From the NCBI RefSeq assembly GCF_004194535.1, contig NZ_CP025781.1:1612001-1676000 (forward strand): 64,000 bases of DNA, in the 5' to 3' direction. The position numbers were made by a program, and so were the translations under genes. The stretch comes from Iodobacter fluviatilis. Its GTDB lineage: Bacteria; Pseudomonadota; Gammaproteobacteria; Burkholderiales; Chitinibacteraceae. The notes under the pieces were generated by a model. That model was not told the DNA's origin. It made no database searches and saw only the letters and a program-made list of their open reading frames with translations. Of the stretch, positions 1 through 64,000 are shown piece by piece (position 1 is the first letter of the stretch; each line of letters starts with the position of its first letter).

Positions 1-1
1 G

Positions 2-325
2 CGCGGCTACCGGATCGCAATCGATGATTACGGCTTTTTAAATAGTAATTTAAGCCGCTTACTCACACTAAGCCCAGAGATTGTTAAGCTGGATCGAATC
101 GTCATCAACGCCATCAGCAAGGAACCACTGGCCCAAGAGCTGCTATGCCAATTTGTGGAGCGCCTGCATGACAACGGCAGCTTGGTCGTGATTGAAGGCA
201 TTAATAGTGCCGAGCAACTCACCCTCGCCCAAGCCAGCGGCGCAGATATGATGCAGGGCTATTTTTTAAGTGAGCCGCGCCATTTGAGTAGTGAGGCGTT
301 TGTGCACGTCTTGGCAAGTTCGTAA
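2..325 (+). CDS. EAL-domain protein, 3' end only (partial)
   Basis: The reading frame is open from the window edge to a TAA at 323 and encodes about 107 residues of the C-terminal half of an EAL domain (cyclic-di-GMP phosphodiesterase family). Visible motifs are IAIDDYG (the metal-binding Asp pair), IVKLD (Lys of the active site), IEGIN and QGYF. The intact gene at 1909-2727 has closely matching residues in the same order, so the two look like paralogues. The usual EGVE motif reads EGIN here, so the second acidic residue is lost. The N-terminal EAL signature lies outside the window, so activity cannot be judged. It is followed by a sulfate-binding protein gene 88 bp downstream. Confidence 0.85.
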   Translation, partial: RGYRIAIDDYGFLNSNLSRLLTLSPEIVKLDRIVINAISKEPLAQELLCQFVERLHDNGSLVVIEGINSAEQLTLAQASGADMMQGYFLSEPRHLSSEAFVHVLASS

Positions 326-413
326 ATATGGAATATAAAAACAATTATTAATTCTTTTTAAATCTATATAGCTGGCGATTAGACTAAGCCTTATCCACTA
401 CAAGGGCTTACAC

Positions 414-1406
414 ATGAAACTGATCGCCAGCTTAATTCTTAGCCTTGCCAGCACCAGTCTCTTTGCAACATCAGTTGAACTGCTTAATGTTTCTTACGAT
501 CCAACTCGTGAGCTTTATCAAGACTATAACAAAGCCTTCAGCAACTACTGGAAGAAAAAAACCGGTGATGATGTTACCGTGCGCCAATCCCACGGTGGCT
601 CGGGCAAGCAAGCCCGATCGGTGCTCGATGGCTTGCAAGCCGATGTGGTGACGCTGGCCTTGGCTTACGATATTGACGAGCTAGCCTCCCCGGCCAAATT
701 ACTAGATGCTGGCTGGCAAAAAAAGCTACCGGACAACGCCTCACCTTACACCTCGACCATTGTGTTCCTCGTTAAAAAAGGCAATCCCAAGGGGATTAAA
801 GACTGGGGTGACCTCATCAAAAGCGATGTAAAAGTCATTACGCCTAACCCTAAAACCAGCGGCGGCGCGCGTTGGAATTATTTAGCCGCTTGGGGCTGGG
901 CTAAAAAAACCTACGGTTCGGACGATAAAGCCCGCGACTATGTACAAAAACTCTTCAAAAACGTTCCCGTACTCGATACCGGCGCACGCGGATCAACCAC
1001 CACCTTTACCCAACGCGGCATTGGCGATGTATTACTCGCTTGGGAAAACGAAGCTGAATTAGTGGTTAAAGAAATAGGCAAAGATAAATTCGAAATCATC
1101 GCCCCAAGCTACTCGATCAAGGCCGAGCCCCCTGTGGCCGTGGTCGATAAAGTCGTCGATAAAAAAGGCACCCGCAAAGTAGCCGAGGAATACCTGAAAT
1201 ATCTATATTCCAAAGAAGGCCAAGAAATCATCGCGCAAAACTACTACCGCCCAATCGACCCAGCAACCGCGGCCAAATACGCCCATCAGTTCCCGAAAGT
1301 AACGCAGTTTGATATCGACGACGTATTCGGTGGCTGGGCCAAAGCGCAAAAAACGCACTTTAGCGACGGCGGCACATTCGATCAGATTTATCAGCCGAGT
1401 AAGTAA
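414..1406 (+). CDS. sbp: Periplasmic sulfate-binding protein (copy 1)
   Basis: Substrate-binding component of the sulfate/thiosulfate ABC importer; it captures sulfate in the periplasm and delivers it to CysT-CysW-CysA. The 330-residue protein begins with a Sec signal peptide (about residues 1-18, ending SLFA) and contains family landmarks: [39 protein letters not shown] and [18 protein letters not shown]. Length is typical of Sbp/CysP. It is closely similar along its whole length to the second copy at 2821-3822. The transporter genes follow the second copy, so copy 1 probably shares that permease. Which copy prefers sulfate and which thiosulfate cannot be told from sequence. Confidence 0.93.
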
Positions 1407-1428
1407 GCACAAGCACGCTAGGGTGGTG

Positions 1429-1525
1429 CATCAGGGCGGGTGAAACCCGCCGCTATATTAGCTTTTAGGGCGTAAATCTGACGGGTTTCACCCCATATGC
1501 GCTAATCAGTTTGGCTTTTAGTAGC
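1429..1525. repeat. Inverted GGCGGGT/ACCCGCC repeat downstream of sbp copy 1
   Basis: A perfect hairpin GGCGGGT-GAA-ACCCGCC lies at 1435-1451. About 40 bp later an inverted echo (CGGGTTTCACCC, then GCGCTAAT) partly pairs with it. A related GGCGGGT...ACCCGCC palindrome occurs near 48725. The hairpin has no following T run, so it is a dispersed palindrome more than a clear terminator, though it may protect the sbp mRNA 3' end. Confidence 0.55.
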
Positions 1526-1555
1526 AAACAAAGACAGAAGAGGAGGAGGACTACG

Positions 1556-1833
1556 CTCACGATACGGGGCTTAAATCTCCCCTTGAAACACGCCGGAGTG
1601 AGGAACAAGCGGGGCGGGGTTTCGGCCAGGGAGCGAGGCAGCGAGCCAATCCCGCCCGCCGCCGACTCGATTGTCCGCAACGCAGGGGCCTTCGTGTTTC
1701 GTGGGGTGGCCTTCTTTGGCTTCGTTTCTTGGCCACACAAGAAAGGAAGGTCCCGCGGGACGCCCGCACCTAAATCAACGTGCCGAAGGCACTAAAAAGA
1801 TCTTTTTGACTTTGCGGTTGCACCCGCCCTGCG
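1556..1833. repeat. Dispersed GC-rich intergenic repeat, copy A
   Basis: This gene-free stretch is related to 48456-48745. Shared blocks in the same order include CTCCCCTTGAA, GAGGAACAAGCGGGG, CTCGATTGTCCGCA, GGGGCCTTCGTGTTT, TTTCTTGGCC, GTGCCGAAGGCA and CACCCGCCCT. It is open in several frames on both strands, but the two copies differ by frame-breaking changes, so the frames are not coding. It contains a small GTGCC-GAA-GGCAC hairpin. No mobility gene is present. Confidence 0.7.
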
Positions 1834-1908
1834 ATGACTCAAAACTTGCAAACGTCACTTTTTAACAAACACCTCAAAGGCATAAGCCCCATCAGAAAAG
1901 AGCCCACC

Positions 1909-2727
1909 ATGTCAGCCACTATCCATCATGCCAGCGGCACTTTACATGTACCCAAAGATACCCTCGCCGATTGGCCCAGCGCCCAGTTTGCCTATACCCA
2001 AGAGCGCGGCATCGTGGTGAAGGCGCTGGGGCTGGAGCTCACCAGCGTGTTTCAGCCCATTTTTGCATCAGATGCGCAAACCATCATCGGCGAAGAAGGC
2101 CTGCTACGCGCCAGTATCCGCCGCAAAGCCATGTCGCCTGCCGATGTTTTTAAAAGCGCCACCCGAGGCGAATGCTTGGTGGCTTTCGATCGCCTATGCC
2201 GCAGCCTGCATTTAATGAACCACTTGGCTGGGCCGCAAAAAGGCAAAACATTATTTCTAAATGTTCACCCCGAACTGCTGATTGCCGTTGAAAAACAGCA
2301 CGGCGAGGCATTCGAGCGTATTTTGCAAGATCAGGGTTTAAAGCCTAGCGATGTGGTGCTAGAAATCCTTGAATCCACCATTCCTGACGCACAAGAAGCC
2401 GGCCTTATCCGCGCGATAAAAAACTATCGCCAACGTGGCTACCGAATAGCTATCGATGATTACGGCCAGAAAAATGCCAATCTCTGCCATCTGCTGTCCT
2501 TGTCTCCCGACATTGTAAAGCTGGATAAAGTATTAATTCACGCCACAGACCGCAATAGTAAGGCGCAGCGATTACTAGGCCAGCTGGTTGAAATGCTACA
2601 TGATCTCGACAGTCAGGTTGTGATCGAAGGGATAGAAAGCGCTGAGCAGCTAGCGATTGCTCAAGAAAGCGGTGCGGATTTCTTTCAAGGCTATTTCTTG
2701 GCAGAACCCAGATATTTAAATAAATAA
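1909..2727 (+). CDS. EAL-domain protein (putative c-di-GMP phosphodiesterase or degenerate sensor)
   Basis: Stand-alone EAL-domain protein, 272 residues from the ATG at 1909 (an upstream in-frame start at 1834 exists but lies in repeat sequence). Motifs in order: EGL in place of EAL at residues 63-65, NVHPELL (Asn ligand), LEILEST (Glu), IAIDDYG (Asp-Asp), IVKLD (Lys), VIEGIES and QGYF near the C-terminus. The metal and catalytic positions are mostly present, so hydrolysis of c-di-GMP is possible although the signature is altered. No sensory or membrane domain is attached. It stands between two sulfate-binding protein genes and is paralogous to the partial gene at 2-325. Why a c-di-GMP protein is interleaved with sulfate uptake is unknown; nutrient-linked control is an inference. 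Confidence 0.85.
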   Translation: MSATIHHASGTLHVPKDTLADWPSAQFAYTQERGIVVKALGLELTSVFQPIFASDAQTIIGEEGLLRASIRRKAMSPADVFKSATRGECLVAFDRLCRSLHLMNHLAGPQKGKTLFLNVHPELLIAVEKQHGEAFERILQDQGLKPSDVVLEILESTIPDAQEAGLIRAIKNYRQRGYRIAIDDYGQKNANLCHLLSLSPDIVKLDKVLIHATDRNSKAQRLLGQLVEMLHDLDSQVVIEGIESAEQLAIAQESGADFFQGYFLAEPRYLNK

Positions 2728-2820
2728 GTTTAGTTATTTAAATAACACTCAATAGTCTTTGTGAAACTTAACAAAGCCAGTAAAAATCAACACTATCTGA
2801 CACACCGCTAGGAAATCGTC

Positions 2821-3822
2821 ATGCGTCTTAAGTCTCTGCTCGCCGCCATCGCCCTCAGTACCACCTTGCCCGCCTTTGCCGACAGTACACTCCTCAATGT
2901 GTCTTATGACGTGATGCGCGATTTCTATAAAGACTACAACCCTGCCTTCGCCAAATACTGGAAAGCCAAATCAGGCGAAGACATCACCCTACAAATGTCG
3001 CACGGCGGCTCCAGCAAGCAAGCGCGCTCGGTGATCGATGGCCTGCAAGCCGATGTAGTCACCATGAATCAGCACAACGATATCGACGCCATCGCAGATA
3101 AAGCCAAGCTTTTGCCGGCCGATTGGGCCAAACGCCTACCGAATGACGCAGCACCTTTTACCAGCTTGCAAGTGCTGATCGTTCGCAAGGGCAACCCAAA
3201 AGGGATTAAGGACTGGAATGATTTAACCAAACCCGGCGTTGGCGTGATCGTGCCCAACCCAAAAACCTCGGGCAATGGCCGCTACACTTATCTGGCGGCA
3301 TGGGGCTATGCCGCAAAACTGCCGGGTGGCAATGATGCAAAAGCACGTGAATTTGTCGCCAGCGTATTTAAAAACATCCCAATACTAGATGCTGGTGGCC
3401 GCGCCGCCACCACCACCTTTATGCAACGCCAGATTGGCGATGTATTGGTAACCTTTGAAAACGAAGCCGAAATGATCGCCAAAGAATTTGGCCGTGGTCT
3501 GTTTGAAGTGGTTTACCCAAGCATTTCCATCGAAGCCGAGCCACCTGTCGCCATCGTCGATAAAGTGGTCGATAAAAAAGGCACTCGCAAACAGGCCGAG
3601 GAATATCTGAAATACCTGTGGAGCCCAGCAGGCCAAGAAATTGCCGCGCAAAACTATCTGCGCCCAAGAGACAAAGCCATCGCAGCCAAATACGCCAAGC
3701 AATTCCCAGCGATTAAATTATTCGCTATCGAAGAATTCGGTGGCTGGCAAAAAGCCCAAAAAACACACTTTGAAGACGGTGCAATTTACGACCAGATCTC
3801 AGCAAGCATTGCTAAGCGCTGA
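2821..3822 (+). CDS. sbp: Periplasmic sulfate-binding protein (copy 2)
   Basis: Second sulfate-binding protein, 333 residues, with a signal peptide of about 20 residues ending PAFA. It shares with copy 1 the LNVSYDVMRDFYKDYN start of the mature protein, [38 protein letters not shown] and the conserved [20 protein letters not shown] segment. This is the copy closest to cysT, 300 bp downstream across a block of repeats. The gap suggests either a separate transcript or a repeat-interrupted operon. Function in sulfate/thiosulfate capture is confident from family; ligand preference is not. Confidence 0.93.
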   Translation: MRLKSLLAAIALSTTLPAFADSTLLNVSYDVMRDFYKDYNPAFAKYWKAKSGEDITLQMSHGGSSKQARSVIDGLQADVVTMNQHNDIDAIADKAKLLPADWAKRLPNDAAPFTSLQVLIVRKGNPKGIKDWNDLTKPGVGVIVPNPKTSGNGRYTYLAAWGYAAKLPGGNDAKAREFVASVFKNIPILDAGGRAATTTFMQRQIGDVLVTFENEAEMIAKEFGRGLFEVVYPSISIEAEPPVAIVDKVVDKKGTRKQAEEYLKYLWSPAGQEIAAQNYLRPRDKAIAAKYAKQFPAIKLFAIEEFGGWQKAQKTHFEDGAIYDQISASIAKR

Positions 3823-3835
3823 TACACCACCAGAG

Positions 3836-4075
3836 TTAAACCTTAAACCACAGAGGGCACAGAGTTTCACAGAGAAAAACTAACTAAGGATCTGGCGTGA
3901 AGTGACTCCCCGTCATCCCCGAGTGTTTTTATCGGGGATCCAAGAGTACCACTGGATTCCCGCCTTCGGGGAATGACGAAAGTGGGGAGTTAATACATGC
4001 CATGCCCTAAAGAGCAGGTTTTCTCTGTGGCTCTCTGTGTCCTCCTTTTACTCTGTGGTTCAAGATTCAGCGCTC
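3836..4075. repeat. CACAGAG-type inverted repeat element (GAACCACAGAG subfamily)
   Basis: The left arm near 3846-3873 reads ACCACAGAGGGCACAGAG then CACAGAG. The right arm near 4022-4070 has CTCTGTGG, CTCTGTGTCCTCC and CTCTGTGGTTCAAGATT. Together they form a long imperfect inverted repeat in the sbp-cysT gap. A different palindrome (3899-3996) sits between the arms. The same arms recur at many other intergenic sites in this window. Confidence 0.75.
3899..3996. repeat. GTCATCCCCG palindromic element nested in a CACAGAG repeat
   Basis: The left side reads GACTCCCCGTCATCCCCGA and CGGGGATCCA. The right side reads TGGATTCCCGCC, GGGGAATGAC and GTGGGGAGTTA. The two sides are inverted copies, forming a roughly 95-bp palindrome with a core of CGGGGATCCA facing TGGATTCCCG. 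It looks like a MITE/REP-type element inserted within the larger repeat. Confidence 0.65.
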
Positions 4076-4120
4076 TAAACCACTAAGTAGAATTCCCCTT
4101 TATACCCCATCGGATTCACC

Positions 4121-4954
4121 ATGCGCTTCAAACAGCCAAGCGTTTTGCCCGGTTTTAATTTAAGCCTTGGCTACACGCTGTTTTATTTATCGATCATCGT
4201 TCTACTGCCGCTCTCAGCGCTGCTCATCAAAACCAGTGCGCTAAGTTGGGAGCATTTCTGGCAGATTATTAGCGAGCCACGCGTAGTGGCATCTTATAAG
4301 CTGACATTTGGCGCGTCCCTACTGGCGGCGCTGATCAACCTCTTTACCGGCCTGCTGGTGGCATGGGTGCTGGTGCGTTATCAGTTTTATGGCAAACGCT
4401 TTATTGATGCCATGGTCGATCTGCCTTTTGCCCTGCCTACCGCAGTGGCTGGGATTGCGCTGGCGACCATTTACGCGCCTAACGGCTGGATAGGCCAATA
4501 TCTGGAGCCACTGGGTATCAAGATTGCCTTCACCCCCATCGGCATCGTGATTGCGCTGACCTTTGTGACTCTGCCGTTTGTAGTGCGCACAGTGCAACCG
4601 GTCTTGCAAGACTTGGAGCATGAACTTGAAGAAGCCGCTTGCAGCTTGGGTGCAGGCCGTTGGCAGATCTTTTACAAAGTCATCTTCCCTACCATTTTGC
4701 CTGCACTCTTAACCGGCTTTGCACTGGCCTTTGCACGGGCGATTGGCGAATATGGCTCGGTGATTTTTATCGCGGGCAATATGCCTTTTGTTTCAGAAAT
4801 CACCCCGCTGATGATTATTTCCAAACTAGAGCAATACGATTATCTGGGCGCAACCGCCATTGCCGTCGTCATGCTGGTGGTGTCCTTTGCCCTGCTGCTC
4901 TTGATTAATGGCTTGCAGTGGTGGACAGCGAAGCGCTTAGGGAGAGTTAAATAA
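4121..4954 (+). CDS. cysT: Sulfate/thiosulfate ABC transporter permease CysT (CysU)
   Basis: Inner-membrane permease subunit that pairs with CysW to form the sulfate channel. The 277-residue protein has about six hydrophobic segments. It carries the cytoplasmic EAA loop that contacts the ATPase (EEAACSLGAGRWQIF, about residues 167-183) and the family segment DLPFALPTAVAGIALATIY. The start ATG follows a long repeat-filled leader. cysW starts 43 bp downstream. Length and motif order match CysT and differ from CysW in the P-loop-facing segment. Confidence 0.95.
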   Translation: MRFKQPSVLPGFNLSLGYTLFYLSIIVLLPLSALLIKTSALSWEHFWQIISEPRVVASYKLTFGASLLAALINLFTGLLVAWVLVRYQFYGKRFIDAMVDLPFALPTAVAGIALATIYAPNGWIGQYLEPLGIKIAFTPIGIVIALTFVTLPFVVRTVQPVLQDLEHELEEAACSLGAGRWQIFYKVIFPTILPALLTGFALAFARAIGEYGSVIFIAGNMPFVSEITPLMIISKLEQYDYLGATAIAVVMLVVSFALLLLINGLQWWTAKRLGRVK

Positions 4955-4997
4955 TGGCCTCAATACACCACATCCCTAGCGTAGAGGGGCATAGATA

Positions 4998-5867
4998 ATG
5001 GCTTCAACCATTCAACGCTCTATCGTCACCACCGAAAGCCCTGCTGTGCGCTATTTGCTCACCGGCCTTGCCCTGCTGTTTATCAGTGTTTTTCTGGTGA
5101 TTCCGCTGGCTTCGGTGTTTGTCGAAGCGTTTCGCCAAGGTTGGCGGCTTTATCTAGCGGCCCTTGTAGAGCCAGATGCGGTACAGGCCATTAAGCTGAC
5201 GCTGATTGTTGCGGCAATTTCATTGCCCGCCAATCTGATCTTTGGCGTGGCGGCGGCGTGGGCGATTGCCAAGTTTGATTTCAAAGGCAAAAGCTTTTTA
5301 ACGACCTTGATTGATCTGCCGTTTTCCGTCTCCCCTGTCGTGGCGGGGCTGATTTATGTGCTGATGTTTGGCGCGCAGGGCTGGTGGGGGCCGTGGCTGA
5401 TTGAGCACAACTACACCATTATTTTTGCCGTGCCTGGCATTGTGCTGGCCACCATTTTTGTCACCTTCCCCTTTGTGGCCCGTGAGCTGATTCCGCTGAT
5501 GGAAGCCCAAGGCTCGGACGAAGAACAAGCCGCAATTGTACTGGGTGCATCTAGCTGGCAGATGTTTTGGCGCGTCACCCTCCCCAAGATCAAGTGGGCA
5601 TTGCTCTATGGCGTGATTTTAGCCAACGCCCGCGCCATGGGTGAGTTTGGCGCGGTATCGGTGGTTTCCGGCCATATTCGTGGCATGACCAATACCGTGC
5701 CGCTGCATGTTGAGATTCTTTACAACGAATACAACTTCGTCGGCGCATTCGCCTGCGCCTCTATCTTGGCGCTGTTAGCCCTCTTAACCCTCGCGGCAAA
5801 AAGCTATGTGGAATGGAGAGGTGAGCAACAAGCGGCAGCAGATCGACGACATGCGGTTGAGGAGTAG
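4998..5867 (+). CDS. cysW: Sulfate/thiosulfate ABC transporter permease CysW
   Basis: Second permease of the importer, 289 residues with six predicted membrane spans. It carries the EAA-type loop [15 protein letters not shown] (about residues 175-190), the CysW-type segment [20 protein letters not shown] and the conserved [20 protein letters not shown]. The C-terminus is hydrophilic. cysA begins 142 bp later, after a fragment of the CACAGAG repeat family. That is unusual inside a cys operon, where genes normally abut. Confidence 0.95.
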
Positions 5868-5920
5868 ATCGGGAATCGGGAATCGCTTCGCCCCCTTCCT
5901 GCGCCGCCAACTTAAAGCCC

Positions 5921-5985
5921 TTAGCTTTTCTCTGTGGAACTCCATGTTCCACGTGCCCTCTGTGGTTCAAGATTTGGGTTTTGCT
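5921..5985. repeat. CACAGAG-family repeat, right arm, between cysW and cysA
   Basis: The sequence TTTTCTCTGTGGAAC followed by CCCTCTGTGGTTCAAGATT and TGGGTTTT matches the right arm of the GAACCACAGAG subfamily (compare 24905-24940 and 39060-39088). No matching left arm is seen here, so this is a partial copy. A short palindrome TGGAACTCCATGTTCCA lies inside it. Confidence 0.65.
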
Positions 5986-6009
5986 ACGCACCATCAAAAG
6001 GCATTCAAT

Positions 6010-7059
6010 ATGAGTATCGAAGTTAAAAACATCGCCAAGCGTTTCGGTGCTTTTACCGCGCTGGATAATCTGAATTTAGAAGTGAAATCGGGCGAGCTGT
6101 TGGCGCTGCTTGGGCCTTCGGGCTGCGGCAAAACCACGCTGCTGCGGGTGATTGCTGGCCTTGAAACGCCCGATCAAGGGCAGATTTTATTTCATGGTGA
6201 ATATGCCACCGATACCCATGTCAGAGAGCGGCAGGTCGGTTTTGTTTTCCAGCACTACGCGCTGTTTCGCCACATGACGGTATTTGAAAACGTCGCGTTT
6301 GGCCTGCGCGTTCGCCCTAAGAAAACCCGCCCATCAGAAGCGGCGATCAAAGAAAAAGTCCATGCCCTACTCAATATGGTGCAACTGGATTGGCTGGCCG
6401 ATCGCTTCCCTGCGCAATTATCCGGCGGACAAAGGCAGCGGATTGCCTTGGCCCGCGCACTGGCTGTAGAGCCTAAAGTCTTGCTGTTAGACGAGCCTTT
6501 TGGAGCGCTGGATACCAAGGTGCGCAAAGAGCTGCGCCGCTGGTTGCGCCGCCTGCACGATGAAATGCATATCACCAGCGTATTTGTGACCCACGATCAG
6601 GAAGAAGCACTGGAAGTGGCCGATCGCGTAGTAGTGATGAATAAAGGCCAGATCGAGCAAATTGGCACGCCAGAGCAGGTCTACGACACGCCCGCCACTC
6701 CGTTTGTGTACCAGTTTTTGGGCGATGTAAATCTTTTCCACAGCCGCGTTCACGAAGGTTGGGCAGAAGTAGGCGGTGCACGTTTTGCAGCGCCTGATGT
6801 TGCACAGGCTACCGCCACGGTTTATGTTCGCCCACATGAAATTGATCTATCCCGCCTTGCAAATCAAAGCGCCATTGCAGGAAAAATTATCCATGTGCGC
6901 TTGCTAGGGGCAACGGTAAGACTAGAAGTCGCCATTGCCAATACAGAAATCGTAGAAGTAGAAATCACCCGCGAGCGACAACAAGAGGGACAATGGCAAT
7001 CGGGAGAAAGTGTTTTTCTTACGCCAAGAGAAGCAAAAGTCTATCCAGCTGCGGCTTGA
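6010..7059 (+). CDS. cysA: Sulfate/thiosulfate ABC transporter ATP-binding protein CysA
   Basis: ATPase that powers the CysT-CysW channel. The start was set at ATG 6010 ([13 protein letters not shown]), giving 349 residues; an upstream in-frame extension would read through repeat sequence. Motifs: Walker [10 protein letters not shown] (residues 35-43), Q-loop FVFQHYALF, signature [15 protein letters not shown], Walker [13 protein letters not shown] and switch His [13 protein letters not shown]-terminal TOBE-like domain follows (about 240-349, including [10 protein letters not shown]). It is the last gene of the sulfate uptake set. Confidence 0.95.
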
Positions 7060-7158
7060 AGCAGCAAAAAGCCCATTGGTAGCCTGACAAAGCAATGACC
7101 CCTTGCCCATAGCTAAGGCCAGAGCTAGGGTAAAGAGTCATTTTGCTGCGCTACTATC

Positions 7159-8151
7159 ATGCTAATTGAACCCGTTTGGAATACAGATCGTGAATGGATT
7201 GCCCTAAGGCTGCATGCAGAGCCGCACCAACTGGTAACCCTCGCCCCACTTTTTGCTGAATCTATACTGGCAAAGCTGCCTTGCCTATGGGAAAGCTGCG
7301 ATGGGTTGTTTCCTGCTGAGTTAGCTGAGCCACATCCTTTTGTAATTTTGCTCAATAATAATGAGCTTGCTCTGCCAGCTCCGCAAACGGCACGTCGGTT
7401 ACTCAGTGCTCCCAGTGAAGACCTTGGCCTCATCGCTGGCGTGCAAACCCTCCCAAGCCAGCTCCCCCCTAAAGTGTGGCTAACCGGCACTTGGCTTCTG
7501 GCCCCACAAAAACCCGACAGCCGCCCCAACCCTAGCAAACCGGTTTTATTAGAGCTACTTGGCTTAATCGTTAGTGATGCCGACACCCCCGCCATCGAAG
7601 CCGTGATCGCCAAAGCACCACAACTAGTGTTCAGCTTATTAAGATTGGTTAATTCAGTGGCCGTAGGCGGCAGCACCCATGCAGAAAGCCTGCGCCAAGC
7701 CATCGCTATCTTAGGAAGACGGCAATTACAACGCTGGCTACAGCTTTTGCTTTATGCCGAGCAATTTGGTGCTGATAGTGGCACGCCACCACTGCTACTC
7801 TTAGCCGCACTACGCGCCAAGCGGCTAGAAAACTGGGCAAATAGCAGCGCACTACCCAGTATCAAGCCAGATGTGGCCTTTATGGCTGGCATGCTCTCCT
7901 TGCTAGATCGCCTATTTGGCCAAACCTTAAGCGAAATTCTTGATCCACTCCCGCTCAGCCCCGAGCTGCGTACTGGTTTGCTGGCAGGCGAAGGGCCGCT
8001 TGGAAATGCCATCAATGCACTTGCCGCAATGGAAGCCGGTGATGAAGCCGTGCTCAGCAATTTACTAAGCGACACCCAATCTAGTGCGTGGATGCAATCT
8101 GAGATCAGCGCCTGCCAATGGGTTAGAAAACTATTGGCATCCGCCACATGA
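7159..8151 (+). CDS. HDOD-like protein of the EAL-HDOD (YuxH/CdgJ) type with an eroded N-terminal half
   Basis: 330 residues. The C-terminal half resembles the HDOD part of YuxH-type EAL-HDOD proteins: AKAPQLVFSLLRLVNSVAVG, then the segment with SLRQAIAILGRRQLQRWLQL, then AALRAKRLENW and MAGMLSLLDRLFG. The N-terminal half (about 1-130) has no EAL, DDFG or other catalytic motif, so any EAL fold there would be inactive; this is inferred from position only. The stop overlaps the start of the next gene (ATGA at 8148), which indicates translational coupling with the PAS-GGDEF-EAL protein. A regulatory or scaffolding role in c-di-GMP signalling is likely but unproven. Confidence 0.7.
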   Translation: MLIEPVWNTDREWIALRLHAEPHQLVTLAPLFAESILAKLPCLWESCDGLFPAELAEPHPFVILLNNNELALPAPQTARRLLSAPSEDLGLIAGVQTLPSQLPPKVWLTGTWLLAPQKPDSRPNPSKPVLLELLGLIVSDADTPAIEAVIAKAPQLVFSLLRLVNSVAVGGSTHAESLRQAIAILGRRQLQRWLQLLLYAEQFGADSGTPPLLLLAALRAKRLENWANSSALPSIKPDVAFMAGMLSLLDRLFGQTLSEILDPLPLSPELRTGLLAGEGPLGNAINALAAMEAGDEAVLSNLLSDTQSSAWMQSEISACQWVRKLLASAT

Positions 8152-10187
8152 ATAACGAGCTAGATAGCGAATCCGGCATCTATGCGGCGCTTGAAGCGTC
8201 GATCATTACGATGGATTTGGAAGGCTATATCACCGGCTGGAACCGTGGTGCTGAGCTATTGTTTGGCTATCTAGCGGATGAAGTTTTAGGCAAACATATT
8301 CTACTTTTGTATGCAGATGCAGAAAACCAAGGGGAAGAAGATTGTTTTAACGAGGTCATCGCCAATGGTCATGCCGAAATGGATGTTAAACGGCGGCGGA
8401 AAGATGGTAGTGATTTCTGGGCACATCTTCACCTCACCTTGATACGTAATAAACAAGGCCTAGGCACAAGACTTATTGCTTATGTCCGTGATATCAGCAG
8501 CCAGCTTGCCAATGAAGAGCGCAGCCGGCTTTATACCCGAATCTTTGAATATGCCCGTGAAGCCATTGTCATTACCGATAGTAATCGCCTTATTCTGAGC
8601 GTAAACAACGCCTATTTAAAGATTACCGGCCGCAATATGCAAGAAGTGCAAGGCACCATGCCTAGCTTTTTAAATAGCACAGAGAAGTACACCTCTAAAG
8701 CCATTGAAAATACACTTAAATCATTGGGGCATTGGGAAGGCGAATTATGGGATCAGCGCGCCAATGGAGAAGCCTTTCCAGCATGGCTAACCATTAGCGC
8801 GGTACACACCAACTTGGGCTTCATTAGCCATTACTTTGCGGTGTTTTCTGACCACACAGAAAAACGCCAAACTGATGCTAAAATCCATCAGTTAGCTTAT
8901 TACGATACGCTCACTAGCCTCCCCAACCGTGCCATGCTATTTTCTTTACTCGCCCAATCTTTATCCGAGGCAAAGCGCAAACAAAAACATGGTTCATTAT
9001 TATGCTTTAACATTAACGGCTTCAAAAATATCAATGATTCATTTGGTCACGCCTCAGCAGATATTTTATTGGCAGAATTAGCAAAACGCATCCGCCTTGC
9101 CTTACGAGAAGAAGACGTTGTGTCCCGCTTCAGTGGCGATGAATTTTATATTGCCTTATTTGAAATAGAGCAAAGAGAAGATGCCATTTTAGTTGCCCGT
9201 AGAATTTTACAATCTACCGCAGCGCCATTTTATTTAAAGAATCAAGAAATTGTTTTGATTTGCCATATTGGCATTACTATTTATCCAGATGATGGCTATG
9301 ACTCAGAAACGCTGATCAACAATGCCACCGTAGCCATGCATCGTGCTAAAAAGAACAATCAAAATTATTTATTTTATTCTACGGAAATGAACCGCAGCTC
9401 CTTAGAAAAAATCAAACTCGAGGCCGAACTTCACCACGCACTAAACTTAAATCAATTTGAGCTTTATTTTCAACCACAGGTTGATTTTCCTAGCAAAAAA
9501 ATCATGGGAGCAGAGGCTTTAATTCGCTGGCAGCATCCACTAAAAGGAATGATTTCTCCCGCTAACTTTATCCCCTTTGCAGAAGAAACAGGCTTAATTG
9601 TTGCCATTGGCAGCTGGGTGCTTAATGAAGCAATTAGCCAAATTGCCGAATGGAAGAAAGCGGGTCTTTCACTAGATAGGCTCGCCGTTAATTTATCCGT
9701 CATGCAATTCAACCCCCAATTACCGGAAGAGATTGCGGCCCTTTTAACTCACCACAAAATACCTGCTGAATTAGTCGAGCTAGAGTTAACAGAAAGTTTA
9801 TTAATGGGCAATGGCCAATCTAACGTACTTAACCAATTGCATAGCAATGGCTTTAGCCTAGCACTAGACGACTTTGGAACCGGATATTCCAATTTAGCTT
9901 ATTTACAAAACTATCCAATCGATTATTTAAAGATAGACCAATCTTTTGTACAATCGTTACCAGATAATTTGCATTCTGCAGCGATTGTTCGTTCCATTAT
10001 TGATATCGCTAACAATTTAGGATTAAAGCTCATTGCCGAGGGCGTAGAAAACCAATCACAAGCCGAATATCTTTCCAACTTAGGCTGCAATTTAATCCAA
10101 GGTTATTACTACTACCGCCCCATGAGTGCGGCAGACTTTACGCAGCTGCTTATTACGCAACAAAGTGAAATAACTAAGTCTGCCTAA
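8148..10187 (+). CDS. PAS-PAS-GGDEF-EAL cyclic-di-GMP signalling protein
   Basis: 679-residue cytoplasmic sensor with no evident membrane segment. Two PAS domains (about 8-115 and 125-240) include GYITGWNRGAELLFGY and FEYAREAIVITD. A diguanylate cyclase domain follows (about 250-415) whose signature is SGDEF (around 328-332) in place of GGDEF. The C-terminal EAL domain is complete: EALIRW near 455, NLSVMQF, LELTESLLM, LDDFGTGYSN near 573, LKIDQSF, AEGVENQ and QGYYYYRP. The EAL half therefore looks active as a phosphodiesterase. The cyclase half is altered and may be weak or regulatory. It is coupled to the upstream HDOD gene by a 4-bp overlap. Confidence 0.92.
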   Translation: MNNELDSESGIYAALEASIITMDLEGYITGWNRGAELLFGYLADEVLGKHILLLYADAENQGEEDCFNEVIANGHAEMDVKRRRKDGSDFWAHLHLTLIRNKQGLGTRLIAYVRDISSQLANEERSRLYTRIFEYAREAIVITDSNRLILSVNNAYLKITGRNMQEVQGTMPSFLNSTEKYTSKAIENTLKSLGHWEGELWDQRANGEAFPAWLTISAVHTNLGFISHYFAVFSDHTEKRQTDAKIHQLAYYDTLTSLPNRAMLFSLLAQSLSEAKRKQKHGSLLCFNINGFKNINDSFGHASADILLAELAKRIRLALREEDVVSRFSGDEFYIALFEIEQREDAILVARRILQSTAAPFYLKNQEIVLICHIGITIYPDDGYDSETLINNATVAMHRAKKNNQNYLFYSTEMNRSSLEKIKLEAELHHALNLNQFELYFQPQVDFPSKKIMGAEALIRWQHPLKGMISPANFIPFAEETGLIVAIGSWVLNEAISQIAEWKKAGLSLDRLAVNLSVMQFNPQLPEEIAALLTHHKIPAELVELELTESLLMGNGQSNVLNQLHSNGFSLALDDFGTGYSNLAYLQNYPIDYLKIDQSFVQSLPDNLHSAAIVRSIIDIANNLGLKLIAEGVENQSQAEYLSNLGCNLIQGYYYYRPMSAADFTQLLITQQSEITKSA

Positions 10188-10234
10188 GCCTATCACCAGC
10201 TCTAATTTCTATTACACAGTAGCAAAAATAACTA

Positions 10235-10365
10235 AATCTTGAACCACAGAGAACACAGCGCGCTTAGCTCAATGAAAGAGGATATGAATCATCATGCTAT
10301 TGGGCTTTCACTACTTACGAGGCATTTAGCAAGCCCACTCTCTGTGAAGCTCTGCGGTACAATAT
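10235..10365. repeat. CACAGAG-type inverted repeat element
   Basis: The left arm CTTGAACCACAGAGAACACAG starts near 10238 and the right arm CTCTCTGTGAAGCTCTGCGG near 10338. They flank a short unrelated middle in the convergent gap between the PAS-GGDEF-EAL gene and rsmD. It may serve as a 3'-end hairpin for one or both transcripts. Confidence 0.65.
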
Positions 10366-10410
10366 TTTACAAGCAACCTAAACTAGATAATAGGCACGGC
10401 TTACAATCGC

Positions 10411-10965
10411 TTACACAATTAAGCTCTGCTTCAACAAAGCGTATTTTACCTGCCCAGCCTTGCCATCCTTTACGATTTCCCAGCCTTCCCGATCTGGCCA
10501 ATTAGCTGTTTCTGCATAGATAACGGCCCCTGAATTAAGCACACGGGGCAGTTTTGGTAATACTTGCGCTAAAAAATCTGATGCAAAGGGAGGGTCTAAA
10601 AACACCACGTCAAACCGTTCCGCCGTGCTATCTAAAAAGCGTAGCGCATCGCCCCAAATCACCTCAATATTGCTAGCCCCAAGCAAGTTTTGATTCTCTT
10701 TTAGGCTAGCGGCCACGTTTTTGGCCCGCTCTACCATCACGACACGCTTGGCATTCCTTGATGCAGCCTCAAAACCGAGCGCGCCGCTGCCAGAGAATAA
10801 ATCTAAGCACGTCAGATTGGTACACTCTTGGCCTAGCCAATTAAAAAGAGTTTCACGCACCCGATCTGGCGTAGGCCGTAGGCCTTCTGAGTCAGGAAAC
10901 TTCAATAAACGGCGTTTATAGTCACCGCCAATAATACGAACCTGGTTTTTGAACTGTGCGGCCAT
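10411..10965 (-). CDS. rsmD: 16S rRNA (guanine966-N2)-methyltransferase RsmD
   Basis: Methylates G966 of 16S rRNA in the assembled 30S subunit using S-adenosylmethionine. 184 residues, normal length. Motifs: RIIGGDYKRR near the start, LRPTPDRVRETLFNWLG, the SAM-binding loop LDLFSGSGALGFEAASR, and the catalytic DPPF motif in VVFLDPPFASDF. It is divergent from ftsY, the arrangement usual in Proteobacteria. Confidence 0.96.
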   Translation of the reverse strand: MAAQFKNQVRIIGGDYKRRLLKFPDSEGLRPTPDRVRETLFNWLGQECTNLTCLDLFSGSGALGFEAASRNAKRVVMVERAKNVAASLKENQNLLGASNIEVIWGDALRFLDSTAERFDVVFLDPPFASDFLAQVLPKLPRVLNSGAVIYAETANWPDREGWEIVKDGKAGQVKYALLKQSLIV

Positions 10966-11106
10966 GTTAAAATCCTAGCAATCTGTAATTAAATAGCCCA
11001 GCAGCCTGTTAATAAGATAAGCCACTTAGTGGTTTTTCGTAGAAAACAGACTTTTTTCGACAGGCTGCCCGCATTTTCCGCCATCTTTCGGAATCCCCGC
11101 AAACTC

Positions 11107-12339
<1,233 letters not shown>

Positions 12340-12376
12340 GTATGGATAGGGCACACAAACAACTGACCATCTACTC

Positions 12377-12904
12377 ATGAGCCCACATATTTCCTTTCGC
12401 ACGGCTAGCCTTGCTGATGTGCGGAACTTGGCCGCGCTGGCGATTCAGGTATGGCTACATACCTACGCCAAGGATGGGATTCGCCATGATATTTCGGCGT
12501 ATGTGCTGGGTGAATTTACTCCTAAAAAATTCGCTGCACTCATCAACAATCCACAGTATCGCCTACTGATTGCGGAGAATAAGGGGCATCTTATCGCCTA
12601 CGCCATGCTTGATTTGGCCGCTAGCAATGCAGATTTGCCCAGCGCTGAACTGAAAACTTTTTATGTCCAAGAAGCCTTTACCGGCCAAGGTATAGGCAAG
12701 CAGCTCTTGGCGTATGTAGAGCGCAATCTCAATCAGCAGGCCTATTGGCTCAGCGTAAATAGCAACAATACCCGCGCCATTGCCTTTTATGCACACCAAG
12801 CTTTTGTTCAGCATGGTGTAACATATTTCGAGTTTGGCGGTAATCAATACGAAAACAAGGTGCTGGTGAAGCATCCAAAAGCAATAGACATCAAACATAT
12901 GTAA
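12377..12904 (+). CDS. GNAT-family N-acetyltransferase
   Basis: 175-residue acetyltransferase of the GNAT fold. The acetyl-CoA-binding motif A appears as FTGQGIGKQLLAYVER. It is preceded by the strand LKTFYVQEAF and followed by LSVNSNNTRAIAFYAHQAF and VQHGVTYFEFGG, the usual C-terminal part. The acceptor substrate cannot be predicted. The gene lies between ftsY and ftsE, an unusual insertion in that neighbourhood. Its stop lies in a short hairpin that may separate the transcripts. Confidence 0.85.
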   Translation: MSPHISFRTASLADVRNLAALAIQVWLHTYAKDGIRHDISAYVLGEFTPKKFAALINNPQYRLLIAENKGHLIAYAMLDLAASNADLPSAELKTFYVQEAFTGQGIGKQLLAYVERNLNQQAYWLSVNSNNTRAIAFYAHQAFVQHGVTYFEFGGNQYENKVLVKHPKAIDIKHM

Positions 12905-12923
12905 AGGCATGCCGTGCCTTTAC
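12901..12923. terminator. Hairpin at the end of the GNAT gene
   Basis: A perfect 9-bp stem, GTAAAGGCA-TGCCG-TGCCTTTAC, spans the stop codon of the GNAT gene and ends 18 bp before ftsE. There is no T run, so it may be an attenuating hairpin or a member of the GCCGTGCC palindrome family. Confidence 0.4.
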
Positions 12924-12941
12924 AGAGAAATAGGGCCTCTT

Positions 12942-13595
12942 ATGATCCAGTTCCAGCAAGTCAGTAAGCGCTATCCTGGCGGCTTTGATGCCGTAAAGAA
13001 CTTAAGCTTTGAGATACCAAGCGGCGAACTGGTGTTTTTAGCGGGCCATTCCGGTGCAGGTAAATCGACGCTATTAAAGCTGATTGCAGGGATAGAAAAA
13101 CCGAGTGGCGGCATTGTTAACGTCAATGGGCAAAATATGGCGAAGATGAACCGCAGCTCGCTACCCTATATCCGCCGCCATTTAGGGCTCATTTTTCAAG
13201 ACCATAAAATACTATTTGATCGCACAGTATTAGATAACGTCAGCTTGCCGCTCGACATTATTGGCTTTAATCATAAAGAAGGCCGCCGCCGCGTTTTGGC
13301 AGCACTCGATAAGGTTGGTCTCACCGGCAAAGAAAAGCTCAACCCCGTTTCGCTATCGGGCGGCGAGCAGCAGCGATTATGCATCGCTCGGGCCGTGGTG
13401 CATCGCCCTGCCATTTTACTGGCAGATGAGCCAACCGCTAATTTGGATAGAGATTACGCTCACGATATTTTGGAGCTATTTAAATCTTTTCACCAAGTGG
13501 GCGTCACCATTGTGATCTCCGCACACGATGAAACCCTGATGGCAGATTATGGCCGCCGGATTTTACGTTTAAAAAACGGTCAATTTTCTACCTGA
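12942..13595 (+). CDS. ftsE: Cell division ATP-binding protein FtsE
   Basis: ATPase of the FtsEX complex, which activates septal peptidoglycan hydrolases and assists divisome assembly. The start was set at ATG 12942 (MIQFQQVSKRYPGG), giving 217 residues, the usual length; an upstream ATG at 12909 would add eleven residues from the hairpin. Motifs: Walker A GHSGAGKST, Q-loop LIFQDHKIL, signature LSGGEQQRLCIARA, Walker B ILLADEPTANLD and switch VISAHDE. ftsX follows after 6 bp. Confidence 0.96.
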   Translation: MIQFQQVSKRYPGGFDAVKNLSFEIPSGELVFLAGHSGAGKSTLLKLIAGIEKPSGGIVNVNGQNMAKMNRSSLPYIRRHLGLIFQDHKILFDRTVLDNVSLPLDIIGFNHKEGRRRVLAALDKVGLTGKEKLNPVSLSGGEQQRLCIARAVVHRPAILLADEPTANLDRDYAHDILELFKSFHQVGVTIVISAHDETLMADYGRRILRLKNGQFST

Positions 13596-13601
13596 GGCGA
13601 T

Positions 13602-14504
13602 ATGAAACACTGGTTAAGACTTCATGGCCAATCACTGGCCCGCACTTTAGGCGCATTAGTTCGCCATCCTTTTTCAAGCGCGCTTAATCTACTGGTGATT
13701 GGCATTACTGCCGCGCTGCCTTTAGCGCTCTGGCTGGTTATTAGTAGTGTTTCTAGCGTAGCGAGCCAAATTCATATTGAGCCGCAAATTTCGATCTTTA
13801 TGCGCGATTCCGCCACCAAAGAAGACCTGAGCATGCTCGCTGAGCAGTTAAAAAAAGACCCGCGTATCGCCAGTAGCCGGTTTATTGCCAAGGACGAAGC
13901 ACTTAAAGAAATGCAGGCGTCCTCTGGAGCCGCCAATTTATTAGCAGGCTTAAGCGAAAACCCACTACCTGATGCTTTTATCTTAAGTAGCAAAGATGGC
14001 CAAGCCACTAAGCTAGAAGCCTTGCAAAAAGACTTGCTAACTCGGCCTGGCGTAGACGAAATTCAGCTTGATTCGGCGTGGGCGCATCGTTTAGAAAGAC
14101 TACTCGCCTTAGGCCAAACGTTATTCGAAGTGATTGTAGTATTGCTTGCCACGGCCCTAGCGCTGATTACCGGCAACGCCATTCGCATGCAGATTTTGAC
14201 TCGCAAGGAAGAAATTGAGGTGGCGCGGCTCATTGGCGCAACGGATGCCTTTATCCGTCGACCATTTATCTACTTTGCCATGGTGCAAGGTTTGCTCGGT
14301 GGCCTATTTGCTTGTGCAATTGTGGCAGGTATTTTGTCGCACCTAAACCCAGCTGTGTTTGAATTAGCCAACGCGTACGGGCAAAAATTTAGCTTATTGT
14401 CACCAGACTTTAGTACGGTCGTCATAGTATGTGGCCTATGCACCCTGCTTACCTTTATCGGTGCATGGCTTGCGGTATGGCGACATTTGAGGCAATTTAC
14501 CTAA
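13602..14504 (+). CDS. ftsX: Cell division membrane protein FtsX
   Basis: 300-residue inner-membrane partner of FtsE. It has a short cytoplasmic N-terminus, a first membrane span (about 28-50), a periplasmic domain of about 110 residues that in known FtsX contacts a hydrolase activator, and three further spans near the C-terminus. The loop NAIRMQILTRKEEIEVARLIGA is the typical FtsX signature. It is in an operon with ftsE and is followed by the separately promoted rpoH. Confidence 0.95.
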   Translation: MKHWLRLHGQSLARTLGALVRHPFSSALNLLVIGITAALPLALWLVISSVSSVASQIHIEPQISIFMRDSATKEDLSMLAEQLKKDPRIASSRFIAKDEALKEMQASSGAANLLAGLSENPLPDAFILSSKDGQATKLEALQKDLLTRPGVDEIQLDSAWAHRLERLLALGQTLFEVIVVLLATALALITGNAIRMQILTRKEEIEVARLIGATDAFIRRPFIYFAMVQGLLGGLFACAIVAGILSHLNPAVFELANAYGQKFSLLSPDFSTVVIVCGLCTLLTFIGAWLAVWRHLRQFT

Positions 14505-14628
14505 AAAATTCAAGGAACTGCACTGGGCCATTCATTTACGCTATGGACCAGATAGGAAAAATTGCCGTGCTTCACCGCCCTATACTGTGATTGAATCAAG
14601 TCACTGAATAAATGAACTTCGTCATATT

Positions 14629-14658
14629 TTGGCACTCTCATGATACGAGTGCTAGAAT
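14629..14658 (+). promoter_or_regulatory. rpoH promoter overlapped by a CIRCE-type (HrcA) operator
   Basis: TTGGCACTC, a 9-base spacer, then GAGTGCTAG (14629-14655) matches the CIRCE consensus TTAGCACTC-N9-GAGTGCTAA at 16 of 18 arm positions with the exact spacer length. The same bases form a sigma-70 type promoter: -35 TTGGCA (14629-14634), 18-bp spacer, -10 TAGAAT (14653-14658). The rpoH start is at 14691. HrcA repression of this promoter is inferred from the site; hrcA is not in the window. Confidence 0.8.
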
Positions 14659-14690
14659 CAACGAGAGTTTTTGCAAGGAGAGACTTAAAC

Positions 14691-15542
14691 ATGGCAGTTG
14701 CACTTACACTTCCCGTACTGTCTAGTGGTGACAGCATCGAGAGCTATATCCAGCGTGTAAATACGGTGCCTATGCTCTCACAGGAAGAGGAAATTAACCT
14801 TGCTGAGCGCTTTCGCCAAGAGAATGATCTAGAGGCCGCCAAGCAGTTGGTCATGTCCCACCTGCGGGTCGTGGTATCGATTGCACGCGGCTATTCTGGC
14901 TACGGCCTGCCACAGGCAGACCTTATCCAAGAAGGCAATATTGGCTTGATGAAGGCGGTAAAACGCTTTGAACCAGGCCGTGGCGTACGCTTGTTTTCCT
15001 TTGCCGTACACTGGATTAAAGCTGAAATCCACGAATACGTGCTGCGTAACTGGCGCTTAGTACGCGTTGCCACCACCAAAGCTCAACGTAAATTATTCTT
15101 TAATCTGCGCTCCATGAAGCCAGGCTTTGCCGCACTCACTACCTCAGAAGCGCAAAAAATCGCCGATGATTTAGGCGTAAAACGTGAAGAAGTGCTAGAA
15201 ATGGAAACGCGGATGAGCGGCCAAGATATTTCGCTGATCTCGGACGACAACGAGGACGAAGGCTACGCGCCTATTGATTGGCTTGCCGATCACGACAGCG
15301 CACCGGACGCCACCCTTGCCCGTCGTGCTACCGATAAGCTGCATACCGAAGGACTGCAAATGGCACTGGCCAGCTTAGACGAGCGCAGCCGCCGGATTGT
15401 AGAAACACGCTGGTTAGCCGACGAAGGCTCGTCTTTAACGCTGCATGATTTAGCTGCAGAGTTTAATGTATCGGCCGAGCGCATCCGCCAAATTGAGGCC
15501 AAAGCCCTCAGTAAAATGAAGCAGGCTTTATTGCCAGCATAA
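14691..15542 (+). CDS. rpoH: RNA polymerase sigma factor RpoH (sigma-32)
   Basis: Heat-shock sigma factor. The start was set at ATG 14691, with AAGGAG about ten bases upstream; this leaves the promoter outside the gene and gives 283 residues. It shows region 2 (SHLRVVVSIARGYSGYGLPQ, then DLIQEGNIGLMKAVKRF), the RpoH-specific box QRKLFFNLR (around residues 131-139), and region 4 ending LAAEFNVSAERIRQIEAKAL. It follows ftsX and is closed by a strong terminator. Besides thermal control, the CIRCE operator would link its transcription to HrcA. Confidence 0.97.
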   Translation: MAVALTLPVLSSGDSIESYIQRVNTVPMLSQEEEINLAERFRQENDLEAAKQLVMSHLRVVVSIARGYSGYGLPQADLIQEGNIGLMKAVKRFEPGRGVRLFSFAVHWIKAEIHEYVLRNWRLVRVATTKAQRKLFFNLRSMKPGFAALTTSEAQKIADDLGVKREEVLEMETRMSGQDISLISDDNEDEGYAPIDWLADHDSAPDATLARRATDKLHTEGLQMALASLDERSRRIVETRWLADEGSSLTLHDLAAEFNVSAERIRQIEAKALSKMKQALLPA

Positions 15543-15572
15543 AAAAACGGAGCCAGCGGCTCCGTTTTTTTA
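15543..15572. terminator. Intrinsic terminator after rpoH
   Basis: AAAAAACGGAGCC-AGC-GGCTCCGTTTTTTT immediately follows the rpoH stop. A perfect 7-bp GC-rich stem with a T run on the plus side and an A run on the other makes it potentially bidirectional. Confidence 0.93.
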
Positions 15573-15590
15573 TATCTGAACATCTTACAA

Positions 15591-15738
15591 CAGTTCTGTA
15601 GACACAGAGAGCGGTGAGAACACAGAGCACACAAAAAACCTTTTAAGGGTGAGGGTGATCATTTACCCATTTTGCATTCTCATGGTTTTCTCAGTGTGCT
15701 GCTTTACCCATCTGTGTTTTCTGTGTCTACAGACCTTT
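15591..15738. repeat. CACAGAG-type inverted repeat element (CTGTAGACACAGAG subfamily)
   Basis: The left arm TTCTGTAGACACAGAGAGC, with a second CACAGAG at 15621, faces the right arm CTGTGTTTTCTGTGTCTACAGA near 15714-15735. This subfamily differs from the GAACCACAGAG one in its outer end. It fills the convergent rpoH-msrP gap. Confidence 0.75.
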
Positions 15739-15753
15739 TTGACTTTCACCCCC

Positions 15754-16677
15754 TCAAAACAACTTCTTCAAATCCATTCCCTTATACATTCCCGCCACTT
15801 GGTCCCCATAGCCATTAAACATTAAGGTTTTGCGCTTAAAAAACTCGCCAATACGCCGCTCGGTGGCTTGGCTCCAGCGGGGGTGGTCTACTTCAGGGTT
15901 TACATTGGAATAAAAGCCATATTCATTTGGCCCCGCCTTATTCCATGAAGTTTGTGGCTGTTTTTCAGTAAGGCGGATTTTTACAATGGATTTGGCACTT
16001 TTAAAACCATATTTCCACGGCACTACCACTCGGATGGGTGCGCCATTTTGATTAGGCAGTACTTTGCCATATAAGCCCACCGCCATAATGGTTAATGGAT
16101 GCATCGCTTCATCGATACGCAGGCCTTCGGTATAAGGCCAATCTAGCACCGCTCGTTGCACGCCAGGCATCTGCTCTTTATCTGCTAATGAAATAAACTC
16201 AACATATTTAGCTTTAGAGGTGGGATTAACCCGCTTTAGCAGCTCTGAAAGAGGGAAACCCACCCATGGAATCACCATCGACCAGCCTTCTACACAGCGC
16301 AAGCGATAAATTCGCTCCTCAAGCGGCGCTATTTTTAAAAGCTCATCCATAGAAAATGTGTGAGGCTTATCACATTCACCTTCAATCACAATATTCCAAG
16401 GCCGCGTTTTTAGCTTGCCCGCAGTTTGGGCGGGATCATCCTTGTCCGTGCCAAATTCATAGAAATTATTGTATTGGGTGATTTGCTCAAAGCTGTTTTT
16501 ATCGTCTTTAACCGAGAGAGGGCTCTTACGATAAACCAGCTCGCCCGCCGCTTGCGCAGGCAACGCCACCGCCAAGCCCAAAGCCGCAGCACCGGTCATC
16601 AGTTGCCGACGGTTTAACCAAAGCGCTTCTGGGGTGATTTCAGAACTTAAAATTTGATCAGTAGGGCGAATGAGCAT
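15754..16677 (-). CDS. msrP: Periplasmic protein-methionine-sulfoxide reductase catalytic subunit MsrP
   Basis: Molybdopterin enzyme (YedY family) that repairs oxidised methionines in periplasmic proteins. 307 residues. An N-terminal Tat signal with twin arginine ([15 protein letters not shown], about residues 21-35) and a cleavage region near PAQA is followed by the sulfite-oxidase fold. The Mo-ligand Cys lies in [14 protein letters not shown]. Other landmarks are [13 protein letters not shown] and [13 protein letters not shown]. The heme-containing membrane partner MsrQ, normally adjacent, is not beside it here. Confidence 0.95.
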
Positions 16678-16812
16678 GGTGTTCTCCTAAAATTTTTTAG
16701 TCGGGTAGAAGCACCATGGCTGACAGTAGTGCCAATAAATATTATTCAGTACTCAATTACCCCTGCAGGCAAGCGCAGTCCACTTAACCATCCTACTTTA
16801 GGCTTGAGTATT

Positions 16813-16977
16813 TTAATATACTTGAAAAAACAAGGCTGTAGCGGCCCCAAGCAGCAAAACAACGGCTGCAATTCGCATGCTGCGGTCTATTTCTGAGCGC
16901 ATTGCTGGGCTAATCCGCTTCCAAAGCGCATAAACCAGCAAGCCTAGCAAACAGATACTTAATATCTTTTCTTTCAT
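16813..16977 (-). CDS. Small two-span membrane protein, unknown function
   Basis: A 54-residue open frame read from ATG 16977 to TAA. It has two hydrophobic stretches (about 4-19 and 36-52) separated by a charged loop, KRISPAMRSEIDRSMR. The composition looks like a genuine small inner-membrane protein and the rest of this gap has no better frame. A weak purine-rich stretch precedes the start. It lies between msrP and the mraZ promoter on the strand opposite the dcw cluster. The family was not recognised. Confidence 0.5.
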   Translation of the reverse strand: MKEKILSICLLGLLVYALWKRISPAMRSEIDRSMRIAAVVLLLGAATALFFQVY

Positions 16978-17140
16978 TTATTGTAATAATTTGTCTTGTG
17001 TGGAAAATACGCACTCTTGCATACAAATGTTAAAGCTTTACATTAAGTATTTAGCTTTAATGCTTGCTTATAAAAGATAAAACAAGTGAAAAATGCACAC
17101 TGGGTATTTTAGAGCTAAGTGATTGTATCAAAAGAACAAT

Positions 17141-17173
17141 TAAAAAACGGGCGCTTGTGCGCTCTTTTTTTTT
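17141..17173 (+). terminator. Intrinsic terminator-like hairpin upstream of the mraZ promoter
   Basis: AAAAAACGGGCGC-TTGT-GCGCTC followed by nine T residues forms a short stem with one G-T pair and a clear U tract. It would insulate the dcw promoter from transcription coming from the left. Confidence 0.75.
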
Positions 17174-17180
17174 ACTCTAT

Positions 17181-17216
17181 AGTGGGAAGTAGTGGGTAAA
17201 AGTGGGTAAAAGTGTT
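17181..17216 (+). promoter_or_regulatory. MraZ-binding direct repeats
   Basis: AGTGGG occurs at 17181, 17191 and 17201, with a degenerate AGTGTT at 17211, exactly ten bases apart. This matches the known MraZ operator layout of TGGG-type repeats once per helical turn upstream of mraZ. It predicts autoregulation of the dcw promoter by MraZ. Confidence 0.85.
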
Positions 17217-17247
17217 GTTTTAACCCTTACAGAACGGATAAATATAC

Positions 17248-17685
17248 ATGTTTGGCGGCGTAGCCTCAGTAAATCTCGATAGCAAAGGACGATTGGCAAT
17301 CCCTGCCAGGCATCGTGACGTGCTCGGGACACACTGTGCAAATCGTTTGGTAATTACTGCCGAACCATCGGGCTGCTTGCTGCTTTACCCAGAACCTGAT
17401 TGGTTACCGGTACGCGACCAACTTAATCGTCTTTCTGGCGCTCAGATGCCTATTCGTCGTTTTATCGTTGGCCATGCCGAAGAGATCGAACCGGATAACG
17501 CTGGGCGCATTTTAATTCCGCCTCGTTTACGCCAATTGGCGGGCCTAGATAAGGAAGTGGCCCTCGTGGGCATGGGTAATAAATTTGAGCTGTGGGATGA
17601 AGCCCGTTGGGCTGCCCAAATTCAGGCCGTTATGGATATCAATCCCGACGATCTGGCAAACCAAATGCAAGGCATTGTGCTTTGA
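17248..17685 (+). CDS. mraZ: Transcriptional regulator MraZ
   Basis: First gene of the dcw cluster; an AbrB/SpoVT-like DNA-binding protein that forms rings and represses its own operon. 145 residues, normal size. Two SpoVT-AbrB-type halves are visible: NLDSKGRLAIPARHRD (about 10-25) and EPDNAGRILIPPRLRQLAG (about 82-100), each with the family DxxGRxxxP core. It ends MQGIVL. Its last seven codons including the stop are repeated imperfectly just before rsmH. Confidence 0.96.
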   Translation: MFGGVASVNLDSKGRLAIPARHRDVLGTHCANRLVITAEPSGCLLLYPEPDWLPVRDQLNRLSGAQMPIRRFIVGHAEEIEPDNAGRILIPPRLRQLAGLDKEVALVGMGNKFELWDEARWAAQIQAVMDINPDDLANQMQGIVL

Positions 17686-17748
17686 CACAGATATATATCA
17701 GAGCCCTTAAGGCTCTCAACAACGCTATGCAGGACTTTGTGCTTTGAC
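17665..17748 (+). repeat. Duplicated mraZ 3' end flanking a 40-bp insert
   Basis: The 22-bp end of mraZ (17665-17686, codons M-Q-G-I-V-L-stop) is repeated at 17727-17748 as M-Q-D-F-V-L-stop with 19 of 22 bases identical. The intervening 40 bp holds a hairpin AGAGCC-CTTAA-GGCTCT. The TGA of the second copy overlaps the TTG start of rsmH. Confidence 0.85.
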
Positions 17749-18676
17749 GCTTATCCACACCACCGTTTTATTAGAAGAAGCGGTGCACGCTCTGGCTATC
17801 AAGCCAAATGGTACTTACGTTGACTGCACCTTTGGTCGCGGTGGCCATTCGCGGCTCATTCTCTCCAGACTAGGGCCCGAAGGCCGTCTGATCGCTTTTG
17901 ATAAAGATTTAATGGCGATTGCCGAGGCAACAACCATTACGGATCCGCGCTTTACCATCGTTCACGAAGGCTTTGTGAATTTGCAGAAAGAATTAAACCT
18001 GCGCGGAATTGATGCAGTGGACGGCGTGCTAATGGATTTAGGCGTGTCATCCCCACAATTAGATGACGCAAGCCGTGGCTTTAGCTTTCGTTTTGACGCA
18101 CCGCTGGATATGCGCATGGATACCACCCGTGGCACAACGGCGGCCGAATGGCTGAACCTAGCCGATGAGAAAGAAATTGCAGAGGTAGTAAAAGACTATG
18201 GCGAAGAGCGGTTTGCTAAACAGGTTGCAGCAGCGATTGTTGCAAGTCGAGCGGGAAAACAGATTCTCACCACTGGGCAACTCTCCGAGATTGTTGCAAC
18301 AGCCGTCAAGAGTCGCGAGCCGGGTCAGAACCCGGCGACACGTACCTTCCAAGCTATACGGATTTACATCAATCGCGAACTTGAGGAGCTTGCGCTAACC
18401 CTGCCGCAAGCTTTGCAGCTGTTGAATACTGGTGGGCGTTTCTCGGTGATTGCTTTCCATTCATTGGAAGACCGCATCGTTAAACGCTTTTTACAAGACG
18501 CAGCACAAGGCGACAAACTGCCATCGCGCCTGCCCGTGCGTGCCGCTGATATTGCCGAACCACCGGTCAAAATCATTGGTAAGCCGATCCGTGCCAGCGA
18601 CAAAGAAGTGAGCGATAACCCGCGTGCACGCAGTGCCATTTTGCGTACGGCAGAGCGGACGGGTATTGCGCTGTGA
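17744..18676 (+). CDS. rsmH: 16S rRNA (cytosine1402-N4)-methyltransferase RsmH (MraW)
   Basis: Methylates N4 of C1402 in 16S rRNA. 310 residues from a TTG start at 17744, which overlaps the stop of a short mraZ-tail remnant; no better start is visible upstream. Motifs: [10 protein letters not shown] at the start, the SAM loop [27 protein letters not shown], and [18 protein letters not shown] with [13 protein letters not shown]. The stop overlaps the GTG start of ftsL. Confidence 0.95.
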
Positions 18677-18966
18677 CTCGTTTGAACCTTTTTTTGCTCG
18701 CAATTTTAATTGTGTGTGCGTTGGCGCTCATTACCAGCCAGCACAAGGCCCGCAAACTTTATGGCGAGCTGCAAAAAGAGGCCGCACTAAGCCGTAAATT
18801 AGATGTGGAGTGGGGACAATTACAGCTTGAACAAAGCACTTGGGCCATGCATTCACGTATTGAAACTGAAGCTACACAAAAATTAAATATGCAAGTTCCA
18901 GGCCCAAGCCGTACTCAAGTGATTTTACCGCATGGTGAACGCGTCGCTAAACCGGTGTCGGAATGA
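18673..18966 (+). CDS. ftsL: Cell division protein FtsL
   Basis: 97-residue bitopic membrane protein of the FtsQLB divisome complex. One membrane span at about residues 4-21 is followed by a periplasmic coiled-coil-like helix ([20 protein letters not shown]) and the typical tail containing TEATQKLNM. It starts with GTG overlapping the rsmH stop (GTGA) and ends in an ATGA overlap with ftsI. Sequence conservation in FtsL is low, so the call relies heavily on position. Confidence 0.92.
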
Positions 18967-20825
18967 AATTAGCCCGACCTAAACGTGTGGCATCGCAGCC
19001 ACGCCAACAACGTTTTGCGCAGCCGCCAAAACTAGAACGCTGGCGAGTGTGGTTTGTAGTGGTATTTTTGCTCAGCTTATTTGCAATTTTGCTAGGGCGC
19101 GGCCTGTATTTGCAAGCTTGGAATGAAGGCTTTCTGCAAGAGCAAGGTGATGCCCGTTATATGCGTAACCTAAGGCAAGCAGCAAACCGTGGAATGATTA
19201 CCGATAGACATGGCGAGCCACTAGCAATCTCTACGCCAGTGCAATCGATCTGGGCCAGCCCACGCAGCATGACGCTCTTGCCAGATGGCCAGGAGCGAGC
19301 CGCAGATTGGGAGCCTAAATCAGAGAAAGACCCGGTTCCAGTTTCAAAAAGTGAAATTAAAAAACTGGCCACAGCATTACAACAGCCCTTTGAAGACATT
19401 ACTAAAAAGCTAAGCTACTCACGTAAAAATGCAAAAGGTGAAAGCGTTAAGCCTGATTTCCTATGGCTAAACCGGCATATGTCACCCAATGACGCCAAAA
19501 CGGTGATGGCGCTGAATGTACCAGGCGTCTATACGCAAACCGAATACCGCCGCTACTACCCTGCTGGCGATGTGATGGCACAAATTGTGGGCACTACCGA
19601 TATCGATGGCAAAGGGCAAGAAGGTTTTGAGCTCACCCGTGAGGCGATGCTGGCAGGCAAATCAGGAAGCCGCACCGTTATTCGTGACCGACGTGGTTAT
19701 ATCGTTGAAGACGTTTCTACCATTGTTCCCGCCAAAGACGGCGAAACATTGCAGTTATCCATCGATCGTAAGATTCAATATCTGGCGTATCGGGAGCTTA
19801 AAAAAGGCATTGAAGCCGCCAATGCAGTAGCGGGTGCAGCGGTGGTACTAGATGCAAAAACAGGAGAAGTACTGGCGCTGGCTAACCTCCCCTCTTACAA
19901 CCCCAACAGCCGTGAGCGGGTTGATTTAGGTAGGAAACGCAATCGCGTGGTTACCGATACTTACGAGCCAGGCTCAACAATGAAGCCTTTTATTATTGCA
20001 GCGGGCTTAGAGCAAGGTGTAATTAAACCCAATAGTGTGGTGATGACCACGGGCTCTATGACCATTGGCCCAGCCACTTTTAAAGATACTCGCAACTATG
20101 GGCAGCTCAACCCTGAAGGCATTTTAAAGCACTCCAGTAATGTGGGGGCGGCCAAAGTAGGCCTGATGATGAGCCGTGAAAATTTATGGACATACTTTAA
20201 TAACTACGGGTTTGGTGCATCAACCCATAGCGGTTTTCCAGGAGAAGCATTTGGGCGCGTCAGGCCTTGGAAAACATGGCGGCCAATTGAGCAAGCCACC
20301 ATGTCTTTTGGCCACGGTCTTTCGGTAAGCCTGATGCAAATGGCGCGTGGCTACACCGTATTTACCAATAGCGGCGAGATGAAGCCGATCACCTTTACCA
20401 AGATGATCGCACCTAGCCCAGGTAAGCAGGTTATTTCTAGCAAAACTGCTGATTTAGTTAAAAACATGCTAGAAGCCGTGACTCAGCCTGGCGGCACGGC
20501 CACTAAAGCCCAAATTGTTGGCTTTAGAGTGGGCGGTAAAACGGGTACAGCACGCAAGATTGTGAATGGTCAGTATTCAAGAGAAAAGTACGAAGTATCG
20601 TTTATTGGCTTTGCACCGGTCTCCAACCCTAGGCTGATTGTGGCCGTCTTGGTGGATGAGCCGTCCACAGTGGGTAATCGATATTACGGCGGCTGGGTTT
20701 CAGCACCAATTTTCCAAGAAATCATGGCCGGCAGCCTGCGTATCTTGGGCGTACCGCCTGATGCGCCGATGAATAATATTTTGCTACCAGGCCTGGATGC
20801 TCCAGAGCTAAGAGAAGAAACGTAA
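18963..20825 (+). CDS. ftsI: Septal peptidoglycan transpeptidase FtsI (PBP3)
   Basis: Class B penicillin-binding protein that cross-links septal peptidoglycan with FtsW. 620 residues. A membrane anchor (about 30-52) is followed by the pedestal domain and then the transpeptidase domain. The active-site motifs are STMK (in YEPGSTMKPF, around residue 340), SSN (in HSSNVGAAKVG) and KTG (in VGGKTGTARKI). It starts in a 4-bp overlap with ftsL. Confidence 0.97.
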   Translation: MKLARPKRVASQPRQQRFAQPPKLERWRVWFVVVFLLSLFAILLGRGLYLQAWNEGFLQEQGDARYMRNLRQAANRGMITDRHGEPLAISTPVQSIWASPRSMTLLPDGQERAADWEPKSEKDPVPVSKSEIKKLATALQQPFEDITKKLSYSRKNAKGESVKPDFLWLNRHMSPNDAKTVMALNVPGVYTQTEYRRYYPAGDVMAQIVGTTDIDGKGQEGFELTREAMLAGKSGSRTVIRDRRGYIVEDVSTIVPAKDGETLQLSIDRKIQYLAYRELKKGIEAANAVAGAAVVLDAKTGEVLALANLPSYNPNSRERVDLGRKRNRVVTDTYEPGSTMKPFIIAAGLEQGVIKPNSVVMTTGSMTIGPATFKDTRNYGQLNPEGILKHSSNVGAAKVGLMMSRENLWTYFNNYGFGASTHSGFPGEAFGRVRPWKTWRPIEQATMSFGHGLSVSLMQMARGYTVFTNSGEMKPITFTKMIAPSPGKQVISSKTADLVKNMLEAVTQPGGTATKAQIVGFRVGGKTGTARKIVNGQYSREKYEVSFIGFAPVSNPRLIVAVLVDEPSTVGNRYYGGWVSAPIFQEIMAGSLRILGVPPDAPMNNILLPGLDAPELREET

Positions 20826-20890
20826 ATAGCAATGGACACGGTAATGACACGCTATGCCGTGCCCCCCCTCACCACCAAAAAGGAAGAAAC

Positions 20891-22372
20891 ATGAAAGCTG
20901 TGAGTTGGAACCTCCCTTCTCTCGACCTTCCAGCGATTGATGCAATCGCATCAGGGGCACGCCTCGTGGTGGACAGCCGCAGGGTGCAAAACGGGGATGT
21001 TTTCTTAGCCTTTCAAGGTGAAGAGGCTGATGGGCGTAGCTATATCGAAGCCGCCATTGCCGCTGGGGCCGCCGCAGTCTTATGGGAAACCGATGGCTTT
21101 GAGTGGAATCCAGATTGGAAAGTAGCCAACCTTGGCATTGCAGATTTGCGTGCGCAAGCAGGCATTGTGGCCGCGCACTTACTGGGCAATCCATCGCAAG
21201 CGATGTTTGTAACCGGCATTACCGGCACGAATGGCAAAACCTCGATTGCCCACTGGCTGACCCAAGCCTTTAACCTGCTCGGCAATAAAGCGGCCATGCT
21301 TGGCACGCTGGGCAACGGTTTTATTGATAAATTAGAAAGCTCCAGCCACACCACGCTCGACCCCGTTACTCTGCAAAGCTGGCTGTCGCGCTTGCAAGGT
21401 GAAGGCGCAAGCCATATTGCCATGGAAGTTTCTTCGCACGGGCTAGTCCAAGCACGCGTACATGGCACCGTTTTTAATGTGGCGGTATTTACCAATTTGA
21501 CCCGTGATCATCTAGATTACCACGGCGATATGGGCAGCTATGGTGCGGCCAAAGCCAAGTTATTTGAGTGGGAAGGCTTAAAAACAGCCGTTATCAACAC
21601 AGATGATGCATTTGGGCGCGAGCTAGCCTCCACCTGCAAAGCGCCGCGCGTACTGACTTATGGCCTAGAAAACGGCGGCATTCGCGCCACCAAAATCAAT
21701 TTAAGCCTAAGCGGATTAGAGCTAGAAGTTGCAACGCCTTATGGCCTATGCAATATCAGCTCGCCAATGTTAGGTCGTTTCAATGCCAGCAATTTGCTCG
21801 CCTGCCTAGCCGTACTCTTGGCCGCCGACGTGCCGCTCGCTACCGCAGCCAATATTCTTGGGCAGATTCAGCCCGCTGCGGGCCGTATGCAAAAGTTGGG
21901 CGGCGATGAGCGCCCACTCGCAGTGGTGGATTACGCCCACACCCCTGATGCACTCGAAAAAGCCCTCTCTACGCTACGCGAATCCATGCAGGAAGATGGC
22001 CGCTTGTATTGCATCTTTGGCTGCGGCGGCGATAGAGATAAAGGCAAGCGCCCTTTAATGGGCGAGATTGCTTGCCACTTGGCTGATTCAGTCATTATCA
22101 CTTCAGATAATCCTCGCACCGAAACCCCGCAAGCGATTATTCAAGACATCGTACGTGGTGTTTCTGGTGTACCAGGCACGGGCCACGCCAATTACATCAT
22201 TGATTCAGATCGCTCTTCGGCCATTGCGGATGCCATTGATTTAGCCACCGCCAACGACGTGATTTTGATCGCCGGCAAAGGCCACGAAACTTATCAGGAA
22301 ATCGCAGGAATTCGTCATCCCTTTGATGATGTGGCGATCGCTAACCGCGCCCTATCAAGGAAGAAAAAATAA
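20891..22372 (+). CDS. murE: UDP-N-acetylmuramoyl-L-alanyl-D-glutamate--2,6-diaminopimelate ligase
   Basis: Adds meso-diaminopimelate to the UDP-MurNAc dipeptide in the cytoplasm. 493 residues. ATP-binding motif GITGTNGKTS, conserved HTTLDPVTLQ, and the DNPR motif in TSDNPRTE that marks the Dap-adding type. Catalytic segments ANYI and AGKGHETYQ are near the C-terminus. A GGAAG ribosome site lies just upstream, after a 65-bp gap carrying a CACGG...CCGTG palindrome. The stop overlaps the murF start (TAATG). Confidence 0.97.
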   Translation: MKAVSWNLPSLDLPAIDAIASGARLVVDSRRVQNGDVFLAFQGEEADGRSYIEAAIAAGAAAVLWETDGFEWNPDWKVANLGIADLRAQAGIVAAHLLGNPSQAMFVTGITGTNGKTSIAHWLTQAFNLLGNKAAMLGTLGNGFIDKLESSSHTTLDPVTLQSWLSRLQGEGASHIAMEVSSHGLVQARVHGTVFNVAVFTNLTRDHLDYHGDMGSYGAAKAKLFEWEGLKTAVINTDDAFGRELASTCKAPRVLTYGLENGGIRATKINLSLSGLELEVATPYGLCNISSPMLGRFNASNLLACLAVLLAADVPLATAANILGQIQPAAGRMQKLGGDERPLAVVDYAHTPDALEKALSTLRESMQEDGRLYCIFGCGGDRDKGKRPLMGEIACHLADSVIITSDNPRTETPQAIIQDIVRGVSGVPGTGHANYIIDSDRSSAIADAIDLATANDVILIAGKGHETYQEIAGIRHPFDDVAIANRALSRKKK

Positions 22373-23736
22373 TGTTGTCTTTGCAAGAAACCGCGCTGGC
22401 CCTTAAGGCCGCTTTACACGCTGAAGGTGAGATCCGCTTTGAGCGCGTTACCACCGACAGCCGTGATATTCGCGCGGGTGATTTATTTGTGGCCTTACGC
22501 GGCGAAAGCTTCGATGGCAATGCCTTTGCAACTGCGGCCATCGCGGCGGGGGCTGTCTGTGCCTTGGTCGATACGCCCATCGCTGGCCCACATATTTTAG
22601 TAGACGACACACTGGCAGCCCTTGGGCAGCTGGCCACCTTTTGGCGCGCGCATTTAAAAGCAGCCACAGGGCAAATTGTGATTGGCGTAACCGGCAGCAA
22701 TGGCAAAACCACGGTTAAAGAAATGATCTCTGCCGTGCTGGGCCACAGCGGTAAAAACGCTGTACACGCTACACGCGGTAATCTAAACAACCATATCGGC
22801 TTACCGCTTACCCTATTGGCGGCACGTGCAAGCCATCGCTATGTAGTTGCCGAAATGGGCATGAATCATTTTGATGAAATCAGCTACCTCACCCATATCG
22901 CCAAGCCAGATATCGCCATTATCACCAACGCAGGCCGCTGCCATTTAGAAGCGCTCGGCAGCGTGGCGGGGGTGGCTCAGGCCAAGGGTGAGATTTTTGC
23001 GGGCTTGGTTGCGGGTGGCTACGCCATTATCAACGCCGACGACGATTACGCTCCGCTATGGCGCGAGCTAGCCGCCGAGCATCCACAAGTTAGCTTTAGC
23101 CTCACAAATGCCGATGTCTACGCGCGTAATTTGTGCGCTCACCATACCGGCGCGCAATTTACCCTGTGCACGCCCAATGACTCGGCACAAGTCGATTTAC
23201 AAATACCAGGCTTACACAATGTACTCAATGCCTTAGCAGCAGCGGCCGTCGGCCACGCCTTAGCTATAGGCGCAGAGGACATTGCCAGCGGATTAGCTAG
23301 CTACGAAGGCACAAAGGGACGCTTGCAAAGCAAAACCGCCTTTAATGGCGCAAGAGTATTCGACGATACTTACAACGCAAACCCAGAATCCATGCGCGCA
23401 GCGATTGATGTGCTGGCCAGCTTTGGCAGCGACACCCTGCTGATTCTGGGCGATATGGGCGAGTTAGGAAGCGATGTTGCAGAGCGCCATCAAGAGATCG
23501 GCACTTACGCGCAGCACAAAGGCATTACCCGCCTGTATACCCACGGCTCGCTTATGCAGCTTGCCAGCCAAGCTTTTGGCACTCACGGCCAGCACTTTAG
23601 CGATATTGCCGAATTAATCAGCTACGTTCGCAAAGATTTATCCCCAAGCACCACGATCTTGGTAAAAGGCTCGCGCTTTATGCGTATGGAACGCGTCGTT
23701 GATGGCGTAGTAATAAACAATCTGGAGAAGATGTAA
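22372..23736 (+). CDS. murF: UDP-N-acetylmuramoyl-tripeptide--D-alanyl-D-alanine ligase
   Basis: Joins D-Ala-D-Ala to the UDP-MurNAc tripeptide. 454 residues. Landmarks: TTDSRDIRAGDLFVALRGE in the N-terminal domain, ATP loop GVTGSNGKTTVKEM, ATRGNLNNHIGLPLTLL, DTYNANPESMRAAI and LGDMGELG. It depends on dipeptide made by a Ddl ligase; the cluster's own ddlB is frameshifted in this sequence. It overlaps murE by one base, and mraY follows directly. Confidence 0.97.
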   Translation: MLSLQETALALKAALHAEGEIRFERVTTDSRDIRAGDLFVALRGESFDGNAFATAAIAAGAVCALVDTPIAGPHILVDDTLAALGQLATFWRAHLKAATGQIVIGVTGSNGKTTVKEMISAVLGHSGKNAVHATRGNLNNHIGLPLTLLAARASHRYVVAEMGMNHFDEISYLTHIAKPDIAIITNAGRCHLEALGSVAGVAQAKGEIFAGLVAGGYAIINADDDYAPLWRELAAEHPQVSFSLTNADVYARNLCAHHTGAQFTLCTPNDSAQVDLQIPGLHNVLNALAAAAVGHALAIGAEDIASGLASYEGTKGRLQSKTAFNGARVFDDTYNANPESMRAAIDVLASFGSDTLLILGDMGELGSDVAERHQEIGTYAQHKGITRLYTHGSLMQLASQAFGTHGQHFSDIAELISYVRKDLSPSTTILVKGSRFMRMERVVDGVVINNLEKM

Positions 23737-24825
23737 ATGTTGTTGCTGTTAGCTCAATGGCTAGGCGAATCAGTTCGCGCCTTTCACGTTTTTAACTACA
23801 TCACTTTGAGAGCGGTGCTGGCGACCATGACGGCGCTCGGTATCTCTTGGACGATGGGCCCTTGGGTCATTCAAAAGCTCACCGATTTGAAAGTCGGCCA
23901 AGTGGTACGTACTGACGGTGTACAAAGCCATTTAATTAAAGCGGGCACTCCTACTATGGGCGGCACGCTGATCTTACTGGCGATTGGCCTTACCACTCTG
24001 CTCTGGGGTGATCTGCGCAATAAATATGTTTGGCTAGCACTGATTGTTACGCTCGCCACCGGTGTCATTGGCTTTGTAGATGACTACCGAAAAATTGCCT
24101 TAAAAGACACTAAGGGAATGTCGGCCAAAGCCAAATTATTCTGGCAATCCTTGATCGCCATTGGTGCTGGCGTATTTTTGGTGTATGCCGGCGGTAGCCT
24201 GCCTGCCAATACGGGGTTTGTCGTGCCCTTTTTCAAACAAATCCTCTACCCCTTTGGCGCGGTTGGCTTTTGTATCCTGACTTACTTTGTGATTGTTGGC
24301 ACCAGTAATGCGGTGAACTTAACCGATGGTTTAGATGGCTTAGCCATTATGCCAACGGTGCTGATCTCATTTGCTTTTTGCATCTTTGCTTATGTAGCCG
24401 GCAATGTGGTGTTTTCCAAATACCTAGGTGTGCCCTTTGTGCCAGGCGCGGGTGAGCTTGTGATTTTCTGTGCCTCTATGGCTGGAGCGGGCTTAGGATT
24501 TTTATGGTTTAACGCCTACCCAGCCGAAGTCTTCATGGGAGATGTGGGTGCCCTAGCCCTTGGCGCTGGCCTTGGCATTGTGGCGGTAATTGTGCGCCAA
24601 GAAATTGTACTGCTGATTATGGGCGGTGTATTTGTGATGGAAGCATTGTCCGTGATGATTCAAGTCGCCAGCTTTAAGCTACGCGGCAAACGAGTATTTA
24701 GAATGGCCCCGATTCACCACCATTACGAATTAAAAGGCTGGAAAGAAACCCAAGTCGTTGTGCGCTTCTGGATCATCACCATGCTGTTGGTATTGGCCGG
24801 TTTAGCCACGCTGAAGCTGCGTTAA
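23737..24825 (+). CDS. mraY: Phospho-N-acetylmuramoyl-pentapeptide-transferase MraY
   Basis: Integral membrane enzyme that makes lipid I by transferring phospho-MurNAc-pentapeptide to undecaprenyl phosphate. 362 residues with about ten spans. Signature segments are GTPTMGG, the Asp pair in GFVDDYRK, the segment [10 protein letters not shown] and [13 protein letters not shown], and the HHHYELKGW box near the C-terminus. It starts immediately after the murF stop. Confidence 0.97.
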
Positions 24826-24844
24826 CGATTGAAAGACAAAGCTA

Positions 24845-24940
24845 GGTCTTGAACCACGGAGGAAAGCAAGAGAATCACACCTGCCTTTATCCGTTCTGAA
24901 GGTTTTCTCTGTGCCCTCTGTGGTTCAAGATTTGGGTTTT
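24845..24940. repeat. CACAGAG-type inverted repeat element inside the dcw cluster
   Basis: The left arm GGTCTTGAACCACGGAGG faces the right arm TCTCTGTGCCCTCTGTGG then TTCAAGATTTGGGTTTT. It sits in the mraY-murD gap, where genes normally abut. It belongs to the GAACCACAGAG subfamily. Confidence 0.75.
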
Positions 24941-24971
24941 AGCTTTGCTTGTAGACATTAAAGAGAAAAAA

Positions 24972-26348
24972 ATGAATTACCAAGGCAAACATTGCATCGT
25001 TGTGGGGTTAGGCGAATCGGGGTTTTCTGCTGCTAAGTGGCTGGCAGCTCAAGGTGCGCGCGTCACCGTCTGCGATACCCGCAGCACCCCGCCTAATCTA
25101 GAGCAATTGCATTCTGCCCATAGCCAGATTGAGCTGCGCCTAGGCGAGTTCAGCGAAACCACGTTTACCGATGCCGATGCACTGATTGTTAGCCCAGGCG
25201 TGCCGCTAGCAACACCTGCGATTGCCGCAGCCATCGCCCGTGGCGTACCAGCCCTTGGCGATGTGGAGTTATTTGCTCAAGCCATTGCTGGCTCCAAAGC
25301 CAAAGTGATTGCGATTACTGGCTCGAATGGTAAATCCACTGTCACCAGTATGGTTGGCGCAATGTGTAGTGCGGCGGGTTTAAACACCGTTATGGCAGGC
25401 AATATTGGCCTGCCGGTGCTGGATGCGCTAAGCCAGCACCCTGATGCCGAGGTGTTTGTCTTAGAGCTATCAAGCTTTCAGCTAGAAACCACTAGCTCAC
25501 TGAATGCACACGCTGCAGCGGTGCTTAATATCAGCGAAGATCACTTAGATCGTTATAAAAACCTAGCGCATTACGCCGCCACCAAGGCCAGTATTTTTGC
25601 GGGCACAGGCGTCATGGTGCTCAACCGCGAAGACGCTTTCTGCCGTGAAATGAGTCTTCCAGATCGCCAAGTCGTGTGGTTTGGCGCAGATACTCCCAAG
25701 ACCGCCGAGTATGGCTTAAGCGGTGAGGACTTTACCCTAAGCTACGGCGATGAAGCGCTGATGAGCGCCGCCAATTTACCGGTAGCAGGTTTACATAACG
25801 CGGTAAATGCCTTATCGGCCATCGCACTGTGCCGTGCCATTGGCGTAGCAACGGCCCCGATGCTGGCCGCATTGAAATCATTTACGGGCCTTGCGCACCG
25901 CGTTGAGTTTGTTGCCACTGTTAACGGCGTGAGCTACTACGACGATTCCAAAGGCACCAATGTTGGCGCTACTGAAGCGGCGCTCAAAGGCATGACTCGC
26001 CCCGTGGTATTGATTGCCGGTGGCGATGGCAAGGGCCAAGATTTCCGCCCACTGAAAACCGCTTGCGAGCGCATCTGCCGTGCCGTGATTTTAATTGGCC
26101 GTGATGCCTCTATTCTGGCCGAAGCCTTAAATGAAGCCCAATCACAATTTGTAGATTTTGATAACGAACAGCTACTGCCGATCTTGCAACTGCCCAACAT
26201 GGAAATGGCCGTGCAGTTTGCCAGCAACTTTGCCGAGAGTGGCGACGTAGTCCTGCTATCCCCTGCCTGCGCCAGCGTAGATATGTACCGCAATTATCAT
26301 CACCGTGCGGAAGTATTTATTGCGGCAGTGAAAGGATTAGAAAGCTAA
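24972..26348 (+). CDS. murD: UDP-N-acetylmuramoylalanine--D-glutamate ligase
   Basis: Adds D-glutamate to UDP-MurNAc-L-Ala. The start was set at ATG 24972 (MNYQGKHCIVVGLGESG), giving 458 residues; a TTG nine codons upstream lies at the repeat boundary. Motifs: GLGESG in the Rossmann N-terminal domain, SPGVPLATP, ATP loop ITGSNGKSTVTSM, LELSSFQLE and YYDDSKGTNVGATEAAL. The stop overlaps an ATG (TAATG) that begins the first of three mini-ORFs preceding ftsW. Confidence 0.97.
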   Translation: MNYQGKHCIVVGLGESGFSAAKWLAAQGARVTVCDTRSTPPNLEQLHSAHSQIELRLGEFSETTFTDADALIVSPGVPLATPAIAAAIARGVPALGDVELFAQAIAGSKAKVIAITGSNGKSTVTSMVGAMCSAAGLNTVMAGNIGLPVLDALSQHPDAEVFVLELSSFQLETTSSLNAHAAAVLNISEDHLDRYKNLAHYAATKASIFAGTGVMVLNREDAFCREMSLPDRQVVWFGADTPKTAEYGLSGEDFTLSYGDEALMSAANLPVAGLHNAVNALSAIALCRAIGVATAPMLAALKSFTGLAHRVEFVATVNGVSYYDDSKGTNVGATEAALKGMTRPVVLIAGGDGKGQDFRPLKTACERICRAVILIGRDASILAEALNEAQSQFVDFDNEQLLPILQLPNMEMAVQFASNFAESGDVVLLSPACASVDMYRNYHHRAEVFIAAVKGLES

Positions 26349-26668
26349 TGCGTCAACTATTCTCACAAACCGCTACTCGGTTATGCCCAACGATGCTTCG
26401 TAGGGATCAAATCCCTGCTAATCCGCTTTGCCTCTTTAAAGGTTTGGGGGACTGATGCGCCAGCTATTCTCACAAACCGCTATTCGGGTACGCCCAACGA
26501 TGCTTCGTAGGGATCCAATCCCTGCTCATCCGCTTTGCCTTTTTAAAGGTTTGGGGGACTGATGCGCCAGCTATTCTCACAAACCGCTATTCGGGTACGC
26601 CCAACGATGCTTCGTAGGGATCCAATCCCTGCTTATCCGCTTTGCCTCTTTAAAGGTTTGGGGGACTG
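26348..26668 (+). repeat. Three tandem 107-bp units, each a mini-ORF copied from the ftsW start
   Basis: ATG codons at 26348, 26455 and 26562, with ftsW at 26669, are spaced exactly 107 bp. Each unit encodes a 35-residue peptide beginning MRQLFSQT and ending LFKGLGD, and its TGA overlaps the next ATG as TGATG. The first ATG overlaps the murD stop as TAATG. The first ~25 bp of each unit match the 5' end of ftsW (MRQLFSQ). The rest contains an inverted GGGATCCAATCCC-type repeat. Units 2 and 3 are nearly identical; unit 1 is more diverged. Ribosomes leaving murD could pass through by termination-reinitiation. Confidence 0.95.
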
Positions 26669-27856
26669 ATGCGCCAGCTATTCTCACAAGCCATTAAGCG
26701 GCTACGCCCCAGTATGAGTGCCTACGATGAGGCGCTGTTCTGGTGCATTACCCTGCTGCTGACCATTGGTTTAGTGATGGTGTATTCCTCATCGATTGCG
26801 ATGGCCGAGGTGGATAAAGACACCGGCTTTAGTTCGAATTACTTCCTAATCCGCCATGTGGTTTTCTTGGCCGTAGGGATTGCTGCAGCTTTTATTTCGT
26901 TTTCTATCTCTACCAAAACTTGGCAGCAATACTCGCCGATGCTGTTTATGCTTGGCATCGTCTTACTGATCTTGGTACTGGTTCCGCATATTGGTAAAGA
27001 AGTAAACGGTAGCCGCCGCTGGTTGTCTTTAGTGGTGATTAATTTACAGCCATCCGAGCTGATGAAGCTGTTTGTTGTGCTCTATGCCGCTGATTACACC
27101 GTACGTAAAGCCATCAATATGAATGGCTCATTTTTAGAAAGCGTCACCAAAGTGCTATTACCGATGTTTATGGTGATGATGGTGGTAGGCGCTTTATTGC
27201 TATTAGAGCCAGATTTTGGCGCGTTTACCGTGATTACCGCCATTGCTATGGGTGCACTGTTTTTAGGCGGATTTAACTGGAAGCTATTTGCGGGGCTGTT
27301 TATGTTTTTGGGTGTGGCCTTTGTGGGCTTGGTAGTGAGCTCGCCTTACCGCATGCAACGCGTTTTAGGCTTTTTAGACCCGTGGAAAGACCCTTACGGC
27401 AAGGGCTATCAGCTGAGTCACTCATTGATTGCGTTTGGCCGTGGTGAATGGAGCGGCGTGGGCCTAGGTGCCAGCGTAGAAAAACTCTCCTACCTACCCG
27501 AGGCACATACCGATTTTTTGATGGCGATTATTGCCGAAGAATTTGGCTTTATAGGCGTTGCCGTTGTGATTTTACTGTTTTCATTTTTGATTTTCCGCGC
27601 CTTTATGATCGGCGTACAAGCCGCAAAATTAGAGCGCCACTGGCAAGCGCTAGCCGCGCAAGGCGTAGGAACTTGGATGGGTGTGCAAGCATTTATCAAT
27701 ATTGGCGTAAATATGGGCCTGATGCCCACCAAGGGACTAACCCTGCCACTGCTCTCGTTTGGTGGCTCGGGCATCGTAGCCAATTTAATTGCACTGGGTG
27801 TGCTAATGCGGATTGACTATGAAAGTCGTCAGTTGATTAGAGGGTATCGGTCATGA
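26669..27856 (+). CDS. ftsW: Septal peptidoglycan glycosyltransferase FtsW
   Basis: SEDS-family polymerase that works with FtsI at the septum. 395 residues with about ten membrane spans. Landmarks: GLVMVYSSS in the first span, GSRRWLSL (conserved periplasmic loop), [42 protein letters not shown] and [10 protein letters not shown] near the C-terminus. The start ATG overlaps the stop of the third leader mini-ORF (TGATG). Its own start region is the apparent source of the tandem repeat. Confidence 0.97.
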
Positions 27857-28920
27857 GTAAACGCACCCTTATGGTTATGGCTGGCGGTACAGGCGGGCAT
27901 ATTTTCCCCGCCCTAGCGGTAGCAAATGAGTTAAAAGAGCGTGGTTGGAAGATTATCTGGCTGGGCGCGGCTGGGCGTATGGAAACCCGCATCGTGCCAG
28001 AGCATGGCATTGATTTAATCACGCTAAAAATTGACGGCGTGCGCGGCAAAGGCCTGCTTAAAAAACTCAGCCAGCCGTGGGTGCAGCTCAAAGCCCTCTG
28101 CTGCGCGTTTAAGGTGATTTTTGAGCACAGGCCCGATGTAGCCATTGGTTTTGGTGGGTTTACTGGCTTTCCTGGTGGAATAGCCATACGCCTAATGTGG
28201 CTGCCGCTGGTCATACATGAACAAAACGCTGTGGCAGGCCTGACTAATAAAGTGCTTTCAAAAATAGCCAACCGCGTGCTGTTTGCTTTTCCAAGCGCGT
28301 TCCCTAACCAAGACGGCTGCATCGGCAACCCAGTTAGGGATGAAATCAAAGCCATGCCTGCCCCAGCAGCACGGTTTGCTGGGCGTACTGGCCCGCTAAA
28401 GTTGTTAGTAGTTGGTGGCAGCTTAGGCGCACAAGTATTTAACGAAGAAGTACCCAAAGCATTGGCGCTCTTACCCGAAGCCAACCGTCCACAGGTGATT
28501 CATCAAGCGGGTGAGAAACATATTGAAACTTTGCGCGCCAACTATGCCAAAGCAGGCGTGAGCGCCGATTGCCTAGCGTTTATTAGCGATATGGCCAACG
28601 CCTATGGCGATGCCGATTTGGTATTGTGCCGCGCCGGAGCACTTACCGTGGCCGAGCTAGCTTGCATGGGTGTGGCCTCGGTACTCGTGCCTTTTCCGCA
28701 TGCGGTAGACGATCACCAAACCGGCAATGCGCGCTATTTAAGCGAAAACAGCGCAGGCCATTTATTACCTCAAACAGAATTTAACGCAGCCGCTTTTGCA
28801 GCTCTACTTCAGCAGACCAGCCGCGAAGCCTGCTTAAACATTGCGACACAAGCTAGAAAACTAGCCAAACCGGATGCCACCTTAAGTGTAGTGGCTGTAA
28901 TAGAAGAATTAGCCAAGTGA
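27853..28920 (+). CDS. murG: Undecaprenyldiphospho-muramoylpentapeptide N-acetylglucosaminyltransferase MurG
   Basis: Peripheral inner-membrane glycosyltransferase that converts lipid I to lipid II. 355 residues, normal. Motifs: [15 protein letters not shown] (donor/acceptor loop), [31 protein letters not shown] and [11 protein letters not shown] with [14 protein letters not shown]. It begins in an ATGA overlap with ftsW. Confidence 0.97.
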
Positions 28921-28924
28921 CATC

Positions 28925-30316
28925 ATGATGAAACATAAAGTTAAACGTATCCATTTTGTAGGCATAGGCGGAGTCGGCATGAGCGGCATCGCTGAGGTAC
29001 TGCTTAATCTTGATTTTGAGATCAGTGGTACTGATCTTGGCAGCAATGCCACCACTCACCGCTTGGCCGCTGCTGGCGCGCAAGTTCATTTAGGGCACTC
29101 CGCAGAATACGTTGCCAATGCCGATGTGGTGGTGATTTCTAGCGCGGTAAAAGACGATAACCCTGAAGTGATCGAAGCGCATAGCCGCAAGATCCCCGTA
29201 GTGCCGCGCGCCCAAATGCTAGCCGAGCTGATGCGCTTAAAACAAGGTATCGCTATTGCTGGCACCCACGGCAAAACCACCACCACCAGCCTAACCGCCT
29301 CGATCTTAGAAGCAGCGGGGCTAGATCCTACGTTTGTAATTGGCGGTAAATTACACGCCGCAGGCAGCAATGCTCGTTTGGGTCATGGCGACTTTTTAGT
29401 GGCCGAAGCCGATGAGAGCGATGCATCTTTTCTGCTGCTCACCCCTGTGATCTCGGTGGTCACCAATATAGATCAAGACCATATGGATACCTATGGCCAC
29501 GATTTTAATAATCTAAAGAAAGCCTTTATCACCTTCTTGCAGCATCTACCCTTCTATGGCCGCGCAGTGCTGTGCATTGACGACCCCTATGTGCGCGAGA
29601 TTTTACCGCAGGTCACCAGCCCAATAACGAGCTATGGCACCAGTAGCGACGCCATGCTGCGCGCCGAGAATATCGTCGCCCTCGATGGCAAGATGCAATT
29701 TGATGCGGTATGGGAAAACGGCGAATCGCGCCGTCTACCGATCACACTGAATATGCCCGGCATGCACAATGTGCTCAATGCCCTAGCCGCCATTGCAGTG
29801 AGCATTGAAGTGGGTGCAGATGAGGCCGCCATTCAATCTGCACTAGCAGGCTTTCAAGGGGTGGGCCGCCGCTTCCAGCGTTATGGTGACATCGCCTTAG
29901 AAACCGGCGGCAGCTTTACGTTAATAGACGATTACGGCCACCACCCAGTTGAAATGGCAGCCACCATTGCCGCTGCGCGAGGCGCGTTTCCTGGCCGCCG
30001 TTTAATACTGGCTTTCCAGCCGCACCGCTACACCCGCACCCGCGATTGTTTTGAAGATTTCGTACACGTTTTATCCACGGTAGATGGCTTATTGCTAGCC
30101 GAAGTCTATGCCGCAGGCGAAGCGCCCATTGTGGCGGCAGATAGCCGCAGCCTCGCCCGCGCAGTACGCGTAGTAGGCAAAGTAGAGCCGCAATTTGTAG
30201 CCGACATCCAAGACATGCCCACCGCCATTATGACCGCAGCCAAAGACGGTGATGTGATCATCACCATGGGCGCAGGCACGATAGGCGGCGTTCCTGGCAA
30301 GGTTGCGGAAATTTAA
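28925..30316 (+). CDS. murC: UDP-N-acetylmuramate--L-alanine ligase
   Basis: First amino-acid ligase of peptidoglycan precursor synthesis. 463 residues. Landmarks: [20 protein letters not shown] loop [44 protein letters not shown] and [10 protein letters not shown]. Two adjacent ATG codons (28925 and 28928) could start it. It follows murG after 4 bp. Downstream of murC the operon is interrupted by about 200 bp of repeats before ddlB. Confidence 0.97.
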
Positions 30317-30321
30317 ATAAA

Positions 30322-30451
30322 AAACCTAAATTTTGAACCACGGAGGAGACAGCGTTTCAAAGAAGAGGCCTAAAACCTGAGAAAAAAAGACTAACCATTT
30401 TTTGCTTTCTCCATGGTTCTCCTGTTTCTTCTTGGCGCAAGGTTTGGGGTT
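30322..30451. repeat. CACAGAG-type inverted repeat element, diverged copy
   Basis: The left arm AACCTAAATTTTGAACCACG and GGAGGAG faces a right arm with CTCCATGGTTCTCC and AAGGTTTGGGGTT. The outer ends pair as an inverted repeat. It lies between murC and ddlB inside the dcw cluster. Confidence 0.6.
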
Positions 30452-30463
30452 AGAACTTGTAGT

Positions 30464-30486
30464 GTGGGCACGGTTTTTATGCCCAC
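30464..30486. repeat. GTGGGCA palindrome before ddlB
   Basis: GTGGGCA, a 9-base loop, then TGCCCAC form a perfect 7-bp stem 29 bp before the ddlB start. It is related to palindromes at 34903, 47437 and 52416. It could be a terminator-like or attenuator hairpin, but no T run follows. Confidence 0.5.
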
Positions 30487-30515
30487 GCGGAAAATATAAT
30501 GAGATGGATTTCAAA

Positions 30516-31423
30516 ATGAATAAATACGGAAAAGTAGCCGTGGTAATGGGGGGACTTCCGCAGAGCGTGAAGTTTCTTTAATGAGCGGCCAAGGTGTTTT
30601 AGGTGCTCTACTATCCCGCGGCGTAGATGCGCATGCGTTTGATCCCGCTGAAAAACCGCTGACAGAATTAACCACAGAAAAATTTGACCGCGCTTTCCTG
30701 ATTTTACACGGCCCATTTGGTGAAGACGGCACATTGCAAGGTGCATTAGATGTAATAGGCATGCCATATACTGGCTGTGGTGTATTGGCCTCAGCACTAG
30801 GTATGGATAAGCTGCGCAGCAAGCTGATTTGGCAAGCACTAGGGTTGCCTATTCCTGCTTTTGAAATTCTTACTCCAGAAAGCGATTTTTCAGCGGTTGA
30901 GCGCAAGCTAGGCCTACCCTTATTTGTAAAGCCTGCTTGTGAAGGCTCTAGCATTGGCGTGAGTAAAGTAAAAAATGCCGGAGATCTTGCCGCTGCGTTT
31001 GCAGAAGCTTACAAATACGACATGATTGTCATTGCAGAACAGTTCATTGGAGGGGGAGAATACACCGCAGCGGTGCTGGGAGACCAAGTACTGTCGTTTG
31101 TAAAAATTGAGCCTGCTACTGAATTCTACGATTACGAAGCCAAATATATCCGCAATGATACGGTTTATCGCTGTCCTGCCGGTTTGTCCTCTGAACTCAA
31201 TGAAAAAATCGCTGGCTACGTCAAGCAAGCCTTTTGGGCCCTTGGCGGCCGCGGCTGGGCACGTATTGATTTCTTAATGGACGAAGCGGGTAATCCCTAT
31301 CTATTAGAAGCCAATACCGCGCCGGGAATGACCAGCCATAGCTTATTTCCTATGGCGGCTAAAGATGCCGGATTGAGCTATGAGGATTTAGTTTTGCAAG
31401 TATTAGACAGCACGCTGGAATAA
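30516..31423 (+). pseudogene. ddlB: D-alanine--D-alanine ligase DdlB, frameshifted at a G tract
   Basis: ATP-grasp enzyme that makes D-Ala-D-Ala for MurF. The natural start is ATG 30516 ([11 protein letters not shown]). At 30548-30553 a run of six G residues is one base short, so the zero frame reaches TAA 21 codons in. Shifting back one base after GGGGGGA restores [11 protein letters not shown], the conserved N-terminal motif, and the frame then continues to 31423. Downstream motifs are intact: [43 protein letters not shown] and [16 protein letters not shown]. Starting at ATG 30581 would give 280 residues lacking the motif Glu that binds D-Ala. This may be a sequencing homopolymer error, phase variation, or -1 frameshifting. 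Confidence 0.88.
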
Positions 31424-31486
31424 GAAACTTGATGTTATTTAACCATTTCAGCCGATTAATAAACGCCATTACGATGAGGCTAACCC

Positions 31487-32236
31487 ATGTGGGATAAACC
31501 TCAGCTATTAATGTGGTTTGCCAATTTGCTGACGGCTCTGGCTTTATTGCTTTTATTTTATGCTTTGTTGTTTTTGACTGTGCATTCGCCTTTGTTTCCG
31601 ATTAAACGAATCAAAGTTGATGGTGATTTAGTTCACGTCACTCGCGAGCAATTGCAATACGTTATTAAACACGAGCTAAAAGGAACATTTTTTACTCTGG
31701 ATCTAGATAAAGCCCGCGTAGCTTTTGAAAAGCTACCTTGGGTAAGACAAGTAACGGTGCGCCGCCATTGGCCAGATCGAGTAGAGGTAAATATTGAAGA
31801 GCATAAAGCCATGGCCCGTTGGGGCTCAGTTGGCTTACTCAATAGCTATGGCGAACGCTTTGATGCGGCTTCAAATGATCAATTACCGACTTTAGAAGGG
31901 CCAGATGGCACAGAAAAAATCATGGTTGACGGCTTTGTAGAGCTGCATAAAACACTGTTGCCACTCGGGAAAAAAGCCACTCACGTTTGGCTATCGGCAA
32001 GGCGGGCATGGCGATTTGAGCTAGATCATCAGCTCACCATTGAAGTAGGTAGAGACGAGCCAGTAGCAAGAACCGCGCGTTTTGTAACCGCTTACCCTTA
32101 CTCATTGGGCAGATTAAAACAGCCTTTTGAATATGTAGATTTGCGCTATCCAAATGGCTTTGCAGTACGTTTACCAAATTTTAAACCGGCTGCAGCCAAG
32201 CCGGAAAATGCAAAAGAGGCCGCTTTAGCGCACTAA
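31487..32236 (+). CDS. ftsQ: Cell division protein FtsQ
   Basis: Divisome membrane protein that nucleates the FtsQLB complex. 249 residues. A short cytoplasmic tail, one membrane span (about 10-34), a POTRA domain (starting near FPIKRIKVDGDLVHV) and the FtsQ beta domain, including LPWVRQVTVRRHWPDRVEVNI-type sequence and the ending VDLRYPNGFAVRLP. A GAGG-containing ribosome site lies upstream. It lies between ddlB and ftsA as in other dcw clusters. Confidence 0.95.
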   Translation: MWDKPQLLMWFANLLTALALLLLFYALLFLTVHSPLFPIKRIKVDGDLVHVTREQLQYVIKHELKGTFFTLDLDKARVAFEKLPWVRQVTVRRHWPDRVEVNIEEHKAMARWGSVGLLNSYGERFDAASNDQLPTLEGPDGTEKIMVDGFVELHKTLLPLGKKATHVWLSARRAWRFELDHQLTIEVGRDEPVARTARFVTAYPYSLGRLKQPFEYVDLRYPNGFAVRLPNFKPAAAKPENAKEAALAH

Positions 32237-32409
32237 ATAGCCTTTTGTAATGAATATAAATTTGTTGCTTGGCGCTGAACATACGAAGCCCAAGCTACAC
32301 CGATACAAATTTTTATATTCTAACGATAAAGCAATACCAAACATTCAGCGGCATCAGCTTATATAAAGCGCCGTTTTTTAAGAAATAAGCATTGTAAAAA
32401 GGTTGTCAG

Positions 32410-33642
32410 ATGACCAGGGATAGCAAAAACCTCATCGTCGGGCTAGACATCGGCACCTCCAAAGTGGTGGCCGTGGTTGCCGAGATCAAGGAAGACGGCG
32501 CACTCAATGTAGTTGGCCTAGGCTCAGCTGCGTCGCGTGGTTTGAAACGTGGCGTGGTTGTCGACATTGAAAAAACCGTTGCAGCCATCCAATCAGCGTT
32601 AGGTGAAGCTGAGCTGATGGCCGATTGCAAAATTCGCGAAGTCATTACCGGCATAGCGGGTAGCCATATCAAGAGTATTAACTCTGATGGCATGGTGGCG
32701 ATCAAGGATAAGGAAGTCACCTCTGCCGATGTAGACCGCGTGATTGAAACCGCTAGCGCGGTGAATATCCCAACCGATCATCAAGTACTGCATATCTTGG
32801 CGCAGGAATACATGATTGACGGCCAAGAAGGCGTTAAAGAGCCGCTAGGAATGTCTGGTGTGCGCTTACATGTGAATGTGCATATCGTTAGCGGCGCGAT
32901 GAGTGCGGTGCAAAACATCACCAAGTGCGTGCGTCGCTGCGGCTTAGAAATCGAAGAAGTGGTATTACAGCCTTTGGCCTCCGCTTATTCAGTGCTCACC
33001 GAAGATGAAAAAGACCTCGGCGTTTGCTTGGTTGATATTGGTGGCGGCACCACCGATTTAGCGATTTTCATTGGCGGTGCAATCCGCCATACCGCCGTTA
33101 TCCCTATTGCTGGCGACCAAGTCACCAACGATATCGCCATGGCGCTACGTACCCCAACGTCTGAAGCCGAGACCATCAAGTTGCAACATGGCGTAGCGCT
33201 GCGCCATATGAGCGATCCAGCGCAAATGATTGAAGTGCCGGGCGTAGGTGAGCGCGGTGCGCGGCAAATGAGCCGGCATACCTTGGCGGAAGTGATTGAG
33301 CCGCGAATTGAAGAGCTATATGGCTTAGTTCAACAAGAACTACGCCGCTCTGGTTTTGAAGGCCGCCTATCCAGCGGCATCGTCATTACCGGTGGGGCAG
33401 CCATGATGCCTGGCATGGTAGAGCTAGGGGAAGAGATTTTCCATATGCCACTACGGATGGGCACGCCAAAGTATGTAGGTGGCCTAGCCGAAGTGGTGAA
33501 AAACCCACGTTATTCCACCGCGGTGGGTTTATTACTCATCGCACGCGAACAACTACAAAAGAACCCCGTACATCGGGGCAAAGATGGCTCCATGGGGGAT
33601 ATTTTTGGCCGTATGAAGTCTTGGTTTCAAAACACATTCTGA
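32410..33642 (+). CDS. ftsA: Cell division protein FtsA
   Basis: Actin-like ATPase that tethers FtsZ to the membrane. 410 residues. Phosphate-1 loop VGLDIGTSKVVAVV, phosphate-2 DIGGGTTDLAIF, adenosine loop ITGGAAMMPGM and a C-terminal amphipathic helix ending GRMKSWFQNTF that serves as the membrane anchor. A 173-bp gap precedes it, with an imperfect AT-rich inverted repeat (ATAAATTTGT facing ACAAATTTTTAT), which may be a hairpin or hold a promoter. Confidence 0.97.
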   Translation: MTRDSKNLIVGLDIGTSKVVAVVAEIKEDGALNVVGLGSAASRGLKRGVVVDIEKTVAAIQSALGEAELMADCKIREVITGIAGSHIKSINSDGMVAIKDKEVTSADVDRVIETASAVNIPTDHQVLHILAQEYMIDGQEGVKEPLGMSGVRLHVNVHIVSGAMSAVQNITKCVRRCGLEIEEVVLQPLASAYSVLTEDEKDLGVCLVDIGGGTTDLAIFIGGAIRHTAVIPIAGDQVTNDIAMALRTPTSEAETIKLQHGVALRHMSDPAQMIEVPGVGERGARQMSRHTLAEVIEPRIEELYGLVQQELRRSGFEGRLSSGIVITGGAAMMPGMVELGEEIFHMPLRMGTPKYVGGLAEVVKNPRYSTAVGLLLIAREQLQKNPVHRGKDGSMGDIFGRMKSWFQNTF

Positions 33643-33716
33643 TCTATTCAGGTAAGTATCAGCGGTTGTTGGTAAACACCACGGCCGCTTAAATCGGGCA
33701 ACGCAAGGAGAGCAAC

Positions 33717-34892
33717 ATGGCTTTAACTTTCGAAGTGCAAGAAGTTGCACATCACGTCAACATTAAAGTGATTGGTGTAGGCGGCGCAGGCTGCAACGCC
33801 ATCAATAATATGATCGAGCACGCATTAAGTGGGGTGCAGTTTATTGCTGCCAACACCGATGCACAGGTGCTTAAATTATCTAAAGCCACCGATGTTGTGC
33901 AATTGGGCACCACGGGCTTTGGCGCAGGCTGCGATCCAGAAGTGGCCCGCGAAGCTGCTGAAGTGGATCGTGAGCGCATTGGCGAGCTCATCAGCGGTGC
34001 CAACCTGCTGTTTATCACCGCAGGGATGGGTGGTGGCACAGGTACGGGCGCATCCCCGGTGATTGCGCAAATTGCCCGTGAAAAAGGCATCTTTACCGTT
34101 GGCGTAGTGACCAAGCCTGGCCTTGACGAAGGCTCACGCCAGAAAGTGGCCCAAGCGGGGATCGACGAGCTCAGCCGACACGTAGATTCGCTGATTATTG
34201 TATCTAACCAAAAGTTAGAAGAAGTACTAGGCGAAGACGTAACCGTTGACGAAGCTTTCCGTGCTGCCGATGATGTACTGCGTAATGCCGTAGCCTCTAT
34301 CGTAGAAATCATCCAATACCCAGGCTTGATCAACGTCGACTTTGCCGACGTAAAAACAGTGATGCAAGAAAAAGGCATGGCAATGATGGGCTCAGCTTTT
34401 GCTGCTGGCGAAAACCGCTCTATCCGCGCCACCGAAGAAGCCATCAGCTGCCCATTGCTAGATAACATTAACTTCAAGGGTGCGCGTGGTGTGCTGCTAA
34501 ATATCAGCGCCAGCCGTGCCAGCTTGAAGAAAAGCGAAATCACCCGCGCTCGTGAAATCATCCAATCACACGTAGCAGAAGATGCAATGGTGAAACACGG
34601 TGTGGTTTACGACGAAAGCTTAGGTGAGCAGATTCGTATCACCATTATCGCTACCGGCATGGGCAACACCAGTAAGCCACAGCTTTCTGTCGTGCCAACG
34701 CCGCAGCTAAAAACCGGTACCGACAATCACTCCAGTAGCGAGCCAAATTGGAGCGAATACGATTTGCCACCAGGCTTTCGCCCGAGCGCACGTAGCGCAC
34801 GCGGCAGCGGGGATGTGGCTACAACAACGCGTAACAACACCTCGAATGTTGATATGGATATTCCAGCGTTTTTACGTCGTCAGGCAGATTAA
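33717..34892 (+). CDS. ftsZ: Cell division protein FtsZ
   Basis: Tubulin-like GTPase that forms the Z ring. 391 residues, with an AAGGAG ribosome site seven bases before ATG. Motifs: VGGAGCNAINNM, the tubulin signature GGGTGTGASPVIA (around residue 106-118), and NVDFADVKTVM. A variable linker leads to the conserved C-terminal peptide DIPAFLRRQAD, which binds FtsA and ZipA-type partners. Confidence 0.98.
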   Translation: MALTFEVQEVAHHVNIKVIGVGGAGCNAINNMIEHALSGVQFIAANTDAQVLKLSKATDVVQLGTTGFGAGCDPEVAREAAEVDRERIGELISGANLLFITAGMGGGTGTGASPVIAQIAREKGIFTVGVVTKPGLDEGSRQKVAQAGIDELSRHVDSLIIVSNQKLEEVLGEDVTVDEAFRAADDVLRNAVASIVEIIQYPGLINVDFADVKTVMQEKGMAMMGSAFAAGENRSIRATEEAISCPLLDNINFKGARGVLLNISASRASLKKSEITRAREIIQSHVAEDAMVKHGVVYDESLGEQIRITIIATGMGNTSKPQLSVVPTPQLKTGTDNHSSSEPNWSEYDLPPGFRPSARSARGSGDVATTTRNNTSNVDMDIPAFLRRQAD

Positions 34893-34902
34893 TGGCAATA
34901 GA

Positions 34903-34991
34903 GTGGGCGTGCGCGCCCACGCATAGATTAAGAAGGAAAGGCCTATCAGTACAATTGAAAAGATCAAAACCAGCACAAACCCAGTGCTGGT
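34903..34991 (+). terminator. Two hairpins between ftsZ and lpxC
   Basis: GTGGGCG-TGCG-CGCCCAC (34903-34920) and ACCAGCAC, a 7-base loop, GTGCTGGT (34969-34991) are both perfect stems. Neither has a strong T run. They may partly terminate ftsZ transcripts or set relative lpxC expression. The first belongs to the GTGGGC palindrome family. Confidence 0.45.
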
Positions 34992-35023
34992 AAGATTGCG
35001 GTCTGCCGATTAACGAGACCAAT

Positions 35024-35938
35024 ATGTTCCAACAACGCACTCTGAAAACGACCATCCGCGCCGTTGGCGTGGGCCTGCACTCTGGCGAGCGCGTCACCCT
35101 CGTCTTAAAACCGGCCCCGATCAATAGCGGGATCGTCTTTCAACGCGTCGATTTGCCCGAGTCGACGCCATTCAGAGTAACGCCAGCGCTGGTTAATGAC
35201 ACGCGGCTCTCCTCCACGCTCGTCAAAGACGGTGTACGTGTTGGAACAATTGAGCACATCATGTCGGCATTTGCGGGGCTAGGCATCGACAACGTGATTG
35301 TTGAAGTCGACGCCCCGGAAATGCCGATTATGGATGGATCGGCGGCTCCTTTTATTTATTTACTGCAATCAGCAGGCATTGTGGATCAGCAAGCGGCCAA
35401 ACAATTTGTGCGCGTGCTCAAGCCGATAGAAGTGATTGAAGGCGATAAATGGGTAAGGCTACTGCCCCACGAAGGCTATAAAGTTGCTCTCACCATCGAC
35501 TTTGCTCACCCAGCATTCAAAAAATCCGCCCAAACCATCAAGATTGACTTTGCTAACACCAATTACGTCAGCGAAATCGCCCGCGCCCGCACCTTTGGTT
35601 TTATCCACGAAGTAGAATACCTGCGCATGAATGGCCTAGCCCGTGGCGGCAGCATGGATAACGCCATCGTGATCGACGAATACCGCGTGCTGAACGATGG
35701 CGGCCTGCGCTTTGAAGACGAATTTGTGCGCCACAAAGTACTCGATCTGATCGGCGATTTATACATCCTAGGCCGCCCACTTATCGCCGCTTTCGAAGGC
35801 TATAAGTCCGGCCACGCCATGAATAACAAACTACTGCGCGCCCTACTGGAAGACGCTAGCAACTACGAAATTGTCAGCTTTAACGAGCGCGACAAAGTAC
35901 CCAGCTCCTTCCACGATCTACCGGCCTTAGGAATCTGA
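35024..35938 (+). CDS. lpxC: UDP-3-O-acyl-N-acetylglucosamine deacetylase LpxC
   Basis: Zinc enzyme for the committed step of lipid A synthesis. 304 residues. Zinc ligands are seen in [15 protein letters not shown] and [14 protein letters not shown]; the conserved [18 protein letters not shown] and [11 protein letters not shown] segments are present. It closes the dcw cluster as in other Gram-negatives. The stop overlaps the next small gene (TGATG). Confidence 0.97.
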
Positions 35939-36129
35939 TGTTTATCGTGCTACGCCTGCTATTTGTCATAGCCGTTCTAGGCATCGCCTACTGTGCGTTC
36001 AAATACCAGCGCAGCCAAGACCCAAGCTGGCTACGCATCATAAAATGGATTCTGTATTCCACGCTGGGTTTGCTGGTGATCTTTTTTGTAGGACTGGTGA
36101 TAGAGCGGCTAGGGGGCGGGTTGAGCTGA
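35938..36129 (+). CDS. Small two-span membrane protein coupled to lpxC
   Basis: 63 residues, starting one base inside the lpxC stop (TGATG), so translation is probably coupled. Two hydrophobic segments (about 1-20 and 34-55) flank a basic loop, KYQRSQDPSWLRIIKW, giving a hairpin topology. No family was recognised. Location suggests a role at the envelope, which is inference only. Confidence 0.75.
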   Translation: MFIVLRLLFVIAVLGIAYCAFKYQRSQDPSWLRIIKWILYSTLGLLVIFFVGLVIERLGGGLS

Positions 36130-36233
36130 AGATTGTTGGACAAGTTTGATTTATTAACCCGCCCCTAAGTAAGGTGGAATCCCTGAAAAGGGAGTATCTC
36201 AACTATCCTGACACAGGGGGCCGGCAAGGTTCC

Positions 36234-36374
36234 CTATGCCCCATAGCATTTCCCTCCAGCGCCCTCCTCGTATCCGACTCCAAGCAGCAGCGCTTCTGGC
36301 GTGCTCGTTGACAACGTGAGCGGGACGGCTTGATCGATTACTGCAAAGCCTGTAGCTGTTAACTGCACCAGCAT
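36234..36374 (-). pseudogene. Possible C-terminal remnant of a MarR-like regulator
   Basis: A 46-codon open frame whose middle reads VQLTATGFAVIDQAVP, resembling the C-terminal helix of MarR-family regulators (LT..G..L.D.AV). No DNA-binding part precedes it in any frame. The rest of the 36130-36468 gap has no other coding signal. The similarity is short, so this is a weak call. Confidence 0.25.
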
Positions 36375-36468
36375 ACCAACTAAAAAGCACCAATATTAGC
36401 AAACGGGTTAGATGCTAAATAAATAACATCAATCCCGTTTATATCCAAAAGAACTCTTTCCCTTACAT

Positions 36469-37620
36469 TTATGCCCTGCCCACTATGAATCTCTGAAGAC
36501 GCTCTCTGATTGAAGAAGTCCATTTTTCAGTTAAAAGTGAAAAAATAAAACAAGAAAAATACAACAAACCAACTAACGTTAGTGCATATGAAAAACCATA
36601 CCAATCAGGCTGAACTTGAAATTGCAAACCAAAAATCTGATAACCCACAGCAACAAAAAAAACCATTAAAGGAAAATGGAACAAATAAGTAGAAAAAGAA
36701 AAATCAGCAAGCCGCTCACTTAACTTTGAGAATACGGAATAAATTGAAAATTGAGAAGAGCTAACTAGGGCAATAACATAAGCAACCCCAAGAGTAAAAT
36801 CTCTTAAAAATTCTTGAAGTAAAAACTCATGATTTTCTACATTATCTTGATTATGGCTAAGCCTTGAGGCAATCATCAAAATAAAAAAAACGGAGAACCC
36901 CAATAGTGGATTAATTTTCCATTTGTTTGAGGAGAACCATTTATATGCAAAAACACCCAGTAGCCACACAGCACCCCACAAAATTATTTTATTAGGCAGT
37001 AAAACAGAGATTACCAAAGCCAAAGCGATACATAAAAAACGTTTATTTCCTTCATTACAAAATGCAAATCCAATTAATGCAAAAATACAATAATACCACC
37101 ACTCATAAGCCAAGCTCCAGAGTGCCCCATTGCTTCCAAAATTGCCTGTTAATACACCTTGAAGCATGAGCAAATTACCAAAAAAAGTTGGAATACTTGT
37201 TGCAGAAGCAATGATAGAATTTAAAGAAATAGTTTGGTACTGTGAAGAATTAGTATACAGCTCACTTGCATTAAAAAAATTCAAGCCAGCAGTGTCGAAA
37301 AAAAGACCAATAAATAGCGCGGGGATTAAAACTGTATAAATTCTACTTATCCGCGCAGCAACATAACCATGAATATCCGGCCCTTTACTTACCCAGCGAT
37401 CTAACGTAATTCCGCCGACTAAAAAACCGCTAATCACAAAAAAAACAACAACGGCTTCATGGCCAAAACCCGTTAAAAAATATACACCTTTACTAAAAAA
37501 ACCCTTATTGACTACATTTTTATAATCAACCAAAACCAAATGCCTGACGTGGCTAATTAAAACCAAAAAAGCAGCCAACCAGCGCGACAAATTAATAAAA
37601 GACTTCATATTTAAATTCAT
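36469..37620 (-). CDS. Acyltransferase 3 family membrane protein (OafA/YrhL type)
   Basis: Integral membrane acyltransferase that typically O-acetylates surface polysaccharide or lipopolysaccharide. The start was set at ATG 37620 (MNLNMKSF) because GGAG lies about ten bases upstream; 383 residues with about ten membrane spans. Family features: LVLISHVRHL near the N-terminus (the His of the conserved motif), FVISGFLVGGITL, RISRIYTVLIPALF and NGALWSLAYEWWYYC. The gene is clearly richer in A+T than its neighbours, with long A and T runs, which suggests horizontal acquisition. The substrate is unknown. Confidence 0.9.
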   Translation of the reverse strand: MNLNMKSFINLSRWLAAFLVLISHVRHLVLVDYKNVVNKGFFSKGVYFLTGFGHEAVVVFFVISGFLVGGITLDRWVSKGPDIHGYVAARISRIYTVLIPALFIGLFFDTAGLNFFNASELYTNSSQYQTISLNSIIASATSIPTFFGNLLMLQGVLTGNFGSNGALWSLAYEWWYYCIFALIGFAFCNEGNKRFLCIALALVISVLLPNKIILWGAVWLLGVFAYKWFSSNKWKINPLLGFSVFFILMIASRLSHNQDNVENHEFLLQEFLRDFTLGVAYVIALVSSSQFSIYSVFSKLSERLADFSFSTYLFHFPLMVFFVAVGYQIFGLQFQVQPDWYGFSYALTLVGLLYFSCFIFSLLTEKWTSSIRERLQRFIVGRA

Positions 37621-37786
37621 TACACCGCTCCGACAAAACAAATGGAATTTCCGCAGTATACATAATTAATAATTAATTTTTATTGCCAAATAAAATAACA
37701 AATAAGAAACACATAATATAATAATTTAGTATTGAATGAGAATAGAAAATCATGTCTCACATCAATATCTAGAATACTCAGAACAA

Positions 37787-38950
37787 TCAAATCATCACCA
37801 CCCGCCGCATTTTCTGCGCGGTGTAGCTCAGGCTTGCCAGCAAAATCACCACGCAAACCAAGATGGGGATCAGCACTTCTGCAAGGCTCAAGGTTTCGCC
37901 ATTCAGTATTTTGATAATCAGCTGGTTTTGCGCCAAGAGCGGCGTCCAAGAAAACCAGACTGGATCAGCTCCCTGTTTTAACATGCCGATCACTAGGGCG
38001 AGGGGAGCAAGCAGCATCAACATCGAGTTTCTGGCCTGCGCTTCCTTATGGCTTTTACCATTAATCGCCACGGCGATTTGCAGGGCGGCAATGGCTAGCG
38101 CCAGCGGGCATAGCACGGCCAAAAATACAAAAGCGTCTTTGATTGAGAATTGAAAAGCGATTTTTAATACTTCGTTTTTAATTAAAAATAGCGAGGGGAA
38201 AATACTCATCACATTAAAAAACAATACACAAACCGTGAGCGTTCCCACCGCCGCCCATTTGCCCAGAGCAAAATGCCAGCTCGATACCGGATTCATCATT
38301 AAGGGCTCTAGTGAGCCACGTTCGCGCTCCCCTGCCGAAGTATCAATCGCCGCATACATGCCCACGCCTAATAGCGTCATAATAAACATAAAGGGCAGCA
38401 TTTCTTTTAAGCCCGCACTCTGTTGATTTTGTGCTCGGCTTAAATGGCGCTCTTCTACTTTTAATACCGCCAGCACTTCTGCCGAAACACCGCGCAATGC
38501 CAGATTTAATCCCGCCCTTTCTTGCATAAAGCCCTGCAATAATAGTTTCACCGGCCGCACTCCCATTTGGGAATCTTTATTGGCTAGGTCGCTGATAATT
38601 TCTACCTTTGGTGCAATGCCTTGGGCAAACTGGCTGGCAAAGTCTTTAGATAAAAACAACACTGGCTCGGAGTATTCCTTGCTATGCAGTTTTTGGGCGT
38701 AATCAGCTGAGGCGGGTTTAATTTCAAAGCCTTGGCGCTGAATATAATTCACCAACTCCGGCGCGTAATCAGCGCCTAGTACGCGAATAAAGCGTTTCTC
38801 ATTTTGCTCATCCATTCTGGAATAAGCTTCAGAGCTGATAAATAAAAAGAAGGGCATGCCCATTAAAGAAGACAAAATCACCACCAGCATCGTGCGCTTG
38901 TCTCTTAATGAATCAACCCATTCTTTTTTAAATATTTCCCAAATCATCAT
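37787..38950 (-). CDS. ABC-2 type permease (NatB-like)
   Basis: Membrane subunit of an ABC exporter, 387 residues. An N-terminal span (about 20-40) is followed by a large extracytoplasmic domain of about 130 residues. A second cluster of five spans begins at MLPFMFIMTLLGVGMYAAID. The loop AGERERGSLEPLMMNPVSS is the hallmark of ABC-2 permeases of the NatB type. The ATPase gene lies upstream on the same strand, separated by a CACAGAG repeat. Known relatives export sodium or unknown substrates; the substrate here is undetermined. Confidence 0.88.
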   Translation of the reverse strand: MMIWEIFKKEWVDSLRDKRTMLVVILSSLMGMPFFLFISSEAYSRMDEQNEKRFIRVLGADYAPELVNYIQRQGFEIKPASADYAQKLHSKEYSEPVLFLSKDFASQFAQGIAPKVEIISDLANKDSQMGVRPVKLLLQGFMQERAGLNLALRGVSAEVLAVLKVEERHLSRAQNQQSAGLKEMLPFMFIMTLLGVGMYAAIDTSAGERERGSLEPLMMNPVSSWHFALGKWAAVGTLTVCVLFFNVMSIFPSLFLIKNEVLKIAFQFSIKDAFVFLAVLCPLALAIAALQIAVAINGKSHKEAQARNSMLMLLAPLALVIGMLKQGADPVWFSWTPLLAQNQLIIKILNGETLSLAEVLIPILVCVVILLASLSYTAQKMRRVVMI

Positions 38951-38979
38951 GCGCTCATTTCCAGTTTATTATGTATTTA

Positions 38980-39090
38980 AAACCCAAGTCTTAAACTACG
39001 GAGTTTGGGAGAACACGGAGTAAACCAACATATAGAATGATTTTATCCGTGGTACTCCGTGCTCTCTGTGGTTCAAGATTTAGGTTTTGT
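38980..39090. repeat. CACAGAG-type inverted repeat element between the ABC exporter genes
   Basis: The left arm AAAACCCAAGTCTTAAACTA then CGGAG faces the right arm CTCTCTGTGGTTCAAGATTT then AGGTTTT. Inner CACGGAG and CTCCGTG segments also pair. It is one of the most complete copies, with outer ends AAAACCCAAGTCTT and AAGATTTAGGTTTT inverted. Confidence 0.8.
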
Positions 39091-39124
39091 TCGTGCACTT
39101 GAGTAATCACCATTTTTGAATATT

Positions 39125-39883
39125 TCAAGCAAAGGCCAGTTTCACAAACGCGTCTTCAAAATTGTTTTCTGCGGCCTGATTTAATAGCTCAGCTACCGTA
39201 CCCTGTGCGACGGTTTCACCGCCTGCAACGATCACTACATGATCACAAAGCCGCTCTACTTCTTGCATGATATGAGTCGAGAACAGAATGCATTTACTGC
39301 CGCCAGCTGGCGATTTTAGCCATGCCAGAAACTCGCGCAGCGCTCTTGTTGCCAACACATCAAGGCCATTTGTGGGCTCGTCCAGAATAATATTCTGCGG
39401 ATCATGTACCAGCGCCCTTGCCAGTGCCGTTTTCATTTTCTCGCCCTGACTAAAACCTTCGCAGCGCCGCTCCATCAAGGCGCGCATATCCAGCGCATCG
39501 GCCAGTGCCGTGGCACGCTCGTTGGCCTCATCCCTACTCATGCCGTGCAGCACGCCGTAGTAAGCAATATTTTCACGAGCGCTCAGCCTTGGGTACAAGC
39601 CCCTCGCATCGGACAACACCCCCATCCGCGCTTGCGTGGCCTGCTTACCTGCCTCCACCTGCACACCATCGACCAACACCCGTCCGGAATCCGCAGGCAG
39701 TAAGGCGGCAATCATGCGCAAAGTGGTGGTCTTACCTGCGCCATTCGCACCCAACAAGCCCGTCACCACGCCATCTGCTGCGCTAAAGTGAATATCCTTC
39801 ACCGCCTGAACCACGCTTTTAGAACGACGCGGCCAAGCGGCCTCACGAACAAATTGCTTAGATAATTGCTCGACAATAATCAT
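39125..39883 (-). CDS. ABC transporter ATP-binding protein (NatA-like)
   Basis: ATPase partner of the ABC-2 permease downstream, 252 residues. Walker A GANGAGKTTTLR (about 44-55), Q-loop region VLSDARGLYPRLS, signature FSQGEKMKTALARAL, Walker B IILDEPTNGLD and switch LFSTHIMQE. Domain order is typical of CcmA/NatA exporter ATPases. Both genes sit between CACAGAG repeats. Confidence 0.9.
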   Translation of the reverse strand: MIIVEQLSKQFVREAAWPRRSKSVVQAVKDIHFSAADGVVTGLLGANGAGKTTTLRMIAALLPADSGRVLVDGVQVEAGKQATQARMGVLSDARGLYPRLSARENIAYYGVLHGMSRDEANERATALADALDMRALMERRCEGFSQGEKMKTALARALVHDPQNIILDEPTNGLDVLATRALREFLAWLKSPAGGSKCILFSTHIMQEVERLCDHVVIVAGGETVAQGTVAELLNQAAENNFEDAFVKLAFA

Positions 39884-39913
39884 AAACTGCCTTTAAAAGA
39901 CTTCTAAAAACAT

Positions 39914-40075
39914 CAGTTCTGTAGACACAGAGAACACGGAGAAGGGCAAAAACGAGAAGAAACTTCGAGATAAATGAATCTAAAACCATGCCGGATAAGT
40001 GCTGCGGGCTTGGTTTTACTCCGCCTTTCTCAGTGGCTCTGTATGCTTATTTAGCTCTGTGTCTACAAATCTTTT
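39914..40075. repeat. CACAGAG-type inverted repeat element (CTGTAGACACAGAG subfamily)
   Basis: The left arm TTCTGTAGACACAGAGAAC then ACGGAG faces the right arm TTAGCTCTGTGTCTACAAAT near 40050-40070. It is the same subfamily as 15591-15738. Confidence 0.75.
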
Positions 40076-40083
40076 TAGGCCAA

Positions 40084-41469
40084 TCACCCCTTAGGCAAGG
40101 CCCATACCGTAGGCCTTGGGATGGGTTTTACGCAGCTTAGGTCTACTTTTTGCGCGTCTTCTGCATTTATAAAGCGATAGACCAGATCATCCACGCAGCT
40201 TTGCATCAACATGCCGTGGCCAGATTTGCCCAGCACCACGTGCCGAGCCTTGGCTCCCAGCGCTTTAGCGACGTGGGTCGCGTGCTGAGGCGGCGTAACT
40301 GGATCAAGCCCGCCGCTCAGTAGCAATACAGGTGCAGCGCTTTTAGGCAGGGTATAGAAAACCGCAGGCACAGTGCCGCGCGGCCAAACACCGCAGACTT
40401 TGCGGTAGGTTTCGCTGCGAAAGCGGCCAAAATCATCATCCACTACCGGCAAGCGGCCCGCTTCCTCGGCACACCAAACCGAATAATGCATACCTACAAA
40501 AATCTTGCCTGCATTGGGCAAAGCAGTCTGCCCGCTAAGAGCCAACAGCGGATTAAAGCGCCCAGCCTTTGCCTCTGTAATGGCAAACGGCAGGCCCGAG
40601 CTATTCACCGGTGAATACAGCACCGCCGACACCATGCCCAACACAGTATCGCGGCTTATGGTTACGCTAGCCTCGGTATTTAAACGCGGGTGCATTAAAA
40701 CGGTGGTTTTGGGCATGCTCGCAAGCAGCTCTCGCCAGTTTTGCACCAGCTTGGGGTAGGCTTGTTGGCATGCTGCATCGCGACTGCAATCGCTAAACAA
40801 GCTATCGAGTGATTTTTGTATATCGTTGCCGGATATTGCGTAATCAGGTGGCAACACGCCATCGAGCACCACACGCCGCACCGCTTGTGGATACTGGCGC
40901 AAATACTCCAGCCCCACGCGTGTGCCATAAGAAACGCCCAGCAGGTTAATCGCTGGATAGCCCTCGCTTTTGCGTACCGCTTCTAAATCCTGCACAGCAA
41001 TGCTAGTGGTAAAGAAGCGCAGATCGCCATAGGGGAGTTTTTGCAGCTGAGCCTTGCAGCTTTTAAGCGCGGCAATGCCCAAATCAGCATCAGCAATCTT
41101 GCTTAAATCCTCAGTTTCTGGGCACTCCAATGGCGCGGAGCGCCCCGTACCGCGCTGATCTACAAACACTAAATCACGACGGCGCTGCAGTTTATTAAGT
41201 GGCCCTTCCGCCCAGCTGGCGATATTTATCGCGCTTTGGCCTGGGCCACCTGCCAGCATAAACACGGGATCAGCGAGTTTATTACGGTCTTGCGCCTGCA
41301 AAACCATATAGTGAATTTGGATTTTTTTACCAGAAGGATCAAGAGGATTCAGCGGGCGTTCAATTTGCCCGCACTGTACTTCGCTAGCAAAGCCATCAAT
41401 ACGGCAAGGCTTAGTTGCCGCATGCGCAGAAAAGCTGAATAAGAGAAGGGCGAGAATTAATACTTGCAT
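40084..41469 (-). CDS. Secreted alpha/beta-hydrolase peptidase (tripeptidyl/prolyl aminopeptidase family)
   Basis: Exported serine peptidase. The start was set at ATG 41469 (MQVLILALLLFSFSAHA), giving 461 residues with a signal peptide of about 17; the frame stays open further up only because it runs into a tRNA gene. Oxyanion region AGGPGQSAINIASW, nucleophile elbow GVSYGTRVG, Asp in LLLSGGLDPVTPP and His in GKSGHGMLMQSC complete the catalytic triad. A C-terminal TAP-like domain is present. Substrate specificity is not predictable. Confidence 0.88.
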   Translation of the reverse strand: MQVLILALLLFSFSAHAATKPCRIDGFASEVQCGQIERPLNPLDPSGKKIQIHYMVLQAQDRNKLADPVFMLAGGPGQSAINIASWAEGPLNKLQRRRDLVFVDQRGTGRSAPLECPETEDLSKIADADLGIAALKSCKAQLQKLPYGDLRFFTTSIAVQDLEAVRKSEGYPAINLLGVSYGTRVGLEYLRQYPQAVRRVVLDGVLPPDYAISGNDIQKSLDSLFSDCSRDAACQQAYPKLVQNWRELLASMPKTTVLMHPRLNTEASVTISRDTVLGMVSAVLYSPVNSSGLPFAITEAKAGRFNPLLALSGQTALPNAGKIFVGMHYSVWCAEEAGRLPVVDDDFGRFRSETYRKVCGVWPRGTVPAVFYTLPKSAAPVLLLSGGLDPVTPPQHATHVAKALGAKARHVVLGKSGHGMLMQSCVDDLVYRFINAEDAQKVDLSCVKPIPRPTVWALPKG

Positions 41470-41542
41470 CGCGATCTTTGTATTAATAAGATTGGTGCAA
41501 GTATAACCTAGGGCTTGCCTAAAACGTGGCGAACGGAAATTG

Positions 41543-41571
41543 AAAAGCCCCTGATCACAGATCAGAGGCTT
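41543..41571 (-). terminator. Intrinsic terminator of the initiator tRNA array
   Basis: On the minus strand AGCCTCTGATC-TGT-GATCAGGGGCT is followed by TTTT. It lies just downstream of the last of three tandem tRNA genes. Confidence 0.85.
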
Positions 41572-41579
41572 AGTATTCT

Positions 41580-41655
41580 TGGTTGCGGGGACAGGACTCG
41601 AACCTGTGACCTTCGGGTTATGAGCCCGACGAGCTGCCAACTGCTCCACCCCGCG
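41580..41655 (-). tRNA. tRNA-fMet (CAT), copy 1
   Basis: 76 nt with encoded CCA. The anticodon is CAT in a stem closed by three G-C pairs (GGG-CTCATAA-CCC). Position 1 is C opposite A72 (unpaired), both hallmarks of initiator tRNA. The T arm ACAGGTTCGAGTCCTGT is intact. Confidence 0.97.
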
Positions 41656-41682
41656 ACGGGTGTCTTGTCTATATTGCATCAC

Positions 41683-41758
41683 TGGTTGCGGGGACAGGAC
41701 TCGAACCTGTGACCTTCGGGTTATGAGCCCGACGAGCTGCCAACTGCTCCACCCCGCG
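41683..41758 (-). tRNA. tRNA-fMet (CAT), copy 2
   Basis: Identical in sequence to copy 1 and separated from it by 27 bp of conserved spacer. Initiator features (C1-A72 mismatch, three G-C pairs in the anticodon stem) are present. Confidence 0.97.
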
Positions 41759-41785
41759 ACGGGTGTCTTGCTTATATTACATCGC

Positions 41786-41861
41786 TGGTTGCGGGGACAG
41801 GACTCGAACCTGTGACCTTCGGGTTATGAGCCCGACGAGCTGCCAACTGCTCCACCCCGCG
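41786..41861 (-). tRNA. tRNA-fMet (CAT), copy 3
   Basis: Identical to copies 1 and 2, again after a 27-bp spacer, so the tandem unit is 103 bp. It is probably the promoter-proximal gene of the three-gene transcript. Confidence 0.97.
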
Positions 41862-41984
41862 ACAGAGAGAGGCGGACTATAGCCTGTGTAGCGGCTAGCG
41901 TCAATGCTAATTCCAAAATTACCGCAAGAAACATGCCATGCCTCGCACCTATCTAGGGTCTGTTGACGGTTCATTCGCCATTGC

Positions 41985-42084
41985 GCTGAGCCGGAAAACG
42001 GCCAGACACAAGGCATGTGACGAAGGCAATAACGGGTTATTGCCGAGGAGCATCACGCAGTGAATGGCCATTTTCCGGCTCAGC
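41985..42084. repeat. Long nested palindrome between initiator tRNA genes
   Basis: GCTGAGCCGGAAAACGGCCA (41985-42004) is inverted at 42065-42084 with one mismatch. In the centre GGCAATAAC-GGG-TTATTGCC (42025-42044) forms a second perfect stem. The 100-bp unit could fold as a cruciform or RNA hairpin and resembles a MITE. The rest of the 41862-42394 gap shows no gene. Confidence 0.7.
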
Positions 42085-42352
42085 CCTTCGGGTTTAGCCC
42101 ATTTTTGAGCTTGGTCTTCCCGTGAGTACTAATAGCTCGATACGGCGATTAGATGCGGCTTGTGGATTTTTTACATCATAAAGTGCTCGATCCGTCATAC
42201 CCACAACTTGCAAGTTGCAAGATATTCTCTACCGACATCGCTAGGTTGCTGGATAAGCTCCAATTTGAGAACGCTGCATAATTGGCATTTTTATATTGCA
42301 TTGAATCAGTAATATGTGGCGATAAAAATCCAGCCCCACAAAAAAAGCATAT

Positions 42353-42388
42353 GAAAAAGCCGCTGTTCATTTGAACAGCGGCTTTTAT
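42353..42388 (-). terminator. Intrinsic terminator of the fourth initiator tRNA
   Basis: AAAAGCCGCTGTTC and GAACAGCGGCTTTT pair perfectly around AAAT on the minus strand and are followed by T residues. It lies directly downstream of tRNA copy 4, showing that this copy is a separate transcript. Confidence 0.93.
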
Positions 42389-42394
42389 AATTCT

Positions 42395-42470
42395 TGGTTG
42401 CGGGGACAGGACTCGAACCTGTGACCTTCGGGTTATGAGCCCGACGAGCTGCCAACTGCTCCACCCCGCG
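42395..42470 (-). tRNA. tRNA-fMet (CAT), copy 4
   Basis: Identical to the three tandem copies but about 530 bp away, with its own terminator. C1-A72 mismatch and a G-C-rich anticodon stem identify it as initiator. Confidence 0.97.
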
Positions 42471-42594
42471 ACAGAGGGCCGAACTGTACAAGAGCTTAAG
42501 CTCGGAGTCAATACAAAAGACATACTAAAAATGATTTACTCATAAATAAAATCTATTAAACCCTGCTTAAGCTCATAAGCAGGGTGCTTGGCAT

Positions 42595-43359
42595 CTACTC
42601 AACCAAGTCTTTATAGGCGTACCAAGTTGAGTGCCCTAGCAGTGGGAAAATCACGATCAAACCAATCACCGTAATAAAGCCAACGGCAGTAAGCAGCACA
42701 ATTAAAGCCGCCCATTGGATCATTACCACGCGATTTTCAGAGGTGGCACGCAGGCTGCACATCATGGCGGTGACGCTGTCGACTTCCCGATCGGCCAGCA
42801 TGGGAATCGAGATGGCCGTTAAGCCAAATACCAAAAAGGCGAGTAAGAAGCCTGCCAATGACCAAACAATGGTGAAGGGTAAAAACTCACCAATTAAAGA
42901 GCTCAAATAGCCAGACAAACTAACATCTTGTCCGCCGTAAAATATGGCAAATAAAATAGCTGAAAAGCGCTCCCAAGCAATCGCCACCATCGCTAATGCC
43001 AAGCCTAGAAAAGCCAGTTGCCCCATATTGGCCAATAAATCACGAATTGATTGCACAAAAGAAGTTGGCCTACCCTCTTCTCTTTCAGACGTCAGCTCAT
43101 AAATCCCTGCCGCCCCCAATGGAGCAAGCAGTAAAAACCCAGTAATTGAAGTGGTGAATAAATAAGGATTGTTTATAGCAAGAGACAAGACCAAAGCCCC
43201 CATCAAGGTAACAAGCAGACCATAAACCAAGCTTGGCCCTGGGTGCGCCCATAAATCTGTCCATCCTCTTTGTAGCCAAAGCACAGGGCTATTAGCTGCT
43301 ACCTTTCTAATTTTAGGCAGCGTGAAGTGCTGATCCAATACGGCCATATGTACGCTCAT
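42595..43359 (-). CDS. DUF2189 family integral membrane protein
   Basis: 254 residues from ATG 43359, preceded by AGAGG; a longer frame upstream lacks support. An N-terminal cytoplasmic segment with KIRKVAANSPVLWLQRGW leads into about six membrane spans. The pattern (RGW.DL..HPG.SL.YG) is typical of DUF2189 proteins, of unknown function and often near respiratory oxidase genes. It is divergent from the cytochrome oxidase operon, so a link to it is possible. Confidence 0.8.
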   Translation of the reverse strand: MSVHMAVLDQHFTLPKIRKVAANSPVLWLQRGWTDLWAHPGPSLVYGLLVTLMGALVLSLAINNPYLFTTSITGFLLLAPLGAAGIYELTSEREEGRPTSFVQSIRDLLANMGQLAFLGLALAMVAIAWERFSAILFAIFYGGQDVSLSGYLSSLIGEFLPFTIVWSLAGFLLAFLVFGLTAISIPMLADREVDSVTAMMCSLRATSENRVVMIQWAALIVLLTAVGFITVIGLIVIFPLLGHSTWYAYKDLVE

Positions 43360-43388
43360 GATTATCCTCTCTGGTGATGGCCTTTTTT

Positions 43389-43422
43389 CGGAGCCGCTTC
43401 GTATTAATCGAAGCTGGCTCCG
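43389..43422. promoter_or_regulatory. Hairpin in the coxB / DUF2189 divergent region
   Basis: CGGAGCCGCTTCG, loop TATTAAT, CGAAGCTGGCTCCG forms a 12-bp stem with one bulge, 30 bp upstream of the DUF2189 start. The rest of the 43360-43663 region holds a weak sigma-70-like pair (TTGCAT at 43564, TATGTT at 43586) and a very strong coxB ribosome site. No other gene is seen there. Confidence 0.4.
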
Positions 43423-43663
43423 CCCCTTGACCGATAAAAACTGGTGACCACAAAAACAGATGGTCATTTATTTTTTAGTACACCTTTGGCAATGGCCTTC
43501 TAAAAAGCAGACAGACGGTAGAAATTAGTAGTTTGGCGTAAGAAATATCATGAGCTATCTGACTTGCATATGTCAGATCTTCTGCTATGTTATATGAATA
43601 AAGATTAAATCTGCGACCGACCCTATTATTAAGAGGAAGGCGCTACACCTAGGGAGGTGAGTA

Positions 43664-44761
43664 ATGCGAAGACTTGCATTGGCATTAATGCTGCCTGCTG
43701 CTATTGCACAAGCGGGAAGCATGAACTTTCAGCCTGCTCAATCTGCAATAGCCCATGACATCACCAATCTACACACATTATTGATGTGGATTATTCTGGT
43801 GATTTTCTTTCTTGTGTTCGGGGTGATGTTTTACGCCATTTTAAGGCACCGAAAATCACTCGGCCATGCTGCCAAACCTTTCCACGAAAACACCACGGTC
43901 GAAATTCTCTGGACCATCATTCCAGCGCTCATTTTGATTGCGATGGCATGGCCCGCCGCCCGCGTAGTGATCGCACAAAAAGACACACGCGATTCAGAAA
44001 TCACCATTAAAGCCACCGGCTATCAATGGTTCTGGGGCTACAAATATCTGGATCATGGCGTTGATTTTAAAAGCCGTCTAACCACCAAACAGGATCAAAT
44101 CAACGATTACCAAGGCAATGCCAGCCCTAAGGGAGAGCATTATCTATTGGAAGTTGATGAGCCATTGGTGGTGCCTGTTGGCAAGAAAATCCGCATTCTG
44201 ACCACCAGTAACGATGTAATCCACTCTTGGGCGATGCCCGCTTTTGGGGTTAAGCAAGATGCAATTCCGGGGTTTATCCGTGACACTTGGTTTAAAGCAG
44301 AAAACACAGGCACCTTCCGTGGTCAGTGCTCCGAGCTCTGTGGCAAGGACCACGGCTTTATGCCTGTGGTCGTTAAAGTGGTTACAGATAAGGAGTTTCA
44401 AGAATGGGTTGGCAAGAAACAAGCCGAGGCTAAAGCCGCTGCCGACGATCCAAATAAAAAGTGGACCAAAGACGAGCTGATTGCCCGAGGCCGATCTGTT
44501 TATGAAATCAACTGCGTAGCCTGTCATAAGGCCGACGGCAAAGGCTCTGGCCCTTACCCATCGCTGGCTGGATCAAAAATCGCACTTGGTCCTATTGCCG
44601 ACCATCTTGGAATGGTGTTGAAAGGCAAAAATGCCATGCCCGCATGGAATGCTTTATCAGATACCGAGATTGCGGCAGTCGTCACTTACGAGCGCAATAG
44701 TTTTGGCAATACCGTAGGCGATGCTCTATACCCCGCCGATGTTAAAGCCGCCAGAAAGTGA
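43664..44761 (+). CDS. coxB: Cytochrome c oxidase subunit II with fused cytochrome c domain
   Basis: CuA-carrying subunit that accepts electrons from cytochrome c. 365 residues: a signal-like N-terminus, two membrane spans (about 37-60 and 83-100), the cupredoxin domain with aromatic motif GYQWFWGYKY and CuA site GQCSELCGKDHGFMPV, then a C-terminal class I cytochrome c domain with CVACH (about residue 285) and an axial Met in NAMPAW. The fused heme makes this a caa3-like subunit II. A near-perfect GGGAGGTGA ribosome site precedes ATG. Confidence 0.96.
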   Translation: MRRLALALMLPAAIAQAGSMNFQPAQSAIAHDITNLHTLLMWIILVIFFLVFGVMFYAILRHRKSLGHAAKPFHENTTVEILWTIIPALILIAMAWPAARVVIAQKDTRDSEITIKATGYQWFWGYKYLDHGVDFKSRLTTKQDQINDYQGNASPKGEHYLLEVDEPLVVPVGKKIRILTTSNDVIHSWAMPAFGVKQDAIPGFIRDTWFKAENTGTFRGQCSELCGKDHGFMPVVVKVVTDKEFQEWVGKKQAEAKAAADDPNKKWTKDELIARGRSVYEINCVACHKADGKGSGPYPSLAGSKIALGPIADHLGMVLKGKNAMPAWNALSDTEIAAVVTYERNSFGNTVGDALYPADVKAARK

Positions 44762-44771
44762 GGATAAACCC

Positions 44772-46421
44772 ATGACAACCGCACACGACACGCTGCATGC
44801 CCCTGCCCACGATCATGCGCATGAGGAGCATCACGTCTCCTTTGTGCAGCGCTGGCTTTACGCCACCAATCACAAAGACATCGGCACGCTTTATCTATGG
44901 TTTGCCTTTAGCATGTTTATTACTGGCGGCATTATGGCGCTGTGTATTCGCGCTGAGTTATTTCAACCTGGTCTGCAATTCTGGCAACCTGATTTCTTTA
45001 ATCAGCTGACCACTTTGCACGGCGTAATTATGGTGTTTGGCGCAATTATGCCGGCATTTACCGGCCTAGCTAACTGGATGCTGCCGCTGATGATCGGTGC
45101 GCCAGATATGGCGTTTGCACGGATGAATAACTGGAGCTTTTGGCTATTGCCTCCCGCAGCGGCACTGTTAATGATTTCATTTTTTGTACCCGGCGGCGCA
45201 GCGGCAGGCGGCTGGACGCTTTACCCACCGCTGTCGATTCAGGCGGGCATGGGGATGGATCTGGCGATTTTTGCCATCCACCTTTTGGGCTTATCGTCGA
45301 TTATGGGCTCGATCAATATTGTCACCACGGTGCTAAATATGCGCGCGCCAGGCATGACGATGCTGAAAATGCCGCTGTTTGGCTGGACGATGCTGATTAC
45401 GGCCTATCTATTGATTGCCGTGGCTCCGGTGCTGGCAGGCGCAGTGACGATGCTGCTCACCGACCGGCACTTTGATACGCACTTTTTCAAAGCCGTTGGC
45501 GGTGGCGACCCAGTATTGTTCCAGCATATTTTCTGGTTTTTTGGCCACCCCGAGGTCTATATCATGGCGCTGCCCGCTTTTGGTATCGTCAGCCAGATTA
45601 TCCCCACTTTTGCCCGCAAACCGCTGTTTGGTTATGTGTCGATGGTTTACGCCACCTGCTCAATCGCCATTCTGTCGTTTATGGTTTGGGGACACCATAT
45701 GTTTGCGGTGGGTATGCCCGCCAGCACCCAGCTGTTTTTTATGTTTCTCACCATGCTGATTGCCGTGCCAACTGGGGTAAAAGTCTTTAACTGGATCGCC
45801 ACCATGTGGCAGGGCAGCATGACTTTTGAAACGCCAATGTTGTTTTCAATTGGCTTTGTTTGCCTGTTTACCATTGGTGGATTTTCTGGGCTAATCCTTG
45901 CTATTGCACCGGTCGATACTCAAATGCAAGACACCTATTATGTGGTGGCCCATTTCCACTATGTGTTGGTGGCAGGCGCTCTGTTTACGCTCTTTGCCGC
46001 CACCTACTATTGGCTTCCAAAGTGGACAGGATTTATGTACCACGAAGGCCGCGGCCAGTTTCATTTTTGGTGGTCGATGATCTGGTTTAACGTCACATTC
46101 TTCCCGATGCACTTCTTGGGCCTCGCCGGAATGCCGCGCCGTATCCCTGATTACAATATGCAATTTACCGACTTTAACGCCATGGCGACGGTAGGTGCGT
46201 TCTGCTTTGGGCTAGGGCAAATTTTCTTCTTATACAACGTGATTCACACCATCCGTGGCGGTGTGGGCAAGGCTCCGGCCAAACCATGGGAAGGCGCTAA
46301 CACACTAGAGTGGGAAGTGCCCTCACCAGCACCACACCATACATGGGAAACACCGCCCTCTTTAGAAATGGTCGAAAAAGGCCTAAAAGCCCAAGGCTTA
46401 CTGGAAGGTCACCATGAGTAA
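44772..46421 (+). CDS. ctaD: Cytochrome c oxidase subunit I
   Basis: Catalytic subunit with heme a and the heme a3-CuB centre. The start was set at ATG 44772 (MTTAHDTLHAP), giving 549 residues with 12 spans. Key residues: His ligand in TTLHGVIMVFG, the Glu and His-Tyr crosslink segment WFFGHPEVYIMALPAFG, the CuB His pair in VWGHHMF, and HFHYVLV for hemes a and a3. A His-rich N-terminus (HAPAHDHAHEEHH) is notable. It begins 10 bp after coxB. Confidence 0.97.
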   Translation: MTTAHDTLHAPAHDHAHEEHHVSFVQRWLYATNHKDIGTLYLWFAFSMFITGGIMALCIRAELFQPGLQFWQPDFFNQLTTLHGVIMVFGAIMPAFTGLANWMLPLMIGAPDMAFARMNNWSFWLLPPAAALLMISFFVPGGAAAGGWTLYPPLSIQAGMGMDLAIFAIHLLGLSSIMGSINIVTTVLNMRAPGMTMLKMPLFGWTMLITAYLLIAVAPVLAGAVTMLLTDRHFDTHFFKAVGGGDPVLFQHIFWFFGHPEVYIMALPAFGIVSQIIPTFARKPLFGYVSMVYATCSIAILSFMVWGHHMFAVGMPASTQLFFMFLTMLIAVPTGVKVFNWIATMWQGSMTFETPMLFSIGFVCLFTIGGFSGLILAIAPVDTQMQDTYYVVAHFHYVLVAGALFTLFAATYYWLPKWTGFMYHEGRGQFHFWWSMIWFNVTFFPMHFLGLAGMPRRIPDYNMQFTDFNAMATVGAFCFGLGQIFFLYNVIHTIRGGVGKAPAKPWEGANTLEWEVPSPAPHHTWETPPSLEMVEKGLKAQGLLEGHHE

Positions 46422-46509
46422 GAATCTACGCACCGCACTGATCACCGCCAGCATCGCCGCCGCCTTTTTTGTGGGCATCATTATTCGGCGCTGGCTGATG
46501 GATGTGTAA
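46414..46509 (+). CDS. Small cytochrome oxidase-associated membrane protein
   Basis: A 31-residue open frame that overlaps the end of ctaD by 8 bp. It has a single hydrophobic segment (ITASIAAAFFVGIII) followed by RRWLMDV. Betaproteobacterial oxidase clusters often carry such a small assembly protein between ctaD and ctaG. The call rests on position and topology. Confidence 0.6.
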   Translation: MSKNLRTALITASIAAAFFVGIIIRRWLMDV

Positions 46510-46535
46510 AGGTAAACCTAAAATCTAAGCGCACG

Positions 46536-46655
46536 GATTGGTAGGGGCATGCTTTTTGTGCCCACGCCTACTGCACCAACCGCGCGGGTACAACGACGTG
46601 CCCACCCTAAGCGCTAAGGGCTTTATGTTCTCTGCGTCTACAGGTTTTTGTACGT
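46536..46655. repeat. GTGCCCAC palindromes plus a CACAGAG-family right arm
   Basis: GGTAGGGGCATG facing TGTGCCCACGCC, then CGTGCCCACC, form overlapping GGGCA/TGCCC hairpins. They are followed by TTCTCTGCGTCTACAGG (46628-46644), the right arm of the CTGTAGACACAGAG subfamily without a left arm. Confidence 0.55.
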
Positions 46656-46681
46656 TTTTCACCTGAATAAAAAAGGCAAAA

Positions 46682-47194
46682 ATGCAAAGCGCTCTCCAGC
46701 AAGCCAACCGCAAAATTGCCATACGGATGATGGTGGTGGCCTGCCTGATGTTTGGCTTTGGCTACATCATGGTGCCGTTTTATGGTGCGCTATGTAAGGC
46801 AATTGGGATTGACCAGGCCAATAGCGATTACGCCAATCTCAACGCCGCTGTGATCCGCGTTGAATTTGATACTAATGTGGCGGACAACTTACCAGCCACA
46901 TTAGCGGCTTTAGATCCGGTCATGACGGCCAAACCAGGTGGTCTACTTAAAGCAAGATTTCGCCTAAGTAATCTAAGCGATCAGCCTTTAAAAGTACGTG
47001 CCATACCCAGTTTTGCCCCTGCCAGATCGGCAGGTTTATTACAAAAACTAGAATGCTTTTGCTTTGATGCGCTCACCTTAGCTCCAAATGAGCAACGCGA
47101 CGTGACCGTTGTGCTACTGGTGGCGAAAGAACTACCCGAAGAACTTGGCGCTGCCACGCTTTCATACACGCTGCACCCAGAGCTGAAATCATGA
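46682..47194 (+). CDS. ctaG: Cytochrome c oxidase assembly protein CtaG (Cox11)
   Basis: Copper chaperone that inserts CuB into subunit I. 170 residues. One membrane span near the N-terminus (about 14-33) is followed by a periplasmic domain with FYGALCKAIGI and the copper-binding motif CFCF in KLECFCFDALTL. The family proline turn that often follows is changed, but the overall Cox11 pattern is preserved. It overlaps the next small gene (ATGA). Confidence 0.93.
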   Translation: MQSALQQANRKIAIRMMVVACLMFGFGYIMVPFYGALCKAIGIDQANSDYANLNAAVIRVEFDTNVADNLPATLAALDPVMTAKPGGLLKARFRLSNLSDQPLKVRAIPSFAPARSAGLLQKLECFCFDALTLAPNEQRDVTVVLLVAKELPEELGAATLSYTLHPELKS

Positions 47195-47364
47195 TTGCAG
47201 CGCTTAAAACCGTACTCGCCGCTTTTTTTGGCGTACGCAGCCGTAAAAACGCCGAGAGCGCTAAATTAAAGCCGCAGCAAATTATTGCAGCGGGGCTAAT
47301 TTTAGCGCTGTGCTTGGCGCTGTGCGTGTTCTTACTTGTACGAGTGTTGATTGCCACATCTTAG
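47191..47364 (+). CDS. DUF2970 family small membrane protein
   Basis: 57 residues beginning in a 4-bp overlap with ctaG. The N-terminal segment LAAFFGVRSRKNAES is followed by KLKPQQIIAAGLI and a hydrophobic span (about 33-54). The pattern matches DUF2970, a small family found in this position in betaproteobacterial oxidase clusters. Function unknown; oxidase assembly is plausible. Confidence 0.8.
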   Translation: MIAALKTVLAAFFGVRSRKNAESAKLKPQQIIAAGLILALCLALCVFLLVRVLIATS

Positions 47365-47436
47365 GGTGTGACATGTTTTTTTGCCCTCGTTTACTACTTC
47401 ATCCTACATATTTGATGACGTTGAACGAATGACGCG

Positions 47437-47453
47437 TGGGCACCGTGCCCACC
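47437..47453. repeat. Perfect GTGGGCAC-C-GTGCCCAC palindrome before ctaE
   Basis: A 17-bp perfect palindrome 25 bp upstream of ctaE. It belongs to the GTGGGCA family seen at 30464, 34903, 46536 and 52416. No T run follows. Confidence 0.6.
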
Positions 47454-47478
47454 CAACATATAGATTTGGAGTAATGAA

Positions 47479-48345
47479 ATGAACGTTGAAAACGGCATCC
47501 ACGACGCACATTACTTTGTACCCGCACCATCACGTTGGCCGGTGGTGGGCTCACTAGCCCTATTCTGTATGGGCCTAGGCGCAGCATTTGCCATGAATAG
47601 CGTTGCAGCCGGTAGCTGGATCTTGCTGCTGGGTTTTGCCATCCTAATATGGATGATTTTTGGCTGGTTTGGCGATGTGGTTAAAGAATCGCAAAGCGGC
47701 AGCTATGGTACTCAGGTTGATTATTCATTTCGCTGGGGAATGAGCTGGTTTATTTTCTCTGAAGTGATGTTTTTCGCCGCCTTTTTTGGCGCGCTATTTT
47801 ATACCCGAACCATTTCCGTGCCTGAGCTAGGCTTTTTCTCAGATACAAACACCCTGCTTTGGTCAGGATTTCATGAAAGTTGGCCAGCCGCCACCGGCCC
47901 CAAAGCCGCACCCTATACCCCTATGGCGGCGATTGGCCTGCCCGCTATCAATACCGCCTTACTACTGACATCCGGCGCAACGCTCACCTGGGCGCACTGG
48001 GGATTAATGGAAAACAAACGTGGCCAACTTAAGCTGGGCCTGCTGTTTACCGTCATGCTCGGCACCTTATTTTTAACGCTACAAGCAGTCGAATACCATC
48101 ACGGCTGGACCGAGCTAGGCCTAAAAATGAGCTCAGGCGCTTATGGTGCAACCTTCTATATGTTGACCGGTTTTCACGGTATGCACGTTTTAGTTGGCAC
48201 CATCATGCTTGCCACCATGCTGGTACGAACCATGCGCGGGCACTTCACCCCCGAGCACCATTTCGGCTTTGAAGCCGCCGCTTGGTACTGGCACTTTGTA
48301 GATGTGGTGTGGCTGATTTTATTTGTGTTTGTGTACTGGCTATAA
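47479..48345 (+). CDS. ctaE: Cytochrome c oxidase subunit III
   Basis: Seven-span core subunit that stabilises the oxidase. 288 residues. Family landmarks: HYFVPAPSRWPVVGS at the N-terminus, MSWFIFSEVMFFAAFFGAL, WPAATGPKAAPYTPM, the Glu/His helix AVEYHHGWTELG, TGFHGMHVLVG and a C-terminal AAAWYWHFVDVVWLILF. All are typical of subunit III. Confidence 0.96.
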   Translation: MNVENGIHDAHYFVPAPSRWPVVGSLALFCMGLGAAFAMNSVAAGSWILLLGFAILIWMIFGWFGDVVKESQSGSYGTQVDYSFRWGMSWFIFSEVMFFAAFFGALFYTRTISVPELGFFSDTNTLLWSGFHESWPAATGPKAAPYTPMAAIGLPAINTALLLTSGATLTWAHWGLMENKRGQLKLGLLFTVMLGTLFLTLQAVEYHHGWTELGLKMSSGAYGATFYMLTGFHGMHVLVGTIMLATMLVRTMRGHFTPEHHFGFEAAAWYWHFVDVVWLILFVFVYWL

Positions 48346-48350
48346 GCGAA

Positions 48351-48400
48351 CCCAAACATTGAACCACGAAGGGCACTGAGAACACGAAGTTTCACGGAGG
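48351..48400. repeat. CACAGAG-family repeat, left arm, after ctaE
   Basis: ACATTGAACCACGAAGGGC then GAACACGAAG and CACGGAGG resembles the left arm of the GAACCACAGAG subfamily. The right arm is absent, and a copy of the 280-bp GC-rich element follows. Confidence 0.55.
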
Positions 48401-48455
48401 AAAACCAAGTTCTTTGAATTTTTTGGGGGTTCATGCTCCGGCTCTTCTCGGCTCG

Positions 48456-48745
48456 TAGCACTGGGCTTTTACCCTCCCCTTGAAGCCGCGACACGAGGAA
48501 CAAGCGGGGTGGGGTAGTCGTTGTGTCGTGTTTGAGCGAAGCGAGTTGAATTGACGCCACCTCGATTGTCCGCAGAGAGGGGCCTTCGTGTTTTTGAGGT
48601 TGCGGCTTTGGTTCTTTTCTTGGCCGTTCAAGAAAAGAACGCCCCCACGGTGGCTACCGTTCCAAAATCACTGTGCCGAAGGCATTTAAACCAGTTTTTT
48701 GATTAGCATACAAATTAAAAAGCGGCGGGTTACACCCGCCCTACA
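48456..48745. repeat. Dispersed GC-rich intergenic repeat, copy B
   Basis: Related to 1556-1833 with shared blocks CTCCCCTTGAA, GAGGAACAAGCGGGG, CTCGATTGTCCGCA, GGGGCCTTCGTGTTT, TTTCTTGGCC and GTGCCGAAGGCA. It also ends next to a GGCGGGT...ACCCGCC palindrome. It fills the ctaE-DUF2909 gap and contains no gene. Confidence 0.7.
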
Positions 48746-48754
48746 AAACAACAC

Positions 48755-48946
48755 TCATGCATTGGGATGTATCCACCCCACCCCATAAGCAATCAATAAC
48801 AAAAGAAATAAAACAATCGACAAGCCCACTCGCAGCGTTAGCGCTTTAACCATTTGCGTGGATCGCCCACCGCGAACCATCTGCAATAGCGCTCGCCCCA
48901 AAGTGATCAGAATAATCAGGAGCAGGATAATGGCAACAATTTTCAT
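48755..48946 (-). CDS. DUF2909 family twin-span membrane protein
   Basis: 63 residues from ATG 48946. Two membrane spans (about 2-18 and 39-58) flank a loop with GGRSTQMVKALTLRVGLS, the DUF2909 signature. Such proteins occur in oxidase clusters next to surf1. It is encoded opposite to the cluster, and its first codons overlap the start of surf1 by 17 bp. Confidence 0.8.
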   Translation of the reverse strand: MKIVAIILLLIILITLGRALLQMVRGGRSTQMVKALTLRVGLSIVLFLLLLIAYGVGWIHPNA

Positions 48947-49661
48947 GGCAAAGCCTCTGTCCACTCAAAATACCAGCTTAACCCAGCGCCAGCGGTTTGC
49001 GCTTATTTCATTGGCATTACTAATCCTAATTACCTTTTGCATGGGTCTGTGGCAGCTGAGCCGAGCGCACAATAAACAACTCTTAATTGACCAGCTGGCA
49101 GAGCAAGAAGCTTTACCGCCGCTGATCTGGCAAAGCGGTACGCTACCGCTCTATCGGCCAGTACGGCTCGTTGGTAGCTGGCTACATAGCGCAGAACTAT
49201 TACTAGATCATCGCATTGAAAACGGCCAAATCGGCTATCAGGTCATCACACCTTTTCAACTAAAGAACGGCGACATACTACTGGTTAATCGTGGCTGGTG
49301 GCCGGATTCCCACCCCCCACAAGCGAGCTCTAGCAACATTGTCAGCGCTCAGCCTTGGCCGCGTTTCTTTGAGCTGGGCCACACCATGCCCAGCGGCAAT
49401 ATTTTTCAAAACATCAATCCAGAGCGCTTTGCCACTTGGGCAAAGCAGCCCAAGCCACAGGCTTACGCATTAATGCAGCAGGGCGAAAACGGGCTGATCG
49501 CAGCACACAGCCAGCCCATCATTCCTCCAGAGCGCCACCTTGCCTATACCGCAACGTGGTGGGCCATGACGCTGGCAGGTGCTTTTCTTTGGTTTCGATT
49601 TAAAAAAGAACTAAAACTCCAACCCATTAGAAGTCAAACATTAAACCGCGAAGCGCACTAA
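48930..49661 (+). CDS. SURF1 family cytochrome oxidase biogenesis protein
   Basis: Assists heme a insertion into subunit I. The start was set at ATG 48930 because AGGAG lies eleven bases upstream, giving 243 residues; ATG 48945 is an alternative. An N-terminal span contains the motif MGLWQLSRAHNK. A periplasmic domain includes VRLVGSW and LVNRGWWP. A C-terminal span is introduced by HLAYTATWWAMTLAG. Both end signatures are typical of SURF1. Confidence 0.88.
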   Translation: MATIFMAKPLSTQNTSLTQRQRFALISLALLILITFCMGLWQLSRAHNKQLLIDQLAEQEALPPLIWQSGTLPLYRPVRLVGSWLHSAELLLDHRIENGQIGYQVITPFQLKNGDILLVNRGWWPDSHPPQASSSNIVSAQPWPRFFELGHTMPSGNIFQNINPERFATWAKQPKPQAYALMQQGENGLIAAHSQPIIPPERHLAYTATWWAMTLAGAFLWFRFKKELKLQPIRSQTLNREAH

Positions 49662-49786
49662 TAACACGGAGTACACGGAAAAGCCCCCTGATAAATAGCT
49701 TGCATAAGTTGTACTAAGTTTGCTGTGTATTTCTCTGTGGCCTTCCGTATTTTTCTTTTTCTCTGTCGTACAAAGTTTGGTTTTAA
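49635..49786. repeat. CACAGAG-type inverted repeat element, diverged
   Basis: The left arm CAAACATTAAACCGCGAAGC with ACACGGAGTACACGG overlaps the last codons of surf1. The right arm holds TTTCTCTGTGGCCTTCCGT and CTCTGTCGTACAAAGTTTGG. The outer ends CAAACATTAAAC and ACAAAGTTTGG roughly pair. Confidence 0.55.
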
Positions 49787-49830
49787 AAAAATTTAATGAG
49801 TTTTTCTGGCCTGAGAAGGGAAGCAAAAAA

Positions 49831-50286
49831 ATGAAAGGACGCACGGTACTGATCGCATGCTTTATGTTATCCCTGCTGCCCATACTGGCAGCACAAGCTG
49901 TTTGGCAATGGTGGCGGCCTACGGGTGGGCATAGCTTTGGTGAGCTATTAGCCACCCCTATCGCAGCGCCTGGTCCTTGGCGATTAGCTGCGGCCGATGC
50001 GGCATGTGGCGATGTACATAGCCAGCTGCTCTTTGCTGCTGGACAGCTGCGTTTAGCGCAGGGAGAAGCCAGCCAGCGGGTGGTTCGTGCCAGCTTTTGC
50101 CCATCAAACAGCGCCGATATCGCCTATCTACCCAGCCACGCCCCAGAAAGTGGCCTCTATCTGATCGATCCCCACGGTAATGCCGTGCTGCGCTATTCCA
50201 TCGAACAACTCAGCAGCATTGAGGGGCGAAGCAAAGCACTAAAAGAGATTGGCCAGGTACTCAAAAACAATAAGGCACTGGGGTGA
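49831..50286 (+). CDS. Hypothetical membrane-anchored protein of the oxidase cluster
   Basis: 151 residues from ATG 49831, preceded by GAAGGG. One N-terminal span or signal anchor (about 5-25, ending QAVWQWW) is followed by a periplasmic domain containing a Cys (ADAACGDVHSQ) and LYLIDPHGNAVLRYS. That last string recalls the thioredoxin-fold SCO-type ending (YLIDP.G.....Y), but the CxxxC copper motif is missing. Its place between surf1 and ctaA suggests a role in oxidase assembly. Confidence 0.75.
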   Translation: MKGRTVLIACFMLSLLPILAAQAVWQWWRPTGGHSFGELLATPIAAPGPWRLAAADAACGDVHSQLLFAAGQLRLAQGEASQRVVRASFCPSNSADIAYLPSHAPESGLYLIDPHGNAVLRYSIEQLSSIEGRSKALKEIGQVLKNNKALG

Positions 50287-50386
50287 AAACTCTGTAGCCA
50301 CAGAGAACGGGAAAAATTCTACGCTTACGAACTTTTTCTATCTTAAGCAGCAAGCATTTATGCAATTAAAGATAAGGGGTAAAACA

Positions 50387-51421
50387 ATGAAACCACTACT
50401 CTGCCTCACCCTGATCTGGACCTTTTGTCTTGTGATGTTGGGGGCGTATGTGCGGCTCTCTGATGCTGGGCTGGGCTGCCCAGATTGGCCTGGCTGCTAC
50501 GGGCAGATTGGTGCGCCAGATGAAGCCCATGAAATTGCGCAGGCTAGTGCACAATTCGGCGGGGAGATTGAGCCTGCCAAGGGCTGGAAAGAAATGATCC
50601 ACCGTTATTTTGCCGGTGGGCTTGGTCTACTGGTATTGGCGATATCTATCTTACTGTGGAAAAAACGCCGTGCACTGCATTTAGGCCGAACGATAATTTT
50701 ACTGCCACTGGTGGTGATTCTTTTCCAAGCCTTGCTAGGGATGTGGACCGTCACCATGAAGCTGATGCCGGTGGTGGTGACCTCTCATTTATTAGGTGGA
50801 ATGTGTCTATTAGCACTGCTGGCTTGGTTAGCCACCAGAGTTAGCACACCCACCCGCTTTAACCGCCATTTACTGCCCCTGCTCAGTACCAGCCTTGCCG
50901 CCATTGTGCTGCAAATCGCATTGGGCGGCTGGGTATCTACCAATTATGCAGGATTAGCCTGTAATGGTTTCCCTGCCTGCCAAGGCAGTTTTACTCCGGC
51001 GCTAGATGGCATCACAGAGGCTATGCAGCCCATACGCCAACTGGGCCACACCGCCAGCGGCGAGGCGCTCACCATCTCACACTTGGCCACGATTCACTGG
51101 CTGCACCGGCTGGGTGCGCTACTGGTGCTGATCACGTTTAGCCTTGCCGCTTGGCAACTGCGTCAGCACAGCCCCAAGCTCGCCATGATGATCAGCGCCG
51201 CGCTGCTACTACAAATCTCCCTAGGCATCGCCAATGTTTGGCTCTACCTACCCTTGCCTCTAGCAGTAGCGCATAACGGCGGAGCGGCTTTATTGCTAAT
51301 GCTATGTGTAAGCGCACTGGCGCAGCTTAAACCACTGAAGCACATTGCCCAAGCACCCTCTCCTCTAACCCTCTCCCCAAATGGGAGTGGTAGAAAAGTA
51401 GCATCTTCATCGCAGTTTTAA
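50387..51421 (+). CDS. ctaA: Heme A synthase CtaA (Cox15)
   Basis: Oxidises the C8 methyl of heme O to make heme A. The start was set at ATG 50387 with AAGGGG nearby, giving 344 residues; an in-frame ATG at 50360 is possible. Eight spans with conserved loops: LGAYVRLSDAGLGCPDWPGC (Cys pair), HRYFAGGLGLL, VTSHLLGGM, YAGLACNGFPACQG and IHWLHRLGALLV with heme-binding His residues. ctaB follows after 17 bp. Confidence 0.94.
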   Translation: MKPLLCLTLIWTFCLVMLGAYVRLSDAGLGCPDWPGCYGQIGAPDEAHEIAQASAQFGGEIEPAKGWKEMIHRYFAGGLGLLVLAISILLWKKRRALHLGRTIILLPLVVILFQALLGMWTVTMKLMPVVVTSHLLGGMCLLALLAWLATRVSTPTRFNRHLLPLLSTSLAAIVLQIALGGWVSTNYAGLACNGFPACQGSFTPALDGITEAMQPIRQLGHTASGEALTISHLATIHWLHRLGALLVLITFSLAAWQLRQHSPKLAMMISAALLLQISLGIANVWLYLPLPLAVAHNGGAALLLMLCVSALAQLKPLKHIAQAPSPLTLSPNGSGRKVASSSQF

Positions 51422-51438
51422 TTTACTGGAGCTTTGCC

Positions 51439-52350
51439 ATGACTGCCCTTGCCCTTAGCCGATCTGCCGCGCAGCTCTCTGAGCTTTTTAAACTTGGTAA
51501 ACCCCGTGTAATTGTGCTGATTGTTTTTTGTGCCGTAGTTGGCATGCTGCTGGCAGGCCCTACAGTGCCTGCTTTCAGCCTGATACTGGCCGCTACAGCA
51601 GGCATTGCCCTTGTTGCCAGTGGTGCGGCAGCGTTTAATTGCCTGATTGAAGTAGAGCGCGATAGTAATATGCGTCGCACCGAGCAGCGGCCACTGGTCA
51701 AAGGGTCGGTAAGGCCCGGCGATGCGCTGATTTACGCCCTACTTACCACCGCACTGGGCCTATGGATGCTAGGGGCGTGGGTGAATATGCTGACAATGTG
51801 GCTAACGCTGGCCACATTCTTTGGTTATGCGGTGATTTACACCCGCCTACTTAAGGGCGCTACGCCGCAAAATATTGTGATTGGCGGTGCATCTGGGGCC
51901 ATGCCACCGATTTTAGGCTGGGCAGCAGTAACGGGCAGTGTGCCCGCAGAAGCCATGCTGTTGTTTCTGATTATCTACACTTGGACCCCACCGCACTTCT
52001 GGGCGCTGGCAATTTATCGACGGGCCGACTATGCCAAAGCCGGCTTACCTATGCTGCCCATTACCCATGGCTTAGCATTTACCCGTTTATCTATCTTGCT
52101 CTATGCCGCCATCCTCGCCGCCGTTACCGCCCTCCCGTTGGCTATCGGAATGAGTGGCTGGCTATACGGCATGAGTATCGCCATTCTTAATACCGGCTTT
52201 TTATCCCGTGCCTTTAAGCTATGGCAGGAAGAGAAAGAAGTCGAAGGCGATCTAATTGCCCGCGAACTATTCAAATATTCGATTAAATACCTAGCTTATT
52301 TATTTGCAGCTTTATTATTGGATCATTGGTTGATGGTATTGCTGGCTTAA
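51439..52350 (+). CDS. ctaB: Protoheme IX farnesyltransferase (heme O synthase)
   Basis: UbiA-type prenyltransferase that makes heme O, the substrate of CtaA. 303 residues with nine spans. Motifs: LGKPRVIVLIVFCAVVGM near the start, the first polar loop with ERDSNMRRTEQRPL, GGASGAMPPILGW and TWTPPHFWALAIYRRADYAK. It is the last gene of the oxidase cluster. No SCO1/SenC gene follows. Confidence 0.95.
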   Translation: MTALALSRSAAQLSELFKLGKPRVIVLIVFCAVVGMLLAGPTVPAFSLILAATAGIALVASGAAAFNCLIEVERDSNMRRTEQRPLVKGSVRPGDALIYALLTTALGLWMLGAWVNMLTMWLTLATFFGYAVIYTRLLKGATPQNIVIGGASGAMPPILGWAAVTGSVPAEAMLLFLIIYTWTPPHFWALAIYRRADYAKAGLPMLPITHGLAFTRLSILLYAAILAAVTALPLAIGMSGWLYGMSIAILNTGFLSRAFKLWQEEKEVEGDLIARELFKYSIKYLAYLFAALLLDHWLMVLLA

Positions 52351-52415
52351 ATTTAGGGGCACGGCACCTGCCAAGGCCGAAAATATCGACTTATACGCGT
52401 GGGCACAGAGATAAG

Positions 52416-52439
52416 AAGGGCACGGTATGCCGTGCCCTT
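52416..52439. terminator. Hairpin in the convergent ctaB-uppP gap
   Basis: AAGGGCACGG-TATG-CCGTGCCCTT is a perfect 10-bp stem lying 3 bp from the uppP stop. No long T run is present, but its place between convergent genes suggests it ends both transcripts. It belongs to the GGCACGG palindrome family. Confidence 0.6.
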
Positions 52440-52442
52440 CGA

Positions 52443-53273
52443 TTAAACCGTCCAGCTCACAAGGCCGCTATACGCCGTAGCTAATACAATGAGACCAAAG
52501 GCAATTCGGTAATAAGCAAACCCAACAAAGGTATGGGTAGAAATAAATTTAATCAGCGCACGAATAGCAATAAAGGCAAAGATAAACGAGGCAATAAAGC
52601 CCACCGCAAATACGCCGCTATCGCCCATATCCAGCTCGTGGCGATGTTTTAGCAGGCTATAAATAGATGCCGCGCCCAGCGTTGGAATCCCCAAAAAGAA
52701 TGAAAATTCAGTAGCAGCCTTACGAGAAATGCCTAGGAACATACCGCCAATAATGGTGGCACCAGAGCGGCTAGTCCCAGGAATTAAAGCAAGGCACTGG
52801 CAAAGGCCTACTTTAAGTGCATCTTTTAAACTTAAATCATCCACCGATTCAACCACAGGCACTTTATTAGCTTGGCGTTTTTCGGCCCAAAGAATAATGA
52901 TCCCACCAATAATAAATGCCATCGCCACCGGCACTGGCTGGAATAAATGCGCTTTAATGGTTTTGCTAAATAACAGCCCCAAAATAGCGGCAGGAATAAA
53001 CGCAATCACCACCGCAAGCAGCAAATTACGCTCGCTGCCTGGCTTAACTGCGCCCTTTAGCGTTTGCGTAAGTTTTGCCCGATACTCCCAAACTACCGCC
53101 AGCATAGCGCCCAGTTGAATAAAGATTTCGTACACGTCGCGTTTTTCTTTGCTCATAAAATTAAGCAAATCGCCAGTTAAAATCAAATGCCCAGTGCTAG
53201 AAATAGGCAGAAATTCAGTAATACCTTCAACCATGCCCATAATGAGCGACTTAAACAGCAATACGATATCCAT
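52443..53273 (-). CDS. uppP: Undecaprenyl-diphosphatase UppP (BacA)
   Basis: Membrane phosphatase that recycles the undecaprenyl carrier lipid for peptidoglycan synthesis. The start was set at ATG 53273 (MDIVLLFKSLIMG), giving 276 residues. The two signature motifs are intact: EGITEFLPISSTGHL (about residues 17-31) and PGTSRSGATIIGGM (about 170-184). It has about eight spans. Confidence 0.96.
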   Translation of the reverse strand: MDIVLLFKSLIMGMVEGITEFLPISSTGHLILTGDLLNFMSKEKRDVYEIFIQLGAMLAVVWEYRAKLTQTLKGAVKPGSERNLLLAVVIAFIPAAILGLLFSKTIKAHLFQPVPVAMAFIIGGIIILWAEKRQANKVPVVESVDDLSLKDALKVGLCQCLALIPGTSRSGATIIGGMFLGISRKAATEFSFFLGIPTLGAASIYSLLKHRHELDMGDSGVFAVGFIASFIFAFIAIRALIKFISTHTFVGFAYYRIAFGLIVLATAYSGLVSWTV

Positions 53274-53397
53274 TGATACTCTGCCCAATAGCCTGAAAAG
53301 AACCGCATTATATCTGTGCAATCTTATCAACTGATTAACATCTGATATTTATTGCAATGATTTACAACTAACCCTGTTCAGTTACGCCTGCAATCAT

Positions 53398-53440
53398 TAG
53401 GTTTTCTCAGTTTCCTCTGTGTCTACAGATTCTTTCTAAC
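53398..53440. repeat. CACAGAG-family repeat, right arm
   Basis: TTTTCTCAGTTTCCTCTGTG then TCTACAGATTCTTTC matches the right arm of the CTGTAGACACAGAG subfamily. The left arm is not seen. It lies just after the ubiT stop. Confidence 0.55.
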
Positions 53441-53456
53441 TTTTTCTAATCCCTCT

Positions 53457-53882
53457 TCAAATTGGCAAATGCGCCCGTAATTTGCTTGGCAACCACGCCA
53501 AGAGTGGCTCAAAATCAGTTGCATCCATTAGGTTTTTTAGCCTTAACCCCAGCTCGGTATCGCCCTCAATGCTTAGGCGGCGCTGAAAAAACAGCGTGTC
53601 AGGGTCTTCTAAGCGGCGTGCCAACACGAGGTAATCGGCAAGGCTGGCGCTAAATTTCACATCTACCTGACCTTCCCCACGTTTAAACCGATCATTCTGA
53701 AAAGACAGCGTTATGCCTCGCCCAATATCCAGCACCTCCAAACGGATATTTCGCCCGCTTAGCCAAGCAAAGTCTTCCTCCAGCCATAATTTTTTTCTGG
53801 CCAGATTTAAGCTGCTGGCTAAAGCAAACGCCGCAGGGGCTTCCGGTAATTTCAGTAAAAGAAAATGTTGTAAACGTTTCAT
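53457..53882 (-). CDS. ubiT: Ubiquinone anaerobic biosynthesis accessory factor UbiT
   Basis: SCP2-domain lipid-binding protein needed for oxygen-independent ubiquinone synthesis. The start was set at ATG 53882, five bases after AAGGAG and overlapping the ubiV stop as ATGA, giving 141 residues. The SCP2 core spans about 45-115, including [16 protein letters not shown] and [16 protein letters not shown]. Context with ubiV and ubiU supports the name. Confidence 0.88.
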
Positions 53883-54754
53883 ATGCACTCCTTAATGCCT
53901 GCTTCACCATGCCAATAACCATTCACCATCCCCTGTGGATAAGCTGTTGAAAAGTCGTGGATAGCATTGGGATAACTACATTTTTTAGCATACGCCGCCG
54001 CCAGCTCGCCCGTGCCAGCGGCTTGGGGGCTGATACGCAAGATATCGATGCCCATCTCGGCCATTTGCGGCAGCTCGGCATACAGCACTTGGCAGGCGGA
54101 TGATTGGGTTTGAATGCCATTGAGCCGTAAAAAGCCCTGCCCTTCACGCGTAGCGACCAACTGCCCATCGGCATGATCAAGGCAGCGAAACTCACAGGCA
54201 TCTTTATTTAACCCGTAATAACGTGCGGTAAAACAACGTGCTGAAAATGCCAATGGTAAATAGCCGTGAGCAAAGACTTCGGTTTCAATGACGTTGGTTT
54301 TTTCCGCCAGAATAGCCGCAATATCGGTGTGGCTGCTTTCTAAAGAAGGCAGCCAGCGCATCGCGCCTTGAGCAGCAAACCAATCCAGCGCCGCGCCGTT
54401 ATAAATATTCAGATGCGGCCCAGCCACAAAAGGCATCCCCAAATCACGGGCCACTTTAACCGCCCCCAAGTCATTGGCTTCAAGACAGCCCCCCGCCTCT
54501 GCCAGCTTTTTTAAGCTAGATAAATCACTGGCCGACTCCAACAAAGCTTGCGAAGAAATCACCACCTCTTTGCCCGCTGCCCGCAAGGTTTTAGCTAGCG
54601 CCAGCCAATCTGCACTGCGCAGCTCATGCCGACGCGAACAAACCACTTCGCCCAGATAAATCACATCCACAGGCCAAGTCAGTGCCTCGGCATAAAAATC
54701 TAGCACCTGTTGCTTAGGCCAGTAATAAAGGATGGGGCCGAGGGAGAGTTTCAT
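53879..54754 (-). CDS. ubiV: Ubiquinone anaerobic biosynthesis protein UbiV (U32 family)
   Basis: Partner of UbiU in anaerobic hydroxylation of ubiquinone precursors. 291 residues. Four cysteines suited to a 4Fe-4S cluster are present: Cys39 ([11 protein letters not shown]) and three in [12 protein letters not shown] and KDACEFRC. These match the layout known for UbiV. The C-terminal segment [10 protein letters not shown] is typical of U32 proteins. It is coupled to ubiT. Confidence 0.93.
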
Positions 54755-54886
54755 AAATACCTGTTAATAGAATATTGCTAAATCTTTAAGCACAGCGTTC
54801 CGCAAAGAAAACTAAACACTATTACGCTTGGTTCTGTCATTCAGGCTTAGCGTTTTTTGCACCAGTATTAGAGTGATGATTAAGCA

Positions 54887-55885
54887 TCAACGCCACGGCC
54901 GATCATAAGCGCCCAGCGTTTGCTGATGCCCTTCTGACACCTTATCCAAAGCCGCCTGCCACGCAGGTTTAACTGAATAGCGTGGGTCCGCACAGGCATC
55001 AATAGCCATGCGCAAAGTCTTGGTTACCTCCCCAACATAAGAAGGGCTGCGCTGACGGCCCTCTACCTTGATCGCCGCTACACCAATTCGCATCAGCTCA
55101 GGCAGGATTGATAGCGTATTCAAGCTGGTTGGCTCTTCCATGGCGTAATAAGTCTCGCCCGCCACTTCAAAACGCCCCTTGCACAGGGTTGGATAGCCTG
55201 CAGGCTCACCTGCTTCAAAACGATCAATCAGCACGCCATTCAAACGCGCATCCATACGATCACCGTGGTTTTCCCAGCGAACAAAGCTGGCAGGAGAACA
55301 CACACCGTGAGTGTTGGGGGATTGTCCCGTTACATAGCTAGATAAAATGCAGCGGCCCTCGGCCATGACGCAGAGGCTGCCAAAACCAAACACCTCAATC
55401 TCCACAGCCGTATTTTTAATCACGTATTCAACTTGCGGCAACGTCAGCACGCGCGGTAACACCGCACGGCGCACGCCAAAGCATTCATGCGCTAAATTAA
55501 TTGCTTCAAAATTAGTGGCCGAGCCTTGCACCGATAAATGCAGATGCAAATGAGGATGGGTGCGATAGGCATATTCCAAAAGGCCCATATCGGCCAAAAT
55601 CACCGCATCTGCGCCTAAATCAGCCGCCTTATCAACAGATGCACGCCACTCGGCAATTCGCCCCGGCTGAGCATAGGTATTAATTGCGATCAGCACTTCA
55701 CGGCATTTAGCATGGGCGTAGCGCACGCCTTCAAGCAGCTGAGCATCGCTAAAATTAAGGCCAGCAAAGTTTCTGGCATTAGTGGCATTTTTAAAACCAA
55801 GATAAACCGCATCAGCCCCTTGATCGATCGCGGTTTTTAAGGCGGGCAGGCTGCCAGCAGGGCAAACCAGTTGTGGCAGGGCCAT
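54887..55885 (-). CDS. ubiU: Ubiquinone anaerobic biosynthesis protein UbiU (U32 family)
   Basis: Forms a heterodimer with UbiV. The start was set at ATG 55885 (MALPQLVCPAGS), giving 332 residues. U32 features: GADAVYLGFKNATNARNFAG, then LHLHLSVQGSATN and VLPRVLTLPQVE. Cysteines of the probable 4Fe-4S site are in FGSLCVMAEGRC, THGVCSPASF and YPTLCKGRF. Possible FNR-type sites lie upstream, fitting anaerobic expression. Confidence 0.93.
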   Translation of the reverse strand: MALPQLVCPAGSLPALKTAIDQGADAVYLGFKNATNARNFAGLNFSDAQLLEGVRYAHAKCREVLIAINTYAQPGRIAEWRASVDKAADLGADAVILADMGLLEYAYRTHPHLHLHLSVQGSATNFEAINLAHECFGVRRAVLPRVLTLPQVEYVIKNTAVEIEVFGFGSLCVMAEGRCILSSYVTGQSPNTHGVCSPASFVRWENHGDRMDARLNGVLIDRFEAGEPAGYPTLCKGRFEVAGETYYAMEEPTSLNTLSILPELMRIGVAAIKVEGRQRSPSYVGEVTKTLRMAIDACADPRYSVKPAWQAALDKVSEGHQQTLGAYDRPWR

Positions 55886-55940
55886 AAGCACCCCCGAATG
55901 ATAAACACGGGTAGCTTAAATACATCTGACACAGCGCTTT

Positions 55941-55954
55941 TTAAGTTAAATCAA
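55941..55954. promoter_or_regulatory. Weak FNR/ANR-like site upstream of ubiU
   Basis: TTAAGTTAAATCAA has a perfect ATCAA half and a poor left half relative to TTGAT-N4-ATCAA. It lies 56 bp upstream of the ubiU start, a plausible activator distance. Confidence 0.3.
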
Positions 55955-56105
55955 ACAAACATCAGAAATAGCGCGCAGAAAAAAGCGTGCGTCTGCAAAA
56001 GCAGCACCGCACGCCTTAATCAACCCACACACAGAGTGACCATGCCACAAAGCCCACACGCTTTATGACACTTTTTCATCATACTGCATCGCAACATATT
56101 CTGGT

Positions 56106-56119
56106 TTAATCAGGATCAA
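56106..56119. promoter_or_regulatory. FNR/ANR-like box between ubiU and gnd
   Basis: TTAATCAGGATCAA matches TTGAT-N4-ATCAA at nine of ten defined positions. It is in the 437-bp divergent region, about 220 bp from either start. The region otherwise shows no gene. Confidence 0.45.
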
Positions 56120-56322
56120 TTTCTTAAAAACAAGCCCAAAATAACAAAAAAAACGTAAGAAAGGCCGTTTACCGTGTTTTGTAGGCATTTGCTTCCCACT
56201 ACGCCCAACGCGTAGTGCCATAATTCCCAATTGGCAGACATGAGACTAAGGTTCATGCTGCAGGATATTCACGCTTGGGCACAAGCCAAGCACGAGAAAA
56301 CGAACAAACAAGGATGCTCAAA

Positions 56323-57234
56323 ATGCAAATTGCAATGATTGGTCTCGGTAAAATGGGCGCAAATATGACTCGCCGCTTAGCTGCTGGTGGCGCTACCATA
56401 TTTGGCTTTGATGTAAGTGCTGAAACGCGTACCCAACTTGCCGCTGAGCACGCCAATATCCGCAGTTTTGACTCCGTAGCCAGCCTAATTGCCGAATTAC
56501 CAAGCCCGCGAGTGGTGTGGATGATGTTACCTGCCGGCGAAATCAGCGAAACCATGTTTGGTGAGCTGACTGCTTTACTGGCCCCTGGTGATTTGATTAT
56601 TGATGGCGCAAACGCCATGTATAAAGACTCACAACGCCACGCTAAAGAGCTGAATGCCAAAGGCTTTAAGTTTATGGATGCGGGCGTATCAGGTGGCGTA
56701 TGGGGCTTAGCTAACGGCTACACCATTATGATTGGCGGCGAAAAAGACGCATTTGCGATGGCGGAGCCGTTTGTTAAAATCTTGGCTCCAGCATCAGATC
56801 GCGGCTGGATTCACGCAGGCCCAGCCGGTAGCGGCCACTATGTGAAGATGGTTCACAACGGCATTGAATACGGCATGATGCAAGCCTTTGCCGAAGGCTT
56901 TGCCCTCTTGGAAGCCAAAAAAGAGCTAAATCTTGATCTAGCTGAAGTCGCTGAAACATGGCGTCACGGCTCAGTAATCCGCTCATGGCTGCTCGACTTA
57001 ACCGCCGACACCCTGAAAAACGATACCAAGCTAGAAAACATCCAACCCTTCGTTCCTGATTCAGGCGAAGGCCGCTGGACAGTACTAGAAGCCGTAGAAC
57101 TAGGCGTTCCTGCGCCGGTGATTGCAGCGTCGCTATTCCAGCGCTACACCACCCAAGGTAAAGGTGATTACGTCGCTAAATTGCTATCGATGATGCGCAA
57201 TGCCTTTGGCGGCCATCATGTAGCCAAGAAGTAA
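56323..57234 (+). CDS. gnd: 6-phosphogluconate dehydrogenase (decarboxylating), short form
   Basis: Converts 6-phosphogluconate to ribulose-5-phosphate in the pentose phosphate pathway. The start was set at ATG 56323 with AAGGA upstream, giving 303 residues. This is the short Gnd type (about 300 residues) rather than the 470-residue form. Motifs: MIGLGKMGANMTRRL (dinucleotide fold), DGANAMYKDSQRH, MDAGVSGGVWGLANG and GSGHYVKMVHNGIEYGMMQ. Short forms are often NAD-dependent, which is inference here. Confidence 0.93.
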   Translation: MQIAMIGLGKMGANMTRRLAAGGATIFGFDVSAETRTQLAAEHANIRSFDSVASLIAELPSPRVVWMMLPAGEISETMFGELTALLAPGDLIIDGANAMYKDSQRHAKELNAKGFKFMDAGVSGGVWGLANGYTIMIGGEKDAFAMAEPFVKILAPASDRGWIHAGPAGSGHYVKMVHNGIEYGMMQAFAEGFALLEAKKELNLDLAEVAETWRHGSVIRSWLLDLTADTLKNDTKLENIQPFVPDSGEGRWTVLEAVELGVPAPVIAASLFQRYTTQGKGDYVAKLLSMMRNAFGGHHVAKK

Positions 57235-57251
57235 ACGGCTTTAACATACTA

Positions 57252-57292
57252 AAAACAAACCCCGTCTTTTTAAAAGGCGGGGTTTGTTTTTT
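57252..57292. terminator. Intrinsic terminator between gnd and the MarR-GNAT gene
   Basis: CAAACCCCGTCTTTT and AAAAGGCGGGGTTTG pair around TA with a single G-T pair, followed by a run of seven T. The A run on the other side makes it usable for both convergent genes. Confidence 0.93.
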
Positions 57293-58203
57293 TACAGATC
57301 CTTCAGCATAAAAATTTCGCAAGAATGATGGCCGGTATCGCCCATCGCTTCTGTAATTTGCCTAAAGCCCATTTTTTTATACAGGGCAAGCGCTGCCGGT
57401 AAACTGGCGGTGGTTTCCAAATAGCACTGCTGATACCCCGCCTGCTGCGCAAAATCACAGGCAATATTAAGCAAACGTTGGCCAAAACCTAAACCTCGGC
57501 TGCTGCTTAATAAATACATTTTTTGTAACTCGCATACCGATCCCGCAGCCCCAGCTAGCGGAGCAATGCCTGCTCCACCGAGCAGCTCACCAGAGTCTTG
57601 CTGAATCACCCAATAAGCCGCCCCTGCCTGCTGATAGCAAGGATAAAGTTGATCCAAATGCGGGTCTGAAACGCCATAACCCTGAGCCGCACTCAAACCA
57701 TGCTCAGCAGACACCTGCCGAATCACCGCCGCAATGCCTTGATTATCCGCTTCTAACATTGGGCGGATTTGATAGCCCTGCTGGGCACGCGCTTTCATTA
57801 AAGCTTGCCGATATAAAAATAAACCCGCCTCCAAAGCCTGCAGCTCAGATTGGCTTAGCTGCTGCAAAACCTGGTTAATTTCGCCGTCGTATTGCCCATG
57901 CACCGCCTGTAATAGCTCTTTACCCGCCAAGGTTAACACCGCCTGCTTACTTCTTTTATCACTGACGTGCGCCTGCCATTCAATCAAACCCTGCTCAAGC
58001 ATTTTTTGTAAAACTCGGCTGGCGTTGGACTTATCAATACGCAAGCGCTCAACTAATTGCAAGCTAGTAAGGCTAGCGCTTTCCAGCTCAATCAAAATAT
58101 GCGCCTCAACGGGGCTCAGCTCCACCTTGCCGCATTTCTTAGCAAATACACCCAGTTCACGCACAATATCGCGCGATACGGCTCTTAGCGCCCTTGAATT
58201 CAT
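57292..58203 (-). CDS. MarR-GNAT fusion: regulator with acetyltransferase domain
   Basis: 303 residues. The N-terminal half (1-140) is a MarR winged-helix protein: LSPVEAHILIELE, LVERLRIDKSNASRVLQKM (recognition helix) and DKRSKQAVLTLAGKELL (wing). The C-terminal half (150-303) is a GNAT domain, with LQKMYLLSSSRGLGFGQRLL carrying the acetyl-CoA loop and ALALYKKMGFRQI at the end. A perfect palindromic operator lies 8 bp before the start codon, so autoregulation is likely. The ligand and acetyl acceptor are unknown. Confidence 0.92.
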   Translation of the reverse strand: MNSRALRAVSRDIVRELGVFAKKCGKVELSPVEAHILIELESASLTSLQLVERLRIDKSNASRVLQKMLEQGLIEWQAHVSDKRSKQAVLTLAGKELLQAVHGQYDGEINQVLQQLSQSELQALEAGLFLYRQALMKARAQQGYQIRPMLEADNQGIAAVIRQVSAEHGLSAAQGYGVSDPHLDQLYPCYQQAGAAYWVIQQDSGELLGGAGIAPLAGAAGSVCELQKMYLLSSSRGLGFGQRLLNIACDFAQQAGYQQCYLETTASLPAALALYKKMGFRQITEAMGDTGHHSCEIFMLKDL

Positions 58204-58211
58204 GCCAACCT

Positions 58212-58240
58212 CAATATAGTTGTTTTTTACAACTATATTG
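58212..58240. promoter_or_regulatory. Palindromic operator of the MarR-GNAT gene
   Basis: CAATATAGTTGT-TTTTT-ACAACTATATTG is a perfect 12-bp inverted repeat directly upstream of the MarR-GNAT start. The AGTTG/CAACT core and AT-rich arms are typical of MarR-family operators. It also lies upstream of the divergent M13 peptidase gene (start 58364). Confidence 0.85.
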
Positions 58241-58363
58241 ATAACTCAATCGCTTGGCAAGCATTACTTAAGTGCGTATTTTTTTACATCTCGCTTACCC
58301 CAATATATTTCAAAGACATAATTGCGTAGATTCAAAGACAAATCATCCACTCAAAGAACCACC

Positions 58364-60379
58364 ATGCCCAATTCAATTCGCACTGCACTTGCTGTGATTT
58401 TTTTTGCTGGATCAGCTTTAAGCCACGCCAATAATCTGGTGTTAGAAGCCGCCACAATGGATAGATCAGCAGATCCATGCAGTAATTTTTATCAATTTGC
58501 AAATGGCAAATGGCTGGCGGAGCATCCAGTACCTGCGGATCGCTCTAGCTATGGTGCTTATGATGAAGTTTATGAGCGAAATTTAAGCGCATTAAAAAAT
58601 ATTGTTGAAGTCGCAGCTAACTCTGCAAACAATACCATCGCAGCAAATAAAGTAGGTGCCTTTTATTTAAGCGGCATGGATGAAGCGCGGATTGAGGCCG
58701 CAGCGGCAACGCCACTGGCCGAGCGCTTAAGGCAGATTACTGCCATTAAAACCCAGCAAGATTTGATTCGAGTTTTAGCCCAATTACACGCCGAAGGGGT
58801 GAATCCATTATTTGATTTTAATGTGGCTCAGGACGCAAAAAACTCATTGCGCTATATCATAGATTTATCCCAAGGCGGATTGGGCCTACCAGATAGAGAT
58901 TACTATCTAAAAAACGATAGCAAAAGCCGAACCATCCGCCAGCAATACAAAGCACATTTACTGAAAATATTCGCTTTATTAGGTGATAGCCCGCAACAAG
59001 CAGAAAAAAATGCAATTCGCATTTTAAGCATAGAAACAAGCCTAGCAAAAGCTTCTATGACAAAAGTAGAACAGCGCGATCCTGAATCTACTTATCACGT
59101 ACTTAATCTCCAAACGCTGCAAAAACTGAGCCCTAATTTACAATGGAAAGATTACATTACAGAATTAGGTGTAGCTAATCCCCAAGACATGAATATTGCG
59201 CAGCCTAAGTTTTTTAAACATATTAGCCAGATGCTAAATACTGTATCGCTAGATGATTGGAAAATCTATTTGCGCTGGCACTTGGCGCATAATCGGGCTA
59301 AATACTTATCGAGTGATTTTGTAAATGCAGACTTTTATTTTTATAGTAAACAATTATCTGGGGCAGCCGAATTAAGGCCACGTTGGAAGCGGGTATTAAA
59401 AAGCCTAGATCAGAATTTGGGTGAAGCATTGGGCGAACTTTATGTGGCTGAATACTTTAGCCCCGCCGCCAAGGCCAAAGCTTTAGATATGGTAAATAAT
59501 ATAAAACTAGCCATGGCGGAGCAAATAAAAAGCTTAGACTGGATGAGTAATATCACCAAGCAGCAGGCTTTAAAAAAGCTAGATAAGATTGCAGTAAAAA
59601 TTGGCTATCCAGATACTTGGCGCGATTACAGCAGTTTGCAAATTGATAAAGAATCCTATGTGGCCAATATTAAACGCGGCCATGAATTTGAATTCAAACG
59701 CCAACTTGCCAAACTTGGTAAAGAAATTGATAGAAACGAATGGGGTATGACACCATCAACTGTAAATGCTTATTACAATCCAAGTATGAATGAAATTGTA
59801 TTTCCTGCAGGTGTTTTGCAAGCGCCGCTGTTTCATATGGGGGCAGACACCGCCAGTAATTATGGTAATACCGGCGCTACCATCGGCCATGAATTAACCC
59901 ATGCCTTTGATGATGAGGGCAGCCAATTTGATGGCGATGGTAATTTAAAAAGCTGGTGGACTAACGACGATAAAAAGAACTTTGCGATTAGAGTGAGTAA
60001 GATTGCTAGGCAATTCGATGAATTTAATCCCATCGATGAATTACATATCAATGGCAAACTCACCGCTGGCGAAAATATCGCCGATTTAGGCGGTTTAAAA
60101 ATTGCCTTTATCGCATTAAAGAAATCGCTGGCAAGCAAACCACAGCCAGAAAAAATAGATGGTTTAACGCAGGAGCAGCGCTTCTTTATTGCCAATGCAC
60201 AAAGCTTTAGAAACAATGTTCGCAATGAAGCCTTGCGTATGCAAATACTGACCGACCCACACTCACCTGAGAAATACCGTGTACTCGCCCCCACCGCCAA
60301 TATGCCAGAATTTGCCACCGCATTTTCTTGCGGTAAAGCAGCATTAAGAAGCGAAGATAAGCGGGTGAATATTTGGTGA
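58364..60379 (+). CDS. M13 family zinc metallopeptidase (PepO/neprilysin-like)
   Basis: Exported zinc endopeptidase. The start was set at ATG 58364 (MPNSIRTALAVIFF), giving 671 residues with a signal peptide of about 22 ending SHA. Conserved features: NFYQFANGKWL near the N-terminus, NAYYNPSMNEIVFPAG, the zinc site GHELTHAFDDEG (HExxH), the third ligand in ENIADLGGL, and the C-terminal CGKA with terminal W. It is divergent from the MarR-GNAT gene and may share its operator. Confidence 0.94.
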   Translation: MPNSIRTALAVIFFAGSALSHANNLVLEAATMDRSADPCSNFYQFANGKWLAEHPVPADRSSYGAYDEVYERNLSALKNIVEVAANSANNTIAANKVGAFYLSGMDEARIEAAAATPLAERLRQITAIKTQQDLIRVLAQLHAEGVNPLFDFNVAQDAKNSLRYIIDLSQGGLGLPDRDYYLKNDSKSRTIRQQYKAHLLKIFALLGDSPQQAEKNAIRILSIETSLAKASMTKVEQRDPESTYHVLNLQTLQKLSPNLQWKDYITELGVANPQDMNIAQPKFFKHISQMLNTVSLDDWKIYLRWHLAHNRAKYLSSDFVNADFYFYSKQLSGAAELRPRWKRVLKSLDQNLGEALGELYVAEYFSPAAKAKALDMVNNIKLAMAEQIKSLDWMSNITKQQALKKLDKIAVKIGYPDTWRDYSSLQIDKESYVANIKRGHEFEFKRQLAKLGKEIDRNEWGMTPSTVNAYYNPSMNEIVFPAGVLQAPLFHMGADTASNYGNTGATIGHELTHAFDDEGSQFDGDGNLKSWWTNDDKKNFAIRVSKIARQFDEFNPIDELHINGKLTAGENIADLGGLKIAFIALKKSLASKPQPEKIDGLTQEQRFFIANAQSFRNNVRNEALRMQILTDPHSPEKYRVLAPTANMPEFATAFSCGKAALRSEDKRVNIW

Positions 60380-60395
60380 TGATGGGCTAAAAAAA

Positions 60396-60480
60396 CGTCT
60401 GTAGGCACAGAGAAAAAGGCAGAACACAAAGAACCATTCAATCGGTTTTCTCTGTGTTCTCTGCGCCTTAAGATTTTTTA
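60396..60480. repeat. CACAGAG-type inverted repeat element, compact copy
   Basis: The left arm GTCTGTAGGCACAGAGAAA then AACACAAAGAACC faces the right arm GGTTTTCTCTGTGTTCTCTG then CGCCTTAAGA. It fills the convergent gap between the M13 peptidase and the helicase gene and probably forms the 3' hairpin of both. Confidence 0.7.
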
Positions 60481-60493
60481 AGTTCTTACATCT

Positions 60494-61732
60494 TTATTCT
60501 TTCTCTGCCCTAGCCGCTGCCGCGCGCAGTTTATCTTTTTTGCTCATCCTCACCCCCTTCACTCCACCGGGATTCGGCACCGCTTGCGCGCTAGTTTGCT
60601 GGGGCTCAAAGCCTGCGATCACTTCTCTGGTAAGGCGGATATGCGTGCGGCTTTCAATCAGGCGAAAATGCGCTTCGGTGGCCGCAGTAACAAAGCTAAT
60701 CGCGCAGCCACTTGCACCATTGCGACCAGTGCGGCCAATGCGGTGAGTGTAATCAATGGGGGATCTTGGCAGATCGTAATTCACCACAAACGGCAGGCCA
60801 TCAATATCGATACCACGGCCAGCCAGATCGGTCGCCACCACCACTTGCAAGCTGCCCGACTTAAACTCGGCCAACACTTGATTACGCCGCCCCTGGCTAA
60901 ATTCGCCATGAAAAGGCGCGGTATTAATGCCCTTGGCGTAAAGCTGATTAGCAAGCTGCTCAGCTCCCTGCTTGCTGGCCACAAACACCAGCACTCTTTG
61001 CCCTTCATTCTCTTTGATCAAATGCGCGAGCACATCGGCACGGCGCTCTGCATCCACAAAAATCGCCCGCTGCAAGATGTCTGGCTTAGTGGTTTCGGTC
61101 GACTCAATCATCACACGGGTCGGCATGTGTAATATGCCTGTCGCCAGCGCGTTCACTTCGTCAGGAAAAGTCGCCGAGAAAAACAGGCTCTGACGCTTAG
61201 CAGGTAACAGCGCAAGAATTCGGTTTAGCTCTACTGCAAAGCCCATATCCAGCAAGCGATCAGCTTCATCCAACACTAGGATATTAAAAAACTCAGGCCG
61301 AACCGCGTTCTTATCGATTAAATCCAGCAAACGGCCTGGCGTTGCCACCAACACATCGGCCCCACCACGCAGCTGCATCATTTGCGGGTTAATCGCCACA
61401 CCCCCAAATACCGTCGCTAGCTTGATCGGCTTAGTCAGATTATTTTTGCTTAAAGCCGCCAGAAACCCCTTGATCTCGTCCCCCACCTGCACCGCTAACT
61501 CACGCGTTGGCACCAAAATCAACACCTTGCTACTGCCCGTTGTCATGAGATGCAGCAGTGGCAAAACATAAGCAGCCGTTTTACCCGAACCCGTGGCCGC
61601 CTGCGCCAAAACATCCTCCCCCCACAGCACAGCAGGAATCACCGCCACCTGAACGGGCGTTGGAGTGATATAGGATTTTTTGCTAGCAGCAAGTAAAACG
61701 GCGGGTGACAGACCCAGAGCGGAAAAGGACAT
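60494..61732 (-). CDS. rhlE: DEAD-box RNA helicase (RhlE-like)
   Basis: ATP-dependent RNA helicase. The start was set at ATG 61732 (MSFSALGLSPAVLLA), giving 412 residues. Motifs in order: Q motif ITPTPVQVAVIPAVL, Walker A AATGSGKTAAYVLP, PTRELAVQVG, TPGRLLDL, DEADRLLDMGF (DEAD), SATFP, and in domain 2 VFVASKQGAEQL, ATDLAGRGIDIDGL and HRIGRTGRNGASG. A short basic tail ends the protein. RhlE is the closest type by motif spacing, but related helicases cannot be excluded. Confidence 0.9.
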   Translation of the reverse strand: MSFSALGLSPAVLLAASKKSYITPTPVQVAVIPAVLWGEDVLAQAATGSGKTAAYVLPLLHLMTTGSSKVLILVPTRELAVQVGDEIKGFLAALSKNNLTKPIKLATVFGGVAINPQMMQLRGGADVLVATPGRLLDLIDKNAVRPEFFNILVLDEADRLLDMGFAVELNRILALLPAKRQSLFFSATFPDEVNALATGILHMPTRVMIESTETTKPDILQRAIFVDAERRADVLAHLIKENEGQRVLVFVASKQGAEQLANQLYAKGINTAPFHGEFSQGRRNQVLAEFKSGSLQVVVATDLAGRGIDIDGLPFVVNYDLPRSPIDYTHRIGRTGRNGASGCAISFVTAATEAHFRLIESRTHIRLTREVIAGFEPQQTSAQAVPNPGGVKGVRMSKKDKLRAAAARAEKE

Positions 61733-61894
61733 GATGGGCCTTAGATAATATTTCTGACGGGTGCGAAGTATAAGCGAGATGGCGGGAGCTGTCCTTGTGG
61801 ATAGGACAGGATGCAATGTAGAGGGGACACACTACTCACGCACATTGATACAAGTTGAATCGCACCGGGTTTCGCGGAGGCTGTTTGGTTTGAG

Positions 61895-62806
61895 TCAGAC
61901 CAACATGGCCTGCTCGCTTTGATTACGATAATAATTTGCTTCTGCTTCCGCAGGTGGGATATGACCAATCGACCCAAGCAAACGATGGTGATTGAACCAC
62001 GAAACCCATTCTAATGTCGCTAGCTCCACAGATTCTAGGCTTTTCCAAGGCCCCAAACGATGAATCACTTCCGCTTTGTAGAGTCCGTTAATCGTCTCAG
62101 CGAGTGCATTGTCGTAACTGTCGCCGGTCGTACCAACCGATGGCTCGATGCCTGCTTCAGTCAATCGCTCGGTATATCTAATCGATACATACTGCGATCC
62201 ACGGTCGCTGTGATGAATCAGCGCTTCTCGCTCCGGTTGCCGCGCCCAAAGGGCTTGCTCTAACGCATCCAGCACAAACTCGGTTTGCATATTGCGACTC
62301 ACTCGCCAGCCCACGATATACCGAGCGAATACATCAATCACAAACGCCACATACACGAAGCCTTGCCAAGTCGATACGTAGGTAAAATCCGACACCCAGA
62401 GCTGATTCGGTCGTTCGGCGACAAATTGTCGGTTCACATGATCGAGTGGGCAAGCAACGGCAGGGTCTGGGCGTGTCGTGCGCACCGCTTTACCACGCGA
62501 TATTCCGCGCAAACCTAGGCTGCGCATCAAACGCTCAACGGTACACCGCGCCACAAGATGCCCATCGCGCTTGAGTTGCCGCCAGACTTTGACGGCACCA
62601 TACACCTGATGATTCTCTTGCCAGACGCGCGTAACTTCACCGCTCAGTTGCTCGTCACGAATGGCACGTTGGCAACGTAACGCGGGATTGCGCTGTCGAG
62701 CGACATAACGTCGATAGGCAGACGGAGCGACCTGTAACAGTTTGCAGATCGGCTCGACCCCGTGCTGACCACGATGGGAATCGATGAATGACCTTACGAT
62801 TTCAAG
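61895..62806 (-). CDS. IS3-family transposase OrfB (DDE integrase domain)
   Basis: Catalytic part of the transposase. The rve-type DDE triad is intact: Asp in [10 protein letters not shown], Asp in [11 protein letters not shown] and Glu in [12 protein letters not shown]. Family-type sequence ([19 protein letters not shown]) begins near 62800, in the -1 frame of orfA, and no ATG occurs until 62605. Expression as an OrfAB fusion by -1 frameshifting is therefore expected. The frame is open back to about 62857, so slippage would have to occur after that point. Confidence 0.85.
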
Positions 62807-63114
62807 CGGCGGTCGAGCTCCGCCTGTGCGAAATACGCGCTGGCTAGGCGCAGAATTTCATTGGCCTTTTTAAGTTCGCGTACTTCTCGTTCCAGCGCTT
62901 TGATTCGTTCGTTCTCTGCTGAATTTTTGTTGGCTTGAACGGTATCGCCGCCTTGTCGACGGCACCATGTGCGCAGTGTTTCGGGCGTGCAGCCTATTTT
63001 GCTGGCAATTGAAACGAGGGTAGCCCATTCGGATGGGTATTCAGCAAGGTGTTCAATGACCATGCGAACTGCTCGTTCACGGACTTCGGGGGAAAAGTGA
63101 GTTGATTTCTTCAT
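62794..63114 (-). CDS. IS3-family transposase OrfA (helix-turn-helix)
   Basis: 106 residues. DNA-binding region with helix-turn-helix ([35 protein letters not shown]) followed by a leucine-zipper-like coiled coil ([20 protein letters not shown]) and the tail [12 protein letters not shown]. It binds the inverted repeats and multimerises with OrfB. Confidence 0.93.
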
Positions 63115-63191
63115 GGCGCCATTCTCTCAAGAATTGGAGCCTCCGCGAAACCCGGTGCGATTCACTATTGGCATTATAAAAACCCAGTAAA

Positions 63192-64000
63192 TTATTGAAC
63201 GATATTTTTCATCTTAAGCCATGTATTCCATGATTCGTCTTCCAGCTCATAGGCACCACGTGACTCCTTCCATACAATGCCACGCTCTCGTAAAGCATCC
63301 AAAGCCGTCTGAATAGATCCCGTTGATAGCCCTTGAGCTACCGCACCATATTCAGCCATTGAGCTGGCACTGAATGGGCTAAATTGGCCATGTTGAATAG
63401 ACATCACCCGAATAATCGCCTGCTGTAATGCCGAAAGAGATGTGTATTCATTTTCAATTTCAGTCCAAATTCGACTTTGCAATACAGTGCCGCCCGCTTG
63501 AATTTTTTGATTCAAGTCAGGAGCAGACTGCATCTCCAAAGCAACGTCACTGATAATGCTACGTAAAAACTCAGGTCGATAGCCCACTAATTGAAAGGTA
63601 TCCCAAACGGCATTTGGATCTAGCTGATTATCCGAAGCCAAACTCTTATTAATATGCGCGGTATATCCATCGGTGAACTCACGACTCAACATCGGAAAAT
63701 CCATCACACTTGAACCAAAAAACGGCATTTTGCTGCTCATCACCAAATGAGCCAACTTATCGCGATTTGATCCAGTAAAAACAAGCATGAGCTTGGGCGC
63801 ATCATTACTGTTATTCATTCCATCTCGAGCTGCTTTTAAGGCAAACATGCTGGCTTCACCTTCTTTACTAATTAAGGCGTGCTGAGCTTCATCAACAATT
63901 AAAAGAATTGGTTTTTTAGTAAGCTGCTGTAGTAGCTGCAATCCTTGAAATAGAGTCATCCCTTCAGGCAAGCCAATGGCCTGAAAATCAAAAGAAAACC
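63192..64000 (-). CDS. AAA-type ATPase, 3' part only (partial at window end)
   Basis: The frame is open to the window edge and encodes the C-terminal roughly 269 residues of a P-loop ATPase. Walker B is clear (PILLIVDEAQHAL) and a sensor-1-like strand follows (LMLVFTGSNRDKLA). A C-terminal region that may be a winged helix (SLSALQQAIIRVMS through GIVWKESRGAYELED) ends the protein. Walker A lies outside the window. The fold resembles the ATPases of archaeal ATPase_2/AAA_22 type and of some transposition and defence modules. Function is not assignable. It directly abuts the IS element on its 3' side. Confidence 0.7.
   Translation of the reverse strand, partial: FSFDFQAIGLPEGMTLFQGLQLLQQLTKKPILLIVDEAQHALISKEGEASMFALKAARDGMNNSNDAPKLMLVFTGSNRDKLAHLVMSSKMPFFGSSVMDFPMLSREFTDGYTAHINKSLASDNQLDPNAVWDTFQLVGYRPEFLRSIISDVALEMQSAPDLNQKIQAGGTVLQSRIWTEIENEYTSLSALQQAIIRVMSIQHGQFSPFSASSMAEYGAVAQGLSTGSIQTALDALRERGIVWKESRGAYELEDESWNTWLKMKNIVQ

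Follow-up and report, generated by a model that had tools for sequence, protein, structure and literature searches.

The window analysed here is a stretch of 64,000 nucleotides from the 4.59-Mb genome of Iodobacter fluviatilis (G000 in our set), in which murD and ftsW follow one another on the + strand. murD (24975..26348) likely starts at an ATG, the mechanically called open reading frame beginning at a TTG at 24945, and its product contains the Pfam domains MurD-like_N, Mur_ligase_M and Mur_ligase_C. ftsW (26669..27856) encodes 395 amino acids that match the Pfam family FTSW_RODA_SPOVE (1.1e-104). The gap between the two genes is filled by three 107-bp units arranged head-to-tail on the + strand (26348-26668). 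Unit 1 (26348-26454), unit 2 (26455-26561) and unit 3 (26562-26668) each supply a mini-ORF, at 26348..26455, 26455..26562 and 26562..26669 respectively, and each mini-ORF has 35 codons and opens with MRQLFSQ. The first is joined to murD by TAATG, in which the ATG begins with the final A of the murD stop codon, and the next three links are TGATG, in the last of which the TGA of mini-ORF 3 overlaps the ATG of ftsW. The stop-start overlap expected of termination-reinitiation coupling is found, then, at 4/4 links in the window. Because 107 leaves a remainder of 2 when divided by 3, successive mini-ORFs lie in differing frames, and the chain hangs on unit length. Each unit closes with 17 nt resembling the end of murD (26438..26454, repeated at 26545-26561 and 26652-26668, + strand), which include a purine-rich, Shine-Dalgarno-like GGGGGA. 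For the array, Tandem Repeats Finder gives a period of 107, 3.2 copies, 95% matches and 0 indels; over 107 positions, units 1 and 2 differ at 8, units 1 and 3 at 7, and units 2 and 3 at 2. The initial annotation of this DNA had described three 107-bp units between murD and ftsW, 35-residue MRQLFSQ peptides and TAATG/TGATG links, a description that the open reading frames and Tandem Repeats Finder bear out exactly, and its suggestion of a tandem amplification that keeps the stop-start chain is supported by the anatomy of the array.

How unusual is such an arrangement? Within 464 kb of G000, scanned mechanically, three small ORFs form a linked chain at six further places; small chained ORFs are common, so a chain by itself is weak evidence. 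Of the ten Tandem Repeats Finder rows from those 464 kb with a period of at least 30, however, only that of the array is 2 mod 3, the remaining nine being eight multiples of 3 and one tRNA array. An exact tandem array anchored at one end on the stop of murD and at the other on the start of ftsW is not a chance arrangement. Other repeats and elements in the window include three tandem tRNA-Met(CAT) genes with a 103-bp period (41580-41863, - strand) and, 0.5 kb from them, a fourth tRNA-Met(CAT) gene (42395-42470, - strand), the Rfam score being equal for all four. There is also a TGCTCC hexanucleotide repeat of 11 perfect copies (11337-11402) and an Rfam ALIL pseudoknot (RF01497; 62723-62839, - strand, 105.5 bits), a motif of frameshifting IS3-type insertion sequences.

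Five states of the murD-ftsW junction are seen among nine species-level Iodobacter genomes, in a scan of Iodobacter and family genomes that accepted mini-ORFs with ATG starts lying about -4 to +8 of a stop. The unit is missing from 2/9 genomes, single in 6/9 and present in three copies in 1/9, namely G000. G001 and G003 have no unit, their murD TGA being followed by one base and then by the GTG of ftsW (+1). One 95-bp unit encoding 31 aa is found in G006 and G007, one 89-bp unit encoding 29 aa in G002, G004 and G008, and one 107-bp unit encoding 35 aa in G005. The start codon of ftsW is GTG in the two unit-less genomes (loci L045 and L047) and ATG in the seven unit carriers. All nine units of the seven genomes are open (9/9) and all end in TGATG (9/9), and their lengths of 89, 95 and 107 bp are all 2 mod 3. 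In the five genomes with an 89- or 95-bp unit (G002, G004, G006, G007 and G008), murD and the mini-ORF are joined at +1, as TGATATG or TAATATG, and the mini-ORF and ftsW at -1. The initial annotation had set relatives with chain-breaking units of random length as a test against its reading; in all seven genomes the opposite is seen.

Outside the genus, a scan of the junctions of the other family genomes found a mini-ORF unit between murD and ftsW in none of them (0 of 34), and the distance from the murD stop to the ftsW start in these genomes is -4 in 16, -1 in 13, and +4 or +5 in 5. From a search that matched 203 of 220 genomes we took, at the level of the order, the 60 stretches scoring highest outside the family, passing over G095 and G105. 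Distances were obtained for 56, the other four comprising one with no motif or match and three with no start codon by our rule. They run from -76 to +40 nt, with none beyond +40, under a rule that picks, of the possible start codons, the one closest to the stop of murD; this rule favours small values and would render an in-frame insert as a longer FtsW. Among more distant bacteria, 36/40 loci could be placed, two of these without a murD motif, and rough distances were large at L088 (175 nt), L105 (159), L097 (83), L094 (74) and L089 (43), so that longer murD-ftsW gaps do exist outside Iodobacter. Closer inspection covered L084, L088 and L089. At L088, from a Burkholderiales metagenome-assembled genome, the insert (~2823-3010) is bridged by a 59-codon ORF whose GTG overlaps the TAG stop of murD and which ends 5 nt upstream of the ftsW ATG; the insert also holds an internal 9-bp inverted repeat (AGGGAAATT). 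A comparable open frame arises in ~28% of shuffles, so the L088 ORF is only a lead.

What is the unit made of? Over their first 60 nt, the 89- and 107-bp units are identical at 37-43 positions to the ftsW heads of their own groups and have 41-45 positions in common with one another, a modest difference. The first 60 nt of the 95-bp units have 28-32 positions in common with the other units and 38-43 with own-group ftsW heads; as they are nearer to ftsW heads than to other units, they may have had a separate origin, or may have been overwritten by the ftsW head. The last 17 nt look instead to murD, whose 3' end they match at 13-16 positions when it is taken from G003, at 11-13 when taken from G001, and at 8-13 when taken from the unit's own genome. 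For example, the first tail in G000 matches the murD end of G003 at 15/17 nt and that of G000 at 10/17. Since this tail includes the purine-rich ribosome site, part of the likeness to murD could be convergence. The idea that the units were copied from the start of ftsW thus stands for the first part of the unit and falls for its last 17 nt. The 89- and 107-bp units are further linked by a TAIRV stretch that both encode. As for the middle, it differs among the three length classes, and no local alignment with murD or ftsW rose convincingly above shuffles; in the best case, G006 against ftsW, 35/500 shuffles were equally good. Judged from these comparisons, the unit is probably a copy of the ftsW head with a murD-like tail, so that the duplicated piece would be the junction, beyond the ftsW start alone. 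Most simply, a junction of murD tail and ftsW head would have been duplicated in tandem long ago, and the unit would be the back-junction of that event.

What gains and losses account for the present distribution? In a tree built from this one locus (murD, ftsW and the sequence beyond them), G000 and G005 are basal in the genus, G001 lies beside the 89-bp group, and G003 is poorly placed (support 57/42). A single clade of the seven unit carriers is rejected (p-AU 5.7e-37). Parsimony is tied at three changes, since a single gain with two losses costs as much as three separate gains, and the two genomes without a unit indicate that it is dispensable at the level of the genus. The G005 unit differs from unit 1 and from unit 2 of G000 at 8/107 positions each, as many as separate those two units, which would make the first doubling old if rates have been even. 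The mere two differences between units 2 and 3 point to a recent last doubling.

Our preferred reading, to which we assign a probability of about 0.6, is that each unit is a relay cistron, derived from a duplicated coupled gene junction, that passes ribosomes from murD to ftsW. The ancestral junction would probably have been a one-base overlap (TGATG or TAATG), by which ribosomes could finish murD and start again on ftsW. The 3' end of murD, with its Shine-Dalgarno site, and the head of ftsW would then have been duplicated in tandem, and the back-junction so formed would be a short ORF starting at the former ftsW start and stopping at the former murD stop, so that both ends of the insert would be coupling junctions. 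In G000 the unit would later have been amplified to three. Ribosomes coming off murD would terminate and reinitiate at each link, translating the three mini-ORFs in turn before ftsW; the peptides would be by-products, and the open frame between coupling sites would be what counts.

Is such a relay plausible? In reporters of six native gene pairs, a spacing of ~20 nt nearly abolishes coupling (PMC10666635), from which one would expect an insert of 90-320 nt to uncouple the genes unless it is bridged by an ORF; other studies, as reviewed in PMC12548453, report coupling over longer gaps and a weaker dependence on distance. Short upstream ORFs are described as able to supply ribosomes to the gene that follows (PMC12548453; PMC13255528). 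In experiments with E. coli, translation of a gene rose when it was preceded by a synthetic short ORF that carried an internal ribosome site beside its stop; removal of the start or stop of the synthetic ORF lowered the effect, a slight boost persisting with EGFP (PMC13255528). For five E. coli overlapping pairs, coupling is reported as strong in three, partial in one and absent in one (PMC6728339), so that overlap is no guarantee of coupling. ftsW has a Shine-Dalgarno-like stretch of its own, and may start independently of coupling. The initial annotation proposed that copy number could tune FtsW levels; would more units then mean more FtsW or less? Under the relay reading, added units would lower FtsW through losses at each reinitiation, or could raise it through delivery of ribosomes. 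A bolder extension, which we think unlikely, would have the junction act as a self-made translational dial, VNTR-like and working with no transcription factor, in which the fraction of ribosomes that reach ftsW, a cell-division gene, depends on how many relay ORFs there are. The dial would call for duplication of the junction at least twice, as the 95-bp units show no apparent relationship to those of 89 and 107 bp.

One might think, however, that the array is a neutral tandem duplication whose chain happens to be unbroken so far, with ftsW using its own Shine-Dalgarno site and the units idle. Duplicating a coupled junction readily yields a chain, the unit peptide is poorly conserved, and the unit-less Iodobacter genomes fit idle units. 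As for the survival of the chain, a random substitution breaks it with a probability of ~0.06-0.07, and in a simple per-substitution model the probability of no break is 0.13 with the 30 within-group parsimony substitutions, and 0.046 with 45, a total that adds the 15 separating the 89-bp from the 107-bp group. Less easily explained by neutrality are the three lengths, all 2 mod 3, which require either differences that keep the frame, as do the 6, 12 and 18 nt that separate them, or independent in-frame origins. The unit has also changed more slowly than the average silent rate of ftsW, at 7-8/107 positions against 53/191 4-fold sites for G000/G005 and at 8/95 against 48/187 for G006/G007. The same tendency is less clear when G002 is compared with G004 or with G008 (P 0.02-0.03), and it is not seen between G004 and G008, the closest pair, whose units change as fast as the 4-fold sites (6/89 vs 10/211). 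The contrast is weakened by the start of ftsW: over its first 60 codons, 4-fold changes number 4/29 for G000/G005 and 5/26 for G006/G007, a rate below the gene average. We find these patterns suggestive of selection for an intact chain, and consider the neutral account somewhat unlikely.

Could the product of the unit matter, as a peptide or as an RNA? A peptide of 29-35 aa with a function of its own, for example as a mimic of the cytoplasmic N-terminal tail of FtsW, would fit the presence in 9/9 units of MRQLFSQ, either intact or altered at one or two residues, and pN/pS is below 1 in eight of the ten within-group pairs (2-8 changes each) and above 1 in two. These values, 0.33-1.57, are nevertheless far above the 0.00-0.05 of ftsW (five pairs); mini-ORF 3 matches no Pfam family at E <= 0.001, the middle parts vary with length class as described above, and the conserved head may persist through exchange with the ftsW head. 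Mild constraint on the unit peptide may exist, but we hold a functional peptide to be improbable. We give even less credence to the units as an RNA structure or an ftsW promoter, as reported for mycobacterial MIRUs. The MIRUs between senX3 and regX3 show promoter activity (PMC4213456), and a longer MIRU-VNTR array accompanies more fpg1 mRNA (PMC2734929), so a transcriptional role is worth keeping in mind. The 107-bp units of G000 and G005 contain a short hairpin (AGGGATNNAATCCCT), with one difference among the G000 copies, placed in the loop; the hairpin is missing, however, from the 89- and 95-bp units, and the energies of folding are unremarkable (z -1.29 to +0.91 over nine genomes, -1.45 for the array). 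A consensus scan of 25900-26800 found no sigma-70-like promoter or terminator, and Rfam gave no match in that stretch at gathering scores. Nor does the array have the conserved peptide or switchable RNA of an attenuator leader, as the peptide varies, the folding is ordinary and no terminator-like site is seen. Least credible of all is a mobile or dispersed repeat, or an artefact of assembly. Tandem arrays are prone to mis-assembly, but the copies differ at 2-8 of 107 positions, which makes a duplicated assembly error unlikely, and single units occupy the same place in six other genomes. A search of G000 with the unit at E <= 0.001 returned the three units and the ftsW head only, one further match being weak (E 0.8). 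The hairpin pattern of the 107-bp units had no exact match in viral_contigs, and its matches with mismatches in G000, 7 and 8 in number (units included), barely exceeded the 4 and 6 of a reversed control; on these results a mobile element was rejected as a candidate.

If the relay reading is correct, the murD-ftsW junction would be a natural case of an insert between coupled genes that is bridged by short ORFs, the peptides seemingly immaterial, and the bridge would be made of the genes' own ends, no mobile repeat being involved. The species, which have 0, 1 or 3 units, would then form a ready series for the loss of signal at each termination-reinitiation step, and the same series would serve the question of selection on murD-ftsW coupling. 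More generally, duplication of gene ends could create small ORFs that annotation overlooks or takes for genes.

How does the array compare with known systems? Among the open-licence PMC papers listed by our searches, judged by titles and the openings of abstracts, we found no description of mini-ORFs at murD-ftsW. With overlapping gene pairs (TGATG or ATGA), the array has in common a one-base stop-start overlap at every link in the window; such pairs, however, are usually two full genes, whereas in Iodobacter a series of short ORFs without recognised function lies between genes. A likeness is also seen to bicistronic designs and nfORF boosters, described as a nonsense short ORF with the ribosome site of the next gene beside its stop (PMC13255528). 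Those boosters are synthetic and single, whereas the Iodobacter chain is natural, has up to three members, and is placed after a full gene.

The initial annotation knew of no tandem leader peptides in dcw clusters; a precedent in layout does exist in the mycobacterial MIRUs, of which three 77-bp units lie between senX3 and regX3 in strain H37Rv, and two of 77 and one of 53 bp in CDC1551 (PMC4213456). MIRUs are described as small units that insert at start codons; they lie between co-directional genes and contain an ORF coupled to the gene downstream (PMC12548453). Iodobacter likewise has short units in tandem between co-directional genes, each with an ORF that overlaps the next start, here with a -1 overlap. 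By simple arithmetic, 77 and 53 are 2 mod 3, as are the Iodobacter lengths of 107, 95 and 89, whereas the fpg1 array has units of 55 and 79 bp (PMC2734929), which are not. MIRU copy number varies at some loci (PMC2734929), as it does among the nine Iodobacter genomes. The two differ in dispersal, since MIRUs are reported at 41 places in M. tuberculosis (PMC2734929) and the Iodobacter unit is found at one locus at E <= 0.001. They differ too in that MIRUs seem mobile and couple at -4 nt (PMC12548453), whereas the Iodobacter links are -1 nt and the unit appears to be built from the flanking genes. By layout and by published description, then, we regard the Iodobacter array as close to the MIRUs in architecture, yet do not class it as one of them.
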